Shown here: piece by piece, positions 1-64,000 of the stretch | Layout of the letters: each line of letters begins with the position of its first letter | How positions within the stretch are numbered: position 1 is the stretch's first letter | Virus record (IMG/VR): IMGVR_UViG_3300027969_000052 | Span: 62,001-126,000 of that record | Length of the DNA stretch: 64,000 nt | Source of the DNA: a virus | Strand: one strand, 5' to 3' | Position numbers and translations under genes: made by a program | The notes under the pieces: model-generated | The model's input: only the letters and a program-made list of their open reading frames with translations | What the model was told of the DNA's origin: nothing | Databases searched by the model: none

Positions 1-3000
1 GGTGCTCCTGCTACTGTAACTGTTGCCGCGTTAGTGTAGTTTACGCTATTTGTTGAACTAATTACCGGAGCACCAAATGCGCTTACATACGTTAGTGCTA
101 CAACGCCATTGCTTGAATTATCTGTATATGTAGCGGCTGGCACTGATAATGCAATACCAGTAGTGCCCCAGGCGCCCGATGTTACGTCCCCGCTTCGAGT
201 AATAGTACCTGTAGAAACAAAACTTCCGCCATTGATGCTGTTTACAGCGTAAATTGCACCGCCGACGCCTACTCCGCCCTTAACAGTTAGCGCACCAAAT
301 GCAGTACCTGTACTTTGAGTTGAGTCGTATACGCCTGATTTTGGAAGTTGTAATGTTCCGGCAACAACCGTTGCAGTTAATCCACCAATGTCAATAGTGC
401 TTGAACTAACAAACAATGTACCCCAACGTTTAGATGCACTACCGATATTGTAAGCACCGTCAACTGCGGGAGTCAAGTGGCCGTTCATTATTGTGTTTGC
501 ACCTACTGCTAATCCACCGTCAATTACTACTGCGGCCGATGTTGTGGTAGTTGCTGTTGTAGCGTTTGCTACTCTTACAATTCCGTTAATTAATGCACCG
601 CCTGCTAATGTTACAGAGCTTGTGCCTGTTGTGTTAACCGTAATGCCATTTGCGTTGAATACTGTTGTAGTATTGCTTGCAATAACAACGTCTATATGGC
701 GATCAATGCCTGCGTTATAAACAGTAATGCTAGATGTACTAACAAAAATTGCAGGAGGATCTAATCCCTCGTATCCATCTTGGCCAACAATTTTTCCACC
801 CACATATAATTTCTTACCAATACCAACACCGCCTAGGACTTGTAAGGCGCCGCTAAATGTATTATTAGCTAGTGTTGTGTTGTCTAAGAAAATTTGTTGA
901 TCTGTTGTGTTTCCTCTTACAGTAATCGACTGTAATGTACTTGTATTCCATACAGTAATTGCTCCAGTAGCCGCGCTTACTGCTGTATCTGTGCCCGCTG
1001 TTAAGGCTGTTACACCTGAGTTAATTAAGAATACAGAACCTGTTGATGTAGTGGCTGTAATACCATCACCGATTGTTCCAAGACTGTAAACACCCAGGTT
1101 AGTAATAATAACAGAACCAGTAGTTTGGTTTACACCAATACCTGATCCAGCTGACGCACTTGTAACACCTAAGTTAATTAAAGTCACACTTCCTGTGCTG
1201 GTTGAAGCACGTAAACCGGGACCGCTTGTAGCTAAATTTACAACACCAATGTTTGTAACTGTTGTAACACCGCTTGTTCCTGTGTTTATAATTTTAATAC
1301 CTTCACCAGCATCTAGATTTAGAATACCTGTGTTGGTCATTGTGATTGTTACACCATTGGTTGCTGTAGTAACTGCTCCAGATAATCCGGGACCAGTTAC
1401 TAAGTGAATATCTGTTGTAACCTTACGGCCATTAACATAAAAATCGCTAGCGTTAACTACGCCGCCGACCCATAAATCTCCGCCAATACCTGCACCACCA
1501 TCATGAATGATCAATGCACCTGTTAATGTACTAGTTGCGCTAGTGCCGTTTGTAATAACAACTGGGTTATAAACTTCGCCGCCGTTGTATGCTGTAGCTG
1601 TTGTTAAAACATATCCACGGACAATAACATCTCCGTCTACATAAACGTTCTTGCCAACACCAATGCCTCCGGCTACTGTTAGTGCGCCTGTTACTGTAGA
1701 AATTGCATTTTGAAGATCGTTCATGCGTACACGGCCGTCAAACCAAGTGTATCCTCCAGCATAAATGCCACCAGTAACCTGCAAGTCACCTGTGCCTACA
1801 CCGCTCGAAGCTAATCCGCCTTGAAGTTCTAGTCCAGCAAATACGGCGCCGCCAAGTGTGCCTGTTGATCCGAACGGATTTGGAACATCAGTAACGCCGC
1901 CTGGCCAAATGTTTGTACGATAAGTTAGTTTACCGCTAGTATTAACGCGACCCAAAAATGCGTGAGCATCTGTATTAATATTTGCGCCGCTGTTATAATG
2001 GATTAGTAAACCTCTATCAAATCCATCGTTAACTAACAACGGAACATTATTAATTCCAGTACCAACATCAATTACAGGATCTACTACTGTTAATTGTTGA
2101 GAGTTTACGTAGGTATACGTTCCAGCAACTGTTAGACTTCCGGTTAATAATGTGTTTCCAGTTACATTTAAATCAACAAACGTACCTGTGCTTCCAAAGA
2201 ATGTTGAACTACCAGCACTTAATGTTCCTGTAATTGTTACATTATTAAAATTAGAAGTACCGTCAACTGTTAATGCTGATGTGCCTGTGTTTGTTATGTG
2301 AATTCCGTTTGGAGTAGTTGCTCCGCGCCCTGTTACAGTTTCTAGTGTGCTAGTATTCCAAATTACAATATTACTTGTTGTGCTAGATACCGCAGTATCG
2401 GTGCCTGCTGTTAGGCTTGTTACACCTAAGTTGAATACTGTTACACTTCCTGTACTTGTTGAGAAACCAATACCTTGTGTTGGAGTTAGGCTAGTTACAC
2501 CGACGTTGCTGATCGTAACAATCCCAGTGCTTTGATCAATATTGATGCCTGTGCCAGCTAATGCTTGAATCACTCCACTATTGCTAATTGTAATAGTCGC
2601 TGTTGGGCCCCCGGCAATAGCAGGATTAGATGTAATACCTGAACCTGCAACTATTTCAACAAAACTTACAACACGATTTCCAGTGTCGTATACACCCTGA
2701 GCTTTGATGTCGCCAGTAATTTGTACGCCACCTTTAACTCCTAAGCCGCCATCAATGCTTAACGCATTGTTTAAGTAATTTGTTGCAGAAGTAGCAGATG
2801 ACGCAATGTGTACCTTACCTTCATTAACCCAAATAGCATAAGCGTCACTGATTGTAGTGTTTGCACCTGCCTTAGGAGCATTTTCAATGTATAAGGTCTG
2901 TGCTCGATTGTATGTAACACCAAGCGGACCTTTAAATGTTGGTTGTCCAACATAGATCATCTGCGTATTTGTATAATTTCCAAATCCTGTATTATCAGTA

Positions 3001-5370
3001 AATGTTGCGCTACCTAAATTTAATGCAACACCTTGATTGCCCCACGAAGGCTGTGTTATATCGTTGCTACGATCAATTGTATGGCCAACATATAAGTTTT
3101 TGCCGATACCAACACCGCCAAGAGTAACAATAGCACCAGTATCTGTACTGATTGCATCAATATCAGAGTTTACTGTTAAACCGGTTGTGTTTAATGTGCT
3201 AGTTGTGTACCCAATTTGCAATGGATATATAATTGTTCCGCCGTTAAATCCTGTGGGAGTTGCTGTTGTAAGTACTTGGGATCCGTTAACAAACAAGTTG
3301 CCCATGAAACCCGTGCCGCCAACCCACAAATCTTTTCCAATACCAGCTCCGCCGTAGGCTACAATAGCACCAGTAGTTGTGCTAATAGAATTTGTAGTGT
3401 TTGTTTCTAATACTGGCTGAGTAATTGTGCCGCCATCAAATAAGATTGTTTGGCCGTTTTGTGTGTAGATATTTCTTACATACAAGTCACCCTGGATGCC
3501 AACTCCGCCTACTACTTGTAGGGCACCTGTTGTTGTGCTTGTAGCCGCTGTTCCGTTTGCAATCTTAACGGGACCGTTAATTTGTGCGCCACCGCTTATT
3601 CCTAATCCACCGCTAACTAATACGCCACCAGTTGTTGGACTACTTGTTGCAGTACCATTGCCAAATTTAACAATACCAGCAAAGTAAGAATCACCGCCAA
3701 TGCCAATACCGCCAGTTGATACTACTAACGCATGATTAATAGTTTGTGTTGAATTTGCTAATGTGCTTGCAAGAGTAACTTGGCTAGCAAAGTAACTGTT
3801 CTTATTAACACCAATGCCGCCTAATACTTGTAGGTCGCCTGTGTTTGTACTGATGCTTGCAACTCCACCTACTAATCTTAAAGTACCAAATCTAGCTGTA
3901 CCAAAAGTACCAGTGCTGTTGAATGTTGCAGGGAAGAATTGGTCGCCGCCACCTGGGTAAATGTTGGTCTTCCAAATTAATTCACCAGTTGTGTTATCAC
4001 GTCCTAAGAATGCGTGATTATCTGTAACAGATGTTGCGCCGGTATTGTAGTGTAATAACAATCCGCGATCTAAACCATCATTAGTTGATAACGGAGCATT
4101 GCCAATTCCAGTACCAATATCAATTACAGGATCAATAATATATGTGTTTGTACTATCAACAATAGTTTGTGTGCCAAGTACTGTTAGGCCGCCCGTGAAT
4201 ACCGCACTACCATATACCGACAAGTCTTTCTTAACTGCAACTCCGCCTTCGACATAAACAGCATTTTCTTCAAAAATTGCTGTGCTTGATTGTGTTGATG
4301 TAATATGTAGTGCAACAAAAGTAGCAGTAAACGATTTGTTAAATGTTAATTGTCCGCCTAGGTCTAAGTTTCCGCCTATTACAACATCTTTGCCAATACC
4401 GACACCGCCAACAACTGTTAATGCACCAGTAGTTGTACTTGTTGAAGTAGCTGTGCCGCTAATATTAACTTGTTGTGCGTTAATTTGTCCTTGTGCATTT
4501 GCAAAGTTTAAATTTCCGCCTAACCATAAATCTTGTCCAATGCCAACACCGCCTACTACTTGTAGGGCACCTGTTGTTGTGCTTGTTGATGTGGCTGTAC
4601 CACTTACACGAATTTGTTTTGCACGTAAGTCAGCCGACTCACCTGTAAAGATTAAGTTACCACCGATAGTTACATCGTTGCCAACGTTTAAATTTTCTCC
4701 TACGCCAACACCACCAACAACTGTTAATGCTCCTGTTGTTGTACTTGTTGACGTAGCTGTGCCGCTAATGCGAATTCTTGATGCACGGATATCTGCCGCA
4801 TCTCCAGTAAAGACTAAATTGCCACCTAATACTAAATCTTTGCCAATACCGACTCCGCCAGTAACAACTAAAGCACCCGACGTAGTTGAAGTTGAATTTG
4901 TACTTGTTGTAAATAAAACTTGGCCTCTAGCACGGAAATTATTAACAACAAACTCGTCAGCAAGACCACTGAATATTAGTTGGCCACCTAATACTAAATC
5001 TCCGGCAATGCCAACACCGCCATCTACAACTAATGCACCTGTTGTTGTGCTTGTTGAAGTGGCAGTTGAAGTTGAACGAATTTGATTACTTGCACTTAAA
5101 TTTACAAAACGGCCGTCTCTTGGTAACACATTACCAATATCCATATTATCTAATGTGCCTTTTGTGGCAGGATTTACAATAAATGTACCTGCTCCACTAG
5201 GTTGAACATATACTGTTGCGCCAGCTGGACTTAAATTAGCCTGGCTTAGTACGTTAAAACTTCCAGCAATGTTTGTTGCACCACCTACCCATAAATTCTT
5301 TGTAATGCCAACACCGCCAGCAACAGTTAATGCACCGTTACTAGTTGCTGTAGAATCAATAGTTGAGCTA
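1..5370 (-). repeat. Coding repeats TSTTTGAL/GGVGIG in the giant fibre
   Basis: On the plus strand these appear as recurring runs such as aatgccaacaccgcc (reverse-coding GGVGI). Examples lie near 270, 830, 1490, 1660, 2725, 3110, 3350, 3505, 3700, 3815, 4230, 4395, 4545, 4700, 4855, 5015 and 5315. Copies near 4395-5070 are the closest to one another in sequence and spacing (about 150-165 bases). Elsewhere inserts vary. They are in-frame protein repeats, not a CRISPR array. Confidence 0.75.
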
Positions 5371-6407
5371 ATGTTTAGTAAACTAGTAGCTTCTAAATAT
5401 GTAAATTTACCAGTTGAAGGATTAAATGCTCCGATTGGAGACAAATCTAAATTCTTATTAATAACTTGTTGAGCCGATACACTATCAACAATTTCATACC
5501 AGCTTAATGGCGATACTTCTAATGTATCAAAAGTTCTATAATTTGTAAAGAATAATCTACCAGCACTAGTTCCGTACAATACAGGAACAACAACGTGATT
5601 TAACTCTCTGGTGGTATCTGCATCAGTTGTTCTTCTTAAAATTGTATTTGTTGGTTTAGTTCCTACAAATATTGCAGAAACAAATTTAGTAGGCGGAGTT
5701 CCTAAAACTGTAGTAGCTGTTAATAAAGAGCTAACGCCAGTGAATGTAGATGCTAACGTAATATTATAAGTTAGTGCATTATCGTCTATAACAGAAAATG
5801 TTGTTCCACTAGACAATCCGGTTAACACTTGTTGCATTGTTGAACTTGCATCTGTAAAATTAATTACAGTTCCGGTCCATGATGAAACATATGAGAAATC
5901 AGTAGAAGTAGTAAATGTATCGTTTGCAAATGTTGCGGTGTTTACATAATAGATACCATTTTCAGCGGAGTTGGTATTGTCTTTAATTAATGTACGATCT
6001 AACCAAGTTAGTCGACGACCGTCAACATAAGTTGTAGAAGTTACAGTATTAACTGCAACGTTAGCAGTTGATGCTACGACTACTTCGCGTTTAAAACCAG
6101 AACCAATAATACCATCAGGAATATTAACAGGACCGTTAAGTGTAATAGTACCAGTACCACTTGGATTTAGGGTTAAATCACCTGTGGTACTTTGAGAAGT
6201 CATACTACCATTATCAAATGCAATATTTCCTAATGTATTTGTAAAGGTTGCAACGCCGTTGGCACCAATAACTAATGTATAACCAGTACCAGAGGTTGGT
6301 GTAAATCCTAACCCAGCCTGTGCTTGGTTAAGCGATATGTAGTTGTTAATTGTGTAATTGGTACCTGCCGAAGCTACTTTTACACGACCGCTGATTAATG
6401 ATGGCAT
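1..6407 (-). CDS. Giant repetitive tail-fibre/adhesin protein, 3' end beyond the window
   Basis: An open minus-strand frame starts at an ATG at 6407 (product begins MPSLISGRVKVASAG) and stays open to base 1, so at least 2135 residues are present and the C-terminus is missing. An AGGAAAT ribosome site precedes the ATG, and the gene follows the 128-aa gene by 12 bases. The first ~350 residues are Ser/Thr/Gly-rich beta-type sequence. From about residue 350 a short unit recurs, reading roughly TSTTTGAL-x-V-x-GGVGIG-x-x-L-x-VGG, with at least 15 recognisable copies separated by variable inserts. This style of trimeric fibre shaft is common in marine T4-like phages. No enzymatic motif was seen. The role is inferred as a host-contact fibre from composition, repeats and neighbours. 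Confidence 0.85.
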   Translation of the reverse strand, partial: MPSLISGRVKVASAGTNYTINNYISLNQAQAGLGFTPTSGTGYTLVIGANGVATFTNTLGNIAFDNGSMTSQSTTGDLTLNPSGTGTITLNGPVNIPDGIIGSGFKREVVVASTANVAVNTVTSTTYVDGRRLTWLDRTLIKDNTNSAENGIYYVNTATFANDTFTTSTDFSYVSSWTGTVINFTDASSTMQQVLTGLSSGTTFSVIDDNALTYNITLASTFTGVSSLLTATTVLGTPPTKFVSAIFVGTKPTNTILRRTTDADTTRELNHVVVPVLYGTSAGRLFFTNYRTFDTLEVSPLSWYEIVDSVSAQQVINKNLDLSPIGAFNPSTGKFTYLEATSLLNISSTIDSTATSNGALTVAGGVGITKNLWVGGATNIAGSFNVLSQANLSPAGATVYVQPSGAGTFIVNPATKGTLDNMDIGNVLPRDGRFVNLSASNQIRSTSTATSTSTTTGALVVDGGVGIAGDLVLGGQLIFSGLADEFVVNNFRARGQVLFTTSTNSTSTTSGALVVTGGVGIGKDLVLGGNLVFTGDAADIRASRIRISGTATSTSTTTGALTVVGGVGVGENLNVGNDVTIGGNLIFTGESADLRAKQIRVSGTATSTSTTTGALQVVGGVGIGQDLWLGGNLNFANAQGQINAQQVNISGTATSTSTTTGALTVVGGVGIGKDVVIGGNLDLGGQLTFNKSFTATFVALHITSTQSSTAIFEENAVYVEGGVAVKKDLSVYGSAVFTGGLTVLGTQTIVDSTNTYIIDPVIDIGTGIGNAPLSTNDGLDRGLLLHYNTGATSVTDNHAFLGRDNTTGELIWKTNIYPGGGDQFFPATFNSTGTFGTARFGTLRLVGGVASISTNTGDLQVLGGIGVNKNSYFASQVTLASTLANSTQTINHALVVSTGGIGIGGDSYFAGIVKFGNGTATSSPTTGGVLVSGGLGISGGAQINGPVKIANGTAATSTTTGALQVVGGVGIQGDLYVRNIYTQNGQTILFDGGTITQPVLETNTTNSISTTTGAIVAYGGAGIGKDLWVGGTGFMGNLFVNGSQVLTTATPTGFNGGTIIYPLQIGYTTSTLNTTGLTVNSDIDAISTDTGAIVTLGGVGIGKNLYVGHTIDRSNDITQPSWGNQGVALNLGSATFTDNTGFGNYTNTQMIYVGQPTFKGPLGVTYNRAQTLYIENAPKAGANTTISDAYAIWVNEGKVHIASSATSATNYLNNALSIDGGLGVKGGVQITGDIKAQGVYDTGNRVVSFVEIVAGSGITSNPAIAGGPTATITISNSGVIQALAGTGINIDQSTGIVTISNVGVTSLTPTQGIGFSTSTGSVTVFNLGVTSLTAGTDTAVSSTTSNIVIWNTSTLETVTGRGATTPNGIHITNTGTSALTVDGTSNFNNVTITGTLSAGSSTFFGSTGTFVDLNVTGNTLLTGSLTVAGTYTYVNSQQLTVVDPVIDVGTGINNVPLLVNDGFDRGLLIHYNSGANINTDAHAFLGRVNTSGKLTYRTNIWPGGVTDVPNPFGSTGTLGGAVFAGLELQGGLASSGVGTGDLQVTGGIYAGGYTWFDGRVRMNDLQNAISTVTGALTVAGGIGVGKNVYVDGDVIVRGYVLTTATAYNGGEVYNPVVITNGTSATSTLTGALIIHDGGAGIGGDLWVGGVVNASDFYVNGRKVTTDIHLVTGPGLSGAVTTATNGVTITMTNTGILNLDAGEGIKIINTGTSGVTTVTNIGVVNLATSGPGLRASTSTGSVTLINLGVTSASAGSGIGVNQTTGSVIITNLGVYSLGTIGDGITATTSTGSVFLINSGVTALTAGTDTAVSAATGAITVWNTSTLQSITVRGNTTDQQIFLDNTTLANNTFSGALQVLGGVGIGKKLYVGGKIVGQDGYEGLDPPAIFVSTSSITVYNAGIDRHIDVVIASNTTTVFNANGITVNTTGTSSVTLAGGALINGIVRVANATTATTTTSAAVVIDGGLAVGANTIMNGHLTPAVDGAYNIGSASKRWGTLFVSSSTIDIGGLTATVVAGTLQLPKSGVYDSTQSTGTAFGALTVKGGVGVGGAIYAVNSINGGSFVSTGTITRSGDVTSGAWGTTGIALSVPAATYTDNSSNGVVALTYVSAFGAPVISSTNSVNYTNAATVTVAGA

Positions 6408-6419
6408 TGTTATTTCCTA

Positions 6420-6806
6420 TTATGCATTCGCTGTTTCTAAGATACTCATTGTTAGTTTTAATGTTCCTTCAACAGTACCATATGCTCTTACACTATCAAG
6501 ACTTTCGATAATCATTTTGCCAACTAACATATTGCCAGCATCGCTTGGCGGAATTTCAAAGTTTTTAACTAACTCGGTTGTTACATTCCCTGCCTGCCCC
6601 CCGTTACCCTGTGCATCTGCAAGTACTGGCAAGTTTCGATGATGTGCAAAAGTAACACTAGCATTTGTACCAGTAGAAATATTAGCCACGTTGGCCATTA
6701 GCACAATTGAAGTGACTCCGACCGGTGCTGTATAAACTGTTGCGTTTGTTTGTGTTGTTAAGACAAATGTCTTTGTCTTAAACGTGTTTAATGGAATTAG
6801 TGCCAT
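6420..6806 (-). CDS. Small structural protein between the giant fibres
   Basis: A 128-aa product in the same operon as the two giant fibres, 15 bases downstream of the 3268-aa gene and 12 bases upstream of the next. It is rich in Thr/Val/Ala and looks all-beta, with no signal peptide or membrane segment. Its second half (VKNFEIPPSDAG...ESLDSVRAYG) resembles the second half of the 109-aa protein at 17445-17774 (KTLPIPPTESF...EDLDTIHVRA) in order and spacing, which suggests two diverged copies of one fold. A fibre cap, collar or connector is possible. No family name could be assigned. Confidence 0.75.
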   Translation of the reverse strand: MALIPLNTFKTKTFVLTTQTNATVYTAPVGVTSIVLMANVANISTGTNASVTFAHHRNLPVLADAQGNGGQAGNVTTELVKNFEIPPSDAGNMLVGKMIIESLDSVRAYGTVEGTLKLTMSILETANA

Positions 6807-6821
6807 TTTGTATTTTCCTTA

Positions 6822-9800
6822 TTATCCTTCAATTGCCAAGATGAACGGTGTCAAGTTAGCAAACAATGACTTAGTAAACGTACGGCCTGATAACACACCA
6901 GTTGCCTGACTAATTACCAATCCCGGACCAATACGGAAGTCACCGTTTTGGTCAGTTGATGTAAAGAACACCTTACCGTTATTCAATTGAATAACTTCTC
7001 TTTCCTGTCTTGGATCTGCTCGACCTATTTGCGGCAATGCGCCGTAGTTAGAACCTGCACCAACATACTCAAACAAATAACCAGATGCAGACATATAAGC
7101 ACGTCTATAGAAATTAATATTTGCTTTATCGGGGAACAATGCCGCATCTGCAACGTTATCTTCTAATGTTACGTAATGATGAGTTTCTGTAATAGCATAA
7201 TAACTCTTACCGCAAAGTACTGTGTTATAGTTACCGCCGCTGATTAAATCGGCCGCTAGCGCATCTATTACGTAACCAACATCACGTTTACATAAGGCTT
7301 GGTTATATTCAAATCCGTTATACTTTCCGTCAATGTACGTAATTACTTGATTAATTAACGAAGTTGCTTGAGTTGCTATAATATTTTTAACGTTTAGTAG
7401 CGTTGCTCCGTATCCGCTTGTGCTTGGATATTCTATCGCAGGTGCAACTGATGTCCCGTTTGCAACAATATCAGTTAAGATAGCAGTTAACGCTGTTAGT
7501 CTTGGATGTGCATTAGCTCCGTCGGGTGCAGAGCCGTTAGTAAATTGTGTATATGTATTTTGATAGCTAACTGCTGGAGCAGTATTTGTTGATACATTTT
7601 TCATTAATGTTAACAAATAATTAAATGCGCCCACGGTCTGCGGAATTTCTCCTGGAATCAATGTGCTTCCAGTTGAATCGAAATATACTAGACCAGCATC
7701 AACAGTCTGCCAATTTCCGCCATATGTTAAATCGTAAATTAAACTATGGATAACGTAGTCCAAATCTCTCTTGCACTTGTCTTGATTATATGTAAACACA
7801 GTATATGTTTCATTAATAAAAGTAATTGCTTCAGTTGCAATTAAAACTTTTGCAGATTGAATTGCTGTTCTTGCTGTTTTTTGACTTGTTGTTGCCCAAG
7901 TATAGCTAGGTTCTATAATAATTGGAACTGCATTAACACCGTCTTGAACAATAGTAGCCATGTCGCTGATTAGATCGGCAATTGTCGTGAGTGCTACAGA
8001 TCCTTGACCTAACCCATTATCACTAAATCGTGTAACACCGTTTTGATAACTTACGACCGGTGCTAGGTTTTGTACAACTCGAGCCGCAATAGTATTGATA
8101 TAGTTAATGCCAACAATAGTTTCTGCTACTTCTCCAGGATTTACACGAACATTGTTGTTGGCGCTATTAAAGTACTGAAGTGCCGCATCAACCGACATGC
8201 TGTTGCCGCCGTATGTTAAGTCATAGATTAGAGCATCTAATAAGAATCCAACATCTCGTTTGCATTTATCTCTGTCATATACTAATGAAGGATATGTTAC
8301 ATGGATATATGCTTCAACTTCTGCCTGGATATATGCTTTATTTCCTTGCAATAACTGACTTGCACTAGAAACTCCGGTTGCTGTTCCTGGAGGAATAGTG
8401 TAGGTCACTGTCGGGCTTGCACTTAAACCGGTTTGAATGATGCTTGCAATATTGGCAAAATCATTAGTTACTGTTTGTGTAGCAGTAGTACTACTCTGTA
8501 CTGCATTTAATCCCAAAATATATTCTTTAACAAAATTAAATGCGGCCAGTGTTTCTGGTTTTTCATCGTTAAGAACATTATCAGCATTACCGCGATAGTA
8601 AGCCTGTCCAGATTTAATTGAACGATAGTTTGTTCCTAAAACAATATCCCACTCAACACCGTCGATGATGTATCCGATATCGCGTTTACATTTTGTTTCG
8701 CTGTAGGTAAAGATTGGATATGTTGCATTAATCCAACCAATAGTTTCTTCCTTGATAAAGTCAAGGTTATTTAGGATTAACGATTTTCCATTAGCAATGC
8801 CTGTATCAAATCCCGAAGGGTTTGGCATATTATAAGCAGGTGCTGTATTGCCACTGATGATATTATTGATATTAATACCGTCAACGTTAATTATAGAAAT
8901 TGCTTGAGTAACTGTACTAATTCCGCTTAACTGGTTTGTAAGAGCAGATAGTTTTGAAATAGCATCAATTGTTTGTGCTTTTTCTGTCTCTAAGACATAT
9001 TGACTACCTGGAACATTTCTCAAGTATGCATTTCCGCACTTGATAGATTGATAGTTACTTTGGAATAATGCATCCCAAGCAAACCCGTCTAGAATATAAC
9101 CTAGGTCTCTGCGACAAGTTGCATGGTCGTAAATAAAATATTGGCTATTAATATATTCAATTATTTCTGCTTGTACAAATGTCTTATTAGCTAGCAATAA
9201 TGCGGCCGCATCGCTTGCGCCAGGTGCAACAATTCCTTCTTTAGTTGTTGCTGGCACAGCATTTAAACCATTAGAAATGATATCTTCTAATGTTTGGAAT
9301 AGTTCTCCAATTTTAATTGTTGCTTGGGCGCCTTTGCTTAATGCAATATTTGTTACTTGTGTTGCAGTTGTTTGTAATGCATTGACTAAGGTATTACTTA
9401 CAATACTTGTAGTCAACGTGTTTAGGTATTGCAATGCTTGAATTTCTTCAGCGCCTTGATCATTACCTTGAGCAGTTGCACTAGATCCTAACTTAAATGT
9501 GCCTGGAGTAATTGGGTCTGGAGCTAATTCACTTGAACGAACGGTGTAATATGCATTGCCAGCAACATACATTGTAAAGTAGTTAACATTTGTAGAGTCG
9601 CCACCGCCTGCTGAGATACTATCGCTTAATGTAATAGCTTTAAAGTTTACATCTGTAATGATAGTGTCTTCTGGAATATAACGAGTTCCATTAATATCAG
9701 TGTAAGAACCGTATTGATCACGTGCATAAATCTTTTGACCAATAACAATACCTTCTGTATCAATGCCGTTAATTGTCACACTACCTGTAGTCAGTGTGCT

Positions 9801-12800
9801 AGTGTTTACTGCGGCTTGTAGGAAGCCAGGTAATCCTTGAGCATTTGTATATGTTTCAGGCGGCACAACTTCCATAATCAATCCAATGTGCGGACGATTG
9901 TCCGGATCTGGACAGAATACTTGTACAATTTGACTTTGCGGGAAGAAACCATTTGGATAGTATGGTAACACCGGCGGATTATATACTTCGCCGAAGAATT
10001 CGCGCTCTCCATATCCTTTTGCAACCAGACAGTAATCACCGAAGTTGGCGTTAGAGTTGGTAATAGAACAAATGCCACCATTTTCTACAATAACAGATGT
10101 TCCGCAGAAAATCGTAAACACAGATACTAGCTGTGCATAGCCGTTGTTGGTAATTTTAATACCAATACCGCCCTGGTTAACTTGTGTAAACGCATCATAA
10201 ACAAAAGACTGGATCGGTGAACGTTTAGAAACAACACCACCATCAACTAAACTTCCGCCAATTGAGCCTAACGGATCAATTCGACGTTGTGCCCACCTTG
10301 CAGGAATATATTTTTCTTTTGTTGGATATACCCCAGTCTGACCAAAGTATAGTGTGCCGGCTGTGGCTGGGCCTAATACTGGTTCGCTTAGGTAAATCTT
10401 ATATCTATCACCACCCAACGACTCTACATCTAAAATAGTCGAAGCTGGTTGAATATCATCTGCGGAAGAACTGATTAAGTTGAATACTCCAGATCCTTCG
10501 TATGCTTCGGGGGCAACATCTGGTCCTTTGGCAATAATATTCTTTAATATTTCGATTAGTCGAGTAATGCTTCCTAACGCATAAACTCCACCACCAAAAT
10601 AATTGTTAATAATTTGTGTAGCACCACTAATTGATGTTAACGCTGTGTTTGTTACAACTTTTTCACAGACTGTTTTTAGGTATTCCATTGCGGCATTGTT
10701 TTGTGGTATTTCACTAGCAATTACGTTTACGCCGCCGGTCCAATAACTTACACCTGCTTCAATAGTTTTACGATTTCCGCCAATTAATAAATCTTGTGCA
10801 ATAGCATCAACAATTAAACCAACGTCACGATAGCACTTTTCTTGATTATAGTTAAAGCTATCAGTACCATATGTACTGTCAACCCATGCAATAATTTCAT
10901 TTTGAATAAATGTTCTATTCAAATCTAATAAGATCATTGCTTTTTGTATTGACGGATCTTCGTTCATAGTTAAACTTACAGGAACTTTATCAATACCTTC
11001 GCTTGGGCCATTATCAATAATATTTGTAATTAATCCCAACATATCTAACAAGACTGTACCAACTTCTTCAGTTGACGGATTGTTGTTAAATTGCTGTTGT
11101 GCTACATTTCCTGCTGAAGGAATAATAGGTTGTTCAGTTATAACTGCTGTAACAATTTGTTTTAACCTGTCGTATGCCGCAACTGTTTGGTTCTGTTCAT
11201 TTGGAACCATTGTTGAATTAGCATTAAATCCGTAATAGTAAACTCCAGACATAATTGCTTGTCTATTACCGCCGTATAAAATATCGTGGCTTACAGAATC
11301 AATTAAGTATCCAACGTCCCTGTAGCACTTGTCCTGATCATACTCGAAGCCCATTGAGTATGTATCGTAGATGTAGGCAATAGTTTCAGCAACAATAAAT
11401 TCTTTATTTGCTTCAATCATTAATGCCGCATTAATCACATTATCATTTGTACTGCGAGTTAAACTAATAGGGGTCTTTTTGCTTACAACACTAGGACCGT
11501 TGGTAATAATATTAGTAATAACATCAACTTTGCCTTGAGCAAGAGTTGCTTCTGTAGCAGTACCGACTCCTAAGTTAGTTACTTGAGAAACAACTGCTTG
11601 TTTTGGAGATGCTAGCGGAGTTGCTGTTATAATGTCATCTAGTATTGATTTAATATAATTAAATGCCGCAACTGTTTGTGTGACCTCGCCAGGTATTGCG
11701 GTTGATGCCGCATTAAATGAGTAGTAGTAAACGCCGCTTTGAATTGCTTGGCGGTTGCCGCCATATAATAAATCAAAGCTAACACTATCAATCATGTAAC
11801 CAACGTCACGATAGCACAATGCTTGATCATAAGTAAAGCCCGGAGTCTTTGTAGATTCTACATAGGCCACTGCTTCTGCTTGAATATATGCTTTGTTTGC
11901 CTGTAACAAATCGTAGGCTTGTGTTATATTTGGATAGGTACTTGGAGTTAATCCGTTTGCAATAACACTATCAGTAACACCGTCAGTTCCGTTCTTTAAT
12001 ATATTAAGAATTACTGTAAAATCTGATTCAACTCTAGATGCTTCTGTAGTTGTTCCTACAGGCAAGTTTGTAACTTGAGTTACTGTTGACTGGTAGCGTG
12101 TTCCAACAGTATTGTTTAACACAATTTTTTGTGCTAGACTAGAAACATATTCTATTGCATTTGTTGTTGTAGTTAACTCACTAGCAATCGCACCAGTATA
12201 TCCGTTTTGATTCCAGTATTGTAATCCTGCAAAGGTTGCTTGGCTTGACGTTGTAAACAACAAGTCTTGGGCGATAGCATCAACAATTAATCGAGTATCT
12301 CGTTTACAGGTAGTATCGTCAAACACAAATCCTGGTGTTTTAGTTTGTTCTACATAAGCAATAACTTCTGCTTGCAAATAACTCTTATTTGCCTGTAACA
12401 GATCAAATGCTTTTTGTGCATTTGCTCCTGCAATAGTAATACCATTTGGTATTACAAGATCCGTTACTCCAGTAGTTCCGCCGATTAAAATATTTGTAAT
12501 TGTCGTAAATTCTGTTGCAATAGACTGTGCTTCTATTGCAGTAGCTGGGGGTAGAGTATTGAATAATTGTGTAATTGTACTTTGATAACGTACTCCAGAC
12601 ACATCATTACGAATAACTTTTTGTGCAACACTACTTAGATAGTTAATTGCATTTGTTGTTGTAGTAAGTTCTGATTGGATTAACCCTGTATATCCATTTT
12701 GATTCCAATATTGAAGACCGGCAAAATTACTGTTAATGAATCCATTTGATCCCCAACCTAAGTCGCCGATTAAACTATCAACAATTAATCCTGTGTCGCG

Positions 12801-15800
12801 ATAACATTTTACTTTGTTATAACTAAAATTAGAATTATTATAAGTGTCGTTAATAAACGCAACGATTTCGTTTGCTAAGAAAGCACGGTTAGCTCTCATC
12901 AATGCAAATGCTCGTTGAACACTTGTGCTGGTACTCTTAGTTAAACTAATAGGAGTCTTGTTGGTTACAACACTTGGACCATTATTAATAATGTTTGTAA
13001 TAACATCAATGAATCCTTCTAAGTCTTCTGACTCTACAGTAGTTGCAGGGGGTAAATTTGTTACTTGTGTTAACTGATTACCTCTACTACGTGCCACTGG
13101 TGTAGCCGTAACAATACTATGTATTAGACCTTTTAGGTGATTGTATGCCGCGATTGTTTCTGGTTTTTCGTTTGGAATAGCACTTGATGCCGCATTAAAC
13201 GAATAATAGTAAACTGCGCTCTGGATTGACTGTCTGTTACCGCCATGTAGTAAATCAAAACAAATGCTGTCGATTATATAGCCAGTGTCTCTTCGACAAG
13301 TAGTTTGATTATAAGTAAAGCCAGATGTCTTTGTTGATTCAACATAGGCAATAACTTCATCAATCAAATATGCTTTATTGTTTTGTAATTGAGCATAGGC
13401 ATGTAACACACCCGGAGTTGTTAATTCTTCACCGTTTGGAACAATCTTATCAGTTACACCATCAGTACCATTTAGAATAATATCGATCATTAGATCAAAG
13501 TTAGTACCAACAGAACTTGATTCTAATACTGTACCAGATGCATTTGCAGTAGATTGTGAAGATACTGATTGATATCGAGGACCGGATACATCATTTAAAA
13601 TAATTTTCTGTGCAACACCACTTAGATAAGTTATTGCATTTGTTGTAGTTGTAAGTTCAGTTCCGATTAATCCAGTGTAACCATTTTGATTAAAATACTG
13701 AAGACCTGCAAATGTTGATTGACTAGAATTAGCTGTAGGATATAATAAGTCAAACGCAACTGCATCAACAATTAGTGCTGTGTCTCTACGGCATTTTGCA
13801 GAATTAAACGGAAATGATAGGAACGATTGATTTACATAAGAAACAATTTCTTCTTGAATGAAGGAACGATTTGTTTCTAATAAAACTTCCGCAGACATAT
13901 AGTACGGATCAATAGCACATGCTGGATATACAGTTGGAGCCGCAGTCGGACCATTTTCAATTATGTTTGTAATAATACCAAATCTATCAGCCAGTGCTTG
14001 GGACGCAATGCCCCCGCCAGTTAATACATAGTTAATTACTTGAGTTTTAGTTGCTAAAGATCCTAATAGATTTGTAACGGTTTGATTTTTAATTACTTTA
14101 TCAGCAATGGTATTAATATAGTTAATAGCACCAATTGTTTGTGTTTCTTGACCAGCAATTACACTCGTAACACCTTTATAATATGCAAGGCCTGCCTCAA
14201 CCGTTTTTTCATTGCCGCCGGCTAGTGCATCAAAGCTAACGTTTTCTAAAATAATACCAACGTCTCTGTAGCATAGTTCTTTGTTATAAACAAAATTTGG
14301 AAGTGAGTTAACATAGGCAATTACTTCTGCTTTAATAAAATTCTTATTTGCAACTAGCAAGTTGTAGGCTTTTAGCAATCCTGTTTCGGCTGTTATAGAT
14401 AAACCAATTGGTTCTAATGACGGTGCACCGCCTGGGCCGACTCTAACTAATCGTGTAATAATATCAAGATTAGTCGACAACGTTGTTGAGGCCGCGGCCG
14501 TACCTGCGTTAGCATTATCTAAAACTTGCGAGATTTCTGATTGATAGAAACTTGTTAATTCTTGACTTTGTACTACCGCAGAGATTACACTCTTCATGTA
14601 ATCATATGCTAAAATTGTTTGTGGTTGTTCGTTTGGAATTGCACTCTGAGTTGTGCTATACCCGTAATAATAAGTACCTGCTTGTATTACTTGGCGGTTG
14701 CCACCACGTAACAAGTCAAATGTTACACAATCAACAATGTATCCAACGTCTCTCTTACAAGTTGCTTTACTATAAACAAAAGTTGGTGCATTAGATGTAA
14801 TCCATGCAATAGCTTCTGCTTTTAAAAATTCTTTGTTTGCCTGTAATAGGGCCGCGGCGGCTTGTGTACTTGTATTTGATGTTACAGTTGTTCCGTTTGG
14901 AATAATTTTACCTGTAATACCAACCGTACCTTCTGTAATAATATTTGTTGCAGTAGTAAACAATGCGCTAACAGTATTTGCATTACCAATTGTACCAGCT
15001 GGCAAGTTTGTTACTTGTGTTAGTGTATTTTGATACGGACTAGATAGTGCTTGTCCGCGAACAACTAATTGCGCAATACTATTGATGTAATTAATTGCAT
15101 TTGTTGTAGTAGTCACTTCTCCAGCAATTTGTGTCGGTGTACTTGTCTGGCTCCAATATTGTAAACCAGAAAATACAGACTGACTTGTTGAATTATAAAT
15201 TAAATCTAAACTTAGTCCGTCAATAATTAATCCTGTGTCACGAGCACACTTAGTTGCATCGTATTGAAAGGGGCCGCCGTATGTTTGATCAACATAAGCA
15301 ACAACTTGTTCTTGAATGAACGATTTGTTTGCTAGTAGTAATGTTCTAGCATTATAGAATCCAGGATTAGGAGGACCACCATTAATTGCTTGTCCTGCAT
15401 AAATTTGGCCTTCTGTTAATGTAACTGTAATTTCTTGTGAGCCGGCTTCGTATGTAGAAATGCCGACACCTTCTGGGACTTGAACTGTTTGATTAGGCAC
15501 AAACATTGTACCATCGTATAACCATGGACCAGATTGGTTGGTACAGTTTTGAATATATGGTGAGTGGAATACGTCAATCGGTTGACCATTGTCACCTTGT
15601 GGAGGAAACGCAGTTGCGTATGCACCTCTGTTTGTATCTGAAGTATAGCCTGTTCCTGGGAAACGTCCTGAACGGCCGTTGTACATCATTAATTGTGCAA
15701 CATAACAGCCTTGACGAACGTGGAATAAGTCTTGAGTCTTGTTAACAGGTTCTATAACTGTTGTACGTAAGTCAGAGCCAATTACAGAAGTATATGGCTT

Positions 15801-16628
15801 CATTTCAATTGGATTGTTTTCTAGATAGCGACCTGGTGCTACTTTAATACTTGTGCCAGGTTTGTATAACGGACTTTTTGTTGCACCTGAAACTGTACGG
15901 CAAGCACGGCTAGCATCAATGGCTCCGCCGTCGTTAGTATCACTACCGTCTTCATTTACATATAAAGTGTTTGCGGTAACTGGGCCGGTGCCTAATGGTG
16001 TGCCACCCCAAATTTTAACATTACCTTTTAAATTAATAATGCCGTCATTAGGAACAATATCAATGTTGCCAGGTAATATGTTGGTAACTGTGTTACCAGA
16101 CATGTGCATATTGCCAGCAAATAAATCTTTAAAGTATCCCTGGTTCCAATTTTGGCTAGCCGAGCCGATATTATATGTGTTTGGAACTTGTGGAATTAAG
16201 TCTGAAATAAACTCAGCACCAACTTGCAACGTATCAGTAGCAGTTGTATCGCCTAATCGAATATTTCCGTCAGCTGTAATATTTCCAGATGCGTGTAAGT
16301 TACCAACAACTTCAGTGTCTGCATCTAACCAAATTTTATTGTTGCCGGCTGGGTCAATGTGGATTGGACCAAGGGTAGATCCAATAGTACCGCTTGTTAG
16401 CGATTTAGTAACTGTAATTAAGCCAAGTGTGGAAGTATTTGAGACACGTAGTACACCTACGTTTGCGGTGCCGTTGACATCTAAGTCATATTGCGGAGCC
16501 GATGTTTTAACACCTATACGGCCAGTTTGAACATCTAAGTATAAGAGATCAGTTTCAACTGATAAGTTTACTCCGTCACGTAGCAAGTTACTTGCAAGTA
16601 ACGGACCTGTAATTCGACCTACGGCCAT
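6822..16628 (-). CDS. 3268-aa tail fibre: split beta-helix with 15 tandem ~160-aa repeats
   Basis: The start has a strong AGGAG ribosome site. Residues ~1-200 are fibre-like, with motifs such as GVKTSAPQYDLDVNG and NIGSASQNWNQGYF. Residues ~220-400 look like the start of a pectin-lyase-type beta-helix (NEDGSDTNDG, KVAPGRYLENNPIEM, SVIGSDLRTTVIEP). Ten ~160-residue repeats follow (about 400-2030), each with a C-x-RD-x-G-x-(I/L)-(I/V)-D signature and usually a DLL-x-GGN-x-Q stretch. A second beta-helix-like segment occupies about 2060-2380 (IVENGGICSITNSNANFG), and five more repeats run to about 3150. The conserved-looking tail contains NNGKVFFTSTDQNGDFRIG. The protein is probably a receptor-contacting virion fibre, and the beta-helix suggests carbohydrate binding or cleavage, though no catalytic residues could be assigned. 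Confidence 0.88.
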   Translation of the reverse strand: MAVGRITGPLLASNLLRDGVNLSVETDLLYLDVQTGRIGVKTSAPQYDLDVNGTANVGVLRVSNTSTLGLITVTKSLTSGTIGSTLGPIHIDPAGNNKIWLDADTEVVGNLHASGNITADGNIRLGDTTATDTLQVGAEFISDLIPQVPNTYNIGSASQNWNQGYFKDLFAGNMHMSGNTVTNILPGNIDIVPNDGIINLKGNVKIWGGTPLGTGPVTANTLYVNEDGSDTNDGGAIDASRACRTVSGATKSPLYKPGTSIKVAPGRYLENNPIEMKPYTSVIGSDLRTTVIEPVNKTQDLFHVRQGCYVAQLMMYNGRSGRFPGTGYTSDTNRGAYATAFPPQGDNGQPIDVFHSPYIQNCTNQSGPWLYDGTMFVPNQTVQVPEGVGISTYEAGSQEITVTLTEGQIYAGQAINGGPPNPGFYNARTLLLANKSFIQEQVVAYVDQTYGGPFQYDATKCARDTGLIIDGLSLDLIYNSTSQSVFSGLQYWSQTSTPTQIAGEVTTTTNAINYINSIAQLVVRGQALSSPYQNTLTQVTNLPAGTIGNANTVSALFTTATNIITEGTVGITGKIIPNGTTVTSNTSTQAAAALLQANKEFLKAEAIAWITSNAPTFVYSKATCKRDVGYIVDCVTFDLLRGGNRQVIQAGTYYYGYSTTQSAIPNEQPQTILAYDYMKSVISAVVQSQELTSFYQSEISQVLDNANAGTAAASTTLSTNLDIITRLVRVGPGGAPSLEPIGLSITAETGLLKAYNLLVANKNFIKAEVIAYVNSLPNFVYNKELCYRDVGIILENVSFDALAGGNEKTVEAGLAYYKGVTSVIAGQETQTIGAINYINTIADKVIKNQTVTNLLGSLATKTQVINYVLTGGGIASQALADRFGIITNIIENGPTAAPTVYPACAIDPYYMSAEVLLETNRSFIQEEIVSYVNQSFLSFPFNSAKCRRDTALIVDAVAFDLLYPTANSSQSTFAGLQYFNQNGYTGLIGTELTTTTNAITYLSGVAQKIILNDVSGPRYQSVSSQSTANASGTVLESSSVGTNFDLMIDIILNGTDGVTDKIVPNGEELTTPGVLHAYAQLQNNKAYLIDEVIAYVESTKTSGFTYNQTTCRRDTGYIIDSICFDLLHGGNRQSIQSAVYYYSFNAASSAIPNEKPETIAAYNHLKGLIHSIVTATPVARSRGNQLTQVTNLPPATTVESEDLEGFIDVITNIINNGPSVVTNKTPISLTKSTSTSVQRAFALMRANRAFLANEIVAFINDTYNNSNFSYNKVKCYRDTGLIVDSLIGDLGWGSNGFINSNFAGLQYWNQNGYTGLIQSELTTTTNAINYLSSVAQKVIRNDVSGVRYQSTITQLFNTLPPATAIEAQSIATEFTTITNILIGGTTGVTDLVIPNGITIAGANAQKAFDLLQANKSYLQAEVIAYVEQTKTPGFVFDDTTCKRDTRLIVDAIAQDLLFTTSSQATFAGLQYWNQNGYTGAIASELTTTTNAIEYVSSLAQKIVLNNTVGTRYQSTVTQVTNLPVGTTTEASRVESDFTVILNILKNGTDGVTDSVIANGLTPSTYPNITQAYDLLQANKAYIQAEAVAYVESTKTPGFTYDQALCYRDVGYMIDSVSFDLLYGGNRQAIQSGVYYYSFNAASTAIPGEVTQTVAAFNYIKSILDDIITATPLASPKQAVVSQVTNLGVGTATEATLAQGKVDVITNIITNGPSVVSKKTPISLTRSTNDNVINAALMIEANKEFIVAETIAYIYDTYSMGFEYDQDKCYRDVGYLIDSVSHDILYGGNRQAIMSGVYYYGFNANSTMVPNEQNQTVAAYDRLKQIVTAVITEQPIIPSAGNVAQQQFNNNPSTEEVGTVLLDMLGLITNIIDNGPSEGIDKVPVSLTMNEDPSIQKAMILLDLNRTFIQNEIIAWVDSTYGTDSFNYNQEKCYRDVGLIVDAIAQDLLIGGNRKTIEAGVSYWTGGVNVIASEIPQNNAAMEYLKTVCEKVVTNTALTSISGATQIINNYFGGGVYALGSITRLIEILKNIIAKGPDVAPEAYEGSGVFNLISSSADDIQPASTILDVESLGGDRYKIYLSEPVLGPATAGTLYFGQTGVYPTKEKYIPARWAQRRIDPLGSIGGSLVDGGVVSKRSPIQSFVYDAFTQVNQGGIGIKITNNGYAQLVSVFTIFCGTSVIVENGGICSITNSNANFGDYCLVAKGYGEREFFGEVYNPPVLPYYPNGFFPQSQIVQVFCPDPDNRPHIGLIMEVVPPETYTNAQGLPGFLQAAVNTSTLTTGSVTINGIDTEGIVIGQKIYARDQYGSYTDINGTRYIPEDTIITDVNFKAITLSDSISAGGGDSTNVNYFTMYVAGNAYYTVRSSELAPDPITPGTFKLGSSATAQGNDQGAEEIQALQYLNTLTTSIVSNTLVNALQTTATQVTNIALSKGAQATIKIGELFQTLEDIISNGLNAVPATTKEGIVAPGASDAAALLLANKTFVQAEIIEYINSQYFIYDHATCRRDLGYILDGFAWDALFQSNYQSIKCGNAYLRNVPGSQYVLETEKAQTIDAISKLSALTNQLSGISTVTQAISIINVDGININNIISGNTAPAYNMPNPSGFDTGIANGKSLILNNLDFIKEETIGWINATYPIFTYSETKCKRDIGYIIDGVEWDIVLGTNYRSIKSGQAYYRGNADNVLNDEKPETLAAFNFVKEYILGLNAVQSSTTATQTVTNDFANIASIIQTGLSASPTVTYTIPPGTATGVSSASQLLQGNKAYIQAEVEAYIHVTYPSLVYDRDKCKRDVGFLLDALIYDLTYGGNSMSVDAALQYFNSANNNVRVNPGEVAETIVGINYINTIAARVVQNLAPVVSYQNGVTRFSDNGLGQGSVALTTIADLISDMATIVQDGVNAVPIIIEPSYTWATTSQKTARTAIQSAKVLIATEAITFINETYTVFTYNQDKCKRDLDYVIHSLIYDLTYGGNWQTVDAGLVYFDSTGSTLIPGEIPQTVGAFNYLLTLMKNVSTNTAPAVSYQNTYTQFTNGSAPDGANAHPRLTALTAILTDIVANGTSVAPAIEYPSTSGYGATLLNVKNIIATQATSLINQVITYIDGKYNGFEYNQALCKRDVGYVIDALAADLISGGNYNTVLCGKSYYAITETHHYVTLEDNVADAALFPDKANINFYRRAYMSASGYLFEYVGAGSNYGALPQIGRADPRQEREVIQLNNGKVFFTSTDQNGDFRIGPGLVISQATGVLSGRTFTKSLFANLTPFILAIEG
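7230..9150 (-). repeat. Five-copy block of the same C-x-RD repeat
   Basis: Signatures fall near 9110, 8685, 8255, 7765 and 7275, spaced about 142-163 residues. They differ from the first block by a common C-(R/K)-RD form and by aromatic residues after the signature (FAWD, VEWD, LIYD), so the two blocks look like separate subfamilies. Confidence 0.8.
10780..15290 (-). repeat. Ten-copy block of the C-x-RD repeat
   Basis: C-x-RD signatures fall near nucleotides 15250, 14745, 14265, 13785, 13295, 12800, 12300, 11805, 11325 and 10830, an even spacing of about 480-500 bases (160-167 residues). Each unit carries a helical-looking ANK-x-FI-x-AE-x-(I/V)-AY(V/I) segment before the signature. Copies have diverged strongly at DNA level, so the expansion is old or the copies have been selected apart. 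Confidence 0.85.
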
Positions 16629-16697
16629 ACTAGCTCCTCAAGACACCGAGTTTCACGGATAACCACCTTTCATTGCGGGTTTACCACAGTATAATTC

Positions 16698-16712
16698 TGC
16701 CAACCTTTGGCA
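16698..16712. repeat. Short perfect hairpin in the leader of the 3268-aa gene
   Basis: TGCCAA and TTGGCA form a 6-bp stem around a 3-base loop. It lies between the upstream late-promoter-like motif (16720-16727) and the start codon at 16628, so it would sit in the 5' leader. No U tract follows on the minus strand, so it is not a standard terminator. It may protect the mRNA or modulate translation. Confidence 0.4.
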
Positions 16713-16719
16713 TCAAATA

Positions 16720-16727
16720 TATTTACC
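16720..16727 (-). promoter_or_regulatory. Late-promoter-like motif GGTAAATA
   Basis: The motif is 91 bases upstream of the 3268-aa fibre start, in the 100-base gap after the 238-aa gene. It resembles the T4 late element TATAAATA. It is probably the late promoter for the fibre operon. Confidence 0.45.
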
Positions 16728-16728
16728 T

Positions 16729-17445
16729 TTATTGATTAAAAGGTGGGTAGTAGCCGTCAAAACCGTTTAGGGCATAGATAGGCTTGAGTGGAGGAGCTGA
16801 TGTGAATGAAACAAACGTTCCGGTTGAATAAGCAAAATTTAAGGTAACTCCAGCTTGGATAGTTCCCAATGTTGCTCCGCTAATAACAATAGAACTTGTA
16901 ACAGTACTTAAACTTACCACCGATGTACCTGGTGCTATTGCAATGTCGCCTGTTATTTCTTGTCCTACAATAATATTAACTTGATCTGAAATATTTAAAA
17001 TTGTAACGCCCGGATTCGTTACACCTACTGTAGCTTTTTGAACTACCGGGTCATTTACTAAGGTGTAGTTTACTGTAGGAACTTGATAAACGTTTTCAAC
17101 AAATACAAAAACATTTTCAGGTTTACTGGCATTTTGTCTATAGCTTAATGGCCCATATATTGAATTAATATAGTTGCCTGTTCCAACTGTTTGAAATTGT
17201 ATATTTCCTTGTCTACGTGTTCTTAAAAATTCCCATTGACCGTTTATGTATCCTTCAAATTCTTGGTAGTCAGTATTATATCTTAACTGGCCGTTTTGAA
17301 AAGCTTCAACTCGCTTAGATGTATCGCCTGCAGGAATTTGCAAACTAGCTTGTGTGTTTGTTACAATTTTTCCGTTTAACTCAACAGCAAGTGTTGAACT
17401 TTCCGGAAATTGATTGTCTAAATTTAAACGTTTTACGAATTTCAT
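16729..17445 (-). CDS. Tail-fibre-associated structural protein, 238 aa
   Basis: The N-terminus (MKFVKRLNLDNQFPESS) is followed by a Gly/Tyr/Asn-rich stretch with NGQLRYNTDYQEFEGYINGQW, a pattern often seen at the base of phage fibres. The remainder is beta-type and Thr/Val-rich, with a Pro/Tyr-rich C-terminus. Its start codon shares one base with the stop codon of the 109-aa gene upstream (TAATG), so translation is coupled. A structural role is inferred from composition and location. No named family was recognised. Confidence 0.75.
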   Translation of the reverse strand: MKFVKRLNLDNQFPESSTLAVELNGKIVTNTQASLQIPAGDTSKRVEAFQNGQLRYNTDYQEFEGYINGQWEFLRTRRQGNIQFQTVGTGNYINSIYGPLSYRQNASKPENVFVFVENVYQVPTVNYTLVNDPVVQKATVGVTNPGVTILNISDQVNIIVGQEITGDIAIAPGTSVVSLSTVTSSIVISGATLGTIQAGVTLNFAYSTGTFVSFTSAPPLKPIYALNGFDGYYPPFNQ

Positions 17446-17774
17446 TAAGCTGTACTCACTGAACTAATTGTCACAGTAATTGCGCCTGCTTGGTCGGCAC
17501 GGACATGAATAGTATCTAGATCTTCAAGAATAAATTTTTCAGAATCCATAACAAAAGATTCTGTCGGAGGAATAGGAAGAGTTTTTAAAATTTGTGTTTG
17601 TGGGCCTGCCGCATAACCGCTCGAGTCAGAAACAATATATACATCAATGTTTGCAGATACAACAGTACTAGTATTACAAAAAATCATTGTTGTAATTGCG
17701 TTTTGACCGGTTGCTTCATACACTTGTACAGGCGGATTGCCTGCTGTTGTAATTTGCTTACTTGTTATTGCCAT
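17445..17774 (-). CDS. Small structural protein, 109 aa
   Basis: A short beta-rich protein starting MAITSKQITTAGNPPVQVY, with an AGGATAGGA ribosome site. The core KTLPIPPTESF...EDLDTIHVRA...ITVTISS parallels the C-terminal half of the 128-aa protein at 6420-6806, and paralogy is inferred from motif order and spacing. It lies 9 bases after the 341-aa gene and overlaps the next start by one base, so it belongs to a tightly coupled operon of small fibre proteins. Function unknown. Confidence 0.75.
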   Translation of the reverse strand: MAITSKQITTAGNPPVQVYEATGQNAITTMIFCNTSTVVSANIDVYIVSDSSGYAAGPQTQILKTLPIPPTESFVMDSEKFILEDLDTIHVRADQAGAITVTISSVSTA

Positions 17775-17783
17775 ATCCTATCC

Positions 17784-18809
17784 TTAAAATATTAATCCGT
17801 AAATAATCGCACGTTTGCGAGATATAAACTCACCAGAAGTATCTTTATTTACGTAATATATTCCGGTGCCACCTGGACCTACGACTCCTGTTGTGTATAT
17901 AGCAGTAGTGTTAGTATTTGCTAATGGAGGAGTATCTTGATCTGTAATTCTTAGAGCTTTTCGAATAATAATAGTTCCGTTGCCTTTAGGTTCAAGGTAA
18001 AGATCTGCATTACTATTTCCAGGATCTGCTCTAGTGATTGTACCTTCTGTGAAAATAAGATTGTTTCCAAAGTTAACATTATTTTGCGTAAATCTTATTG
18101 ACGGAACGCCAGTAGTAAATTCAACTACTACTTCGCTAACGTTACTGCCTTGATACCCACCTTGAGAAGAATCATATGCGCCGATACTAGTTTGTTGCTG
18201 TACAATTTTTTGTACGTTTGCTGTAGTTTGTGCTGACTGTACCGCAATATCCACATACGCTTTGTTTGGAATATCGTCATCGTCAATGATACGATCTTCG
18301 TAGTTTAATGTTCCTGCAACGCTAATAACTGTTCCGGGATTGTCTGAACCAAAAATATTTAAACGAGGATAGCCGCCTACTCGAGGAGCACTACCTTCGT
18401 CTATACGAATGGCGTTTATTTTAATTGCTGATACATTACCTGCAACTTTAAATTCAAAAATACCACGTTGACTAATGTCTGTGGTGTGCCATGTAAACCC
18501 GTCAACTCCGGCATCATCATTATATAAGAAAGTTGCGGCATTTGATAAGCTAGCACTATTGCCTCTGTCAACAATAATACCAGAAGTACCTAGTGTTACA
18601 TAACTGTTTGTTTCGCCTGCATTGAGTACTAGTGTATTATCTTTAATACTTGCATTTGTAGCTTGAACTACAGTAGTTGTTCCTCGAACATCTAAGCTAC
18701 CAGTAATTACAACCGTACCGGTGTTTAGTCCAGTGTCTAATGTCAACTGTCCATTGGTTTTTGTTTGTATTCTATAGTCGCCGGGTACGCGAACAACATT
18801 TGTAGTCAT
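17784..18809 (-). CDS. Tail-fibre-like structural protein, 341 aa
   Basis: The N-terminal ~70 residues (VPGDYRIQTKTNGQLTLDTG, VVITGSLDVRGTTTVV) are the repetitive beta-strand type found in trimeric phage fibres. The middle includes DDDDIPNKAYVD and a Gln-rich, possibly coiled segment. The C-terminus (GPGGTGIYYVNKDTSGEF) is typical of fibre tips in marine T4-like phages. The gene follows the AATAAATA element at 18832-18839 by 22 bases. Probably a short fibre or fibre adaptor. The identification rests on sequence style rather than a named family. Confidence 0.75.
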   Translation of the reverse strand: MTTNVVRVPGDYRIQTKTNGQLTLDTGLNTGTVVITGSLDVRGTTTVVQATNASIKDNTLVLNAGETNSYVTLGTSGIIVDRGNSASLSNAATFLYNDDAGVDGFTWHTTDISQRGIFEFKVAGNVSAIKINAIRIDEGSAPRVGGYPRLNIFGSDNPGTVISVAGTLNYEDRIIDDDDIPNKAYVDIAVQSAQTTANVQKIVQQQTSIGAYDSSQGGYQGSNVSEVVVEFTTGVPSIRFTQNNVNFGNNLIFTEGTITRADPGNSNADLYLEPKGNGTIIIRKALRITDQDTPPLANTNTTAIYTTGVVGPGGTGIYYVNKDTSGEFISRKRAIIYGLIF

Positions 18810-18831
18810 TTAGGTTGAGTCCTTTATCCTT

Positions 18832-18839
18832 TATTTATT
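18832..18839 (-). promoter_or_regulatory. Late-promoter-like motif AATAAATA
   Basis: The motif lies 22 bases before the 341-aa gene start, in the 32-base gap after the 219-aa gene. Position and sequence match a T4-type late promoter. Confidence 0.5.
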
Positions 18840-18841
18840 GC

Positions 18842-19501
18842 TTATTCCGGAACAAATATACTATCAATGTTGTCTTCAGCGGCAAAAAATACATCATTAT
18901 CTTCAAATATAAACTGTTGATCAGGGAAAAATGTTACTAAAATTTTGTAAATTTGCATGCCATCTCTATGCGGATATTGCGGATTACTTGCAAATCTTAT
19001 TAATAAACTAAAAGTCGGATCAGCAAATAGTTCAGGAGTAAGCGTCATACCCCAAGTATCACCATCTCCGCCATACACTTGCGTATTATTGTTTCTAACG
19101 TGTCCGTCTGTTCTTGAAGCAAGATTAGTTCTATTTTCGCTAATCACTTCGTCGTTTAGCATGAACGCTACTGTATCGTCTACAACACGGCCATTACGTT
19201 GTGTATGTAGTTCTACTGCAACTCCCGTAATATTGTTTGGAGCAACATCAAATTCAAAATTACTGCACTTTAAATAAAATGTTTTATCTAGTACTGCTCC
19301 GCGTCCGCTATTTGGAATGTGCTGTAAAGGTTTAACTGTGGTAAGTACGTTCATGGCGCCCGCACCAGTATTTGGATTAGCTAAATTATATTCTGGCTGA
19401 TCTATTACTGTTGTATCGTTAAAATTATTTGTCCAAGAAACATTAACGTCTGGATATTCAGCGTATTGGACAACTGTTCTTGGAACATAATATTGGGTCA
19501 T
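18842..19501 (-). CDS. Virion structural protein of unknown role, 219 aa
   Basis: The product begins MTQYYVPRTVVQYAEYPDV and is soluble, with a beta-rich centre (GVAVELHTQRNGRVVDDTVAF) and an acidic end. Segments such as FSLLIRFASNPQYPHRDGMQ suggest a jelly-roll-like domain, but no family was recognised. A terminator (19529-19554) separates it from the upstream gene, and the late-type motif GGTAAATA begins only 13 bases upstream of the ATG. A tail or fibre role is inferred from the neighbours. Confidence 0.7.
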   Translation of the reverse strand: MTQYYVPRTVVQYAEYPDVNVSWTNNFNDTTVIDQPEYNLANPNTGAGAMNVLTTVKPLQHIPNSGRGAVLDKTFYLKCSNFEFDVAPNNITGVAVELHTQRNGRVVDDTVAFMLNDEVISENRTNLASRTDGHVRNNNTQVYGGDGDTWGMTLTPELFADPTFSLLIRFASNPQYPHRDGMQIYKILVTFFPDQQFIFEDNDVFFAAEDNIDSIFVPE

Positions 19502-19506
19502 ATCAA

Positions 19507-19514
19507 TATTTACC
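19507..19514 (-). promoter_or_regulatory. Late-promoter-like motif GGTAAATA, unusually close to the ATG
   Basis: Five bases separate the motif from the start codon at 19501. If it acts like T4 late promoters, the transcript would start at or very near the ATG. Alternatively the AGGTAA within it is a weak ribosome site and transcription comes from elsewhere. Confidence 0.35.
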
Positions 19515-19528
19515 TAACCCAAGGTTGT

Positions 19529-19554
19529 AAAAAAGGACTCCTAAGAGTCCTTTT
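19529..19554 (-). terminator. Rho-independent terminator after the 134-aa gene
   Basis: On the minus strand, AAAAGGACTC pairs with GAGTCCTTTT around a four-base loop, followed by a T run. It starts three bases beyond the stop codon at 19557, so it closes the 134-aa transcription unit. Confidence 0.85.
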
Positions 19555-19556
19555 AA

Positions 19557-19961
19557 TTAAGCACTACCTAAATCAATGCATCCGCCGCCTGATGGTAGGG
19601 TTGTTCCGCCGATCAACCACGGTGCTTTTTCACCGCTATCAAATACGTAGTTTGCGCCACCAGCTACTTGATATACTGTTGCTGTACGACCGCTAATCTT
19701 TGAAACAACATAAGTGTTGCCCGCAGAATCAACTCCGTTAATTTTCATAAGGCCCGCTGTTACAGAACCAGTTGATAGTGAACAAACTCCGGTACCTTGT
19801 GCTGTTGTAACATTAAAACGAGTGTCGTTTTTTTGTCTGTTAATGTAACCTGTTACTGCCGATGAGCCACTGTTTGCTACCGGAATAAATGCAGTTACTC
19901 GGATCTGTTGACCAGATCTCGATGTGTTACCAAATTGTCTTTTTTCTAATGGACGTCCCAT
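19557..19961 (-). CDS. Small virion protein downstream of major capsid, 134 aa
   Basis: The product begins MGRPLEKRQFGNTSRSGQQI, is beta-rich with many Gly/Ser/Thr residues, and lacks a signal peptide or membrane segment. It has its own leader with an AATAAATA element (20024-20031) and sits between two strong terminators, so it forms a monocistronic late unit directly after gp23. A highly expressed head decoration protein or an abundant fibre component would fit that arrangement. No family was recognised. Confidence 0.72.
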   Translation of the reverse strand: MGRPLEKRQFGNTSRSGQQIRVTAFIPVANSGSSAVTGYINRQKNDTRFNVTTAQGTGVCSLSTGSVTAGLMKINGVDSAGNTYVVSKISGRTATVYQVAGGANYVFDSGEKAPWLIGGTTLPSGGGCIDLGSA

Positions 19962-20023
19962 TTTATTTCTCCTTTAAGTCCAGGACATGTCGGTTGGACC
20001 TCCTACATGTTTGTCTGGTATAC

Positions 20024-20031
20024 TATTTATT
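20024..20031 (-). promoter_or_regulatory. Late-promoter-like motif AATAAATA
   Basis: The motif lies 62 bases before the 134-aa gene and immediately after the gp23 terminator, so transcription must restart here. This makes it one of the better supported late promoters in the window. Confidence 0.55.
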
Positions 20032-20041
20032 CAGTCCAACA

Positions 20042-20065
20042 AAAAGCACCCCGAAGGGTGCTTTT
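20042..20065 (-). terminator. Strong terminator after gp23 (UUCG loop)
   Basis: Inverted repeat AAAAGCACCC / GGGTGCTTTT. Read on the minus strand the loop is TTCG, a very stable tetraloop, and a T run follows. It lies 23 bases past the gp23 stop. The flanking A/T runs could let it work on either strand. Confidence 0.9.
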
Positions 20066-20088
20066 ATGTTTATTACAATCCCTAAGGA

Positions 20089-21270
20089 TTACTTGAATGA
20101 TACGTTTGAAGAAACAATACGTACTTTACCCAAGTAGTCAGCGGCGTTGCCTAAGCTAGACGCTGTGTTAGTTAACTCAACATAGCCGTAGCGTGTTAAG
20201 AAACCAACTACTGGTTCAAATGTTGCTGGATCAAGAACAACACCAGAGCTCATCAACGGAATATATGGGCAATAGAAAGCGGCGGCATCAGCCTCGCTTG
20301 GACCCTTATAACCAATAAGAACTTGGTTGTCATCTGCACCGGTATCAGCAAGGTATGCGTCAACGTAAATGCGCATTGCGTTATTCAATGTACCAACAAA
20401 CTTAGTGTTTGTAGGTGCTTCGAATGTACCTTCTGTGGTACGTGCAAATGCTGAAGTAGTTGCAGACTGAAGAATTGTAAGTGCTTGCGAACTTACAACA
20501 GCCCAGTTACCTGCGCCACGACGTGTGCGTTGTGCAATCTTGTTAGCAACACGGTTAATTTGAATTGCCAATGCGGCATGTTCGTCACCAACGAATGTAG
20601 CTGTACCAGACACTAATGACTGATCATACTCTTCTTCAACTGAAGCTAACTGACGTAAAGAAGCTAAAACTTCTTGGTCGATTTCAGCAGTAATTTCTTG
20701 TGCTAAAGCGGCCATGATTTCTGCTTCGATGTCAATGCCTTGTTGAGCTTGTGCATCTTGAGCGGCTTCGAAAGTCCAACGAGCTGATAGCTTGCGTGAC
20801 TTGGCTTCGACTGGTGCCTTCAAGATTTGAATGCTCATACGCTTGCCTGGTTGACCTTCCATCTTAGCTGTTGTGTCAGCACGTGGATATGTTGCGTCAT
20901 TGTTACCAGAATAAGCCTGGGCAATCTTGAATGGGCTCAGTGCCTCTTCACCCGCTACAACTTCGTTGCTAGAATCAGCATAACGAACACGTAGAGTGTG
21001 AATTTGTCCTACTGGACCTGTCATAGGTTGTACACCAACAATTTCGTTAGCAATAACCGTAGGCATAACACGACGGATTACTGGAAGAATCACGCGGTTA
21101 AGTGTTGCAATGTTACCTGCAGATGTAGCACCTGCTGTAGCACTTTCTAATAGGTACTTACGTGTATTTTCCAAGCATGTTTGCATGGAGCTACGACGGG
21201 TACCTTGTAACCCTTCTAATAGGGTATCTTTGGTTTCTGACCATCTTTCGTTCAGAAGTTGTGACATCAT
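20089..21270 (-). CDS. 23: Major capsid protein, gp23-like
   Basis: A 393-aa protein (T4 gp23 is 521 aa) that builds the capsid hexamers. The recognisable gp23 core starts near residue 43 (ATAGATSAGNIATLNRVILP) and continues with NEIVGVQPMTGPVGQI and RYADSS. The sequence LLE at residues 40-42 matches the L-x-E cleavage rule of the T4 prohead protease, so the first 42 residues are probably removed by gp21. Two adjacent ATGs follow an AGGAG site, so either Met may be used. The gene sits directly after scaffold and protease genes, as in T4, and is followed by a UUCG-loop terminator. The short length suggests the T4 insertion domain is reduced. Confidence 0.95.
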   Translation of the reverse strand: MMSQLLNERWSETKDTLLEGLQGTRRSSMQTCLENTRKYLLESATAGATSAGNIATLNRVILPVIRRVMPTVIANEIVGVQPMTGPVGQIHTLRVRYADSSNEVVAGEEALSPFKIAQAYSGNNDATYPRADTTAKMEGQPGKRMSIQILKAPVEAKSRKLSARWTFEAAQDAQAQQGIDIEAEIMAALAQEITAEIDQEVLASLRQLASVEEEYDQSLVSGTATFVGDEHAALAIQINRVANKIAQRTRRGAGNWAVVSSQALTILQSATTSAFARTTEGTFEAPTNTKFVGTLNNAMRIYVDAYLADTGADDNQVLIGYKGPSEADAAAFYCPYIPLMSSGVVLDPATFEPVVGFLTRYGYVELTNTASSLGNAADYLGKVRIVSSNVSFK

Positions 21271-21284
21271 TTATCTCCTAATAA

Positions 21285-22382
21285 TTACTTTGCTAGACCC
21301 GCTAACTTGCGGATGTCTACAATGTTGTCAAAGCCTGCCTCAGGCTGATTTTTTACCTCACGGTCGCCAGTTACTTCAGTTTGTGAAACTGATTCAGCAA
21401 TTACTTGCTTAGACTTGCGAACGCCACCTTCCATTACTGCTGGTAGGTATTTGTCATATGCTGTTGCTAGTTTGGCTGTTTGCACAGACTCTAACAATTC
21501 ACTCATGACGGCTCTTTTCTCAGCACTTAGAGGTGCTAATAGTTCGCTCATAACATTTGATCGCTCTGCCATATCATGTTTAACGCGAATTTCACGTTCT
21601 TTAGATTCGACAATAGCTTTACTCTTGTTAAGAGCTTGCTGTGCTTCGGCGATTTCTTGTTCTTTCTTATCTACAATCTTTAACAGACGAGCTGTTTCAG
21701 ATTTTTCGTTAAGGTAAGAATGTTGAAACTCCTGTGCAAATGCTTCAAAAATACGACGACCAAAATTGCTTGTGCGAGCAGATTCGATGTCTTCTTTCAA
21801 CTGATGTAACTCAGTTTTTAGTTGACGTGTAACTGTCTCTTGAACAAGTCCGGCACTTCGTTTAATGAATTCTTTTTTAACTTCAGCAAATTTTACTTTA
21901 GCTTCACGAACTAATCGAACTTTAGTTTCGATTACTTCCTTCTTGTCCTCAGCAAATTCGCCTATCTCTTTGGCCAATGCGTTTACAACGAATTGTTCCA
22001 ACTTAGAAAAATTCTCAGAAACGGTCTTGCGATCGTTTTGGAATTCTACAAGTTCTTTTGCTAGTTGAGACATAACAAACGATTCCATTGTTTTGGAATC
22101 AGATGCTATCTTGCGCTTGTACTCAGCTTTGGTTTCTGCCAATGCTTTGCGATCAGTCACAAACTCACCTAGTTCTGCGGCTAAGCGGTCGCCTACTAGT
22201 TTGTCGAGTGCTTCTACCATGACACCTTTATCGTGTTCATATCGATTTGCAAACTCTTCACGTAGTTCAGCGGTTACTTGGTCGCGATTCTCTTGAATCT
22301 TTTGATTAAATGCAGATTCTAACTCACCTTTTACGGCTTCGCTAATCACACCACTTTCAACCAATTGCTTGAATGCGTCCAT
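21285..22382 (-). CDS. 22: Prohead core scaffolding protein, gp22-like
   Basis: A 365-aa, highly charged, mostly alpha-helical protein with long coiled-coil stretches (repeated KELVEFQNDRKTV / KEIGEFAEDKKEV / AELGEFVTDRKAL segments around residues 70-150). It forms the internal scaffold on which gp23 assembles and is digested by gp21. Composition and position between gp21 and gp23 match T4 gp22 (269 aa), although this one is longer. The N-terminus (MDAFKQLVESGVISEAVKGEL) is typical of marine T4-like scaffolds. An AGGAGAAAT ribosome site precedes the start. Confidence 0.92.
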   Translation of the reverse strand: MDAFKQLVESGVISEAVKGELESAFNQKIQENRDQVTAELREEFANRYEHDKGVMVEALDKLVGDRLAAELGEFVTDRKALAETKAEYKRKIASDSKTMESFVMSQLAKELVEFQNDRKTVSENFSKLEQFVVNALAKEIGEFAEDKKEVIETKVRLVREAKVKFAEVKKEFIKRSAGLVQETVTRQLKTELHQLKEDIESARTSNFGRRIFEAFAQEFQHSYLNEKSETARLLKIVDKKEQEIAEAQQALNKSKAIVESKEREIRVKHDMAERSNVMSELLAPLSAEKRAVMSELLESVQTAKLATAYDKYLPAVMEGGVRKSKQVIAESVSQTEVTGDREVKNQPEAGFDNIVDIRKLAGLAK

Positions 22383-22392
22383 TTATTTCTCC

Positions 22393-23019
22393 TTAGGCTT
22401 TAAGGCCACTAATAATCTGAAGCATAACCTCGCGGAGATACTTCTGTGCCTTAGGATCGTCTTGCACTTCTTTACTAATCCGCATAGCACGTGCCCCACC
22501 ACGACTGTTCATGATATGCTCATAAACAGGTGTAGGGTAAGCGCCAGGCGCACTAGGTTGGGCCACGATGTCCACTGTTATAATTTCGAACTCGGATACT
22601 TCACCTGAGCCGTCATTCACGTTTCCGCTACCACGACTGCTCACGCCAAGTTTTACACCACTTTCGAGCATAGTGCGAACCAGTTGTCCCATTGGAGTAG
22701 GCAAAACTTTCATCTTGCCATATCCGTTTGGACCGTCCATCCACATTTGAGTAATCATATGGGATACACGGTCTAAATTTACTTTTAAATCATCTGGATG
22801 GTCAACTTCTCCGAGAACACTATAACCGTTTTGAATTTGATCATTGAGGGTTTTAACCGCAGACTCAATTTCCCTTACAGGATAAACCCGTTGGTTTTGA
22901 TTGCGTATTCCACCCTGGATTGCAATACCCTTTAAGTAAAGGTTTTTGCCCTCTTTGTCATCGCTCTCGATTATCGCTTGAGCTTGATCAAAACTTAGGT
23001 GTTCTCTTAAAAATTGCAT
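22393..23019 (-). CDS. 21: Prohead core protease, gp21-like
   Basis: A 208-aa serine protease of the T4 gp21 / herpesvirus-assemblin type that matures the prohead. Visible catalytic features are His74 in EVDHPDD, Ser127/Ser128 in GVSSRGSG and Asp150 in ITVDIV. Length matches T4 gp21 (212 aa). It lies between the gp67-like core protein and gp22, the T4 order. Its predicted substrates include gp22, gp23 and the gp67-like protein. Confidence 0.95.
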   Translation of the reverse strand: MQFLREHLSFDQAQAIIESDDKEGKNLYLKGIAIQGGIRNQNQRVYPVREIESAVKTLNDQIQNGYSVLGEVDHPDDLKVNLDRVSHMITQMWMDGPNGYGKMKVLPTPMGQLVRTMLESGVKLGVSSRGSGNVNDGSGEVSEFEIITVDIVAQPSAPGAYPTPVYEHIMNSRGGARAMRISKEVQDDPKAQKYLREVMLQIISGLKA

Positions 23020-23036
23020 CTAGTGTAATTTCCTAA

Positions 23037-23951
23037 TTAACCAATCTTGCGATCAACGATTGATCTAGTATTGCTAGCAGACTCGCCGCTACCTTTCTTT
23101 TCAGCGCCATGACCGGCTGGGTTCTTAGTAGTTTCTGAACCGCTCTTCATGCTAGACATAGAACTGCTAGAGATGTTCTTTTCAACACCTTTAGTGAACT
23201 CGCCTTTAACGCCGCCAACTAAACCTTCTCCGCCCTTGATACCTTCAGTACCATTGCCACCTTGAGCGATGTTTTTAGCTGTTGCGCCGCTTGATGGGCG
23301 ATCTTTTGGATTTTGATTTACTGGACCTGCTTTACCGTCGCCAGCTTCATTCTTGTTAGAAATACCGTTTCCTGAACCATATGGCTTGCCAATTGTTTCA
23401 CGATATTCGCGAGTTAATTGACGTCCTTCGAAAGGCATTGCGCTTTCATCTTCTGGCTCATCTTCTTCTTCGTCACCAAATTCTGGTGCTTCTTCACCGT
23501 CTTCTGGCTCTTCTTCGCTTTCCTCATCACTGCCTTCACCGCTCATTAAGCGTTCGAATTCAGCTTTTAGGTCTTCTAAAGCGTCTTCTAAATCTTGCAC
23601 ATCACCTTTTGTAGCTGGAGCTGTTTCGTCTCCACCTTCTTCATCGCCACCGAACTCGTCGTGGGCTGTAGGTGCTTCTGTATCGCCTGGTAGGCCATCA
23701 GCAGAATCACCACCTGGGAAAGCTGGCTCTTCTTCGCCATCCATACCAAATGCTTCTTCAACAGATTCCTCTTCGGCCACTGTTTCGTCATCAGTTTCTT
23801 CTTCTACTGATTCGTCTTCTTTTGTTTCTTCAGCGATTAGCTGTTCGTAGATATCTCGGCTTTTTTCTACAACGATCGCATGGAAAAGCTCTTCAGCTTT
23901 GTCCTTTTCTTCGTTTACGATAAAGTCTAGTAATTGTTCGAATTTATTCAT
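23037..23951 (-). CDS. 67: Acidic prohead core protein, gp67-like but greatly enlarged
   Basis: The N-terminal helix (FEQLLDFIVNEEKDKAEELF) and then an extremely Glu/Asp-rich stretch (residues ~45-175) mirror T4 gp67, which is only 80 aa: a short helical start, then poly-acidic sequence. The extra ~220 residues here are acidic and then Gly/Ser/Lys-rich low complexity. It lies where gene 67 lies in T4, between the portal region and gp21. It probably takes part in the prohead core and is processed by gp21. Assignment is from position and composition. Confidence 0.75.
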   Translation of the reverse strand: MNKFEQLLDFIVNEEKDKAEELFHAIVVEKSRDIYEQLIAEETKEDESVEEETDDETVAEEESVEEAFGMDGEEEPAFPGGDSADGLPGDTEAPTAHDEFGGDEEGGDETAPATKGDVQDLEDALEDLKAEFERLMSGEGSDEESEEEPEDGEEAPEFGDEEEDEPEDESAMPFEGRQLTREYRETIGKPYGSGNGISNKNEAGDGKAGPVNQNPKDRPSSGATAKNIAQGGNGTEGIKGGEGLVGGVKGEFTKGVEKNISSSSMSSMKSGSETTKNPAGHGAEKKGSGESASNTRSIVDRKIG

Positions 23952-23980
23952 TGCGTGGATCTCCTATAAGGCAAGGGTGG

Positions 23981-24000
23981 AATAAACATGTATGTTTATT
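23981..24000. repeat. 9-bp inverted repeat overlapping a late promoter
   Basis: AATAAACAT and ATGTTTATT with a 2-base centre. It lies downstream of the minus-strand motif at 23997-24004 and overlaps it. It may be an operator, or a hairpin at the 5' end of the major head mRNA. Confidence 0.45.
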
Positions 24001-24004
24001 TACA
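23997..24004 (-). promoter_or_regulatory. Late-promoter-like motif TGTAAATA
   Basis: 45 bases before the gp67-like start codon. One of two candidates in this gap. Confidence 0.45.
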
Positions 24005-24101
24005 ACCACTTCGATTTAATTATGCGAAATAGGCCAAAAACCGCAGATTTTGGTATGTGACGTAGGCTTCTTAGCCTAGAATTGATTTAAATTGTCTAAA
24101 A

Positions 24102-24109
24102 TATTTACT
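24102..24109 (-). promoter_or_regulatory. Late-promoter-like motif AGTAAATA
   Basis: 150 bases before the gp67-like start, just after the stop of the 80-aa gene. A second, weaker candidate for the head operon promoter. Confidence 0.3.
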
Positions 24110-24137
24110 TGTTATATTTTGAAATTAAAGTATGACT

Positions 24138-24380
24138 TTATGCTACTGGCTGTTCTGTGGGTGTTTTGTACATTTGTTTTACCACAATTAAGTTTTCTTG
24201 CTGTTCGCGATCACGTGCATCGCCTGCTTTGCGTAGATCGTTTAGCATACGTAATGTTAATCTAGTCTTACGTAGGTCAGATGCCTTTAATACACTAGTA
24301 TCGTGTAATGGATCATAACGATCGTTGATCTGCTGTTCTTGCTGATCTTTGGTAAAATAAATAAATTCGTTCAATAACAT
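24138..24380 (-). CDS. Small conserved-looking head-region protein, 80 aa
   Basis: The product begins MLLNEFIYFTKDQQEQ and contains SVLKASDLRKTRLTLRMLNDL, a charged helical segment. It lies 17 bases after the portal gene and upstream of the gp67-like gene, in the head operon. It does not resemble T4 gp67 or gp68 closely. A role in portal or core assembly is possible from position only. It is soluble and has no membrane segment. Confidence 0.7.
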   Translation of the reverse strand: MLLNEFIYFTKDQQEQQINDRYDPLHDTSVLKASDLRKTRLTLRMLNDLRKAGDARDREQQENLIVVKQMYKTPTEQPVA

Positions 24381-24397
24381 AGTATTGTATTTACCAG

Positions 24398-26131
24398 TTA
24401 TTGTGGTGTGCCAGGGGCAGTAGGGGCGGCTCCGGCAGTTGGTGCCATACCAGCTGTTCCTTCTTCGGCGCCGCCTGCTTGCATTTCTTCAGTTCCGGGA
24501 TCCGAAGCTCCTAAGCTGTCCATATCTGCACTCATGCCGCCTGGAGTAATTCCAGCGCCACGCAACTCCGCTCCTGCAGGTATAGGTTCGATAACATCTA
24601 GATTTTCTTCTGCCCACATTTCCTGATTTTCTGCAATCTCTTCTTGACTTAGTCCTAGGAAACGTTTTAGTGCAAAGCGTTTACTAATAAATGGAACTTG
24701 TACAATATTACCAAATGTATTAATACGAACTCCGTCCATTTCTGCTTGACGGTAGGCCGCAAAGTTTTGTGGAGGATTAAATTCAACATCAAATAAATTT
24801 GGATCAATGTTAATGCCTTTATTTGCTAGATATGTTTTAAATTCAACATCAAAACTAGTATTCATTAAACTTTGTAGTCGTTCGCAGTATTTGTTAAATC
24901 TAAGTTCTTGTATATAGGCTGTTCCAACTCGACCATCATTGAAATTAGATCCTCCATCGTCAGACCCGGTAGGTAGATAACTTGAAGGTATGCGTAAAGC
25001 ACGAAACAGCTTATTAGTAAAATATCTAAGATCATCAATTTCTCCTAGATTTGTTCCACCTGGTAATACGTCTACTCTAGAGCCTCGACCTTCGGCAGTT
25101 TGCGGAAAGAAATAATCTTCGTTAATGCTTAACGGGTTATAGCTACTGTCAATTAAGTTAGTTCCGCCTCCAGTTAAACTAGGCAAGCGTCTTTGATTTA
25201 TTTCGTTTTTAACTCGCTCTACAAATCCCATAGCCAAGTGAGTTGGCATGTTTCCGACATCGATATAGAATACTCTACGTTCTGGAGCACGTTGTATGCG
25301 ATAGATAATGATAGCATCTTCGAGCAATTCTTTCTGCTTGTAGACTTTAAAAATACTTTCTAATAAGCTGTTACCAAACGGAAAGTTATTATCCAGCCCT
25401 TCTGATAAACTAATGTGAATAACGTGTTTAGCGTCAACAGCAAATTGATTTTGATTTACCATAAAGCGGTTACCACTGCCTCCGCCTCCGCCATAGCTAC
25501 CGGTCATTCCCCGTGAACCACCTGCCCCGCCACCGCTTTGAGTGTAAGAGCCAGTACCGCCCATTGAGTTTTGATTAGTTGGGTTAATTGTAGTTGCTGT
25601 TAACGATTGTAAGTTAATGTTTAGATCACGGATAACATACTGCTCAGGTTTTTTGCCTTCGCTTTCATTAACAACAATACGGTCAACTTTAGCAGGATCT
25701 ATATATACCCATGCTTGTGTTTCTGGATCGCGAATAAAAAAGCTATCGCCGTATTTGAATACGTTACGTACAACTTTAAAAATACGTTTATGAAATATGT
25801 TTAATTTAGTCCACTGTTGTAGATACTTTTTAAGGATCTTAATTTCTGTCGGAGTCGCTTGATCTTTAAAATTTAATTCAAAAGGTGTGCCGTTTTCATC
25901 ATTAGTCTGACTGCAAAATTCTGCTAAGATATCTAAGGCCGCATTAACTTCACTATCGCTATCCATAGTGTCATACTGACTGTATCGCTCTAAACGATTT
26001 GGATGCCCTGAATATACATCTGGTAGATATGAAGAATAATTTGTACGTGAAGGATTGGCGCCATTGCTTCCGCTAATAGGGCTCATTTGTCCTGTAGTAC
26101 TAACTGGTGTGAAATATTTTTTCCAACTCAT
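24398..26131 (-). CDS. 20: Portal protein, gp20-like
   Basis: The dodecameric portal that forms the DNA entry vertex. Homology is clear around LERYSQYDTMDSDSEVNAAL, residues ~130-150 (ESFFIRDPE-type portal core) and the RIQRAPERRVFYIDVG segment. The chosen start (MSWKKYF, 577 aa) follows the tape-measure stop directly with an AAGGG site. A Met 17 codons upstream would overlap the tape-measure gene by 50 bases and is less likely. A Gly/Ser-rich insert lies near residues 187-225, and the C-terminal ~70 residues are Gly/Ala/Pro-rich and probably disordered. T4 gp20 is 524 aa. Confidence 0.93.
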   Translation of the reverse strand: MSWKKYFTPVSTTGQMSPISGSNGANPSRTNYSSYLPDVYSGHPNRLERYSQYDTMDSDSEVNAALDILAEFCSQTNDENGTPFELNFKDQATPTEIKILKKYLQQWTKLNIFHKRIFKVVRNVFKYGDSFFIRDPETQAWVYIDPAKVDRIVVNESEGKKPEQYVIRDLNINLQSLTATTINPTNQNSMGGTGSYTQSGGGAGGSRGMTGSYGGGGGSGNRFMVNQNQFAVDAKHVIHISLSEGLDNNFPFGNSLLESIFKVYKQKELLEDAIIIYRIQRAPERRVFYIDVGNMPTHLAMGFVERVKNEINQRRLPSLTGGGTNLIDSSYNPLSINEDYFFPQTAEGRGSRVDVLPGGTNLGEIDDLRYFTNKLFRALRIPSSYLPTGSDDGGSNFNDGRVGTAYIQELRFNKYCERLQSLMNTSFDVEFKTYLANKGINIDPNLFDVEFNPPQNFAAYRQAEMDGVRINTFGNIVQVPFISKRFALKRFLGLSQEEIAENQEMWAEENLDVIEPIPAGAELRGAGITPGGMSADMDSLGASDPGTEEMQAGGAEEGTAGMAPTAGAAPTAPGTPQ

Positions 26132-26132
26132 T

Positions 26133-28586
26133 TTATGCGACCCTTGCGAATCTATTAGACCATCCAGGCTGATTTTCTGCAATCTTACGTTGCATCTCTA
26201 TGGATTGTAATAATAGTTGATTTGTCATAGCCTGTTGCTTATTTAATGCTGTAAACGCATTTGCCATGTTATTCTGGGCTTGTGCATTGCCTGTATTCAT
26301 TGCGCCTTTTACTAGATTAATCATCTGTGGCTCAGTGAGCACTCCTTCTGGGCCATCTACAATTAACGGTGTATCTCTAAAATTTTCAATTAATTTACCG
26401 GTTGCGCCTAATGAGCCACCGTGTCTTTGTTGACTCAGTCCTGCGGCTCTGACTTGATTTTGTCTCCAGTTTGGATCTGTATCTCCTGTTTGCCAATTGC
26501 CTTGTTTATTTTTATTAACACTAACATCGTCGGCAAGTTTTCTAGTACTCTTGTCTAACTCTGCTTTTCTATTAGCACTTTGACTCATGAAATATTGATA
26601 ATCGTCTTCGGTAATATTTCTTATCAACTCCAGGTTTTTTGAATTAGAAGCTAATGCTTCTTGATTATCTTTTCGTATAGCAAGTTCCTCAGTAGTGAGT
26701 GTGCGTGTTTTTTCTATGTCTTCTAATACTTTTAAATTCTCTTGTTGTTTTCGAGATTTGGTAAGAAATTCTTCACGATTGCCATATACTGCCATTGCGT
26801 ATGCTTCTTTTTCTATATCAGCTTTTTTCTTTTGAAGAGCACGACTGTCTTCGGCTAGCTTTTCCTCTTCTTTAAGAAGTGCCCGACGTTTTTCTGCTTC
26901 TGCTTTTCCATACATCCACTCAGGTAACAAATTTTCTTTTAAGTATGTCATTAAGTATTTGAATAACATTTCTATTTTGTCCCCAATTCGAGCGCGACCT
27001 TCTTCTGTTGTTAAATCTTCAAGAAACTCTCCTATCGATTCCATTAGTTTTGCTACGTCTTTACCTAATTTTTCAAAATCAACATCTTTTATAAAATTTG
27101 TAAATTTAGTAACAAGTGTATTAGCGTGTTTTGCCAGCAAATCCATAATTGGAAGCAATGCTTCAGCGATTCTGTTACCTAGCTCTTTCATTTTACGTTG
27201 AGTCTCTACTGCCGTGTCTGATGCTTTTTTATCTGCTTCTGTTTTTTCTATAACTTGTTTAATTTCTTTTTCAATTTGTTCTTGATTAACTTTTCCGTTG
27301 GCAGTATACTTGTTTACAATTTTTTGTATTTCCATTAGCCCTTTTGCGGCTTCTGTACCGCCTTGTCCTGCGGCCGCAACAATATTACCATAGCCTTTCA
27401 TGTCTTTAACAACTCCTGCGATTCCTGCGGCTGTGAGTTTGTCCATCGTAGCTCTTGCTACAGTTACACTAGTTCCATCTGTTACAGACTTAGATAGTCC
27501 TTCAATTGCTTGTTGTCCTTTTCCCATCATACTAAAGAAAGTTTTGCCTTCTTCACTAAACGGTGCGGCAAATCCCATAATGCTGGCTTTAAGAGAATCC
27601 ATAGCACCTTTACCACCTATAGCATTTGCTCTCATTAGTGCCATGTTGGCTTTTTCTCGACCCGCCTCATCAAGAGTTGCTAAGTGAGCTTGCCAACTAG
27701 CTTCTCCGGCTTCTGCTTGCATTTTCTGTTCAAGTGCTTCTCTACTTTCTCCTGTAAGCCTGCTCATAAAATCTAATTCTTTACCATAGTTGGCCGCGGC
27801 TTTGGCTAGGCGTGCTTGTTCATCTGCTGAATTTTTACCTGCTCTCATTCCGTCATTACTAACACGCAGATAGTTACCTAGCATGTCGTTAATTTCTGTA
27901 AATGAATAACCTAACTTTGATAGTTCCGGTCCAAAATTCTTTTGTAAATTTTGATTAATTCCCAATAATGCTTTTGATCCGGATGTTGCACTACCACCTA
28001 ACTGTAACAGCACATCTCCGTTCTTTTTATACATAGTTGCAAGCTCATCAAGCGTTAGATACAAACTTGAAGCTTGGGTTCTTAACCCTGATAGACTCCC
28101 GTTAAGTCCTACGCCTGTTCCGCTAATTTGTTGATAGATATCTAGATTCTTTTCTTGATACTTCATTACTTTTTCAAATACCGAAGCAAGCATTCCAAGC
28201 CCTAATGGTAAATCTGATAATGCTTTAAACAGTCCGCTAGCACGGGCTTCACCATCCGCCAACTCTTCACCAAAGTTAACTAGGTTACCCATAGTCTGAA
28301 CAGCGGCACCGCCCATATCCCATAGGAATCCGCCAAGTGAACTTGCTTTTTTTGCCATTCCGCCTAAAGCGTCTCCAGCAATTCCATTGTCTTTTGCCGC
28401 ATCCTCTATAGACTTTGATGCTTTTTCAAATGCATCAGTGTTAACATCGGCTTTTTTAGCCATAGCTTTAAGTATAGCCGAGTCTTGTTTAGCAATGGCT
28501 AGCATCGCGGCTAGAGTAGATTCGGTAGCCGCGTTGATTAACTCAACATTTTCATTGCCGATTGTACCTTTAACTGTTTGAGCCAT
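26133..28586 (-). CDS. Tail tape-measure protein (gp29-like by role)
   Basis: An 817-aa mainly helical protein with Ala/Gly-rich hydrophobic segments (GMAKKASSLGGFLWDMGGAA), long coiled stretches (residues ~570-640, rich in Glu/Lys/Arg) and a C-terminus ending in WSNRFARVA. These are features of tape-measure proteins that set tail length and line the tail tube. T4 gp29 is 590 aa, so a longer tail is expected if this is the ruler. It sits immediately upstream of the portal gene, unlike in T4. Its promoter region faces the gp26-like gene. Assignment is from composition and context. Confidence 0.75.
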   Translation of the reverse strand: MAQTVKGTIGNENVELINAATESTLAAMLAIAKQDSAILKAMAKKADVNTDAFEKASKSIEDAAKDNGIAGDALGGMAKKASSLGGFLWDMGGAAVQTMGNLVNFGEELADGEARASGLFKALSDLPLGLGMLASVFEKVMKYQEKNLDIYQQISGTGVGLNGSLSGLRTQASSLYLTLDELATMYKKNGDVLLQLGGSATSGSKALLGINQNLQKNFGPELSKLGYSFTEINDMLGNYLRVSNDGMRAGKNSADEQARLAKAAANYGKELDFMSRLTGESREALEQKMQAEAGEASWQAHLATLDEAGREKANMALMRANAIGGKGAMDSLKASIMGFAAPFSEEGKTFFSMMGKGQQAIEGLSKSVTDGTSVTVARATMDKLTAAGIAGVVKDMKGYGNIVAAAGQGGTEAAKGLMEIQKIVNKYTANGKVNQEQIEKEIKQVIEKTEADKKASDTAVETQRKMKELGNRIAEALLPIMDLLAKHANTLVTKFTNFIKDVDFEKLGKDVAKLMESIGEFLEDLTTEEGRARIGDKIEMLFKYLMTYLKENLLPEWMYGKAEAEKRRALLKEEEKLAEDSRALQKKKADIEKEAYAMAVYGNREEFLTKSRKQQENLKVLEDIEKTRTLTTEELAIRKDNQEALASNSKNLELIRNITEDDYQYFMSQSANRKAELDKSTRKLADDVSVNKNKQGNWQTGDTDPNWRQNQVRAAGLSQQRHGGSLGATGKLIENFRDTPLIVDGPEGVLTEPQMINLVKGAMNTGNAQAQNNMANAFTALNKQQAMTNQLLLQSIEMQRKIAENQPGWSNRFARVA

Positions 28587-28614
28587 TGATTAAAATTCCC
28601 TGATTATATTGGTA

Positions 28615-28622
28615 GATAAATA
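28615..28622 (+). promoter_or_regulatory. Late-promoter-like motif GATAAATA for the gp26-like gene
   Basis: 38 bases upstream of the ATG at 28661, with a CGGAG ribosome site between. It faces an identical motif on the other strand at 28642-28649. Confidence 0.55.
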
Positions 28623-28641
28623 TCATACTAGATTACCTATC

Positions 28642-28649
28642 TATTTATC
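28642..28649 (-). promoter_or_regulatory. Late-promoter-like motif GATAAATA for tape measure and portal
   Basis: 55 bases upstream of the tape-measure start at 28586. The two opposed motifs in this gap are only 19 bases apart and face each other, so their transcripts would overlap slightly at the 5' ends and polymerases could interfere. Confidence 0.55.
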
Positions 28650-28660
28650 GGAGTTTAAAA

Positions 28661-29527
28661 ATGGCAGAAAATACACCAAAAATCAATCCGCTGATGAGCA
28701 TCATGCGTCAGCCCAAAGTCTATATAACGCTTCCTAGCAGGGGAAGATATTACCCAGAGGGCAGTCTTGATCCCACAGTTAATGGAGAATATCCTGTATA
28801 TTCAATGACTGCCAAGGACGAGATAATATTAAAAACTCCCGATGCACTAATGAACGGTCAGGGGTTAGCCGATGTTATTCAAAGTTGTATGCCTAACATT
28901 AAGGATGCGTGGACGGTGCCTGCTATAGATCTAGATGTAATCCTTGTAGCAATTAGATTAGCTACGTATGGTAATACTATGACGTTAACTATCAATCACG
29001 AAACGATGGACGATTCTATGGATTACGAAATCAGCCTCCAGGAAATACTAGAACAACTACAATCAAATACTACTTGGGAAGAACGGTTAGAAATACGGCC
29101 CGACCTTGTAGTATTTTTAAAACCTATTGATTATAAAACACAGACCTACACTCAAATTAGTGAGTTTGAAACCCAACGATTAATGAGTGTTATTAGGGAT
29201 GATACACTTGACGAAGATACTAAATTAGCACAGTTCAAGACGTCATTTGAAAAAATGACTTCAAGAGCAATGGATATCATTGTTAAAGCAGTTCATCGAA
29301 TTGAAAGTGCTAGCGGAACTGTTACTGATCCTGAATTCCTAGAAGAATTTATGAAACAATGCGACAGAGAAGTGTTTGATAAAATCAAAAAACGAATTGC
29401 AGAGTTAAATGAAAAAAATCAGCTCAAACCATTGAGAATCGCTAGCACAGAAGAAATGCTTGCAAAAGGTGCTCCCGAATTTATTCAAGTTCCATTTAGT
29501 TTTGATGCCGCAAATTTTTTCGGATAA
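28661..29527 (+). CDS. 26: Baseplate hub / tail assembly protein, gp26-like
   Basis: A 288-aa protein. YITLPSRGRYYPEGSL, YPVYSMTAKDEIILKTPDAL and VILVAIRLATYGN match the pattern of the T4 gp26-type baseplate family (LPS-x-G-x-Y, MTAKDE, (I/V)R-x-x-(T/S)YG), and the C-terminal FSFDAANFFG also fits. T4 gp26 (208 aa) takes part in hub assembly. The last codons read GCA AAT TTT TTC GGA TAA, which contains a -1 slippery heptamer (29512-29518), and the -1 frame stays open for 77 more codons. A 363-aa fusion product is therefore likely in addition to this form. It is the only plus-strand gene among minus-strand neighbours. Confidence 0.85.
   Translation: MAENTPKINPLMSIMRQPKVYITLPSRGRYYPEGSLDPTVNGEYPVYSMTAKDEIILKTPDALMNGQGLADVIQSCMPNIKDAWTVPAIDLDVILVAIRLATYGNTMTLTINHETMDDSMDYEISLQEILEQLQSNTTWEERLEIRPDLVVFLKPIDYKTQTYTQISEFETQRLMSVIRDDTLDEDTKLAQFKTSFEKMTSRAMDIIVKAVHRIESASGTVTDPEFLEEFMKQCDREVFDKIKKRIAELNEKNQLKPLRIASTEEMLAKGAPEFIQVPFSFDAANFFG
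29512..29518 (+). promoter_or_regulatory. Candidate -1 frameshift slippery site A AAT TTT
   Basis: The heptamer obeys the X-XXY-YYZ rule in the gp26 frame and lies nine bases upstream of the gp26 stop at 29525-29527. Slippage opens the downstream extension. No downstream pseudoknot was resolved by eye. Confidence 0.6.
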
Positions 29528-29751
29528 GGCTTCTATCACTTAGCTATGAGGAAATCTTAAAGCTAGTCAATGAAATGGATCAAGAGGTAGAAGCCTTAAA
29601 AGAAGAGATCTACAGATGCAGTTGGTTTATGAGAGGTGGAGTTTCTGCAGAAACTCTCTGTTCGGTTGATATTAAGGATATTGATATTATCCAAAAACTA
29701 ATCAAACAGAACTTAGAAACTACTAAAGAAAGCGGACTAGCTTTCTTTTAA
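29512..29751 (+). CDS. -1 frame extension of gp26-like protein (gp51 position)
   Basis: In the -1 frame the sequence reads LLSLSYEEILKLVNEMDQEV, then a helical, charged segment with YRCSWFMRGGVS, and ends LETTKESGLAFF before TAA at 29749-29751. The likely conserved YEEILKLV part lies upstream of the only ATG (29575), which itself lacks a ribosome site, so independent initiation would give only a 58-aa truncated product. This arrangement recalls lambda G/GT tail chaperones, where the extension is made by -1 frameshifting. In T4 the gene after 26 is 51, a hub assembly factor, so this may be the equivalent. The coding character is clear, while the frameshift mode is inferred. Confidence 0.65.
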   Translation, partial: KFFRIRLLSLSYEEILKLVNEMDQEVEALKEEIYRCSWFMRGGVSAETLCSVDIKDIDIIQKLIKQNLETTKESGLAFF

Positions 29752-29792
29752 TAGTCCGCTGAGTAATTTACTCGCCCATATTCTTAATGGGC
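29731..29792. terminator. Stacked hairpins between convergent genes
   Basis: Three inverted repeats lie end to end: AGCGGACTA/TAGTCCGCT (29731-29760), GAGTA/TACTC (29761-29773) and GCCCAT/ATGGGC (29774-29792). They cover the stop codons of the plus-strand frameshift extension and the minus-strand disordered protein. No clear U tract follows, so termination or 3'-end protection from both sides is plausible but unproven. Confidence 0.45.
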
Positions 29793-30847
29793 AGTCCTTT
29801 AATGTTTGGTTCTGGAGCAGTTACATCTTGTTGTCCAGCGGCCTTGTTAAAGGCTATCGTGTTGTCGGCAGGTACTTCTTCATCTGCTTGTGCTGGAGGA
29901 AGCCCAGCATTTTTTCTAATAGAATCTAATTGTTGCTCTGCCGAATCGAGTGATTGTTTTGCATAATCGATCACATCTTGACGACGATCTGATCTGACTA
30001 CATTTACAGTCTGCATTGCGTTGTCAATTGCCTGGCGCCCTTGGGGAACTCCGACCTTTTGTTTGTTAGAAGCAGTAGCATTTGTAGTGTTTACGTTGTT
30101 TTGCGGATCTGTCTCGTTGCTTGTTGGAGCGGCCGCATTTCTAACTGCGGCTGGAGTATCTGCAGTCGGTTCAGCTTGTCCTACTTCCGGGCTCGTCGGT
30201 TGTGCAACATCAGTCGGATCAGCTTGAGATGCTTGAGGTGCTTGTTGCACTTGAGCGCCAGCATGTTGCTGTGTTGCGGCCTTGATAGCTTTGGCAACTA
30301 TATTCATTTTTAAGGTATCGCTCGGAGCTTCAACCAACATGTTTAAAATATTACGGATACTTTCTTGGGCTGTTGGAGCAACTGCGGCTGGACTGGTTCC
30401 GGTTACACCAGGATTTCTGGCATTAGACCACACAGAAGGTTTTTGTTCTGGGGCAGGTTCCTCCATCGGTCCGCCAGCCTCCTGCGGAGTTGGATGTGTA
30501 ATATCATCGTCTGCTGGCTCGTCGACTTGAGTAGATTGAGCGATTACCTGTTTAGCATTATCTAACGGATAACCTTTCTTTTGCAAGTAAGCAAGTAGAC
30601 TTGCTTCTGTAGGTTGCTCACCTGTTTGCCCCAATAGCTTTTGATAACCAGCCATTACTTGATTAGCTAACGCACCTACATTTAGACGTCCTTGTGCTTG
30701 TGCGCTAAAGTTAGGTGTAATACCTGTTGTCTTATTGATTAAGTTACCAGTACCTGCCGCTACTTTGTTTCCTAATTTACTTAGAAAACCCATAGGCTGA
30801 GCTTCGTTAACATTACCAGATTCGTTTACAAGTTCATTAATTTGCAT
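29768..30847 (-). CDS. Low-complexity Ala/Pro/Gln-rich protein of unknown function
   Basis: Start chosen at 30847 (MQINELVNESGN, 359 aa) because GGAG lies just upstream and a CATAAATA motif (30868-30875) is 20 bases upstream. An ATG 17 codons earlier would lie upstream of that promoter. The N-terminal ~110 residues are ordered-looking (helical, NKVAAGTGNLINKTTG). The remainder is Ala/Pro/Gln/Thr-rich with long acidic runs, so largely disordered. There is a helical patch near the middle (SIRNILNMLVEAPSDTL). No family was recognised. A virion-internal or assembly role is a guess from the late-type promoter. Confidence 0.7.
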   Translation of the reverse strand: MQINELVNESGNVNEAQPMGFLSKLGNKVAAGTGNLINKTTGITPNFSAQAQGRLNVGALANQVMAGYQKLLGQTGEQPTEASLLAYLQKKGYPLDNAKQVIAQSTQVDEPADDDITHPTPQEAGGPMEEPAPEQKPSVWSNARNPGVTGTSPAAVAPTAQESIRNILNMLVEAPSDTLKMNIVAKAIKAATQQHAGAQVQQAPQASQADPTDVAQPTSPEVGQAEPTADTPAAVRNAAAPTSNETDPQNNVNTTNATASNKQKVGVPQGRQAIDNAMQTVNVVRSDRRQDVIDYAKQSLDSAEQQLDSIRKNAGLPPAQADEEVPADNTIAFNKAAGQQDVTAPEPNIKGLPIKNMGE

Positions 30848-30867
30848 TTTATAGTCTCCAACAAGGA

Positions 30868-30875
30868 TATTTATG
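30868..30875 (-). promoter_or_regulatory. Late-promoter-like motif CATAAATA
   Basis: 20 bases before the ATG at 30847, with a GGAG ribosome site in between. This geometry matches a T4 late promoter well and decides the start codon. Confidence 0.55.
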
Positions 30876-30880
30876 TTATT

Positions 30881-30923
30881 AAATGAGCTAACGCTCATTT
30901 GCTTCTGCGCTTCGCTTGAAGCA
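30881..30923. repeat. Two hairpins upstream of the disordered-protein promoter
   Basis: AAATGAGC/GCTCATTT (8-bp stem, loop TAAC, 30881-30900) and TGCTTC/GAAGCA (30900-30923). The second is followed on the plus strand by ATTTTT, a terminator-like tail, although no plus-strand gene leads into it. Confidence 0.5.
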
Positions 30924-31331
30924 TTTTTAGTTATCTAATACTACGAAGTAGTTTAACTATTATCTAGATATAATGGTCACACTTTACCCAGGTAACCGGG
31001 TAAAGAAAACTTGGCATTATCTGAGTACGCAAGTCACTTAGCGTTGTAGCATTACTGAGGCGGTCATCCTGTACCCCTAGCTACGTCTTATTATGACGGT
31101 ATGCTATTGTATATACGCTAACACATACAATAACACCGGGGTTTTTCTCCCCTCTTTTAGCTCTTATTCACTCTATTCAAATATCAAAACCGCGGCAGAT
31201 TGCGATCGTCGTCCTGTTAAGGATGGTTGATAAGTGCTCTGTACAGCGCAGAGGCTTCCGTCCCCGTTATTATCCGGTTGTCGCTAGGCACCCGATTTAA
31301 GCCGGTGCGAGCATATCCTGTAAGACTGAGC
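30924..31331. ncRNA. ORF-less hairpin-rich block, possible structured RNA
   Basis: About 400 bases with no credible ORF in an otherwise packed genome. Visible hairpins: ACTAC/GTAGT near 30940-30952; TTTACCC/GGGTAAA around 30993-31014; a near-palindrome ACGCAAGT/ACTTAGCGT near 31027-31044; ATTGTAT/ATACAAT with flanking CCCC...GGGG between ~31073 and 31138; CTCTG/CAGAG near 31238-31254; GCACC/GGTGC near 31288-31308. GC looks higher than in neighbouring genes. No tRNA cloverleaf, tmRNA ends or clear group I intron core could be recognised on either strand. It lies directly downstream of a GIY-YIG gene. Strand is unknown. Confidence 0.45.
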
Positions 31332-31760
31332 CTAGATTTTGTTGATTATGTGAGAGCCATGGACACGGACTGAGATTTGTCCGTTATAGTAATCTGCTGA
31401 TTCTAATACTTTGCGGTTGAATTGTTCAAGGGCCTCGATGTAAGAGCATACTGCTTTGCTTTTGCAATAATGCAGGATCTCTCGCGTGAATTGTTCTTTG
31501 CCTAATTTTAAAACGTCTGTGTTTAATTCTAAGTTAGATCCGTAATATTCTTGCCAGTCGCTGTCAATTTTACTACGTATTTTCTTTTTCTTCTTGTTGC
31601 CGTTCTTTAACTTTACAGTCTTGTAGGTCGTTTTACTAAACTTTGCTAATTTTTTGCCAATATACATGCGCCCCGTGACGGTGTTAGTGATAAGATAAAC
31701 AAATCCAACACAGTCCTCGGGTAGTTGTTCAATGACAGTACCTTGATAAGTCCAAGACAT
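31332..31760 (-). CDS. GIY-YIG-type endonuclease, probably free-standing homing nuclease
   Basis: A 142-aa protein. The segment GFVYLITNTVTGRMYIGKK (residues ~19-37) matches the GIY-YIG core (here VYL...YIG), followed by a Lys-rich basic stretch and WQEYYGSN, a pattern found in small phage GIY-YIG nucleases. The family cuts DNA and often spreads its own gene by homing (T4 Seg proteins). The start overlaps the 64-aa gene stop (TAATG), so it is translated with the gp46/47 operon. The adjacent hairpin-rich non-coding block could be related to its insertion. Whether it is active is unknown. Confidence 0.75.
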   Translation of the reverse strand: MSWTYQGTVIEQLPEDCVGFVYLITNTVTGRMYIGKKLAKFSKTTYKTVKLKNGNKKKKKIRSKIDSDWQEYYGSNLELNTDVLKLGKEQFTREILHYCKSKAVCSYIEALEQFNRKVLESADYYNGQISVRVHGSHIINKI

Positions 31761-31954
31761 TAAGCAGTCTTGGCTTCCTTGCGGGCATTCTTGGTTGCTG
31801 TGATTTCGTTACGGCGAGCTTTGATTAGCTTGCCTAGCTCTGCTAGAGCTTTGCGTGATCGTGTACCGGCCGCATTGTTGCCGCTTTCAAATTTTGTATC
31901 TTCTGCTTCCCATGCTGTAACAGCATCTTTAATTGCTTGAATTGTTGCGCTCAT
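31760..31954 (-). CDS. Small basic protein, 64 aa
   Basis: The sequence is helical and Ala/Lys/Arg-rich, ending KARRNEITATKNARKEAKTA, with an Asn/Gly turn (FESGNNAAGTRSRKALAEL). Composition resembles small histone-like or DNA-binding proteins of marine T4-like phages, but no specific family can be claimed. It overlaps the 78-aa gene by four bases (ATGA) and the nuclease gene by one base. The link to the recombination operon suggests a nucleic-acid role. Confidence 0.7.
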   Translation of the reverse strand: MSATIQAIKDAVTAWEAEDTKFESGNNAAGTRSRKALAELGKLIKARRNEITATKNARKEAKTA

Positions 31955-32187
31955 TTAGAGACTCCTTTTTGTTTCTTTATTTCTTGCTTACGCTGTGTCT
32001 CTGCTACTTGTAGTTTCTTAGCCACTTCACGCATCTCGGTCATCAGCTGTCGCATCGTACTTAATGTTTTTCGTAAAGCAATCGTTTTTTCTTGAGACCT
32101 TCGAAGAGTCCATGCGGTTTTGATATTGTGATATTGCACAAAAGAATCCATAAACCGTTGATGTAGCTCTTCGTACTTGTTTATCAT
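31951..32187 (-). CDS. Small coiled-coil protein in the gp46/47 operon, 78 aa
   Basis: A strongly helical, Lys/Arg/Gln-rich product with heptad-like spacing (RQLMTEMREVAKKLQVAE), net basic. The start overlaps the gp46 stop by four bases (ATGA) and its own stop overlaps the next start, so expression is coupled. It may be an accessory factor of the gp46/47 nuclease. No family was recognised. Confidence 0.7.
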   Translation of the reverse strand: MINKYEELHQRFMDSFVQYHNIKTAWTLRRSQEKTIALRKTLSTMRQLMTEMREVAKKLQVAETQRKQEIKKQKGVSK

Positions 32188-33977
32188 TGCGCCTCTACGT
32201 AGTCGACATCGTTTGAGTAACTGGTAAATCCGTTTTCTTTAATTACGTGCAACACGTTATTCACCCTGCCTACTAACTCATCCTTATGACTGATCAAAAA
32301 GATATTCTTGTTACGCTCTCGCGCCATTTTCTTTAAAATAGCAAGACCTGCTTCTACACCTGCCGCATCCATTCCAGCATCGATTAACTCGTCTATGAAT
32401 AGTAAGTTAACATGTTGATACAAGTTTTCCCACACGTCTCGGAATGCCCAGCTCAATCCTAGAATTAATCTATTTCGTTCGCCTCTGCTCAAATTGTCAA
32501 AGTCTAGTTCTTGCCCTAACTGAGTAATTTGAACAGTGAGATCGTTTTGGAAAACTACAGCATGTGGTAGACCAATTTTATCAATGTAATAGCTCAAGCG
32601 TTTATTTAGGTATGTTAGGTTTTGATCAATAATCTTTTTACGGATAAAACTATCTTTGTTAGTTAACAGCTTATACAAGAACTCTTGATGTTCTTTAATT
32701 CGAGTAAGTTCGTTGATTGTGTCCCAAGTAACTTCTTGAAGGGCTGTTTTCTTTAACTCTTCAATTTGTTCTTCATACGGATTAAACTCTGTAGCCTTAA
32801 GCTCTAGATTTTGTTCGAGACTATCTAAATTATTTTTATGCCCTAGTGCTTCTGCTTCTGTGTCGTAAAAGGTTGCTGGCGGTTTAGGCAAGTTGCCTAT
32901 CTCTTTTAATCCTGTTTGAACTAGATCTAAATCAGCTTTAACCTTATTATAGTACAGGTTGGCTTCTACCAGGTACTTATTTGCCTCAGCAGTCATTTCT
33001 TCGTGCTTATGATCGTGCAACTCTTGAGCACATGCATGGCATGTCTTGTTTGCTAGACTTTCGAGTTCTTTTGTATATTTTACTAGACTTTTTTCTGCTT
33101 GGCTTGTAGCGGCTTCTAAAGTAGCACGTTGTTTAGTTAGCTCTCTTATTTTACTATTACTTTCGTTCCATGCTTTAAGTTGTGCATGGGCGGCCAGCTC
33201 TGTATCGATTTCAACACCAGCTAGCTTCATAATAGCTTTGCCTAGGTTCTCGACATCTAATTGTTGTTTATTATTCCACGCTGAACTTTTAATTCCTAGG
33301 CTATTGATGCTCTTTTGAACGTTTTCGTTAGCTGTTTTTACACCTTCAATTCGGAAATTTTCTGCTGTAATAGCATCTTTTGTTTCCTTCATTTGAATTT
33401 TAAGGTTCTCTGCCTTCTCTGAAAGCAGAGTTATGCCTAATAGTTGCTCAATGATCTCACGTTGATCCGCCGCTTTAAGACTCAAAAAAGGTTCAGTATA
33501 TGTGTTTAATGCAACCAAATGCTTAAACATCATATGGCTCATACCTAGCAATTGATCAATGAATTTTTGTGTTTCGCGGCTATCGCCCTGGCTATCATCT
33601 TCGGCAGTTTCGTCGGTTTTTTGCTCTTGATTATTAATGTACAGTTTAAGGATATTAGGTTTACGACCCCGCTCGATGCGATATCCTACACCGTCTTTCT
33701 CAAACTCAACTGTAACCAACATACCTTTGCCGTTGGTCTTGTTAATTAAGTTTTCTTTTCGAATATTTGTAAGGGCTTGCCCGTATAAAGAATAGCTTAA
33801 TGCGTTAACGATTGTAGTTTTTCCTGTGCCGTTACGGCTTCCGTTATCGTCCCCGCCCAGATCTAGGTTCTCTCCTAGTACCAGCGTAAGATGTTCTTTA
33901 CTAAAATCTACTGCTTGTGTTTGATTGCCAACACTTAAAAAGTTTTTTACAGTAATGTCTTTAATGTTAAATGTCAT
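32184..33977 (-). CDS. 46: Recombination nuclease ATPase subunit, gp46-like (Rad50/SbcC)
   Basis: A 597-aa SMC-type ATPase. Walker A GSRNGTGKTT lies at residues ~46-55, a zinc hook CHAC near residue 310 between two coiled coils, the ABC signature NLSRGERNRLILGL near 492, and Walker B LLFIDELIDAGMD near 527. With gp47 it resects DNA ends for recombination-dependent replication, repair and degradation of host DNA. T4 gp46 is 560 aa. The gene overlaps gp47 by four bases upstream and the 78-aa gene by four bases downstream. Confidence 0.95.
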   Translation of the reverse strand: MTFNIKDITVKNFLSVGNQTQAVDFSKEHLTLVLGENLDLGGDDNGSRNGTGKTTIVNALSYSLYGQALTNIRKENLINKTNGKGMLVTVEFEKDGVGYRIERGRKPNILKLYINNQEQKTDETAEDDSQGDSRETQKFIDQLLGMSHMMFKHLVALNTYTEPFLSLKAADQREIIEQLLGITLLSEKAENLKIQMKETKDAITAENFRIEGVKTANENVQKSINSLGIKSSAWNNKQQLDVENLGKAIMKLAGVEIDTELAAHAQLKAWNESNSKIRELTKQRATLEAATSQAEKSLVKYTKELESLANKTCHACAQELHDHKHEEMTAEANKYLVEANLYYNKVKADLDLVQTGLKEIGNLPKPPATFYDTEAEALGHKNNLDSLEQNLELKATEFNPYEEQIEELKKTALQEVTWDTINELTRIKEHQEFLYKLLTNKDSFIRKKIIDQNLTYLNKRLSYYIDKIGLPHAVVFQNDLTVQITQLGQELDFDNLSRGERNRLILGLSWAFRDVWENLYQHVNLLFIDELIDAGMDAAGVEAGLAILKKMARERNKNIFLISHKDELVGRVNNVLHVIKENGFTSYSNDVDYVEAQ

Positions 33978-34987
33978 AATCCGTGATAGATATCCAGTAA
34001 TAGTTTTTGATCAAATGCGTCTGATTCGATATTAACCAGTTGCTCTGTAACGATTTGATCTACTGATTCAAATTTAGCATCGGGGTTGTCGTCTACGACC
34101 CCTTCGATATTATTTTTTTCTTGTATTAGGCTCATTTCTCGAATATCATATTCGCCGATAAATGTTTCTTTTAAAAAATTAGCCTCTTCGTAACTAATAT
34201 CAATATCCAAATGCACCTTTAAGTACATTTTAGATTTCATAACATCATCTTTTTCGTCAATTAACTTGCTTAGTTTAATTGTACGAAACTTAGGACAGTT
34301 ATCCCAATCAATATATTGAGGTTCGCCACTCCATTCTAAAGTCATCATACCGCGTTTGTCATCCCAAGTATCTGCAAAGTTATGGGGGAATGCATTACCT
34401 ATGTAATGTACTTTGTCTCTTGATTGGCGTTTATGAAAGTGTCCGCTAAACACATAATCCTGGTGTTGGAAATGTGATGTTTGCAGTTCTCCGTGATCGG
34501 GCATTTGTACCATTGCGTTCATATAGAACAGCGGTAATTCAAAGTGACCGAACATGTACTTGCTCTTGGTTTGACTGATGGTCTTCCATTCATCGCCTAC
34601 TAACCAAGGAACTAGGGTAACATCATCAAGAGTTGTAACACGATCTACAACCGTGACTCCTGGAATGTGCCGACCAAAGGCACTAGAATGAATGTCACGC
34701 TTGTCCTTGTAGAATAAATCGTGATTTCCTGGGAACCAAAAGAACTGTTCAAATGCCGCACCTAGCTTTTCCAAGCACCTAATACTGGTATCTAGCGTAA
34801 TCAAGTTAATTGAGTTACGGTTGTGATGCCAATCACCGAGGAAGATTGCTGATTCACACTCTTCTTTCTTGGCAGTTTCAATAAACCAATCTACAAATTC
34901 CTCACAGTCCTTGTTATGCACAAGGCTGTTAGACTTTAAACCAAAATGTATATCGGTAAAACACGCTACTTTCTTGAATAGACTCAT
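33974..34987 (-). CDS. 47: Recombination nuclease subunit, gp47-like (Mre11/SbcD)
   Basis: A 337-aa metallophosphoesterase. Metal-binding motifs are Asp12-Ile-His14, GDWHHN (residues 51-56), GNHD (87-90), GHFE (~147) and GHFHKR (~183), in the order of Mre11/SbcD nucleases. It is the nuclease half of the gp46/gp47 complex. T4 gp47 is 339 aa, nearly identical in length. A host-type promoter (35006-35034) and an AGGAG ribosome site lie directly upstream, so this operon is probably expressed early or middle. Confidence 0.95.
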   Translation of the reverse strand: MSLFKKVACFTDIHFGLKSNSLVHNKDCEEFVDWFIETAKKEECESAIFLGDWHHNRNSINLITLDTSIRCLEKLGAAFEQFFWFPGNHDLFYKDKRDIHSSAFGRHIPGVTVVDRVTTLDDVTLVPWLVGDEWKTISQTKSKYMFGHFELPLFYMNAMVQMPDHGELQTSHFQHQDYVFSGHFHKRQSRDKVHYIGNAFPHNFADTWDDKRGMMTLEWSGEPQYIDWDNCPKFRTIKLSKLIDEKDDVMKSKMYLKVHLDIDISYEEANFLKETFIGEYDIREMSLIQEKNNIEGVVDDNPDAKFESVDQIVTEQLVNIESDAFDQKLLLDIYHGL

Positions 34988-35005
34988 TCAGTTCTCCTGT
35001 CGTTT

Positions 35006-35034
35006 ATTATAGCAGAAACAAATTGATAAATCAA
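35006..35034 (-). promoter_or_regulatory. Sigma-70-type promoter for the gp47-gp46 operon
   Basis: TTGATT (35029-35034) and TATAAT (35006-35011) with a 17-base spacer, just upstream of gp47 and overlapping the last codons of the gp55-like gene. A near-consensus host promoter, in contrast to the NNTAAATA elements at virion genes. Confidence 0.7.
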
Positions 35035-35960
35035 ATCTTTTGTTCACCAGTTTCTTCTAAATCTTCTGCTTCTTCGACAGGTTCGTCTTCGCTCTTAGGC
35101 ATGCGCATATTTTTGTATAGCTCTGCTTGGCGGGCAATTTCTTCCGCAAATTCTTGACTGTTTTGTCTAGTCATACTTGGAGTTAATCCGTTTTGCTCTA
35201 GCATGTCATCTCGAATGTTCTGATTTTTCTTTTCGATGTTCAGTATACGAGTAAAGCTATTTGTAACGGCCGCGGTATAATAGGCAAATGGATTTTCTGA
35301 TTTTGATTCGTCAAACTGTAGTCCAATCTGACTTAATTGTAGAATAGCCTGTCCCTTCATTTCGTCGATGTAAGTATATCCACGCCAGTTAGATCTTTGT
35401 GCATACCGTTCACTTAGTTTGATATACATCTTGCCTAAGTTTTCAGTAATGCGACCGTGGTCTTTGCTAAACTTGCCAGTTTTAATTCCGCCTTTCCAAT
35501 GACTCTTGCCCACACACTCTAATTCATCTTCGTCATTAAATCTCCAATGTTGGAATGGAGGGAAGTTTACCTTTTCATGACTGTCTGCGGTAGTCTTGGT
35601 AGTTTTCTTTCGACCCGGAGCAAGCGGAATGTGCTCAAATGTCATAATACGAATAACTATATCCTGTTTTGCAATAGTTTTATAGTCCGGTGTTACATCT
35701 GCTAGTTTTATTTTCTTATCGCCAGCGATTTTTGCCGCATTGAAAGTTTCAATACCGATCCTTTTTGCACGATTTCGTTTTGCTTCAGCAATAGTTCTAA
35801 TATTGATCTTGCCTAAACTAGTTAAGATTAGATCGTATTGACTGTGTTCTTGCTTGGCAAAGCTACTAAACGAAATTTTACTTTTATGGATTTCCGCTAG
35901 TAAATCGCGGTTATTTAGGTATTTGACTTTTCTTGTTGTTATTATTGTTGGTATTGTCAT
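35031..35960 (-). CDS. 55: Late transcription sigma factor, gp55-like
   Basis: A 309-aa protein. The sigma region-2-like core lies in the C-terminal half: YTYIDEMKGQAILQLSQIGL, FAYYTAAVTNSFTRILNIEK and NIRDDMLEQNG are characteristic of T4-type gp55, the small sigma that directs host RNA polymerase to late promoters. T4 gp55 is 185 aa, and here an N-terminal part of ~100 residues is extra. The start is placed at 35960 (MTIPTIITTRK). An upstream ATG at 35978 lies at the predicted transcription start and GGGAG lies between the two ATGs. The gene is divergent from the baseplate operon. Confidence 0.88.
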   Translation of the reverse strand: MTIPTIITTRKVKYLNNRDLLAEIHKSKISFSSFAKQEHSQYDLILTSLGKINIRTIAEAKRNRAKRIGIETFNAAKIAGDKKIKLADVTPDYKTIAKQDIVIRIMTFEHIPLAPGRKKTTKTTADSHEKVNFPPFQHWRFNDEDELECVGKSHWKGGIKTGKFSKDHGRITENLGKMYIKLSERYAQRSNWRGYTYIDEMKGQAILQLSQIGLQFDESKSENPFAYYTAAVTNSFTRILNIEKKNQNIRDDMLEQNGLTPSMTRQNSQEFAEEIARQAELYKNMRMPKSEDEPVEEAEDLEETGEQKI

Positions 35961-35982
35961 TGTTATAGAATCTCCCATTAAT

Positions 35983-36010
35983 ATTATAACATAAAGTACA
36001 AAGAAGTCAA
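35983..36010 (-). promoter_or_regulatory. Sigma-70-type promoter for the late sigma gene
   Basis: TTGACT (36005-36010), 16-base spacer, consensus TATAAT (35983-35988). Transcription would begin about 7 bases downstream of the -10, which rules out the ATG at 35978 as start codon. Confidence 0.75.
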
Positions 36011-36030
36011 GAGATATTAAGTGTGTAGTT

Positions 36031-36048
36031 TATTTACCAGGGTAAATA
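36031..36048. promoter_or_regulatory. Back-to-back late promoter palindrome
   Basis: TATTTACC AG GGTAAATA: one GGTAAATA on the minus strand (36031-36038), 70 bases before the gp55-like start, and one on the plus strand (36041-36048), 22 bases before the gp48/54 gene with an AGGAAAA ribosome site between. The plus-strand copy is well placed as the late promoter of the baseplate operon. The minus-strand copy could let gp55 promote its own gene. Confidence 0.6.
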
Positions 36049-36070
36049 AGGTATATAGGAAAAAACTAAC

Positions 36071-36892
36071 ATGCCCGAACTTACTGCCGAGATGATTGTA
36101 GCTCAACAAAACGCATCGTTTAACTACGGTACTAACGAGGGGTCTGAGCAAACTAGAATGCTTGCAGAGCAAGATGCGGGATTTGATGACGCATCAAGTA
36201 GCAAGGATCGCAAGCCGCCTAATCCGGATGGTAAATCAAAATCTGCACCTGCTGAAATTTCTTGGGGTGGAAAGATTCAAAGAGATCTTCGCGTTCGCCT
36301 TGAGGTTCCTAAGTCTTATCTCGGCGGGCTAGGAGCTGGCCCAGCAGGCGGTCCTAACGGCCGCCCGTTGGCCGCAACAAACGGCATTGTTTTTCCTTAT
36401 ACGCCCACAGTTACTATGAACAATCAAGCAACATACAATTCAGTTGCTCCTACCCATAGTAATTATACATCAAACGCTTATAAAAATTCATCTGTTGGAC
36501 CGATATCAGTGTCCGGAAAATTTACAGCACAAAATGAATATGAAGGGGCAATTATTTTAGGAGTTCAACATCTATTACGCAGTCTAACAAAAATGCGTTG
36601 GGGTAGTGATCCAGATGCAGGAGCACCTCCACCTGTTTGTAGATTTTTTGCCTTTGGCAATAGTATGATAGATAATGTTCCAGTTGTAGTCACTGGATGG
36701 AAAATGGAATACCCTGACACTGTTGACTATATTCAGGTAGGCGCCGGAATTAAAGACTACGGAAATAGTTTTGTTCCATCTGTTTGTACAATTAGTCTCG
36801 ATCTAGCAGTACAATATAGTAGAACTGAACAATTGAATTTTAATGTAACAGATTTCCTTGCAGGAAAACTAGCAGGCAAAGGATACTTATAA
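36071..36892 (+). CDS. Baseplate tail-tube junction protein, gp48/gp54-like
   Basis: A 273-aa protein. The segment FPYTPTVTMNNQATYNSVAP and the following HSNYTSNAYKNSSVGPISVSG pattern, then VQHLLRSLTKMRWG and NVPVVVTGWKMEYP, are typical of the T4-like baseplate proteins that cap the hub and start tail-tube polymerisation (gp48 and gp54 share this fold with the tube protein). The first ~75 residues are polar and probably extended. Only one such gene is in the window, so whether it is gp48 or gp54 is unresolved. It overlaps gp53 by one base. Confidence 0.8.
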   Translation: MPELTAEMIVAQQNASFNYGTNEGSEQTRMLAEQDAGFDDASSSKDRKPPNPDGKSKSAPAEISWGGKIQRDLRVRLEVPKSYLGGLGAGPAGGPNGRPLAATNGIVFPYTPTVTMNNQATYNSVAPTHSNYTSNAYKNSSVGPISVSGKFTAQNEYEGAIILGVQHLLRSLTKMRWGSDPDAGAPPPVCRFFAFGNSMIDNVPVVVTGWKMEYPDTVDYIQVGAGIKDYGNSFVPSVCTISLDLAVQYSRTEQLNFNVTDFLAGKLAGKGYL

Positions 36893-37191
36893 TGGCAGAA
36901 TATTCAAGAAGAAGCCCATACTTCCAAACAGATCAAAGTAAGGGGTATTTAGATGTTGCGGAGTTTGTAGACATACCGACATTGCAAGATGATGTGTTGT
37001 GGGCAGTAACAGCACAATATAAAAATCGTCCCGATTTACTTGCATATGATCTTTATAAAGACAGCAACCTATGGTGGGTATTTTCTGTTAGAAATAAAGA
37101 TGTATTACGAGATCCTATCTATGACATGATTCCCGGACAACAAATTTATATTCCACAAATTGCAACAATTAAAAAAGTATTAGGATTATAA
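36892..37191 (+). CDS. 53: Baseplate wedge subunit, gp53-like
   Basis: A 99-aa protein, short compared with T4 gp53 (196 aa). The motifs RPDLLAYDLYKDSNLWWVFS, RNKDVLRDPIYDMIPGQQIY and IPQIATI match the conserved gp53 core (RPDLLA, LWWVF, DPI-x-D-x-x-x-G, LysM-like). It helps join wedges to the hub. The start overlaps the previous stop by one base. The missing T4 C-terminal half may be dispensable in this lineage. Confidence 0.9.
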   Translation: MAEYSRRSPYFQTDQSKGYLDVAEFVDIPTLQDDVLWAVTAQYKNRPDLLAYDLYKDSNLWWVFSVRNKDVLRDPIYDMIPGQQIYIPQIATIKKVLGL

Positions 37192-37192
37192 C

Positions 37193-40100
37193 ATGTCTAT
37201 AATAATCGGTTCGTTGCAAACAAAAGAATATAAAAATAACTTCATAACAGATAAGTTTTCTTATTCTAATAAACAAGCAGTGGATTATAATATTCTGCAT
37301 GATTATAGAAGTTACAACTATGTAATAACGTTATTTGCAATTCCGGCACAAAAATATAACGATCCTAATTATTTTAAGACATTAAACGGCGATCCTGACT
37401 ATGTGATTTTAAAATCTAGCGGCAAGGGTAAGAGAGAAATACAAGCTGATGCTAGTACAGATGTACTTGTAGCGGCCCAAAATGAAGAAACTGGTGATCC
37501 TTATACTAAGTTAACTGCTAATCCAGATCTTAGTGCTCTACTTGATGATTTTAATAAAAACGGTTATGGACGATTTGATTTCTTTATTGATAATTTAGAG
37601 ATTGATCTAACATGGAATATTACTACCGGCGCTCAACCGGGTCAGATAAAATTTGAAGTTGTTGAGCCCTACAGTATAAATGGTTTTATTGAAGCATTAA
37701 GGATTAATGCACTAGCCGCAGGATATGAGAATCATAATCAAGCAATTTATGTTCTTAAAATAGAATTTGTTGGGTACAAGTACGATAAAAATGGAAATCT
37801 AACCGAGCCAGAAAAAATACCTAAGTCTACTAGATACATTCCAATCAACATTAATCAAATGTCTCTAGAAACCAGTGAGCGGGGAACAGTTTATCGTGTC
37901 GCGGCCGCCCCACGGAACAATATGGGTTACGGAGAAGACGGTAAGCTAGCAACAACTGTTAAGATGAGCGGTGTTACAGTGGGAGATGTTTTTACCTCTC
38001 TTGCAAAGCAACTAACAGATACTCGTAAAAGCGACACCGGACAGAAAGAACCAAAGCACTTTAATGAATTTAAAGTTGTGTTCCAAGACGAGAACGGGAA
38101 AGAAATAGCTAATCCAAACGATAGTAAAATTGGCGGCTCAAAAATTAATGAGGAACTTAGGTCTGATCAGGTATACACTTTTCCGGAAATTAGTGATAAT
38201 AATCCTAAGTCCTCGTACCAATCACCCGACCCTCCAAAAAATACAAAGTACGACTCTACGAAAGAAACAATTTCTTTCGGAAGCCAGCACAGCATACTAG
38301 ATGTAATGACTGCGGTTATTAGGGATAGTCAGTACAGCGTCGAGTTATTAGGTAAACTAGATACAATAATTAAAGAAAAAAATGGGTTAGTAGATTGGTT
38401 TAGGGTATATTTAAAAACAGAAATGAAACCGGAGATTAATCCGACTACACAAAATCACAATTACATCTACACCTACACTATTAGACCTTTTAAGTTTCAT
38501 TACAGTAGATTGCCGGGAATGGGTTCAGGATTATTTGACGGTGACGAGTTAAGAGGTCAAATTAGACGTTCATACAATTATTTGTATTCGGGAAAAAATG
38601 TAGACATTCTTAATTTTAATTTAAAAGTTAATGGATTGTTCTTTCAACAGCGTCCATTTAATATGGGCAACAAAGACACCTCTGGTACAAAACAGGCCCA
38701 GGGCGCATCGGAGCAACAAAAATTAGAAGAAAAAGAAACTCCAGCAGATGCTAAAAATGAAGATCAAAAACAAATTCCTATTAGAGTTGCTACAGATGCC
38801 GCCTCGCTAGATAGACACGGACTAAACGGCAAAGCCCCGCAAGCATCTCCATATATGAAGCTGGCTCAAATAATGCACGAGCACCTTTGCGATAGTGTAG
38901 ACTTCAACACTATAGATTTACAAATTGTTGGAGATCCGTATTATCTTGTCTCTTCAAATATGGGGAATCAAGAAGAGGATGTAGATCCAGCTACTCCCGC
39001 AATCAACTCAGACGGTTCAGCTTCATGGTTAGGAGGTACAGTTTTTATTGATTTATTTTTTAGAACAATAAAAGATATTAAACCTGACGGAATGGGTGAT
39101 TTTGGAAATCTATTACCATTTAGCGGTATATATCAAGTTAACAGAGTTGTATGTAATTTTCGAGAAGGTCGATTTGAACAAAGATTGAACTGCCTTAGAT
39201 TGGCCGGACAAGTAGTTAACGAAAAACGTCAGAATGTATATGCGGTGCCTTTAGAATCTACAGTTCCGGGAGAGGCAAAAACTATTGACAGCGCGATATC
39301 GAGTGTTGCAAGAAGCGGTATAAAACCAAACAATGCTCAACTAATGAACATTATAAGTCGGGGATTACCTACTGCGGGACTTCCTGGTTTACTGGCAAAT
39401 TTCACCAATTCAGTTGGCGGAGCAATTGGCGGAGTAGGCACAGCCCTTCAAACAACACTTCAACGAGTTGATGACACAGCCAAGGGGCTTCTTGCGCCTG
39501 TTAATTCTTTACTTCAACAAGCGCAAGCAGGATTAAACTTTGCGGCACAAGTTGGAGGATTGGTAGCAATAGGTAATGCACTAGTCAACGGATACGACTC
39601 ACCGAACCCCACTCCGGGCATTGGACAAGCAGTTGGCGGATATAATCCCTATACCACTGGTATTAGATTAGATACTAACGGCCTAAACAATATCTTAACA
39701 GGCGATAGTCAATCTAACCAAGCAATAATTAATGCTCAAAATAATATTATTTCAAGTGTAGTTCAAGATCCTACTAACATAGATCTATTAAACACCTTTA
39801 ATTATTTTAATAATTTTGATCAACGATTGTCTGCAAATGACACTCAAATCAACGCCATTGGTAATTCGATAGATCAAGTAATGTTGGCAACACCGAACGA
39901 TCCTAGGGCCCTTGCGGCTAAGCTAGGAATTGACCCTGCACAATTAAGCGGACTAAGCAGTGATCAGCAAAGCAGTATATTTGACAGAATGTTAGAAATA
40001 CTTAAAAATGTTCCTGAAAATACAGACATTGCTGGACTTAAATCTTTAGGAATTAGTTTAGCAAATATCAGTGGAGCATCGATTGCAAATCTTCCTGCAT

Positions 40101-40501
40101 TGCAACCATTAACTACGTCACCGATTGCTAATATTCCTGCAATAGATTTACAAAAAATTATTGCCACCGGCGGCAAGCCGTCAAATTTACCCGGAGCATT
40201 AGATATTCCGGCAGTTGCAGAGTTATCTAAATTTATAGATTCGGCTAGAGGAGTACCCAGTAATGGCATACTTGGCGGAGCAGGTCAGCTAAATTCACAG
40301 TCAATTACTGACAAGTATGCAACGGTGCAACAAATGAATATTTCTTCAAATAAAGGATCAGTTGAATCACAATCAGCAGGTATCGGCAATACAGTACAAG
40401 GATATTTTGGAAATAATGTAGACCCGCAGACTGCGTATGCGCAGTACGGATCTCAACAAACGTTAAGCCCAATTGACAAATTAATGCAAACTAAAACTTA
40501 A
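37193..40501 (+). CDS. Baseplate hub-region protein, 1102 aa (gp27-like by position)
   Basis: It lies between gp53 and the gp5 spike, where a hub protein holding the spike is expected. The first ~700 residues look folded and beta-rich (GRFDFFIDNLEIDLTWNITT, RYIPININQMSLETSERGTV, FHYSRLPGMGSGLFDGDELR). The final ~380 residues are Ala/Gly/Asn/Gln-rich, with a hydrophobic Gly/Ala stretch (residues ~720-810) and repeated NIPA/NLPA-type motifs, probably extended. Direct similarity to T4 gp27 (391 aa) is not evident by eye, so the hub role is inferred. The start has a TAGGATT site. Confidence 0.6.
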   Translation: MSIIIGSLQTKEYKNNFITDKFSYSNKQAVDYNILHDYRSYNYVITLFAIPAQKYNDPNYFKTLNGDPDYVILKSSGKGKREIQADASTDVLVAAQNEETGDPYTKLTANPDLSALLDDFNKNGYGRFDFFIDNLEIDLTWNITTGAQPGQIKFEVVEPYSINGFIEALRINALAAGYENHNQAIYVLKIEFVGYKYDKNGNLTEPEKIPKSTRYIPININQMSLETSERGTVYRVAAAPRNNMGYGEDGKLATTVKMSGVTVGDVFTSLAKQLTDTRKSDTGQKEPKHFNEFKVVFQDENGKEIANPNDSKIGGSKINEELRSDQVYTFPEISDNNPKSSYQSPDPPKNTKYDSTKETISFGSQHSILDVMTAVIRDSQYSVELLGKLDTIIKEKNGLVDWFRVYLKTEMKPEINPTTQNHNYIYTYTIRPFKFHYSRLPGMGSGLFDGDELRGQIRRSYNYLYSGKNVDILNFNLKVNGLFFQQRPFNMGNKDTSGTKQAQGASEQQKLEEKETPADAKNEDQKQIPIRVATDAASLDRHGLNGKAPQASPYMKLAQIMHEHLCDSVDFNTIDLQIVGDPYYLVSSNMGNQEEDVDPATPAINSDGSASWLGGTVFIDLFFRTIKDIKPDGMGDFGNLLPFSGIYQVNRVVCNFREGRFEQRLNCLRLAGQVVNEKRQNVYAVPLESTVPGEAKTIDSAISSVARSGIKPNNAQLMNIISRGLPTAGLPGLLANFTNSVGGAIGGVGTALQTTLQRVDDTAKGLLAPVNSLLQQAQAGLNFAAQVGGLVAIGNALVNGYDSPNPTPGIGQAVGGYNPYTTGIRLDTNGLNNILTGDSQSNQAIINAQNNIISSVVQDPTNIDLLNTFNYFNNFDQRLSANDTQINAIGNSIDQVMLATPNDPRALAAKLGIDPAQLSGLSSDQQSSIFDRMLEILKNVPENTDIAGLKSLGISLANISGASIANLPALQPLTTSPIANIPAIDLQKIIATGGKPSNLPGALDIPAVAELSKFIDSARGVPSNGILGGAGQLNSQSITDKYATVQQMNISSNKGSVESQSAGIGNTVQGYFGNNVDPQTAYAQYGSQQTLSPIDKLMQTKT

Positions 40502-40503
40502 AC

Positions 40504-42738
40504 ATGGCAGGCATAGACTCTTCAGAATCGCCAAGATACGGCCACCCTGGTCCGTACCTTGCAGTTGTTACACATAATCAGGACCCTACATTTATGGGAA
40601 GCCTGGAAGTAATGTTGCTTGAAGGAACAACACCAGATCCGGAAAACAAAGTCCAAGGCGAAACTATTACAGTTAAGTATCTCCCAAGTTTCTTTGGTTA
40701 TACAAATCAACAGTGGGAAGGCAACGATTCGTCAAAGTTTGATGATGTTCAAAAAAGCTATGGCATGTGGTTCATTCCACCGGACTTGGGAACGGTCGTT
40801 TTTGTTATGTTTGTTGGCGGCGATAAAAATTCAGGTTACTGGCTAGGAGTTGTGCCCGACAAATTTCAAAACCATATGGTGCCCGGCATTGCGGCTTCGA
40901 AGTTTGTTGCAATGACACCGGAACAAGAAAGAAAATATGGAACAAAAAATCTTCCAGTGGCCGAATTCTCAAAGAGAAATAGAGATTTAAGTAATCCCAA
41001 ACGTGACGAATATACGAAACCAATACATCCGTTTGCTGATCGATTGCTAGCACAAGGATTATTAGCAGACGATATTCGAGGAATATCTTCAAGTAGTGCT
41101 CGAAGAGAACACCCGAGTAGTGTTTATGGAATTTCAACTCCAGGTCCAGTTGATGCTTCTATTAATGCTCCTAAAAAAGAGCTTGGATACAATAGTGGTA
41201 AACTAGTAGCATTCGTCAGCCGGCTTGGTGGTCATCAAATAGTTATGGATGACGGAAAACTTTTGAAAGATCCTAAGACTGGTAAAGGTAATATTATCGA
41301 CGAGTTGTTTAGAATTCGTACTAGGACCGGACATCAAATCCTTTTACACAATAGTAGTGATTTAATCTACATTGCTAATGCGGCAGGCACCGCTTGGATT
41401 GAACTAACAGCACAAGGCAAGATAGATATCTATGCGGCTGATTCGGTGAGTATCCATGCAGAAGGAGATTTTAATCTACGTGCCGACCGAGACTTTAATA
41501 TCGAAGCACTTCGAGATGTTAATATTAATGCTGGCGGTAATATAAAACAACAGACAAAAGGCAATTGGTCTGTTGACGGCGCCAGAGAGTGTTTAATGTC
41601 ATTTGACGGAACATATAATTTACATTCTAGGTCAGCAGTTATCGGCATTGATGATACATTGGGAATTAATGCAGGGACTTCTATTACTATGAATTCTAGT
41701 GTTTCTACTAGCCTACTTTCATCTTTTATAACTGTGCAATCTAAAAATGAAATGTCCATTAAAGCAACTCAGTTAAAACTGGAAGGAACTACCCAAGCTA
41801 GTGTCCGTGCCGCTGATATTAAGTTCAGCGCCACTAAATCGCTCGGAGTTCGAGGTGATGTTGATCTCAGATTAACATCTCCTAGTCTTAATATTAATGG
41901 AGCTATAGCACAACCAGCACCAGTAGCATCATCAGCCGCAACAACTGTTCGGGCTCCCACCGAGCCAACGGCACTACCAATATACAGTTTACCAAATAGA
42001 GATGTTGACCCGGGCGGCTGGAGCGATGGAAAATTTTATAAAGCAGAAGATATTATTAGTATTATGAAGCGTGTCCCAACACACGAACCTTGGGACCAGC
42101 ACGAAAACATCAATCCTACACAATTTACTGCTAAAGCAACTGACCTCGACCTTGACAACAGAGGAACAGGTGTCCCTGGAAAAACAGTTACAGTTGAGTA
42201 TAAAGCATCAACTAACGTTGCCGGAACCCCGCCGACTCCTACCGGAAATAAAGAAGAAGATAACGTTACTGCATTCTTGTGGATGCTACGGTGCTGTGAA
42301 GGAACATCTGGCCCTGACGGCTATAGAACAAGATTCGGGCCAAGAGGAGATAATTTATTTGATATTGACGATCCTAAATTACGAACATACCAGTTTAAAG
42401 ATCATCCTAGAAAAGGATTCACATACCCTACAAAAGCAGGAACTATTACATCTACTGCGGCCGGCGCATATCAATTTTTAAGCAAGACTTGGGACGAATG
42501 CCAGAAAGCATTATCGCTCCCAGACTTTAGTCCTAGAAGCCAAGACTTAGGTTGTATCTTTTTGTTAAAAAGAGCAGGTGCGTTAACTGCAATTAACAAG
42601 GGAGATTTTACTACCGCAATTAGTAAAACAAAACGTATTTGGGCTAGCTTACCGGGAGATGTTTACGGTCAAGGTGGAAAGAATTTTGCGCAGGCTACTG
42701 CGTTTTATAAGCAGGCCGGAGGAACCGTAACTGCGTAA
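40504..42738 (+). CDS. 5: Tail spike/lysozyme, gp5-like with lambda-R-type lysozyme domain
   Basis: A 744-aa cell-puncturing protein. An OB-fold-like N-terminal domain (residues ~15-140; GPYLAVVTHNQDP, GMWFIPPDLGTVVFVMFVGG) leads to a triple beta-helix with IDIYAADSVSIHAEGDFNLR-type octad repeats (~290-460), then a linker. The C-terminal ~155 residues are a peptidoglycan-cleaving domain with RCCEGTSG (Glu599 the likely catalytic acid), TSTAAGAYQFLSKTWDECQK and LPDFSPRSQDLG, the pattern of lambda R / GH104 lytic transglycosylases. In T4 gp5 the lysozyme is a different family (GH24) and lies between the OB fold and the beta-helix, whereas here it is C-terminal. Confidence 0.9.
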   Translation: MAGIDSSESPRYGHPGPYLAVVTHNQDPTFMGSLEVMLLEGTTPDPENKVQGETITVKYLPSFFGYTNQQWEGNDSSKFDDVQKSYGMWFIPPDLGTVVFVMFVGGDKNSGYWLGVVPDKFQNHMVPGIAASKFVAMTPEQERKYGTKNLPVAEFSKRNRDLSNPKRDEYTKPIHPFADRLLAQGLLADDIRGISSSSARREHPSSVYGISTPGPVDASINAPKKELGYNSGKLVAFVSRLGGHQIVMDDGKLLKDPKTGKGNIIDELFRIRTRTGHQILLHNSSDLIYIANAAGTAWIELTAQGKIDIYAADSVSIHAEGDFNLRADRDFNIEALRDVNINAGGNIKQQTKGNWSVDGARECLMSFDGTYNLHSRSAVIGIDDTLGINAGTSITMNSSVSTSLLSSFITVQSKNEMSIKATQLKLEGTTQASVRAADIKFSATKSLGVRGDVDLRLTSPSLNINGAIAQPAPVASSAATTVRAPTEPTALPIYSLPNRDVDPGGWSDGKFYKAEDIISIMKRVPTHEPWDQHENINPTQFTAKATDLDLDNRGTGVPGKTVTVEYKASTNVAGTPPTPTGNKEEDNVTAFLWMLRCCEGTSGPDGYRTRFGPRGDNLFDIDDPKLRTYQFKDHPRKGFTYPTKAGTITSTAAGAYQFLSKTWDECQKALSLPDFSPRSQDLGCIFLLKRAGALTAINKGDFTTAISKTKRIWASLPGDVYGQGGKNFAQATAFYKQAGGTVTA

Positions 42739-42740
42739 CG

Positions 42741-42748
42741 GTTAAATA
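42741..42748 (+). promoter_or_regulatory. Weak late-like motif GTTAAATA before gp25
   Basis: Six bases before the gp25 start codon. Only TAAATA matches the other elements. A transcript from here would be leaderless, so read-through from the operon promoter is at least as likely. Confidence 0.25.
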
Positions 42749-42754
42749 TAGATT

Positions 42755-43192
42755 ATGCCATACAAAAATCAAATAATTCAACCTGCAAACTATTCTGAAC
42801 AGCATAGACTACAAACTAGTCAATTCTATAAAGGATTTAGTACATTAGATCCTCAACAGCGTAATAGCAAGCTCTACGATTTTGACGTAATTAAACAAGA
42901 TCTAATGAATCATTTTAGCACTAGAAAAGGTGAAAGAGTAATGAATCCGGAGTTTGGAAGCATTATTTGGAATTTATTGTTTGAGCCATTTACGCAAGAC
43001 ATTCGAAACGCAATAGACACAGATATTAAACAAATTTTAGGTGCTGATCCAAGGATCACTAGCCCCAAAATTAACGTAGCAGAGGCTGAGTACGGCCTAT
43101 TGTTAGAAGTTACAATGACGTTTACTGGAACTGATCAATCACAAACATTACGTTTAGCATTTGATAAGAACGCCGGTTTGTCTGTACAATAA
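42755..43192 (+). CDS. 25: Baseplate wedge protein, gp25-like
   Basis: A 145-aa protein of the GPW/gp25 family. The conserved core is RKGERVMNPEFGSIIWNLLF followed by EPFT and RNAIDTDIKQIL. gp25 sits at the inner baseplate, nucleates sheath assembly and is found in all contractile tails. Length compares well with T4 gp25 (132 aa). It lies between gp5 and gp6, as in many T4-like phages. Confidence 0.95.
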   Translation: MPYKNQIIQPANYSEQHRLQTSQFYKGFSTLDPQQRNSKLYDFDVIKQDLMNHFSTRKGERVMNPEFGSIIWNLLFEPFTQDIRNAIDTDIKQILGADPRITSPKINVAEAEYGLLLEVTMTFTGTDQSQTLRLAFDKNAGLSVQ

Positions 43193-43212
43193 TATACCGA
43201 GATAATTTTTTC

Positions 43213-43220
43213 AATAAATA
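43213..43220 (+). promoter_or_regulatory. Late-promoter-like motif AATAAATA before gp6
   Basis: 24 bases before the gp6 start, in a 52-base gap. Geometry fits an internal late promoter for gp6 and the giant wedge protein. Confidence 0.55.
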
Positions 43221-43244
43221 TGTTATCCGGATGGCTTAACATAT

Positions 43245-46200
43245 ATGATACCTTCAACAAATAACAAACTATTAGTTGCCGAAGATTGGACTAGAATTTA
43301 CCAATCATTCAAAAACGCAGACTTCAAATCTTACGATTTTGACACGCTACGCCGTGTAATGATTCAATACCTTCGAGATAACTATCCCGAAGAATTTAAT
43401 GATTATATTGATAGCTCAGAATTTATTGCATTAGTTGATCTTATTGCGTACCTAGGGCAAAATCTAAGTTTCCGTATTGATTTAAATGCCCGTGAAAACT
43501 TTTTAGAAACAGCTCAGCGCAAAGATAGCGTTTTACGTTTAGCACAACTTATTAGCTACTCTCCTAAAAGAAATACTCCAGCAACGGGCTTCTTAAAAAT
43601 AACAGCATTATCAACTACAGATAATGTATTCGATAGCAACAATACAAACTTAGCCAATCAAATTATTGTCTGGAATGACGTATCGAGCACAAATTGGTAC
43701 CAACAATTCATAACGGTTATTAATTCTGCCATGCCGGGCCTTATGGCATACGGTCAACCCAATGACAAAGCAACAATTAACGGTGTATCGACCGAACAGT
43801 ATAAAATAAATTCTAAAAATACTGATGTTCCTGTTTATTCATTTACAAAATCTATTAACGGAGTTACAATGGGTTTTGAAATTGTTAGTTCAGGATTCAA
43901 AGACTCTACAACAGTTTACGAAGAATCACCTGTCCCCGGAAGAAATTTTGGTCTAATCTTTAAGAATGATAATAAAGGCGCCGGCTCTGCAAACACAGGA
44001 TTTTTTGTATTATTCAAGCAAGGAACATTAAACAGTCAAGCATTTAACATTGACAGACCGGTTGCTGACGAAGTAGTTGGAGTTAATGTTAATGATATTA
44101 ATGAAACAGACGTATGGCTATGGCAACTTGATACTTCAGGAAATTATTCAACAGAATGGACAAAAGTATCTTCTACAGTTGGCAACAATGTTATCTATAA
44201 TAGTATTAATCTCGACAACAGAACTTTTTTTGCAGTAACAACTCGTAATAACGATCAAGTCGATTTAAACTTTGCCGACGGAAACTTTGGCGACCTTCCG
44301 AAAGGAGCATTTAGATTATTCTATCGCCAAAGCAACGGATTAAGTTATGTAATCAGTCCTGATGCAATAAATGGTATTACTCTTAGAATCCCGTATACAA
44401 ATAAATCAGGCCAAAGCCATATTTTAACATTGACATTGAGTCTGCAATATAGTGTAATTAATAGCGCACCCTCAGAAACTATTGCATCAATAAAGAAAAA
44501 AGCTCCGCAAAATTATTACATTCAAAATCGTATGATTACTGCTGAGGACTATAATGTTGCTCCGGTTACTATCGCGGCTGATATTTTAAAAGTTAAAAGT
44601 GTTAATAGACAAAGTTCAGGAATCTCAAAATATTTTGATCTTACTGATGTAACAGGAAAATACAGCCAAGTTGATATTTTTGCACATGATGGAATTCTTT
44701 ACAAAGAGGATCAACGAAATCAATTTACATTTTCTTTTACAACACGAAATGAAGCATTTGGTGCATTGAAGCACCAAGTTGAGCCGCTAATCAATAGTGC
44801 AAGTCTTAGAAATTTTTACTTTGATAAATTTCCAAGAGCAGACTTAACTAATATTTCTATTGATTGGACGTTTAATCGTGCCCAGTCAAATCAGACTAGG
44901 GGATATTTTAAAAACAAGTTTGATAAAATTCCTACACAATTAGGATATTTTTCTAGTAACAATGCAATGTATCTAGAGGCAGGATCTTTAGTTAAATTCT
45001 CTGCGCCTGCGATTGTTACTAATGATAATACTACACTTCAATATTTCCAGCCAAACGGAAAACTAACAACAGTTAAAGATGGCAATACAAGAGATTATCT
45101 TTGGGCTAAAGTAGTTAAGGTTGTCGGAGATGGAGCCAATAGCGGTGTAGGATTACTGTATGATGGAACAGGCCCGGTAATTTTAACAGGTTACATTCCA
45201 GACGGTGCAGTCGCTACAGAATGTATTCCTCCTTATCAAACAACATTAAGCTATGCATTAGAAAACGAAATTGTAAATCAGATGGTTGCTAAGAGAAACT
45301 TTGGTTTAAGTTTTGATCGTTTAAGTCGTGAATGGTTTATTATTGTTGACACTAATCTTGATTTAAAAACAGAATTTAATCTAATCTATCAAGGAGATAC
45401 TAGTAATCTTAACATTGATAGTTCGTGGCAGATTGCGTTTCAATGGACTGGAAAGAGCTATACTACATTTTATAGAGAAACTAATTATTTGTTTAAAAGC
45501 GAACAACAAACAGGCTTCTTTATTGATGCCTATAAAACAAATTTTGACTTTGTTTCAAACTCAGTAATTAAAGATAAGATCTCAGTGCTAGGTATTAATA
45601 CTGCGCCTAATACAACTTCAACTTCTGCATTGGGCATTGATTATAGCTGGCAAATAGATAGTAATATTATTGAAAACGATGGTTACATCGATCCTAAAAA
45701 AGTATCTATCAGTTTCTTTGATGCTAAGAATGACGGACAAATTGATGACCCCGATAGCTTTGAAAAAATCACAGCATCGACTGCTGTTTCGGCCCAAACT
45801 GGGTATCTAAATAATTTTATTTTCTTTCAAAAAAATGTTGACGGATTACGATCTAAACTCGTAAGTACTGATCTATTTGAGATTTATCCGTCTGAAGACG
45901 ATGTAATAACTACTCCAGTAGACGGCCAGTTATTTTATTTTTATACTACAGATGTAGTAAAATATTGGTCAGAAGACAATCAACAATATCTACTGACAAC
46001 TGAATATTTTGCTAAACCGGGACGGTCGGGCCTAAAATTTCACTACCTACATAACAGCGGTTCTGAAAAAAGAATTGATCCTGCAAAGAGCAATATCATC
46101 GACATTTATATTTTAACTAGTACCTACGACGCAGAATTTAGAAATTGGTTAGTCTCTGGAGGTACTAAGCCTCTAGCACCAACAGTATCTATGTTAGAAG

Positions 46201-46634
46201 ATACATATAGTAAGAGTCTCGAACCGATAAAAAGTGTAAGCGATTCAATCGTTTATCATCCAGCAAAATATAAAATTTTATTCGGTGATAAGGCATCCCC
46301 AAATCTTCAAGCAACCTTCCGTGCTAGTAAAAATTCTAATCGCTCTGTTAGCGATAACGATTTAAAGACAAGAATTATTGCGGCTATCGGTGAGTTTTTT
46401 GCAATTGAAAATTGGGACTTCGGAGATACATTCCATTTTAGTGAATTGTCTACTTACGTTATGAATGTCATGACTCCTGATATTACTAATTTTATTGTTG
46501 TATCTAATAACGGAAGTGCGTTCGGAAACTTGTACGAAATTGCTAGTCAAGCAGATGAAATATTTGTTTCAGGATTAACAGTTAATGATATAGAGATTAT
46601 CGGTGCAGTAACACCAGGCAAACTTATAGTTTAA
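43245..46634 (+). CDS. 6: Baseplate wedge protein, gp6-like
   Basis: A 1129-aa protein, longer than T4 gp6 (660 aa). The N-terminal ~120 residues (DFDTLRRVMIQYLRDNYPEE, SSEFIALVDLIAYLGQNLSF, RLAQLISYSPKRNTPATGFL) are clear gp6/BaseplateJ sequence. MITAEDYNVAP near residue 427 matches the conserved MIT-x-EDY motif of J-type baseplate proteins, and the C-terminal ~120 residues (RIIAAIGEFFAIENWDFGDT, FHFSELSTYVM) complete the family signature. gp6 forms the ring that links wedges. The extra length lies in beta-rich inserts around residues 540-980. Confidence 0.93.
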   Translation: MIPSTNNKLLVAEDWTRIYQSFKNADFKSYDFDTLRRVMIQYLRDNYPEEFNDYIDSSEFIALVDLIAYLGQNLSFRIDLNARENFLETAQRKDSVLRLAQLISYSPKRNTPATGFLKITALSTTDNVFDSNNTNLANQIIVWNDVSSTNWYQQFITVINSAMPGLMAYGQPNDKATINGVSTEQYKINSKNTDVPVYSFTKSINGVTMGFEIVSSGFKDSTTVYEESPVPGRNFGLIFKNDNKGAGSANTGFFVLFKQGTLNSQAFNIDRPVADEVVGVNVNDINETDVWLWQLDTSGNYSTEWTKVSSTVGNNVIYNSINLDNRTFFAVTTRNNDQVDLNFADGNFGDLPKGAFRLFYRQSNGLSYVISPDAINGITLRIPYTNKSGQSHILTLTLSLQYSVINSAPSETIASIKKKAPQNYYIQNRMITAEDYNVAPVTIAADILKVKSVNRQSSGISKYFDLTDVTGKYSQVDIFAHDGILYKEDQRNQFTFSFTTRNEAFGALKHQVEPLINSASLRNFYFDKFPRADLTNISIDWTFNRAQSNQTRGYFKNKFDKIPTQLGYFSSNNAMYLEAGSLVKFSAPAIVTNDNTTLQYFQPNGKLTTVKDGNTRDYLWAKVVKVVGDGANSGVGLLYDGTGPVILTGYIPDGAVATECIPPYQTTLSYALENEIVNQMVAKRNFGLSFDRLSREWFIIVDTNLDLKTEFNLIYQGDTSNLNIDSSWQIAFQWTGKSYTTFYRETNYLFKSEQQTGFFIDAYKTNFDFVSNSVIKDKISVLGINTAPNTTSTSALGIDYSWQIDSNIIENDGYIDPKKVSISFFDAKNDGQIDDPDSFEKITASTAVSAQTGYLNNFIFFQKNVDGLRSKLVSTDLFEIYPSEDDVITTPVDGQLFYFYTTDVVKYWSEDNQQYLLTTEYFAKPGRSGLKFHYLHNSGSEKRIDPAKSNIIDIYILTSTYDAEFRNWLVSGGTKPLAPTVSMLEDTYSKSLEPIKSVSDSIVYHPAKYKILFGDKASPNLQATFRASKNSNRSVSDNDLKTRIIAAIGEFFAIENWDFGDTFHFSELSTYVMNVMTPDITNFIVVSNNGSAFGNLYEIASQADEIFVSGLTVNDIEIIGAVTPGKLIV

Positions 46635-46646
46635 TAGAAGCGATAC

Positions 46647-49600
46647 ATGAAAAGAAAAAAAAGTCCTAACGAGCTAGTTGACGCATACAACGCAGACGCA
46701 TCTGACCATCAACGTCAAACTGCTAACCTTTTACCGGGATACCTTCAAACAGATAAAAATAAAAGATTCTTATCTGCAACATTAGACAAACTAATTGAAG
46801 TTCCACAAATTGAACGTATTAATGCATTTGTCGGTAGCAAATTAACTAATACATTTAATCCTGAGACAGATCAATATTTAGATAGCACAACAGAACTTGC
46901 AAAAGATTATCAATTAGAGCCTGCATTAATAATCAAAAATGCAAAGAATAATATTGATAAAGTCCAAACCTATGATGATTTATTATCTAGTTTGGCATTT
47001 GCTGGCTCGCCCGCTAAAAATCATGATAGAATTTTACAGGCTAAAACATTTAGTTATAATCCCCATATTGACTGGGATAAGTTTGTAAACTATAATCAAT
47101 ACTATTGGTTAGAAGCTGGTCCTGATTTAATCGAAATCACAGGACCAATAAAAGCCACTGTTAGCACATACACAGTAACTGACAGTCCTGATACAGATGT
47201 TTGGATTATTAGTCCAGACGGCCTAACACCAAATCCTGTTCTAACATTGTTTAGAGGCATGACGTATGTGTTTAATGTAGACAGCAGTCATAATTTTTAT
47301 ATCAAGACAGCAATAAGTTACGGTAAAGAAGATACCTACGACAAAGCATTAAACAATGGACCTAAACAAGGTCAGGTAATTTTAACAGTTGACGATAACA
47401 CACCGTCGACTTTATTCTATGTTGCTAGCGATGACCAACGGATTGCTGGCCGAATTATTGTTAAAAAATTAACTGAAAATTCTGAAATTGATGTTGAAAA
47501 AGATATCTTAGGAAAGACGACTTATAGTTCAGGTAACGATGTACAATTCACTAATGGACTAATGGTATATTTTAGCGGCCAAGTTACTCCGGAAAAGTAT
47601 AAAAATAAAAGATATATTGTTGAGGGTGTTGGCGAAGAGATTGTTTTAATCGATTTTGATACATTAAAGAATAATGTCAACGCATCAAATAATTTGGACA
47701 CCGACTTTGACGTTGAGCCGTTTGATAAGTTTCCGTTCGACGACTTTAGAAATGCTCCGATATCTCCTGAGTATGTAACTATTAATCGAGCAAGTAGAGA
47801 CTTAAATCCGTGGACTCGGTATAATCGCTGGTTCCATAAAGATGTTATTGCGGCCTCTGCTACAGCTAACGGCACTGATCCCGTTTATCCTGTCGATAAG
47901 CGAGCCAAGAGACCTATTATTGAATTCCGACCAAACATCAAATTGTATAATTTTGGTTACTCGGCAATGTCAAATATTAACTTAATGGATAACTCAACTC
48001 TTGATGCATTTACTAATGTTGAAAGAAGTTTTGGTTATTATGTTGATGGAGTAAAACTAGAAGAAGGTTTTAGAGTTATATTCAATGCAGATACTGATCC
48101 GTTAGTTAGAGGTCGAGTTTATACTGTAAAATTTGAAGACCTTGACGGGAATCAAAGAATTAATCTTATTGAAGATCCTCAAGGAATCCCATATGACGGC
48201 GCAACGATTGTTAATTCCGACGGAACTAACTATAAAGGGTCTAGTTGGTTATGGAACGGAACAAGCTGGGATCCAGCCCAACAAAAGACAACAATTAATC
48301 AAGCGCCGATTTTTGATTTGTTTGATGAGAATGGCATAAGTTTTAGTAACACTGATTACTATCAAGGCAGTTTTGCAGGCACACGCATATTTGGATATAC
48401 TGAAGGCACCGTCTATGATTCAGTATTAGGATTAAATTTAAAATTCTTAAATGTGGCAAACATTGGAGATTTCTTATTCTCTAATTATTTTAATACAGAT
48501 AGTTTTGTTATTTCAAATACAGCTAAAAACATAGTATTCCCGGTCAGTTCTGGTTATTTAAAAATTGCCACAGATAGTTCAACTTCATTTAATAACGTAT
48601 GGGTAGAATCAGAAAGTTCTCGTATTCCTATTTTACAATACAACATAATTACTGAGATTTCTAACATAGTAGAAATTAATGCAATTGACTATCCCGGTTG
48701 GACTGAAGATCTTACAATCGATGTTTGGATAAATGATAAAAAACAAAAGTTAGGTACTGATTTTAATTTTTCCGTCCAAGATCAATTTTATTTTGCAATT
48801 TTTGTAAACAATTTAGCATTACATGATAAAGTATTATTCAAGATATATACTACTCGAGCACCGAATGCATTAGGTTACTACGAGCCTAGCCCGGCGCTAA
48901 CAAACAATCCAACGAACGGTCCTATAGCACAAGTGACTCTTGCAGAAATGTCTGATAACTTTAAAACTATAGTAGAACGTTTAGATAATTTTAGCGGTAA
49001 CGTTATAGGAGAAAATAATTTTCGAGACCTGGGACAAGCATCAAAGTACGGCACTCGATTAATTAGTCATCAGTATCCTCTTAGCTTTGCCCAGCTTTTT
49101 TTAGGACAGCAAGAATATAATTTAGTAACAGCTATAAGAAAAGTTGCAAACGATTATTACTATTATAAAAATTCTTTTGTCAATAAACTACTTACAATCC
49201 CTAAAGAAACATTGCCGAGAGATGCAGTAGATCAAATACTAGTTGAATTAAATTTAGGTAAAGATATTAACTTTCCTTACGGTTTTAGTGATATGTTGAC
49301 TTATGGAAAAGATTATAAATCTAGAACCTATACAGTTACAGACACGAGAATTACTAGTTACAGTATTGATTCATCGTTTGACAGTTCAGCACTAACAGAA
49401 AGAGCCATCTTAGTTTATAGAAATGATTTAATCCTAACTCATGGAGTAGACTATACATTTGACAAATATCAAGCAAATGTAACTTTTAATTTTACATTAA
49501 CATTAGGTGATGTTATTGTTATTAAAGATTATGCAACAACTGAAGGTTGTTACATTCCTCCAACACCTACAAAACTTGGATTGTTTCCAAAATATCAACC

Positions 49601-52600
49601 TCAGTTATACATAGACGACACATACTTAACATCAACAAAAGTCCTACAGGGGCACGATGGCAGTATTATGGTTGCTTTTAATGATTATAGAGATGACATT
49701 TTATTTGAATTTGAAACTAGAATTTTTAATAACATAAAAGTTTCTTATAATGCTGATCTAATAAATGTAAATTCAATTCTGCCCGGAGCCTACAGAACAA
49801 ATGCCTTTACTCCTGTAGAAGTTACACAAATATTAGAAGTAGAATTTTTACGCTGGGCAGGAATGTCGGGAGTTGACCACACTACTAATTCTGGAACTTC
49901 TCAAGGACAACCTCGCACATACAATTACAGAGAATCCTCTACCGGAGCAATACAAACTTTAACAGTTCCTGGTCATTGGAGAGGAATTTTTAAATATTTT
50001 TACGATACTGATCGACCACATACTAGTCCTTGGGAAATGTTAGGCTTCACAGAAAAACCTCTTTGGTGGACAACTGTATACGGATTAGCACCATACACTT
50101 CAGGAAATACAATCTTATGGAGAGACATTGCAAATGGTGTTATTAAGCAAGGTAGTCGAGCAGGAACTTGGTTAGAATATTCTCGACAAAATCTTCTTGA
50201 TTACTTGCCTGTGGATGAATACGGAAATTTAAAAGATCCCGTTAGTATTGGACTTATTAAAGATTTATCGTTTACAACTATTGATGCCCCTTGGAAATTT
50301 GGTGATCATGCTCCGGCTGAAACGGCATGGAGAAGAAGTGTCCTTTGGCCATTTGCAGTTCAAGTACTAGCCGCGCTAACGAATCCTGCGGCCTATGCGG
50401 CTCTAATGTTTGATCCTGTGAGAATTAAAAAATCAATAGCAGGGCAGTACAGCTACGGTGATAACGAAGAATTATTAAAAATTAATAATGTAATCTTATA
50501 CAGAGATACAATTGATAATCAAAGACAACTAGCATCGGGATATAGTGTGATGCTAATTGAACATGGATTACAAAAATCTTCAAATTTCTTAACTTCGTTA
50601 AAACTTGATATTTCTAATATCGAGTATAGATTAGTTTATAAAGCAGAAGGTTTTATATCAAAAGAAAAACTAAAAGTTGTCATTGATTCAGTTGATCCAA
50701 CTAGCACTAATCCTGGTGTATTATTGCCCGCTGAAGATTATAATATTGTCTTATCTAAAAGCAATCCTATAAGCACATTTAGAATTAGCGGAGTGATAGT
50801 CCAGAAAGGTCAAGGATTTTGGACAGTTCGAGGATATGACAAGTATAAACCGTACTTTGAAATTGTTGAACCGATACACGGCCTGGGAGATTCTGAAATA
50901 AGAGTTGGTGGTAAAGGTGAAAACTATCTTACATGGGCGCAAAATAAATTTTATCAATCGGGTCAAGTAGTTTTTAACAGTAATATATTTTATCGTACAA
51001 AGTCAAGTCATACATCCGATACATCCTTTGACGTAACTAAGTTTCAAAAATTAAACGGGTTACCAGTCACTGGCGGTATATCGGTTGCTAAATCTAAAAA
51101 TTACAACAGTACAATTACAAAGATTCCTTATGGAACAAAGTTTTTAACTCAACAAGCTATTGCAGATTTCTTGCTTGGCTACGGAAAATATCTTGAAAAT
51201 CAAGGGTTTGTCTTTGACTATCTAAATTCCGAATTTAGCGAAATAATGAATTGGGAATTTAGCACCAAAGAATTTTTATTCTGGGCAACACAAAACTGGT
51301 CAGTCGGGTCTATTATCACATTAAGCCCATTTGCAGACAAATTAAAATTTAGCACTACAAGTGGAATCGGTGATGCAGTCTACGGAGTGGCAGATGATCT
51401 GTATAATGAAAATTATGAATTTAGTTTACTATCGGCTGACGGAAGTGCGTTTCCGAAAAATGGATTTCTTTTAAGTAGGCTCGACGGCGAATTCGAAATT
51501 AGTACAGCATTTCCTAGAGTAGGTGTTTACTATGCTCAGTTCAATATGATACAAAAACAACATGCTATTGTTTTTAACAATTATAGTATGTTCAATGATA
51601 TCATATACGATGTAGAAACTGGATACCGCCAGCGCCGAGTAAAATTAATTGGCTTTAGAACTAGCGAATGGACAGGCGGGTTTACAAGTCCGGGATTTGT
51701 CTTTGATGAAGCAATAGTCAACGACTGGCAAGCATATAAAGATTATAGTGCAGGCGAAGTTGTAAGATACAACGGCAGATATTACGGCGCAATAACAAAG
51801 ATATTTGGCGCAGATACATTTAATTTTGATAACTGGAATAAGCTAGCTGAAGAACCATCCCCTGGGCTATTACCAAACTTTGATTATAAAATTAGTCAGT
51901 TTGAGGATTTTTATAGTTTAGATATTGATAATTTTGATACGGGCCAGCAACAAATGGCACAACATCTAACAGGATATAGTCCCCGTGTTTACTTAGATAA
52001 TATCTTTAATGACGGTATTGCTCAATACAAGTTCTATCAAGGATATATTCGTGAAAAGGGTACAGCTAATGCAATTAACAAAATATCTAAAGCTACAGTT
52101 AATAGTCTAAAAGGTAAGGCAACATTTAATGAGTCGTGGGCTTTCCGTATAGGACATTTTGGCGGTTATAACACTTACCAAGAATTGGAAATAAATCTCG
52201 ACGACAGTAAGTTTATACAAAATCCACAGATTGTTCAATTTATTGATTATGAAAAAATTACAAATGATTTTACGTATTACAAACCTGTAAAAGATGTTCT
52301 GATTCAACCAGAAGACTATGATTGGAAAACAGTATTCCCGACATTTGATCCTATCGCATTCGGCGACTCTAACAACATCGATTATATAACTCCTCTTCCA
52401 AATGCAGGGTATGTGCGGTTAGATGATATAACAGCAACAGCATTTAATAAAAATAGTCTATTGGACATTGCAAGTGCAGATGCTATTAAAGAAGGATCAA
52501 CATTTTGGCTCGGATTCCGGGAAGATGGCGATTGGGATGTATTACGTTATACTAGACAGAAAAATGCTATTATTGATTTTAAAATTACCGTGATTGGTAG

Positions 52601-55600
52601 TTCTGCAACATTCACTACTGCTAAACCTCATAGTTTAAAACCAGGCGATATTATTGGTGTATCAAGATTTATTACTGAAATTAATAAAATTTTTATCGTA
52701 TTGCAAGCACCCACACCTACGTCGTTTATTGTTGCTACTGACTTAGTTGCAGAGCCGTATTCTGCAACTACTTCTAAAACTATTTCTGGGTCTTTTATTG
52801 GAAATATCACCGACAGCGGCGAAATTATTACTAACGTCACTTCGAACGAAGGCCTTGCGATAGGTGCAGAAATAATAGGTAACGGTATTGCAATAGGCAC
52901 TATTATCACATCTATTAGTAAAATAGCCGATAATAATTATTCCATTTACATAAGCATTCCTTCAACAATAACAAGTCAAGGTGTTTATATATCATATTCA
53001 TATACAACCGAGAATATTATTATTGGTCAATTGTTTAAGTTTGTATCTGTTAGATTTAAAGACTTTGATGATGTCCATAATCTACCAAATCTTGGAAGCA
53101 TAGAGTTTGATGATAAAATTTGGGTAGATAGCAATCACAATAACAACAAATTTGCTGTTTATAAAAAGATTAATAATTATACGCCTTCACTAATTGATAG
53201 CGGAGTTAACAATACCGGTCAACTATGGGGATTTAGAACCTCAATAGAAACTTCGACTAGTACATTTGTTGTTAGTGCTCCGGGATATCCCGACATTAAC
53301 TTTGGTCCTGGTTTAATTGTTGTTTATGAAAGAACAAATGCTAGAGCAGTTGATGCTAATACATATATTTCTTATAGATTAAACGATGTTGGCAATACAG
53401 ATTATTATGTAAGCTCAATTTCTCCGTTGTTTGGGTTTAGTTTAAAATATGATCAATACGAAGATTTAATATTTGCCGGAGCCCCTAATGCTAGTCGTAT
53501 TAAACTCGGAGCCTCGGGAGCAGTAAGATATGCAAGTGTCTCTGCTTCAGCTACCCAGCTCGATTATACCGGCCTAGTAAAGATAACCCAATTATATAGA
53601 CCAGCCGCAGTTGATATTACGCTAGGAGTGTTAGCAAGTCCGACTCCAGTAGCAGGCGGACAATTCGGTTATGACATTGCATTGAATACTGGTACAGTTA
53701 ATAAGACACTCCTTGTATCAGCACCCGGTGAAGGTACAGGTAAAGTTTATGTTTATCAAATGGGCGGAAGTGTTATTGGGGCATCAGTTGCTGTTCCGGG
53801 AAGAAGGTATACAACTGCTACGACAGTAACATTAAGTTCCCCCCAGATTCAAGGAGGAAGCACGGCAACTGCTCGAATTTCTTCTGTGACTACATATTCT
53901 AATCAAGAGCTACAAGACGATCCTTCTTTAATTGCAGGACAACTTTTAGAAATTGAAATTACAAATCCTGGTTATGGATATAATCAACCACCTACAGTAA
54001 CTTTTGGAAATACTACTGGCTTAGACGCTGTAGTCAATTTTAACATTGGTGTTAGTACATCAACCCGTAGTATATTTGTTACCTCCCAAGAAACCTTAAC
54101 AAACCCTCTAACATTCTTTAATAACTATCCTCCTAAGTTTGGTACAAGTATTGCATCTGCATCTGATCTGTCAATAGTAGCAGTAGGTGCTCCAGGATAT
54201 CGTGCGAATGAAGGTGCAGTATTAGTCTATACTAAATCTGGAACTAATTTTAATTTAGTACAAACTATAAACAAGTCAAGTGAAGGCATCGTTGGAATAA
54301 TTTCGTCCGGAGACAGTCTAGGCAATAAGTTAGCAATGAGTCAGGACGGCGAGTACTTATTTGTTTCTGCTCCAGGAAATCAAATCGAAGCAACACAAGG
54401 AGTAGTTTCTGTGTGGCGCTGGTCTGGTACTGCATACGTTTGGTTACAAAATCTCTTTAATCCAAATAAGCATGCCAATACTGTTTTCGGTACCGATATT
54501 ATTATAGACGAAGATAAACAGAATCTTGTTATTTCTAGTCTTGGAGATTTATATTCGAGAAGAACAACTTTTAACATTTATAATTATAGACTGTATCCAG
54601 ATACAACAGTACCGTCAAGAAAATATGTAAATGATCCAACTTCCGATACTCAAGTAAGAAAAACAACCTTTGATGCAAATAGTACTATATTTTATGATAA
54701 GTTAGGTAATGTCGGTAACGTTAGCGTGTTTAATCGATACAACATTTACTTCTCTTATGCGCAGGACTTAGACAGCAATCTGATTATTCAAGATAGTAAT
54801 TTTGGTTATAGTATTGCGCAAGCTAATGATAATGTATATGTTGGAATGCCGAGCTCGGATACTGATGCAGGAGCATCTAACGGCTCGTTGCTAATTTTTA
54901 GTAAAATAGATTCTTCAACTAATAGTTGGTCAGAGTATCGAACACAAGATAGTTTAGTTAATACTGATTTAGTAAAGAAGGTGTTCACTGTTAACGTTAA
55001 CGATGATAGAATACAAGATTATCTAGCAATTATTGATCCAATGAAAGGAAAAGTTTCCGGAGTAGCTGATCAAGAATTAACTTATAAAACACTATTTGAC
55101 CCAGCAATTTATAGTTTAGGAAATAGCGGGGTCTCTGTAGATTCAACTACAAACTGGATTGATGAACATATTGGGGAATTATGGTGGGACACTAGTTCGG
55201 TCAAATATGTATGGTATGAACAAGGCGAGTTAGAATATAGAAAAAATAACTGGGGATCAATTTTTCCAGGAAGTTCTATTCAAATATATGAGTGGGTACG
55301 TTCAGAATACTTGCCAAGCGAGTGGGCCGCGATTGCAGATACCAACGAAGGTATAATTAAAGGAATTAGCGGACAACCAAAATATCCAAACAACAGCGTA
55401 TTAAGTATTAAACAAGTTTACAATAGCATAAGTCAAACTTTTTCAAATGTTTATTATTTCTGGGTTAAAAATAAAGTAACAGTTCCTGACATAGACACTC
55501 GCCGATTAAGCGGGTTAGAAGTTGCAGGATTGATTGCAGATCCTAGAGGACAAAATTTAAAAGCAGTTAATGTCTTAAGTAAAAATAGTTTTAGTTTAAT

Positions 55601-58600
55601 TAATATTAAAGACACGATCCAGGCACAAGAAGTCAATCTGCATATCAATTATGACACAGGGTCTGATAGTGTTCCTCGACATACTGAATGGTTGTTGCTA
55701 CAGGAGAATGATCCATTTAGCAGACCACCAATTATGCTTGAAAGGAAATTAATCGAAAGTCTTGCAGGGTTTGATTCTGTAGGAAGCGAAGTTCCTGATA
55801 GCTTACTGAATGCAAAACAAAGATACGGAATTTCATTTAGACCGAGACAGAGCATGTTTGTTGATCGATTTAATGCTCTTCGTAATTTAATAACATGGAC
55901 TAATTCAATTTTATTAACTGAGCGTATAGCTAAATTTTGTACGTTTGATAATTTAAACTCATACGATATTATTCCAGACGAGCTGTTAAATGAGTATGAT
56001 GTTATAGTTGAAGACAATTATACATTAGGTACGATTATCACTCGCGGCCTCAAGCAAGCAGAACTTGCATGTACGATAGATAGCAGAGGTAGAATTGACC
56101 AAGTAACAGTTACCAATCCAGGTAACGGATATAACGCACTTCGCCCTCCTACAGTTACAGTTACTGGTACAGGTGAAAATGCTATAATCAAAACAATTCT
56201 AAATGAACTAGGACAAGTCATCGGCGCAACAGTTGAAAGCGGTGGAACCGGATTTACGTCTATTCCTACTCTGTCAGTTAGACCGTATACAGTTATAGTA
56301 CAGTCCGATATAGATGCCGCGGGCTTCTGGACAAAGCTCCAGTGGGATCAAAATATTAAAGAATGGGTAAGAAGAGAAACTCAAAAATATGATACTCGAT
56401 TATTTTGGAATTTTGTTGATTGGCAAGATCCTACCTATAATGCTTTGCAAGACTTTGCAGATACTGTAGCAGATACATATGAACTTAATGCAGTTAACAT
56501 AGTTGCAGGCGAGTACGTTAAAGTTAAGAATGCAGGTAACGGCACATACATGGTGTTAAGGAGAGTAGATGCATCCACTGTAGGTACATGGAGTAAAGAG
56601 TGGGATGTAGTATACGAAGAAAACGGAACCATACAAATCACAGATAAAATTTGGAATCAAGATCTTACTGACTTTGCTTTTGACGAAATTGCGGCTTTTG
56701 ATCAAACACTTTTTGATCAGAGCATAAACCAAGAATTGATTTTTATACTACGTGCAATTAAAGACGAATTATTTGTTAATTCTTTATCACAGTACTGGAA
56801 TCAGTTCTTCTTCAAAGCAGTAAAATATGCAATGCACGAACAAACTAATTTAGACTGGGCATTTAAAACTTCGTTTATAAACGTTACAAACGAGGCAGGC
56901 GCATTAGATCAACGTCCTTCTTACAAGTTACAAGATAGTTCCTACTATGAAAAATGGATTAATGAAGTTAAGCCATATCATACAAAGATAAGAAACTTCA
57001 CCGTAAAATATGACAATCAAGAAAGCAGTGAAACTTTTACAACAGATTTTGATTTATCACCGTATTACAATTCTGTAACAGACACGTTTGAAACTTTAAG
57101 TAAGACCTCCCCGGCAGTACTTCAGTATCCTTATAGATCATGGTATGATAACTTTACACATAGCGTAAACGCTATAGCAGTATATGATAGTGGCGAAGAC
57201 TACATTACTCCTCCAACAGTTAAAATTATTTCAGCGCCCGGTGATTTGGGAGCAGGCGCCACAGCGCGAGCGTATATTAGTTTAGGAAAAGTTTACGAAA
57301 TTGAAATAATAAAACCTGGAACAGGTTATACATTAACGCCGACAGTTTACCTAGAAGGCGGATTGGGTCTTGCAGGAAAACCTGCTAAAGCTTCGGCCTA
57401 TTTAAGTAACGGAAAAGTTAGATCCAATAACCTAACTTTAAAATTTGATAGGATAGGATATAATAGAGAGATTGTAGATTTATCCTACACAGATCAATTT
57501 ATCGGTGACGGCCAAGCATATACTTTTAACTTAACATGGGTGCCCCGCTTAGATAGAAATACTATTATATTAAAACAAAATAATTCTCTAATTTTAAATG
57601 ATAAATTTACAATTGAGCATTATACTGAAGAATATACTAATACTAACGGACTTACTTTTACAAAACGATATGGAAGATTAAAATTAAATTTTGTTCCAAT
57701 AATCAATGCAGTACTAACAGTTGATTATATTAAAGATGTAGAATTTTTATCAGCATACGATAGAATTGATGAATACTATGCTCCTCTTCCAGGAATGCCC
57801 GGCAAGGACCCTGAGCAATTAATGAAAGGTCTCAGTTATGGCGGCGTAAAAATAGAGACATTGCCGTTTAGCTATTCTAGTGCATGGGACACATTAAAGT
57901 ATTGGGAAGGCGCATGGGATAGTTATTCAGCTGAAACAAACTACGGAATTGTAAAAAATCCTCAAAGTAATTTCGAGGACGAACTATTATCATTACAAAA
58001 TGAAGAAGCTCAGGCTACTGCACAGTTGGGTTTCTGGCAAAATAGATACACTCAGCTGAATATTGATATTATAGATGTTCCTCCATTTATTATAGTTGGG
58101 TCCGGATTTGGAACTCAATATATTCCAAACCCTCAATATTCTTATATACTTAATTTAATAGGGCAATCAACCTCGCAAATTTCGTACTGGTCTGGATTAA
58201 AGAATCAACTAAGCAATCAAGTAGTCTATGTACAACAAGGTCTAGTACCAGTAGTAACGCCTTTTACTGTCAGTTCAGGAACCTATATTAACGTCTATCT
58301 AAATTCTGGAACAGGCGTTTCAGTAAGAATAGATCAAAATACAAGTACTGCAATTACACAAACTATTATTGGTCAGAATAATACCGCTACAGTTTATATT
58401 CCGTTGACTAGTTTTAATACCGCTACTGATAATATAGTAACTTTTAGAGATCAAACAAGTGATGGCACAGTTCTTCCTGCTGACCCTGACGCCCTTGACG
58501 TTGTTATTGACGGTGGTCCATTAGACAGTATTACGCTCGGTATTCTTCCTGCAGATATTAATATTGATGGATATAAGTTTTTAGATCCTTCAAGCAGTTA

Positions 58601-60746
58601 TGCACCAGAGGAACTATTACCTGGACAGGTTCAAGAAGCTATTGGCATTACTGTGTTTGAACAAAAAACACAAGCTAGCCCCTATATTTTAAATCGTCGA
58701 TACGAGCTAACAGCAAATTTAACATATCCGATTGGCATGAAGGTGGCTAGTACTGCATCTGTATTTGTTGTTGCAGATACTACTCCTTTAAGGATATATA
58801 GAGACTATACAGTTAATACTATTGCTGGAACAATAACATTAACTAGCCCTGCAACTACACAAACATGGTTGAGCATTACTAGTTTAACAGCAGGCGGAAT
58901 CGGCTTAATAGATTATCAACTGGTACGGAATTCGTCAAGCACTTCGACAACTATTGTTTCGGTTGCAAGTTTATCTGCTATTAACGATGCTTATGTAACA
59001 GTTAATGGCATTGAAACTACAAATTTCTTTATTGAAGCCGCCCCGGGCAGATCAAAAAATAAAAATCCAAAAGGAGCCGTCCGAGTTTTACACGATCCAA
59101 TAGGGACTAAAGAGATTCAAGTATGGATGTTTACCGGAGAATCAAAAGCGTATAGTCAAGTACACGAACAAATTTTCTCAAATGTTCCAAACACAACTAC
59201 TGAATTTACATTAACAAATCCTCCAGGAGTTGTACTACCACACCATTCACAAGTAATTGTTGAATGGAATAAAAAGCGATTAGTTCCACCACAAACTACA
59301 TATTACGTAGTTGAAGAAGGAAAATACGAGTACGATATTGCACCGAATGATCCAGTTATTCCGGGACAAGTTGATTTGCGAGTATTAGAAGTTTATAAAA
59401 ATGGAGAAAAATTGATTCCTAGTATAGACTATCAATTAACACCTCCTCCTACTCGAGTATTATTTGGTAGTGAAAAAATTAAAACAGGAGATGCGTTAGC
59501 AATCGTTATCCTTCGATTCCATGACTACGAAATACAAGATGGAAAGGTTGTTTTAACTACTGCTGTTCCGAGAGACCAGGCCGGCGCATTATCTGATACT
59601 TTACGGGTTATAACATTTAATAATCATGATGCTGACGGCATCCGAAAAGAAAAATATCAATCAAATCGCCTTGGCAAATACACATTAAGCAGAGAAATAT
59701 CTAACTCAAATTATATTTGGGTAGAATATAATAGAAAACCTTTAATCAATGAAATTGATTATATGTTAGATGACAATAATAAAACTATTACACTTAGAGA
59801 CGGAATTTTTGAATCAACAGATGATGAAATTATAGTTACGTCATTAAATGATAATGCATATTCAGGCGCTACTGCTTATCGTATGTTTACAGATATTGTT
59901 GGTCGTACAAGTTATAAGAGATTAAGTCAAAGTAATACAACTCGTCTTGCAGAACCATTAGTTGGAAATGATACAAAAATTACAGTAGAAGATGCAAGTG
60001 TGCTTTCAGTACCTGCTCCTGAAAAGAACCTTCCGGGCATTGTTTACATTGCTGGCGAGCGTATTGAATTTTTTACAGTCAATAACAACATATTGTCACA
60101 GCTAAGAAGAGGTACATTAGGAACAGGTATCCTTGATGGTTATCCAAAAGGAACCTTAGTTATTGATCAAGGTAAAGCACAAAATTTACCAGTTACTGAT
60201 ACTACTGAAATTGAAAAATTTGTGTCTACAGTTACAACCAATGTATTCACATTAACTAGCATTGCAATTACTGGAATAACTAACAAACTGTGGATCGATC
60301 CTATTACTGGGTTGACTCGATCGATTAATGCTCCTCCGTTAACAGACCTATTTACGGTAAACTACGGCGGCTTACCGCTACTCAAACCAACAGTTAACCC
60401 TGTAACAACTTCTTCTTTAGCAGTTGCTTACGATTCGGGGGAAACTAACACATTTGGAATCCTCAACACTAGTACTATAAATCCTCAGTTCACCATGAGC
60501 TCTGTGATAATTAATAGTGTTGAACGGCCAGTAGTGCATTTTGATTTTGATATCCAGCCAGGCGTCGAAGTAACAGTAGTAAAACGAACCGGCAAAATAT
60601 TTGAAAATACTACGGTGTTTAAGTTCTTAGAAGAGAGCCCAGCACCGTTACCGACTGATGATTATTACCCAGGCGATCCAGTTATCATTCTTGAAACTGG
60701 CGCTGTATTAACTGATGAAGAAGAGAACCCTCTAGAAGGAATTTAA
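46647..60746 (+). CDS. Giant 4699-aa baseplate wedge protein (gp7 position)
   Basis: It directly follows gp6, where gp7 lies in T4 (1032 aa). The N-terminus (ANLLPGYLQTDKNKRFLSAT) and AQHLTGYSPRVYLDNIFNDG ... QYKFYQGYIREKGT near residue 1770 resemble wedge motifs in gp7-type proteins. Domains seen: degenerate cupredoxin-like segment (~198-276); beta-type VYRNDL-x-x-x-x-GVDYTF units; seven FG-GAP-like blades (~2190-2755); G-x-GY-x-x-x-P-T-V repeats (~2375-2470, ~3145-3215, ~3510-3590); and C-terminal NG-x-x-L-x-x-x-x-DY units (~4240-4400). It ends in an acidic tail (DEEENPLEGI). It probably forms the outer wedge and may carry receptor-contact modules. The gp7 link is by position and weak motif similarity. 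Confidence 0.75.
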   Translation: MKRKKSPNELVDAYNADASDHQRQTANLLPGYLQTDKNKRFLSATLDKLIEVPQIERINAFVGSKLTNTFNPETDQYLDSTTELAKDYQLEPALIIKNAKNNIDKVQTYDDLLSSLAFAGSPAKNHDRILQAKTFSYNPHIDWDKFVNYNQYYWLEAGPDLIEITGPIKATVSTYTVTDSPDTDVWIISPDGLTPNPVLTLFRGMTYVFNVDSSHNFYIKTAISYGKEDTYDKALNNGPKQGQVILTVDDNTPSTLFYVASDDQRIAGRIIVKKLTENSEIDVEKDILGKTTYSSGNDVQFTNGLMVYFSGQVTPEKYKNKRYIVEGVGEEIVLIDFDTLKNNVNASNNLDTDFDVEPFDKFPFDDFRNAPISPEYVTINRASRDLNPWTRYNRWFHKDVIAASATANGTDPVYPVDKRAKRPIIEFRPNIKLYNFGYSAMSNINLMDNSTLDAFTNVERSFGYYVDGVKLEEGFRVIFNADTDPLVRGRVYTVKFEDLDGNQRINLIEDPQGIPYDGATIVNSDGTNYKGSSWLWNGTSWDPAQQKTTINQAPIFDLFDENGISFSNTDYYQGSFAGTRIFGYTEGTVYDSVLGLNLKFLNVANIGDFLFSNYFNTDSFVISNTAKNIVFPVSSGYLKIATDSSTSFNNVWVESESSRIPILQYNIITEISNIVEINAIDYPGWTEDLTIDVWINDKKQKLGTDFNFSVQDQFYFAIFVNNLALHDKVLFKIYTTRAPNALGYYEPSPALTNNPTNGPIAQVTLAEMSDNFKTIVERLDNFSGNVIGENNFRDLGQASKYGTRLISHQYPLSFAQLFLGQQEYNLVTAIRKVANDYYYYKNSFVNKLLTIPKETLPRDAVDQILVELNLGKDINFPYGFSDMLTYGKDYKSRTYTVTDTRITSYSIDSSFDSSALTERAILVYRNDLILTHGVDYTFDKYQANVTFNFTLTLGDVIVIKDYATTEGCYIPPTPTKLGLFPKYQPQLYIDDTYLTSTKVLQGHDGSIMVAFNDYRDDILFEFETRIFNNIKVSYNADLINVNSILPGAYRTNAFTPVEVTQILEVEFLRWAGMSGVDHTTNSGTSQGQPRTYNYRESSTGAIQTLTVPGHWRGIFKYFYDTDRPHTSPWEMLGFTEKPLWWTTVYGLAPYTSGNTILWRDIANGVIKQGSRAGTWLEYSRQNLLDYLPVDEYGNLKDPVSIGLIKDLSFTTIDAPWKFGDHAPAETAWRRSVLWPFAVQVLAALTNPAAYAALMFDPVRIKKSIAGQYSYGDNEELLKINNVILYRDTIDNQRQLASGYSVMLIEHGLQKSSNFLTSLKLDISNIEYRLVYKAEGFISKEKLKVVIDSVDPTSTNPGVLLPAEDYNIVLSKSNPISTFRISGVIVQKGQGFWTVRGYDKYKPYFEIVEPIHGLGDSEIRVGGKGENYLTWAQNKFYQSGQVVFNSNIFYRTKSSHTSDTSFDVTKFQKLNGLPVTGGISVAKSKNYNSTITKIPYGTKFLTQQAIADFLLGYGKYLENQGFVFDYLNSEFSEIMNWEFSTKEFLFWATQNWSVGSIITLSPFADKLKFSTTSGIGDAVYGVADDLYNENYEFSLLSADGSAFPKNGFLLSRLDGEFEISTAFPRVGVYYAQFNMIQKQHAIVFNNYSMFNDIIYDVETGYRQRRVKLIGFRTSEWTGGFTSPGFVFDEAIVNDWQAYKDYSAGEVVRYNGRYYGAITKIFGADTFNFDNWNKLAEEPSPGLLPNFDYKISQFEDFYSLDIDNFDTGQQQMAQHLTGYSPRVYLDNIFNDGIAQYKFYQGYIREKGTANAINKISKATVNSLKGKATFNESWAFRIGHFGGYNTYQELEINLDDSKFIQNPQIVQFIDYEKITNDFTYYKPVKDVLIQPEDYDWKTVFPTFDPIAFGDSNNIDYITPLPNAGYVRLDDITATAFNKNSLLDIASADAIKEGSTFWLGFREDGDWDVLRYTRQKNAIIDFKITVIGSSATFTTAKPHSLKPGDIIGVSRFITEINKIFIVLQAPTPTSFIVATDLVAEPYSATTSKTISGSFIGNITDSGEIITNVTSNEGLAIGAEIIGNGIAIGTIITSISKIADNNYSIYISIPSTITSQGVYISYSYTTENIIIGQLFKFVSVRFKDFDDVHNLPNLGSIEFDDKIWVDSNHNNNKFAVYKKINNYTPSLIDSGVNNTGQLWGFRTSIETSTSTFVVSAPGYPDINFGPGLIVVYERTNARAVDANTYISYRLNDVGNTDYYVSSISPLFGFSLKYDQYEDLIFAGAPNASRIKLGASGAVRYASVSASATQLDYTGLVKITQLYRPAAVDITLGVLASPTPVAGGQFGYDIALNTGTVNKTLLVSAPGEGTGKVYVYQMGGSVIGASVAVPGRRYTTATTVTLSSPQIQGGSTATARISSVTTYSNQELQDDPSLIAGQLLEIEITNPGYGYNQPPTVTFGNTTGLDAVVNFNIGVSTSTRSIFVTSQETLTNPLTFFNNYPPKFGTSIASASDLSIVAVGAPGYRANEGAVLVYTKSGTNFNLVQTINKSSEGIVGIISSGDSLGNKLAMSQDGEYLFVSAPGNQIEATQGVVSVWRWSGTAYVWLQNLFNPNKHANTVFGTDIIIDEDKQNLVISSLGDLYSRRTTFNIYNYRLYPDTTVPSRKYVNDPTSDTQVRKTTFDANSTIFYDKLGNVGNVSVFNRYNIYFSYAQDLDSNLIIQDSNFGYSIAQANDNVYVGMPSSDTDAGASNGSLLIFSKIDSSTNSWSEYRTQDSLVNTDLVKKVFTVNVNDDRIQDYLAIIDPMKGKVSGVADQELTYKTLFDPAIYSLGNSGVSVDSTTNWIDEHIGELWWDTSSVKYVWYEQGELEYRKNNWGSIFPGSSIQIYEWVRSEYLPSEWAAIADTNEGIIKGISGQPKYPNNSVLSIKQVYNSISQTFSNVYYFWVKNKVTVPDIDTRRLSGLEVAGLIADPRGQNLKAVNVLSKNSFSLINIKDTIQAQEVNLHINYDTGSDSVPRHTEWLLLQENDPFSRPPIMLERKLIESLAGFDSVGSEVPDSLLNAKQRYGISFRPRQSMFVDRFNALRNLITWTNSILLTERIAKFCTFDNLNSYDIIPDELLNEYDVIVEDNYTLGTIITRGLKQAELACTIDSRGRIDQVTVTNPGNGYNALRPPTVTVTGTGENAIIKTILNELGQVIGATVESGGTGFTSIPTLSVRPYTVIVQSDIDAAGFWTKLQWDQNIKEWVRRETQKYDTRLFWNFVDWQDPTYNALQDFADTVADTYELNAVNIVAGEYVKVKNAGNGTYMVLRRVDASTVGTWSKEWDVVYEENGTIQITDKIWNQDLTDFAFDEIAAFDQTLFDQSINQELIFILRAIKDELFVNSLSQYWNQFFFKAVKYAMHEQTNLDWAFKTSFINVTNEAGALDQRPSYKLQDSSYYEKWINEVKPYHTKIRNFTVKYDNQESSETFTTDFDLSPYYNSVTDTFETLSKTSPAVLQYPYRSWYDNFTHSVNAIAVYDSGEDYITPPTVKIISAPGDLGAGATARAYISLGKVYEIEIIKPGTGYTLTPTVYLEGGLGLAGKPAKASAYLSNGKVRSNNLTLKFDRIGYNREIVDLSYTDQFIGDGQAYTFNLTWVPRLDRNTIILKQNNSLILNDKFTIEHYTEEYTNTNGLTFTKRYGRLKLNFVPIINAVLTVDYIKDVEFLSAYDRIDEYYAPLPGMPGKDPEQLMKGLSYGGVKIETLPFSYSSAWDTLKYWEGAWDSYSAETNYGIVKNPQSNFEDELLSLQNEEAQATAQLGFWQNRYTQLNIDIIDVPPFIIVGSGFGTQYIPNPQYSYILNLIGQSTSQISYWSGLKNQLSNQVVYVQQGLVPVVTPFTVSSGTYINVYLNSGTGVSVRIDQNTSTAITQTIIGQNNTATVYIPLTSFNTATDNIVTFRDQTSDGTVLPADPDALDVVIDGGPLDSITLGILPADINIDGYKFLDPSSSYAPEELLPGQVQEAIGITVFEQKTQASPYILNRRYELTANLTYPIGMKVASTASVFVVADTTPLRIYRDYTVNTIAGTITLTSPATTQTWLSITSLTAGGIGLIDYQLVRNSSSTSTTIVSVASLSAINDAYVTVNGIETTNFFIEAAPGRSKNKNPKGAVRVLHDPIGTKEIQVWMFTGESKAYSQVHEQIFSNVPNTTTEFTLTNPPGVVLPHHSQVIVEWNKKRLVPPQTTYYVVEEGKYEYDIAPNDPVIPGQVDLRVLEVYKNGEKLIPSIDYQLTPPPTRVLFGSEKIKTGDALAIVILRFHDYEIQDGKVVLTTAVPRDQAGALSDTLRVITFNNHDADGIRKEKYQSNRLGKYTLSREISNSNYIWVEYNRKPLINEIDYMLDDNNKTITLRDGIFESTDDEIIVTSLNDNAYSGATAYRMFTDIVGRTSYKRLSQSNTTRLAEPLVGNDTKITVEDASVLSVPAPEKNLPGIVYIAGERIEFFTVNNNILSQLRRGTLGTGILDGYPKGTLVIDQGKAQNLPVTDTTEIEKFVSTVTTNVFTLTSIAITGITNKLWIDPITGLTRSINAPPLTDLFTVNYGGLPLLKPTVNPVTTSSLAVAYDSGETNTFGILNTSTINPQFTMSSVIINSVERPVVHFDFDIQPGVEVTVVKRTGKIFENTTVFKFLEESPAPLPTDDYYPGDPVIILETGAVLTDEEENPLEGI
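47238..47476 (+). other. Degenerate cupredoxin-like domain in the giant wedge protein
   Basis: TLFRGMTYVFNVDSSHNFYI, an NNGPKQGQVILTVDD stretch, and LFYVASDDQRIAGRIIV align in order with the cupredoxin-like domain of the fibre at 60752-63364. The first His is present, but the Cys, second His and Met of the copper site are replaced by Ala, Asp and Ile, so copper binding is not expected. Confidence 0.55.
53222..54910 (+). repeat. Seven FG-GAP-like blades within the giant wedge protein
   Basis: Blades begin near 53222 (GFRTSI...VVSAPGY), 53431 (FGFSLK...FAGAPN), 53665 (FGYDIA...LVSAPGEG), 54140 (FGTSIA...AVGAPGY), 54318 (GNKLAM...FVSAPGN), 54486 (FGTDII...VISSLGD) and 54800 (FGYSIA...YVGMPSS). 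Each ends in a G-x-(V/L)-x-V(Y/F) strand. Seven blades are the number needed for a closed integrin-type beta-propeller. An insert of G-x-GY-type repeats separates blades 3 and 4. Calcium-loop motifs are weak or absent. Confidence 0.7.
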
Positions 60747-60751
60747 TAACT

Positions 60752-63364
60752 ATGACAAAAATAACACAACTACCAGTTGTATCAACAATGGCCGATCAGA
60801 GCGTGTTCGTTGTTGTTGACAACGGAGTAACAAAAAAATTAACTTACTCGGCTCTTAAAACAACCCTAAAAGGTGACAAGGGTGAAACTGGAGAAACAGG
60901 CGCCAAAGGCGATACTGGAGCCCAGGGAGATAAAGGAGATAAAGGTGACACAGGTGCGCAAGGTCCAGTAGGTCCGTTGGCTCCATTTAGTACTGCTACT
61001 GATATACGTCTCGGCGGTATTAAGATCGGTACAGGTGTAAACGTAACAGGTGACGGAACATTAAGTGTTCCGATTGTTACAATTACTACTGCAACTGCAC
61101 TAGTACCTGGCGTAGTTACTCCTGGATCAGGGCTTCAATTAATTGGCGAAAATGCCGCTCTTACATTAAATGCTAGACTATCAAGACCTGCATACAAAGA
61201 ATTAAGAATTGTTGCATCCGCTGGAAATACTTCGGGTTACGGTATTGAAGGTTATACAGGTTCAAACCCGAGCGTTACTGGAATTTTACCGGGAAGCACA
61301 GTTGCTTTTGTGATTCCTAATCAACCATCACATCCTGTACAAATTAGGACAGCCCCAGGCGGCGCCGCAGTAACAGAGGGCGATTGGTTATGGGTATCTA
61401 ACACCGGTACAAGCGTTGCTGGCGCAGGCGCTAACTTTGTCGGTCGATTCAACGGTACAATGTTTTGGACTGTGCCAGATGCCCCGTCACAGAGTGTTGT
61501 TTACTATCAGTGTATTTTTCACCCAGGTATGCTCGGGTCAATTGCAATTAAGAATGATGCACAAATTATTGATGGTAGAATAACATCGGGATTGGCCGCA
61601 GTTGCACAAGATATATTACCAGACGGTAATGATACAAGAAATCTTGGTAGCGCATCTAAGCGATGGAATACTCTTTTTGTTGGCCCTGATAGTATTGATA
61701 TCAATGGCACTCAGCTTACATACTCTGGTGGTAAGATTGCATCTAGTGGCGGTTTTGAATTAGGTAAATCTATTGTAGCAACTGCGCTAACATCGTCTGG
61801 TAGTTTTAGATCTGCACCGGTAATTAAAGTCACTGATGCAACTGGAAGCGGATTCCAAGCAACAACTTCGATTGTTCCAACATCTATAGATTCTTTAACT
61901 TATACAGTCTTAGATACTACTAGTACATATTGGTTCCGTCCATCGGATACAGTTACAATCGACTTTACAGGTGGCGATGGTACAGGTGCACAGGCTTCTG
62001 CCGATATGGGATTGTATATTAAATCTCCTGTTCTGTCTTATAATTCACCTCCTGTTGCATCATTAGTTTTTGCTAATCAAACAACTCTTAATGCCCAGGC
62101 ACAATTACAAATTAGTGATGCTCAGATTGTACAGCGTTTGGCAGATTTCTTACCGTATGTTGCATTGACTGAATTGCGAGATGGCCTTCCAACTTTCCGT
62201 GATCCTCAAGTTAATCAAACTAAAGCGTTAAAATATACTGACGTAGATATTCCTAGCGGAGTAGTAACATTTGATATTAACTTGGCATTTGCTACAATTC
62301 CTTTAGGAACTTATTTGTTTGAAGTCCCTCAATTAGTTATTGCTGACGGAAACTATCCGCTAATCTGCGAAACAGTACAGGTAGGTAAATTAGTTGCCAA
62401 CGGCGGGCAATACAGCTGGTATCTTGCTAACCGATTAGATGAAGGTCAGCTACCAAACGGGACTGTTGAGGGAGATTTTGTTCCTGTAACCTGTTCGGCA
62501 CTAGACAATGCCGGCCAGCCGGGGTATTGGTATCTAAGCTCAAATCTTGACGGAACACAGAAAAATTTTACAGAAGTGTTATATGGGGTTAGAGGAGTTA
62601 GTTTAGATAATCCTGGATCAGATTACACACAAGCTCCGATTTTTAATATTAAAGCTAACGGAGTTACGAAAGCACAAGGGTCATCGGTGCTTTCAGCTAC
62701 TCCAGTATCTGCGATCAGCATCTCAGCATTTGGTAGTAGCTATACCCCTTCAGCATCAGTAGTTCTACAAGGAGCCCATACCGGTCCTTTAGTTACTGGC
62801 CCTACCTCAGATGCAAATATGTGGAGAGTTACTACAAGTTTTTATCCGTTAGCCACAACTCGAGCCCCCGGACAAACGATATTTGTTCACAATATAGATG
62901 TTACTGGCTCAGCTACTCCGAGTAACGGACAACGGGTTAGAAATGCAACAACAGGTGTATTACTACCCGGAACTATAGTTTCAGTTTCTCCTGTATGGAA
63001 TACTAATAATGTTCGCTTATATCAAGTAAACATGAGCCAAAGTGTTACTGTTGCAAACGACAATTATATCTCTTTTGGTACCTATGAAGCAGAAATTACA
63101 CCCGAACAGCGTACAGCAGAACCAGTATTACCGGCAACAAAAACTAAGTTAGGTACAGTAATAGTTGGCGACGGACTAAACGTTGCAAACGGTACAATAT
63201 CGTGGAAATTAGCAGATGTACCCGCAACTAGTAAAGGCCAAGCGGGTGATCAAGAAGGTTCTTTAGCCGCAAGTAGCTCGCATATCTATTATTGCATAGC
63301 GGACTATACTGACGGTGTAGCAAACATCTGGAAGCGTGTAGCATTGACTACACAAACCTGGTAA
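60752..63364 (+). CDS. Tail fibre with collagen-like stem and cupredoxin-like domain, 870 aa
   Basis: The N-terminus (MTKITQLPVVSTMADQSVFV) is a typical virion-attachment start for marine phage fibres. Residues ~41-76 are twelve uninterrupted G-x-y triplets of collagen type. Residues ~165-265 form a cupredoxin-like domain with SHPVQIR and VVYYQCIFHPGMLGSI, carrying His, Cys, His and Met in the order of amicyanin-type copper sites. RNLGSASKRWNTLFVG follows (~295), then beta-rich modules with G-S-x-Y-P repeats, and the C-terminus YYCIADYTDGVANIWKRVAL is a common fibre ending. It probably forms a trimeric fibre attached to the giant wedge. Whether metal is bound is unknown. Confidence 0.8.
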   Translation: MTKITQLPVVSTMADQSVFVVVDNGVTKKLTYSALKTTLKGDKGETGETGAKGDTGAQGDKGDKGDTGAQGPVGPLAPFSTATDIRLGGIKIGTGVNVTGDGTLSVPIVTITTATALVPGVVTPGSGLQLIGENAALTLNARLSRPAYKELRIVASAGNTSGYGIEGYTGSNPSVTGILPGSTVAFVIPNQPSHPVQIRTAPGGAAVTEGDWLWVSNTGTSVAGAGANFVGRFNGTMFWTVPDAPSQSVVYYQCIFHPGMLGSIAIKNDAQIIDGRITSGLAAVAQDILPDGNDTRNLGSASKRWNTLFVGPDSIDINGTQLTYSGGKIASSGGFELGKSIVATALTSSGSFRSAPVIKVTDATGSGFQATTSIVPTSIDSLTYTVLDTTSTYWFRPSDTVTIDFTGGDGTGAQASADMGLYIKSPVLSYNSPPVASLVFANQTTLNAQAQLQISDAQIVQRLADFLPYVALTELRDGLPTFRDPQVNQTKALKYTDVDIPSGVVTFDINLAFATIPLGTYLFEVPQLVIADGNYPLICETVQVGKLVANGGQYSWYLANRLDEGQLPNGTVEGDFVPVTCSALDNAGQPGYWYLSSNLDGTQKNFTEVLYGVRGVSLDNPGSDYTQAPIFNIKANGVTKAQGSSVLSATPVSAISISAFGSSYTPSASVVLQGAHTGPLVTGPTSDANMWRVTTSFYPLATTRAPGQTIFVHNIDVTGSATPSNGQRVRNATTGVLLPGTIVSVSPVWNTNNVRLYQVNMSQSVTVANDNYISFGTYEAEITPEQRTAEPVLPATKTKLGTVIVGDGLNVANGTISWKLADVPATSKGQAGDQEGSLAASSSHIYYCIADYTDGVANIWKRVALTTQTW
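60872..60979 (+). repeat. Collagen-like G-x-y triplets
   Basis: Twelve consecutive triplets (GDK, GET, GET, GAK, GDT, GAQ, GDK, GDK, GDT, GAQ, GPV, GPL). Lys/Glu/Asp-rich triplets of this kind form stable collagen helices without hydroxyproline, consistent with a trimeric stem. Confidence 0.9.
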
Positions 63365-63383
63365 ACAATACAATTAACTAAGC

Positions 63384-63391
63384 GATAAATA
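63384..63391 (+). promoter_or_regulatory. Late-promoter-like motif GATAAATA
   Basis: In the 32-base gap after the fibre gene, five bases before the ATG at 63397. If used, transcription would start at about that ATG, giving a leaderless message or use of the Met eight codons on (63421). Confidence 0.4.
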
Positions 63392-63396
63392 ACATT

Positions 63397-64000
63397 ATGG
63401 ACGATTCAAACGATACAAAAATGACTGAAAATCAAGAGAAAACCCCCCAAGAAGCCGCTCCAACTGAGCAAGGCAACCTGCATATTCGCGGACATATTAA
63501 GATTAGCGACCCTACAACAGGAGAAGTTATTGTTGATAAACCTAATGCAATTCATTACGAAAATTTTAGTATTGCGTTAGCTCGAGCAATCAGCAATCAA
63601 GGCGAGGGATGGATAGGCGAAATGGCATTCGGCAATGGTGGTAGCCGCGTTGATCCGACAGGGATTATTACATATCTAACTCCTAATGCTGTTGGTATCA
63701 ATGCAAGTTTATACAACGAAACCTACTCTAAAGTAATTGATACTAATAGTGTTGATAATCTAGATCCAAGCCGTAATTTTATGACAGTAAGACACATTAC
63801 CGGTACACCTTACACTGATGTACTAGTAAGTTGTTTATTGGATTTTGGTGAACCAAACGGGCAAGGTGCATTTGATAATTCAACAGACTACAACGGAACC
63901 TATGTATTTGATGAATTAGGGTTACGAGCATACAACAGTAACGGTACCGGAACTGGTGATTTGTTAACACACGTTATATTCCATCCAGTGCAAAAAAGTT
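63397..64000 (+). CDS. Structural protein downstream of the fibre, C-terminus outside the window
   Basis: The frame is open from the ATG at 63397 to the window end (201 residues). The first ~30 residues are charged and disordered (MTENQEKTPQEAAPTEQG), then NLHIRGHIKISDPTTGEVIV begins a beta-rich domain with ALARAISNQGEGWIGEMAFG. It follows the fibre gene in the baseplate operon, where gp8-gp10 lie in T4, but no similarity to those is visible. Either ATG (63397 or 63421) could be the start, and neither has a good ribosome site. Confidence 0.75.
   Translation, partial: MDDSNDTKMTENQEKTPQEAAPTEQGNLHIRGHIKISDPTTGEVIVDKPNAIHYENFSIALARAISNQGEGWIGEMAFGNGGSRVDPTGIITYLTPNAVGINASLYNETYSKVIDTNSVDNLDPSRNFMTVRHITGTPYTDVLVSCLLDFGEPNGQGAFDNSTDYNGTYVFDELGLRAYNSNGTGTGDLLTHVIFHPVQKS

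Follow-up and report, generated by a model that had tools for sequence, protein, structure and literature searches.

The -1 frameshifts of tail assembly chaperones, those of lambda gpG/gpGT among them, were reportedly treated by Xu, Hendrix and Duda in 2004. The lambda arrangement (a short chaperone, a -1 shift near the end of its gene and a C-domain on the long form; PMC5009743) is, with other such chaperone frameshifts, also the subject of passages in PMC9024508, and a 2016 review describes G-T frameshifting as widely conserved among long-tailed phages, T4 excepted (PMC5009743). For T4-like phages, a passage in PMC10885494 cites Vladimirov, Gautam and Davidson 2022 (Virology 566:9-15) on the pairing of a short gene with a longer fusion gene, and a passage in PMC12846349 cites the same work on poly-T slippery signals in their TAC-N genes. 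For Vandenendeviridae and Andersonviridae, PMC12846349 itself proposes a -1 frameshift where TAC-N ends, on the T-rich motif GTTTTT; the frame that follows carries a hypothetical-gene annotation.

In this paper, we have tried to look closely at the end of just one gp26-like gene. It lies in a stretch of 64,000 nucleotides (the window, positions 62,001 to 126,000 of IMG/VR record IMGVR_UViG_3300027969_000052), which comes from an uncultivated virus record of 129 kb that carries T4-type genes for a portal (phrog_213), SbcC/SbcD-like subunits and a late sigma factor and in which only one gp26-like gene was found; as the record is incomplete, a separate long copy could lie elsewhere. How might such a gene make two proteins? 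We argue that it very probably does so by programmed -1 ribosomal frameshifting at U_UUU_UUC, aided by an RNA stem, to give a 288-aa gp26-like protein (TAC-N) and a 363-aa fusion (TAC-NC) with a gp51-like C-domain. Three observations support this: conservation of the site, selection on -1 coding across the junction, and a stem that covaries.

The locus shares with lambda gpG/gpGT a short chaperone gene, an in-phase heptamer near its end, a C-domain in the -1 frame and an adjacent tape-measure-like gene; it differs in having an unrelated sequence, a gp26-family chaperone, a divergently oriented tape-measure-like gene and U_UUU_UUC as its heptamer. With T4 it shares the proteins, since the window protein is gp26-like (PF12322, phrog_150) and T4 gp51 has an N-part and a C-part as the proposed fusion would. 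In T4, however, genes 26 and 51 are separate, as the original prediction for this DNA had stated, and they are divergent, on opposite strands, with no slip site found at the end of gene 26. The T4-like chaperone genes of Vladimirov 2022, as cited, have the same short and long forms and poly-T signals, but the title of that work favours a mechanism other than frameshifting, and the passages citing it mention no downstream stem. The Vandenendeviridae and Andersonviridae genes likewise combine a proposed -1 shift at a T-rich motif ending TAC-N with a following frame that is listed as a hypothetical gene, although the families and the motif are different and the argument there is an open -1 frame plus a conserved motif (PMC12846349). 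Because of these accounts (PMC5009743 and the passages in PMC10885494 and PMC12846349), we take the mechanism to be of a known kind, one that has probably been partly described for T4-like phages.

Results

The gp26-Like Gene and Its Neighbors

The features of the locus are collected in Table 1. The gene ends GCA AAT TTT TTC GGA TAA. Its N-domain profile matches the T4 gp26 group (probability 96%, E 6e-9), and a structure predicted from the window and related loci only (pLDDT 85) has a fold that matches predicted T4-like baseplate hub assembly proteins.

Table 1. Features at the 3' end of the gp26-like gene, in window coordinates
Feature	Position	Strand	Basis
Divergent neighbor, 817-aa tape-measure-like protein, presumed client	26133..28586	-	phrog_21358 tail length tape measure, 2.8e-5
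gp26-like gene, zero-frame product 288 aa (short chaperone form, TAC-N)	28661..29527	+	ORF; PF12322, 5.4e-8; phrog_150 baseplate hub, 9e-12
-1 frame, open stop to stop	29506..29751	+	frame reading; purifying selection
Overlapping heptamer A_AAT_TTT, named by the original prediction	29512..29518	+	read in window sequence
Slippery heptamer T_TTT_TTC (U_UUU_UUC), zero-frame codons AAT TTT TTC	29515..29521	+	slippery phase in relatives
Post-slip part of -1 frame, 76 codons, leading to putative 363-aa fusion (TAC-NC)	29521-29748	+	lengths computed
Zero-frame stop TAA	29525..29527	+	window sequence
Stem 5' arm, core GGCTTCTATC at 29528-29537	29525..29537	+	MFE -25.7 kcal/mol, z -3.6; covariation
First ATG of -1 frame, in stem loop; unlikely start	29575..29577	+	conserved -1 protein starts upstream of ATG
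Stem 3' arm, core GGTAGAAGCC at 29586-29595	29586..29598	+	MFE -25.7 kcal/mol, z -3.6; covariation

The gene adjoins the tape-measure-like gene, as one would expect of a tail assembly chaperone pair; pEa_SNUABM_47 and RaK2 have an annotated tape measure in the corresponding position, and the gene order is shared with named phages. On the other side, convergent with the presumably frameshifted gene, is a 376-aa Ala/Gln/Pro-rich protein with no PHROG match (29768-30898, minus strand). Beyond that lies a 142-aa protein (31332-31760, minus strand) matched best by a PHROG called NAD synthetase, a family name that is probably misleading; homing endonuclease families also match it.

One Slippery Site, Conserved Among Relatives

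The relatives that we compared, loci from IMG/VR together with named phages, came to 113 distinct loci in which the gp26 3' end could be read, and T_TTT_TTC lies in slippery phase near the gp26 stop in 112 of them. The sole exception (L126) has a local duplication and retains the site as GAT TTT TTC GGA TGA. Elsewhere in the same gp26 genes, TTTTTTC turns up 6 times in 93,134 nt and not once in slippery phase. The codon that precedes the site varies (AAT, GAT, AGT, ACT, CAT, GCT, CGT or TCT) with its final T invariant, and the two Phe codons at the site are invariably TTT and then TTC, though TTT makes up 78% of the Phe codons in these genes. In other words, the heptamer is conserved beyond the protein sequence, its synonymous positions being fixed, and its occurrence at the gp26 end is not chance.

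The original prediction had put the slip at the overlapping A_AAT_TTT. That heptamer does stand in slippery phase in the window, six bases (TTC GGA) before the stop rather than the nine first counted, but it is retained in only 37 of 112 relatives and is thereby ruled out as the operative site. Since T_TTT_TTC is kept almost everywhere and in-phase copies elsewhere are nil, the conserved site is U_UUU_UUC.

How far does this site reach? Together with an open -1 frame, it is present in eight named jumbo phages: Atu_ph07, PA5oct, Phosso, 121Q, RaK2, XbC2, pEa_SNUABM_47 and Munch. In the T4 superfamily proper, TTTTTTC occurs in P-SSM5, phiAS5 and LG08, with variants in vB_VmeM-32 (TTTTTTT) and RL38J1 (TTTTTTG), and among cyanophage/Aeh1-type loci (L066, L151-L234), all 68 distinct ones have TTTTTTC in slippery phase at the end of gene 26, with the -1 frame encoding the gp51 C-domain.

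Annotation of the C-domain in the jumbo phages takes several forms: it is absent (PA5oct, RaK2), shortened (Atu_ph07, Munch) or given as a separate hypothetical gene, and the records of the four phages just named leave it unannotated or begin it at a later internal start. P-SSM5 has its gp51 annotated as a separate small gene.

Coding in the -1 Frame

The -1 frame is open upstream of the site in the window, as had been predicted, although the part read after the slip comes to 76 sense codons and not 77. Throughout the 112 relatives, it is open through the slip site and reads FFR at the junction in all but one, which has FFQ; the zero frame after FF varies (G, A, V, D, E or R). Over 32 independent pairs of relatives, dN/dS was 0.23 for -1 codons 5-19, which lie mostly past the gp26 stop, as against 0.85 and 1.93 for the same bases in the other frames, and it was 0.13 for -1 codons from 20 on. 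Purifying selection acts on the -1 codons past this stop.

One might still imagine that this frame is a remnant, or open by chance, and yields no product at all. Such a notion could draw on Pfam and PHROGs, neither of which gave a family for the -1 protein at a credible level (nor did Foldseek, run with the predicted structure of the domain against the PDB, return any match). It has to contend, however, with purifying selection, with a frame that is open in every relative and with a confident all-helical model (pLDDT 86), and we regard it as next to impossible.

A weightier objection is that the C-domain could be a separate small gene, coupled in translation at or just after the gp26 stop, from either a weak start or an ATGA overlap, and that no fusion is made. 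Candidate starts do exist: an early ATG overlaps the gp26 stop in 16 of 112 relatives, a TTG stands at -1 codon 6 in 39 of 112, and an ATG follows the site by five codons in 64 of the 68 cyanophage/Aeh1-type loci. Pseudomonas phage Cygsa01 (L069, 2309) is a plain case, without a slippery site and with TAATG as a coupled start of its gp51-like gene; judging from that sequence, it is a possible loss of frameshifting. But in the window, the -1 frame has no GTG, TTG or ATG before 29575, and 13 of 112 relatives have no start codon upstream of the W.[MI]RG motif; the relatives outside these 13 and the 16 with an early ATG offer later candidates only, and nearly all candidates are without an SD-like motif. 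The first ATG of the -1 frame in the window, which the original prediction had set aside, is an unlikely start: all that precedes it by way of a ribosome site is a GAGG 23 nt upstream, too far for the usual spacing, and the conserved -1 protein begins ahead of it. Separate initiation also fails to account for the conserved junction, because the heptamer and FFR sit upstream of all starts, where a separate gene would have no need of them, and T4 gp51 has N and C in a single chain. That a separate gene explains the locus thus seems to us very improbable. The original prediction had proposed a comparison of homologous loci, and what these conserve is the heptamer, its phase, the open -1 frame and a -1 protein that starts before any ATG.

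A Covarying Stem Downstream of the Site

A stem starts 3-6 nt after the heptamer. The 60 nt downstream of the site fold with a mean z of -1.81 (control stretches, about -0.04 to -0.35), and against a null whose randomisations preserve the -1 protein and draw on the gene's own codon usage, the mean z is -3.2, with 2 or fewer of 100 randomisations equally stable in 74 of 94 sequences. In its main form (57 sequences), the stem has 12 pairs, of which 92.5% are formed versus 34-55% in slid controls, a figure biased towards the stem, which was first spotted in these same sequences. The stronger evidence is the protein-preserving null together with the compensatory changes: the eight core pairs are intact in 57 of 57 sequences, and three of the eight have changed on both sides. 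RNAalifold recovers the same helix. A strong helix a few nucleotides after the heptamer occurs in 80 of 109 relatives and in 0 of 109 control stretches, counts that are not independent events, because the sequences share kinship. The cyanophage/Aeh1-type loci have a downstream hairpin as well (folding z -3.4 versus -0.7 in controls).

The stem is not the same everywhere. Some relatives have the same 5' arm and a nearer 3' arm; in L007, L010, L024, L138, L140, L144 and L149, the span is about 36-55 nt versus 68-74, as if the structure had been retained while the partner site shifted. Folding against the protein-preserving null found only a weak stem, or none, in RaK2, pEa_SNUABM_47 and Munch, so not every phage needs it. 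A search of Rfam found no credible match for it. The stem fits the stimulatory structure of a -1 site, a common but not universal feature of such sites, and its stimulation is putative.

Might the shift be made by RNA polymerase instead, slipping on the T run to leave one extra U in an mRNA that is then translated normally into the fusion? An extra U would yield the identical FFR junction. The conserved run, however, is exactly six T followed by C, and a run of six is short for efficient bacterial transcriptional slippage, while ribosomal -1 sites are usually built with just such a stem, set off by a spacer of 3-6 nt. We therefore give slippage of the polymerase very little credence and return to slippage of the ribosome.

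Discussion

What would happen at this gene end? We infer the slippage itself, and its efficiency, from the features described above. The ribosome would slip one base back at U_UUU_UUC near the end of the gp26-like gene, and the RNA stem 3-6 nt downstream would assist it. TAC-N would presumably be the major product and TAC-NC, with its gp51-like C-domain, the minor one. On the model of lambda gpG/gpGT, the N-domain that the two share would be the part that binds the tape measure protein, with the C-domain bringing in tail tube subunits. That the gp26-like products are chaperones at all is suggested by homology and analogy.

The gp26 and gp51 names given to the two parts of the proposed fusion also fit. 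The T4 gp51 C-domain (aa 200-243) matches the -1 domains of cyanophage/Aeh1-type relatives (E 6.5e-7), whereas the window's own -1 domain, set against the profile of cyanophage, Aeh1 and Rhizobium-phage gp51-type C-domains, gives E 0.21, which is not significant, and the only match from the window's clade is that of L034 (8e-4), both of these last E-values coming from a small database. The N-domains of T4 gp26 and gp51 are also alike (E 2e-6). Because its C-part matches the -1 domains and its N-part resembles gp26, T4 gp51 (L056, 6480-7229) resembles a ready-made long form; that is, it looks like a gp26-type N-domain joined to a -1-type C-domain.

One could carry this further and suppose that the T4 superfamily, from cyanophages to jumbo phages of 350-490 kb, had as its ancestral state a U_UUU_UUC frameshift and a downstream stem at the gp26/gp51 junction, and that T4 is derived, its chaperone gene having been duplicated and the long form frozen as gene 51. 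On this view, the stem would stay where it is and equally strong even as its 3' arm shifts within the coding sequence. We find ourselves evenly divided on this.

In the open-access literature, we found nothing on the window's lineage, on an exact comparison of U_UUU_UUC or on the covarying stem, although absence there is weak evidence. As far as that literature shows, the lineage, the exact heptamer, the stem and the mis-annotation of the C-domain are apparently new.

Taken this way, the analysis places the mechanism in many relatives of T4, with an exact site and a stimulator that can be tested, and it points to a second domain that public annotations either lack or start at the wrong place. 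It becomes possible to test directly how frameshifting was lost in T4, and when.
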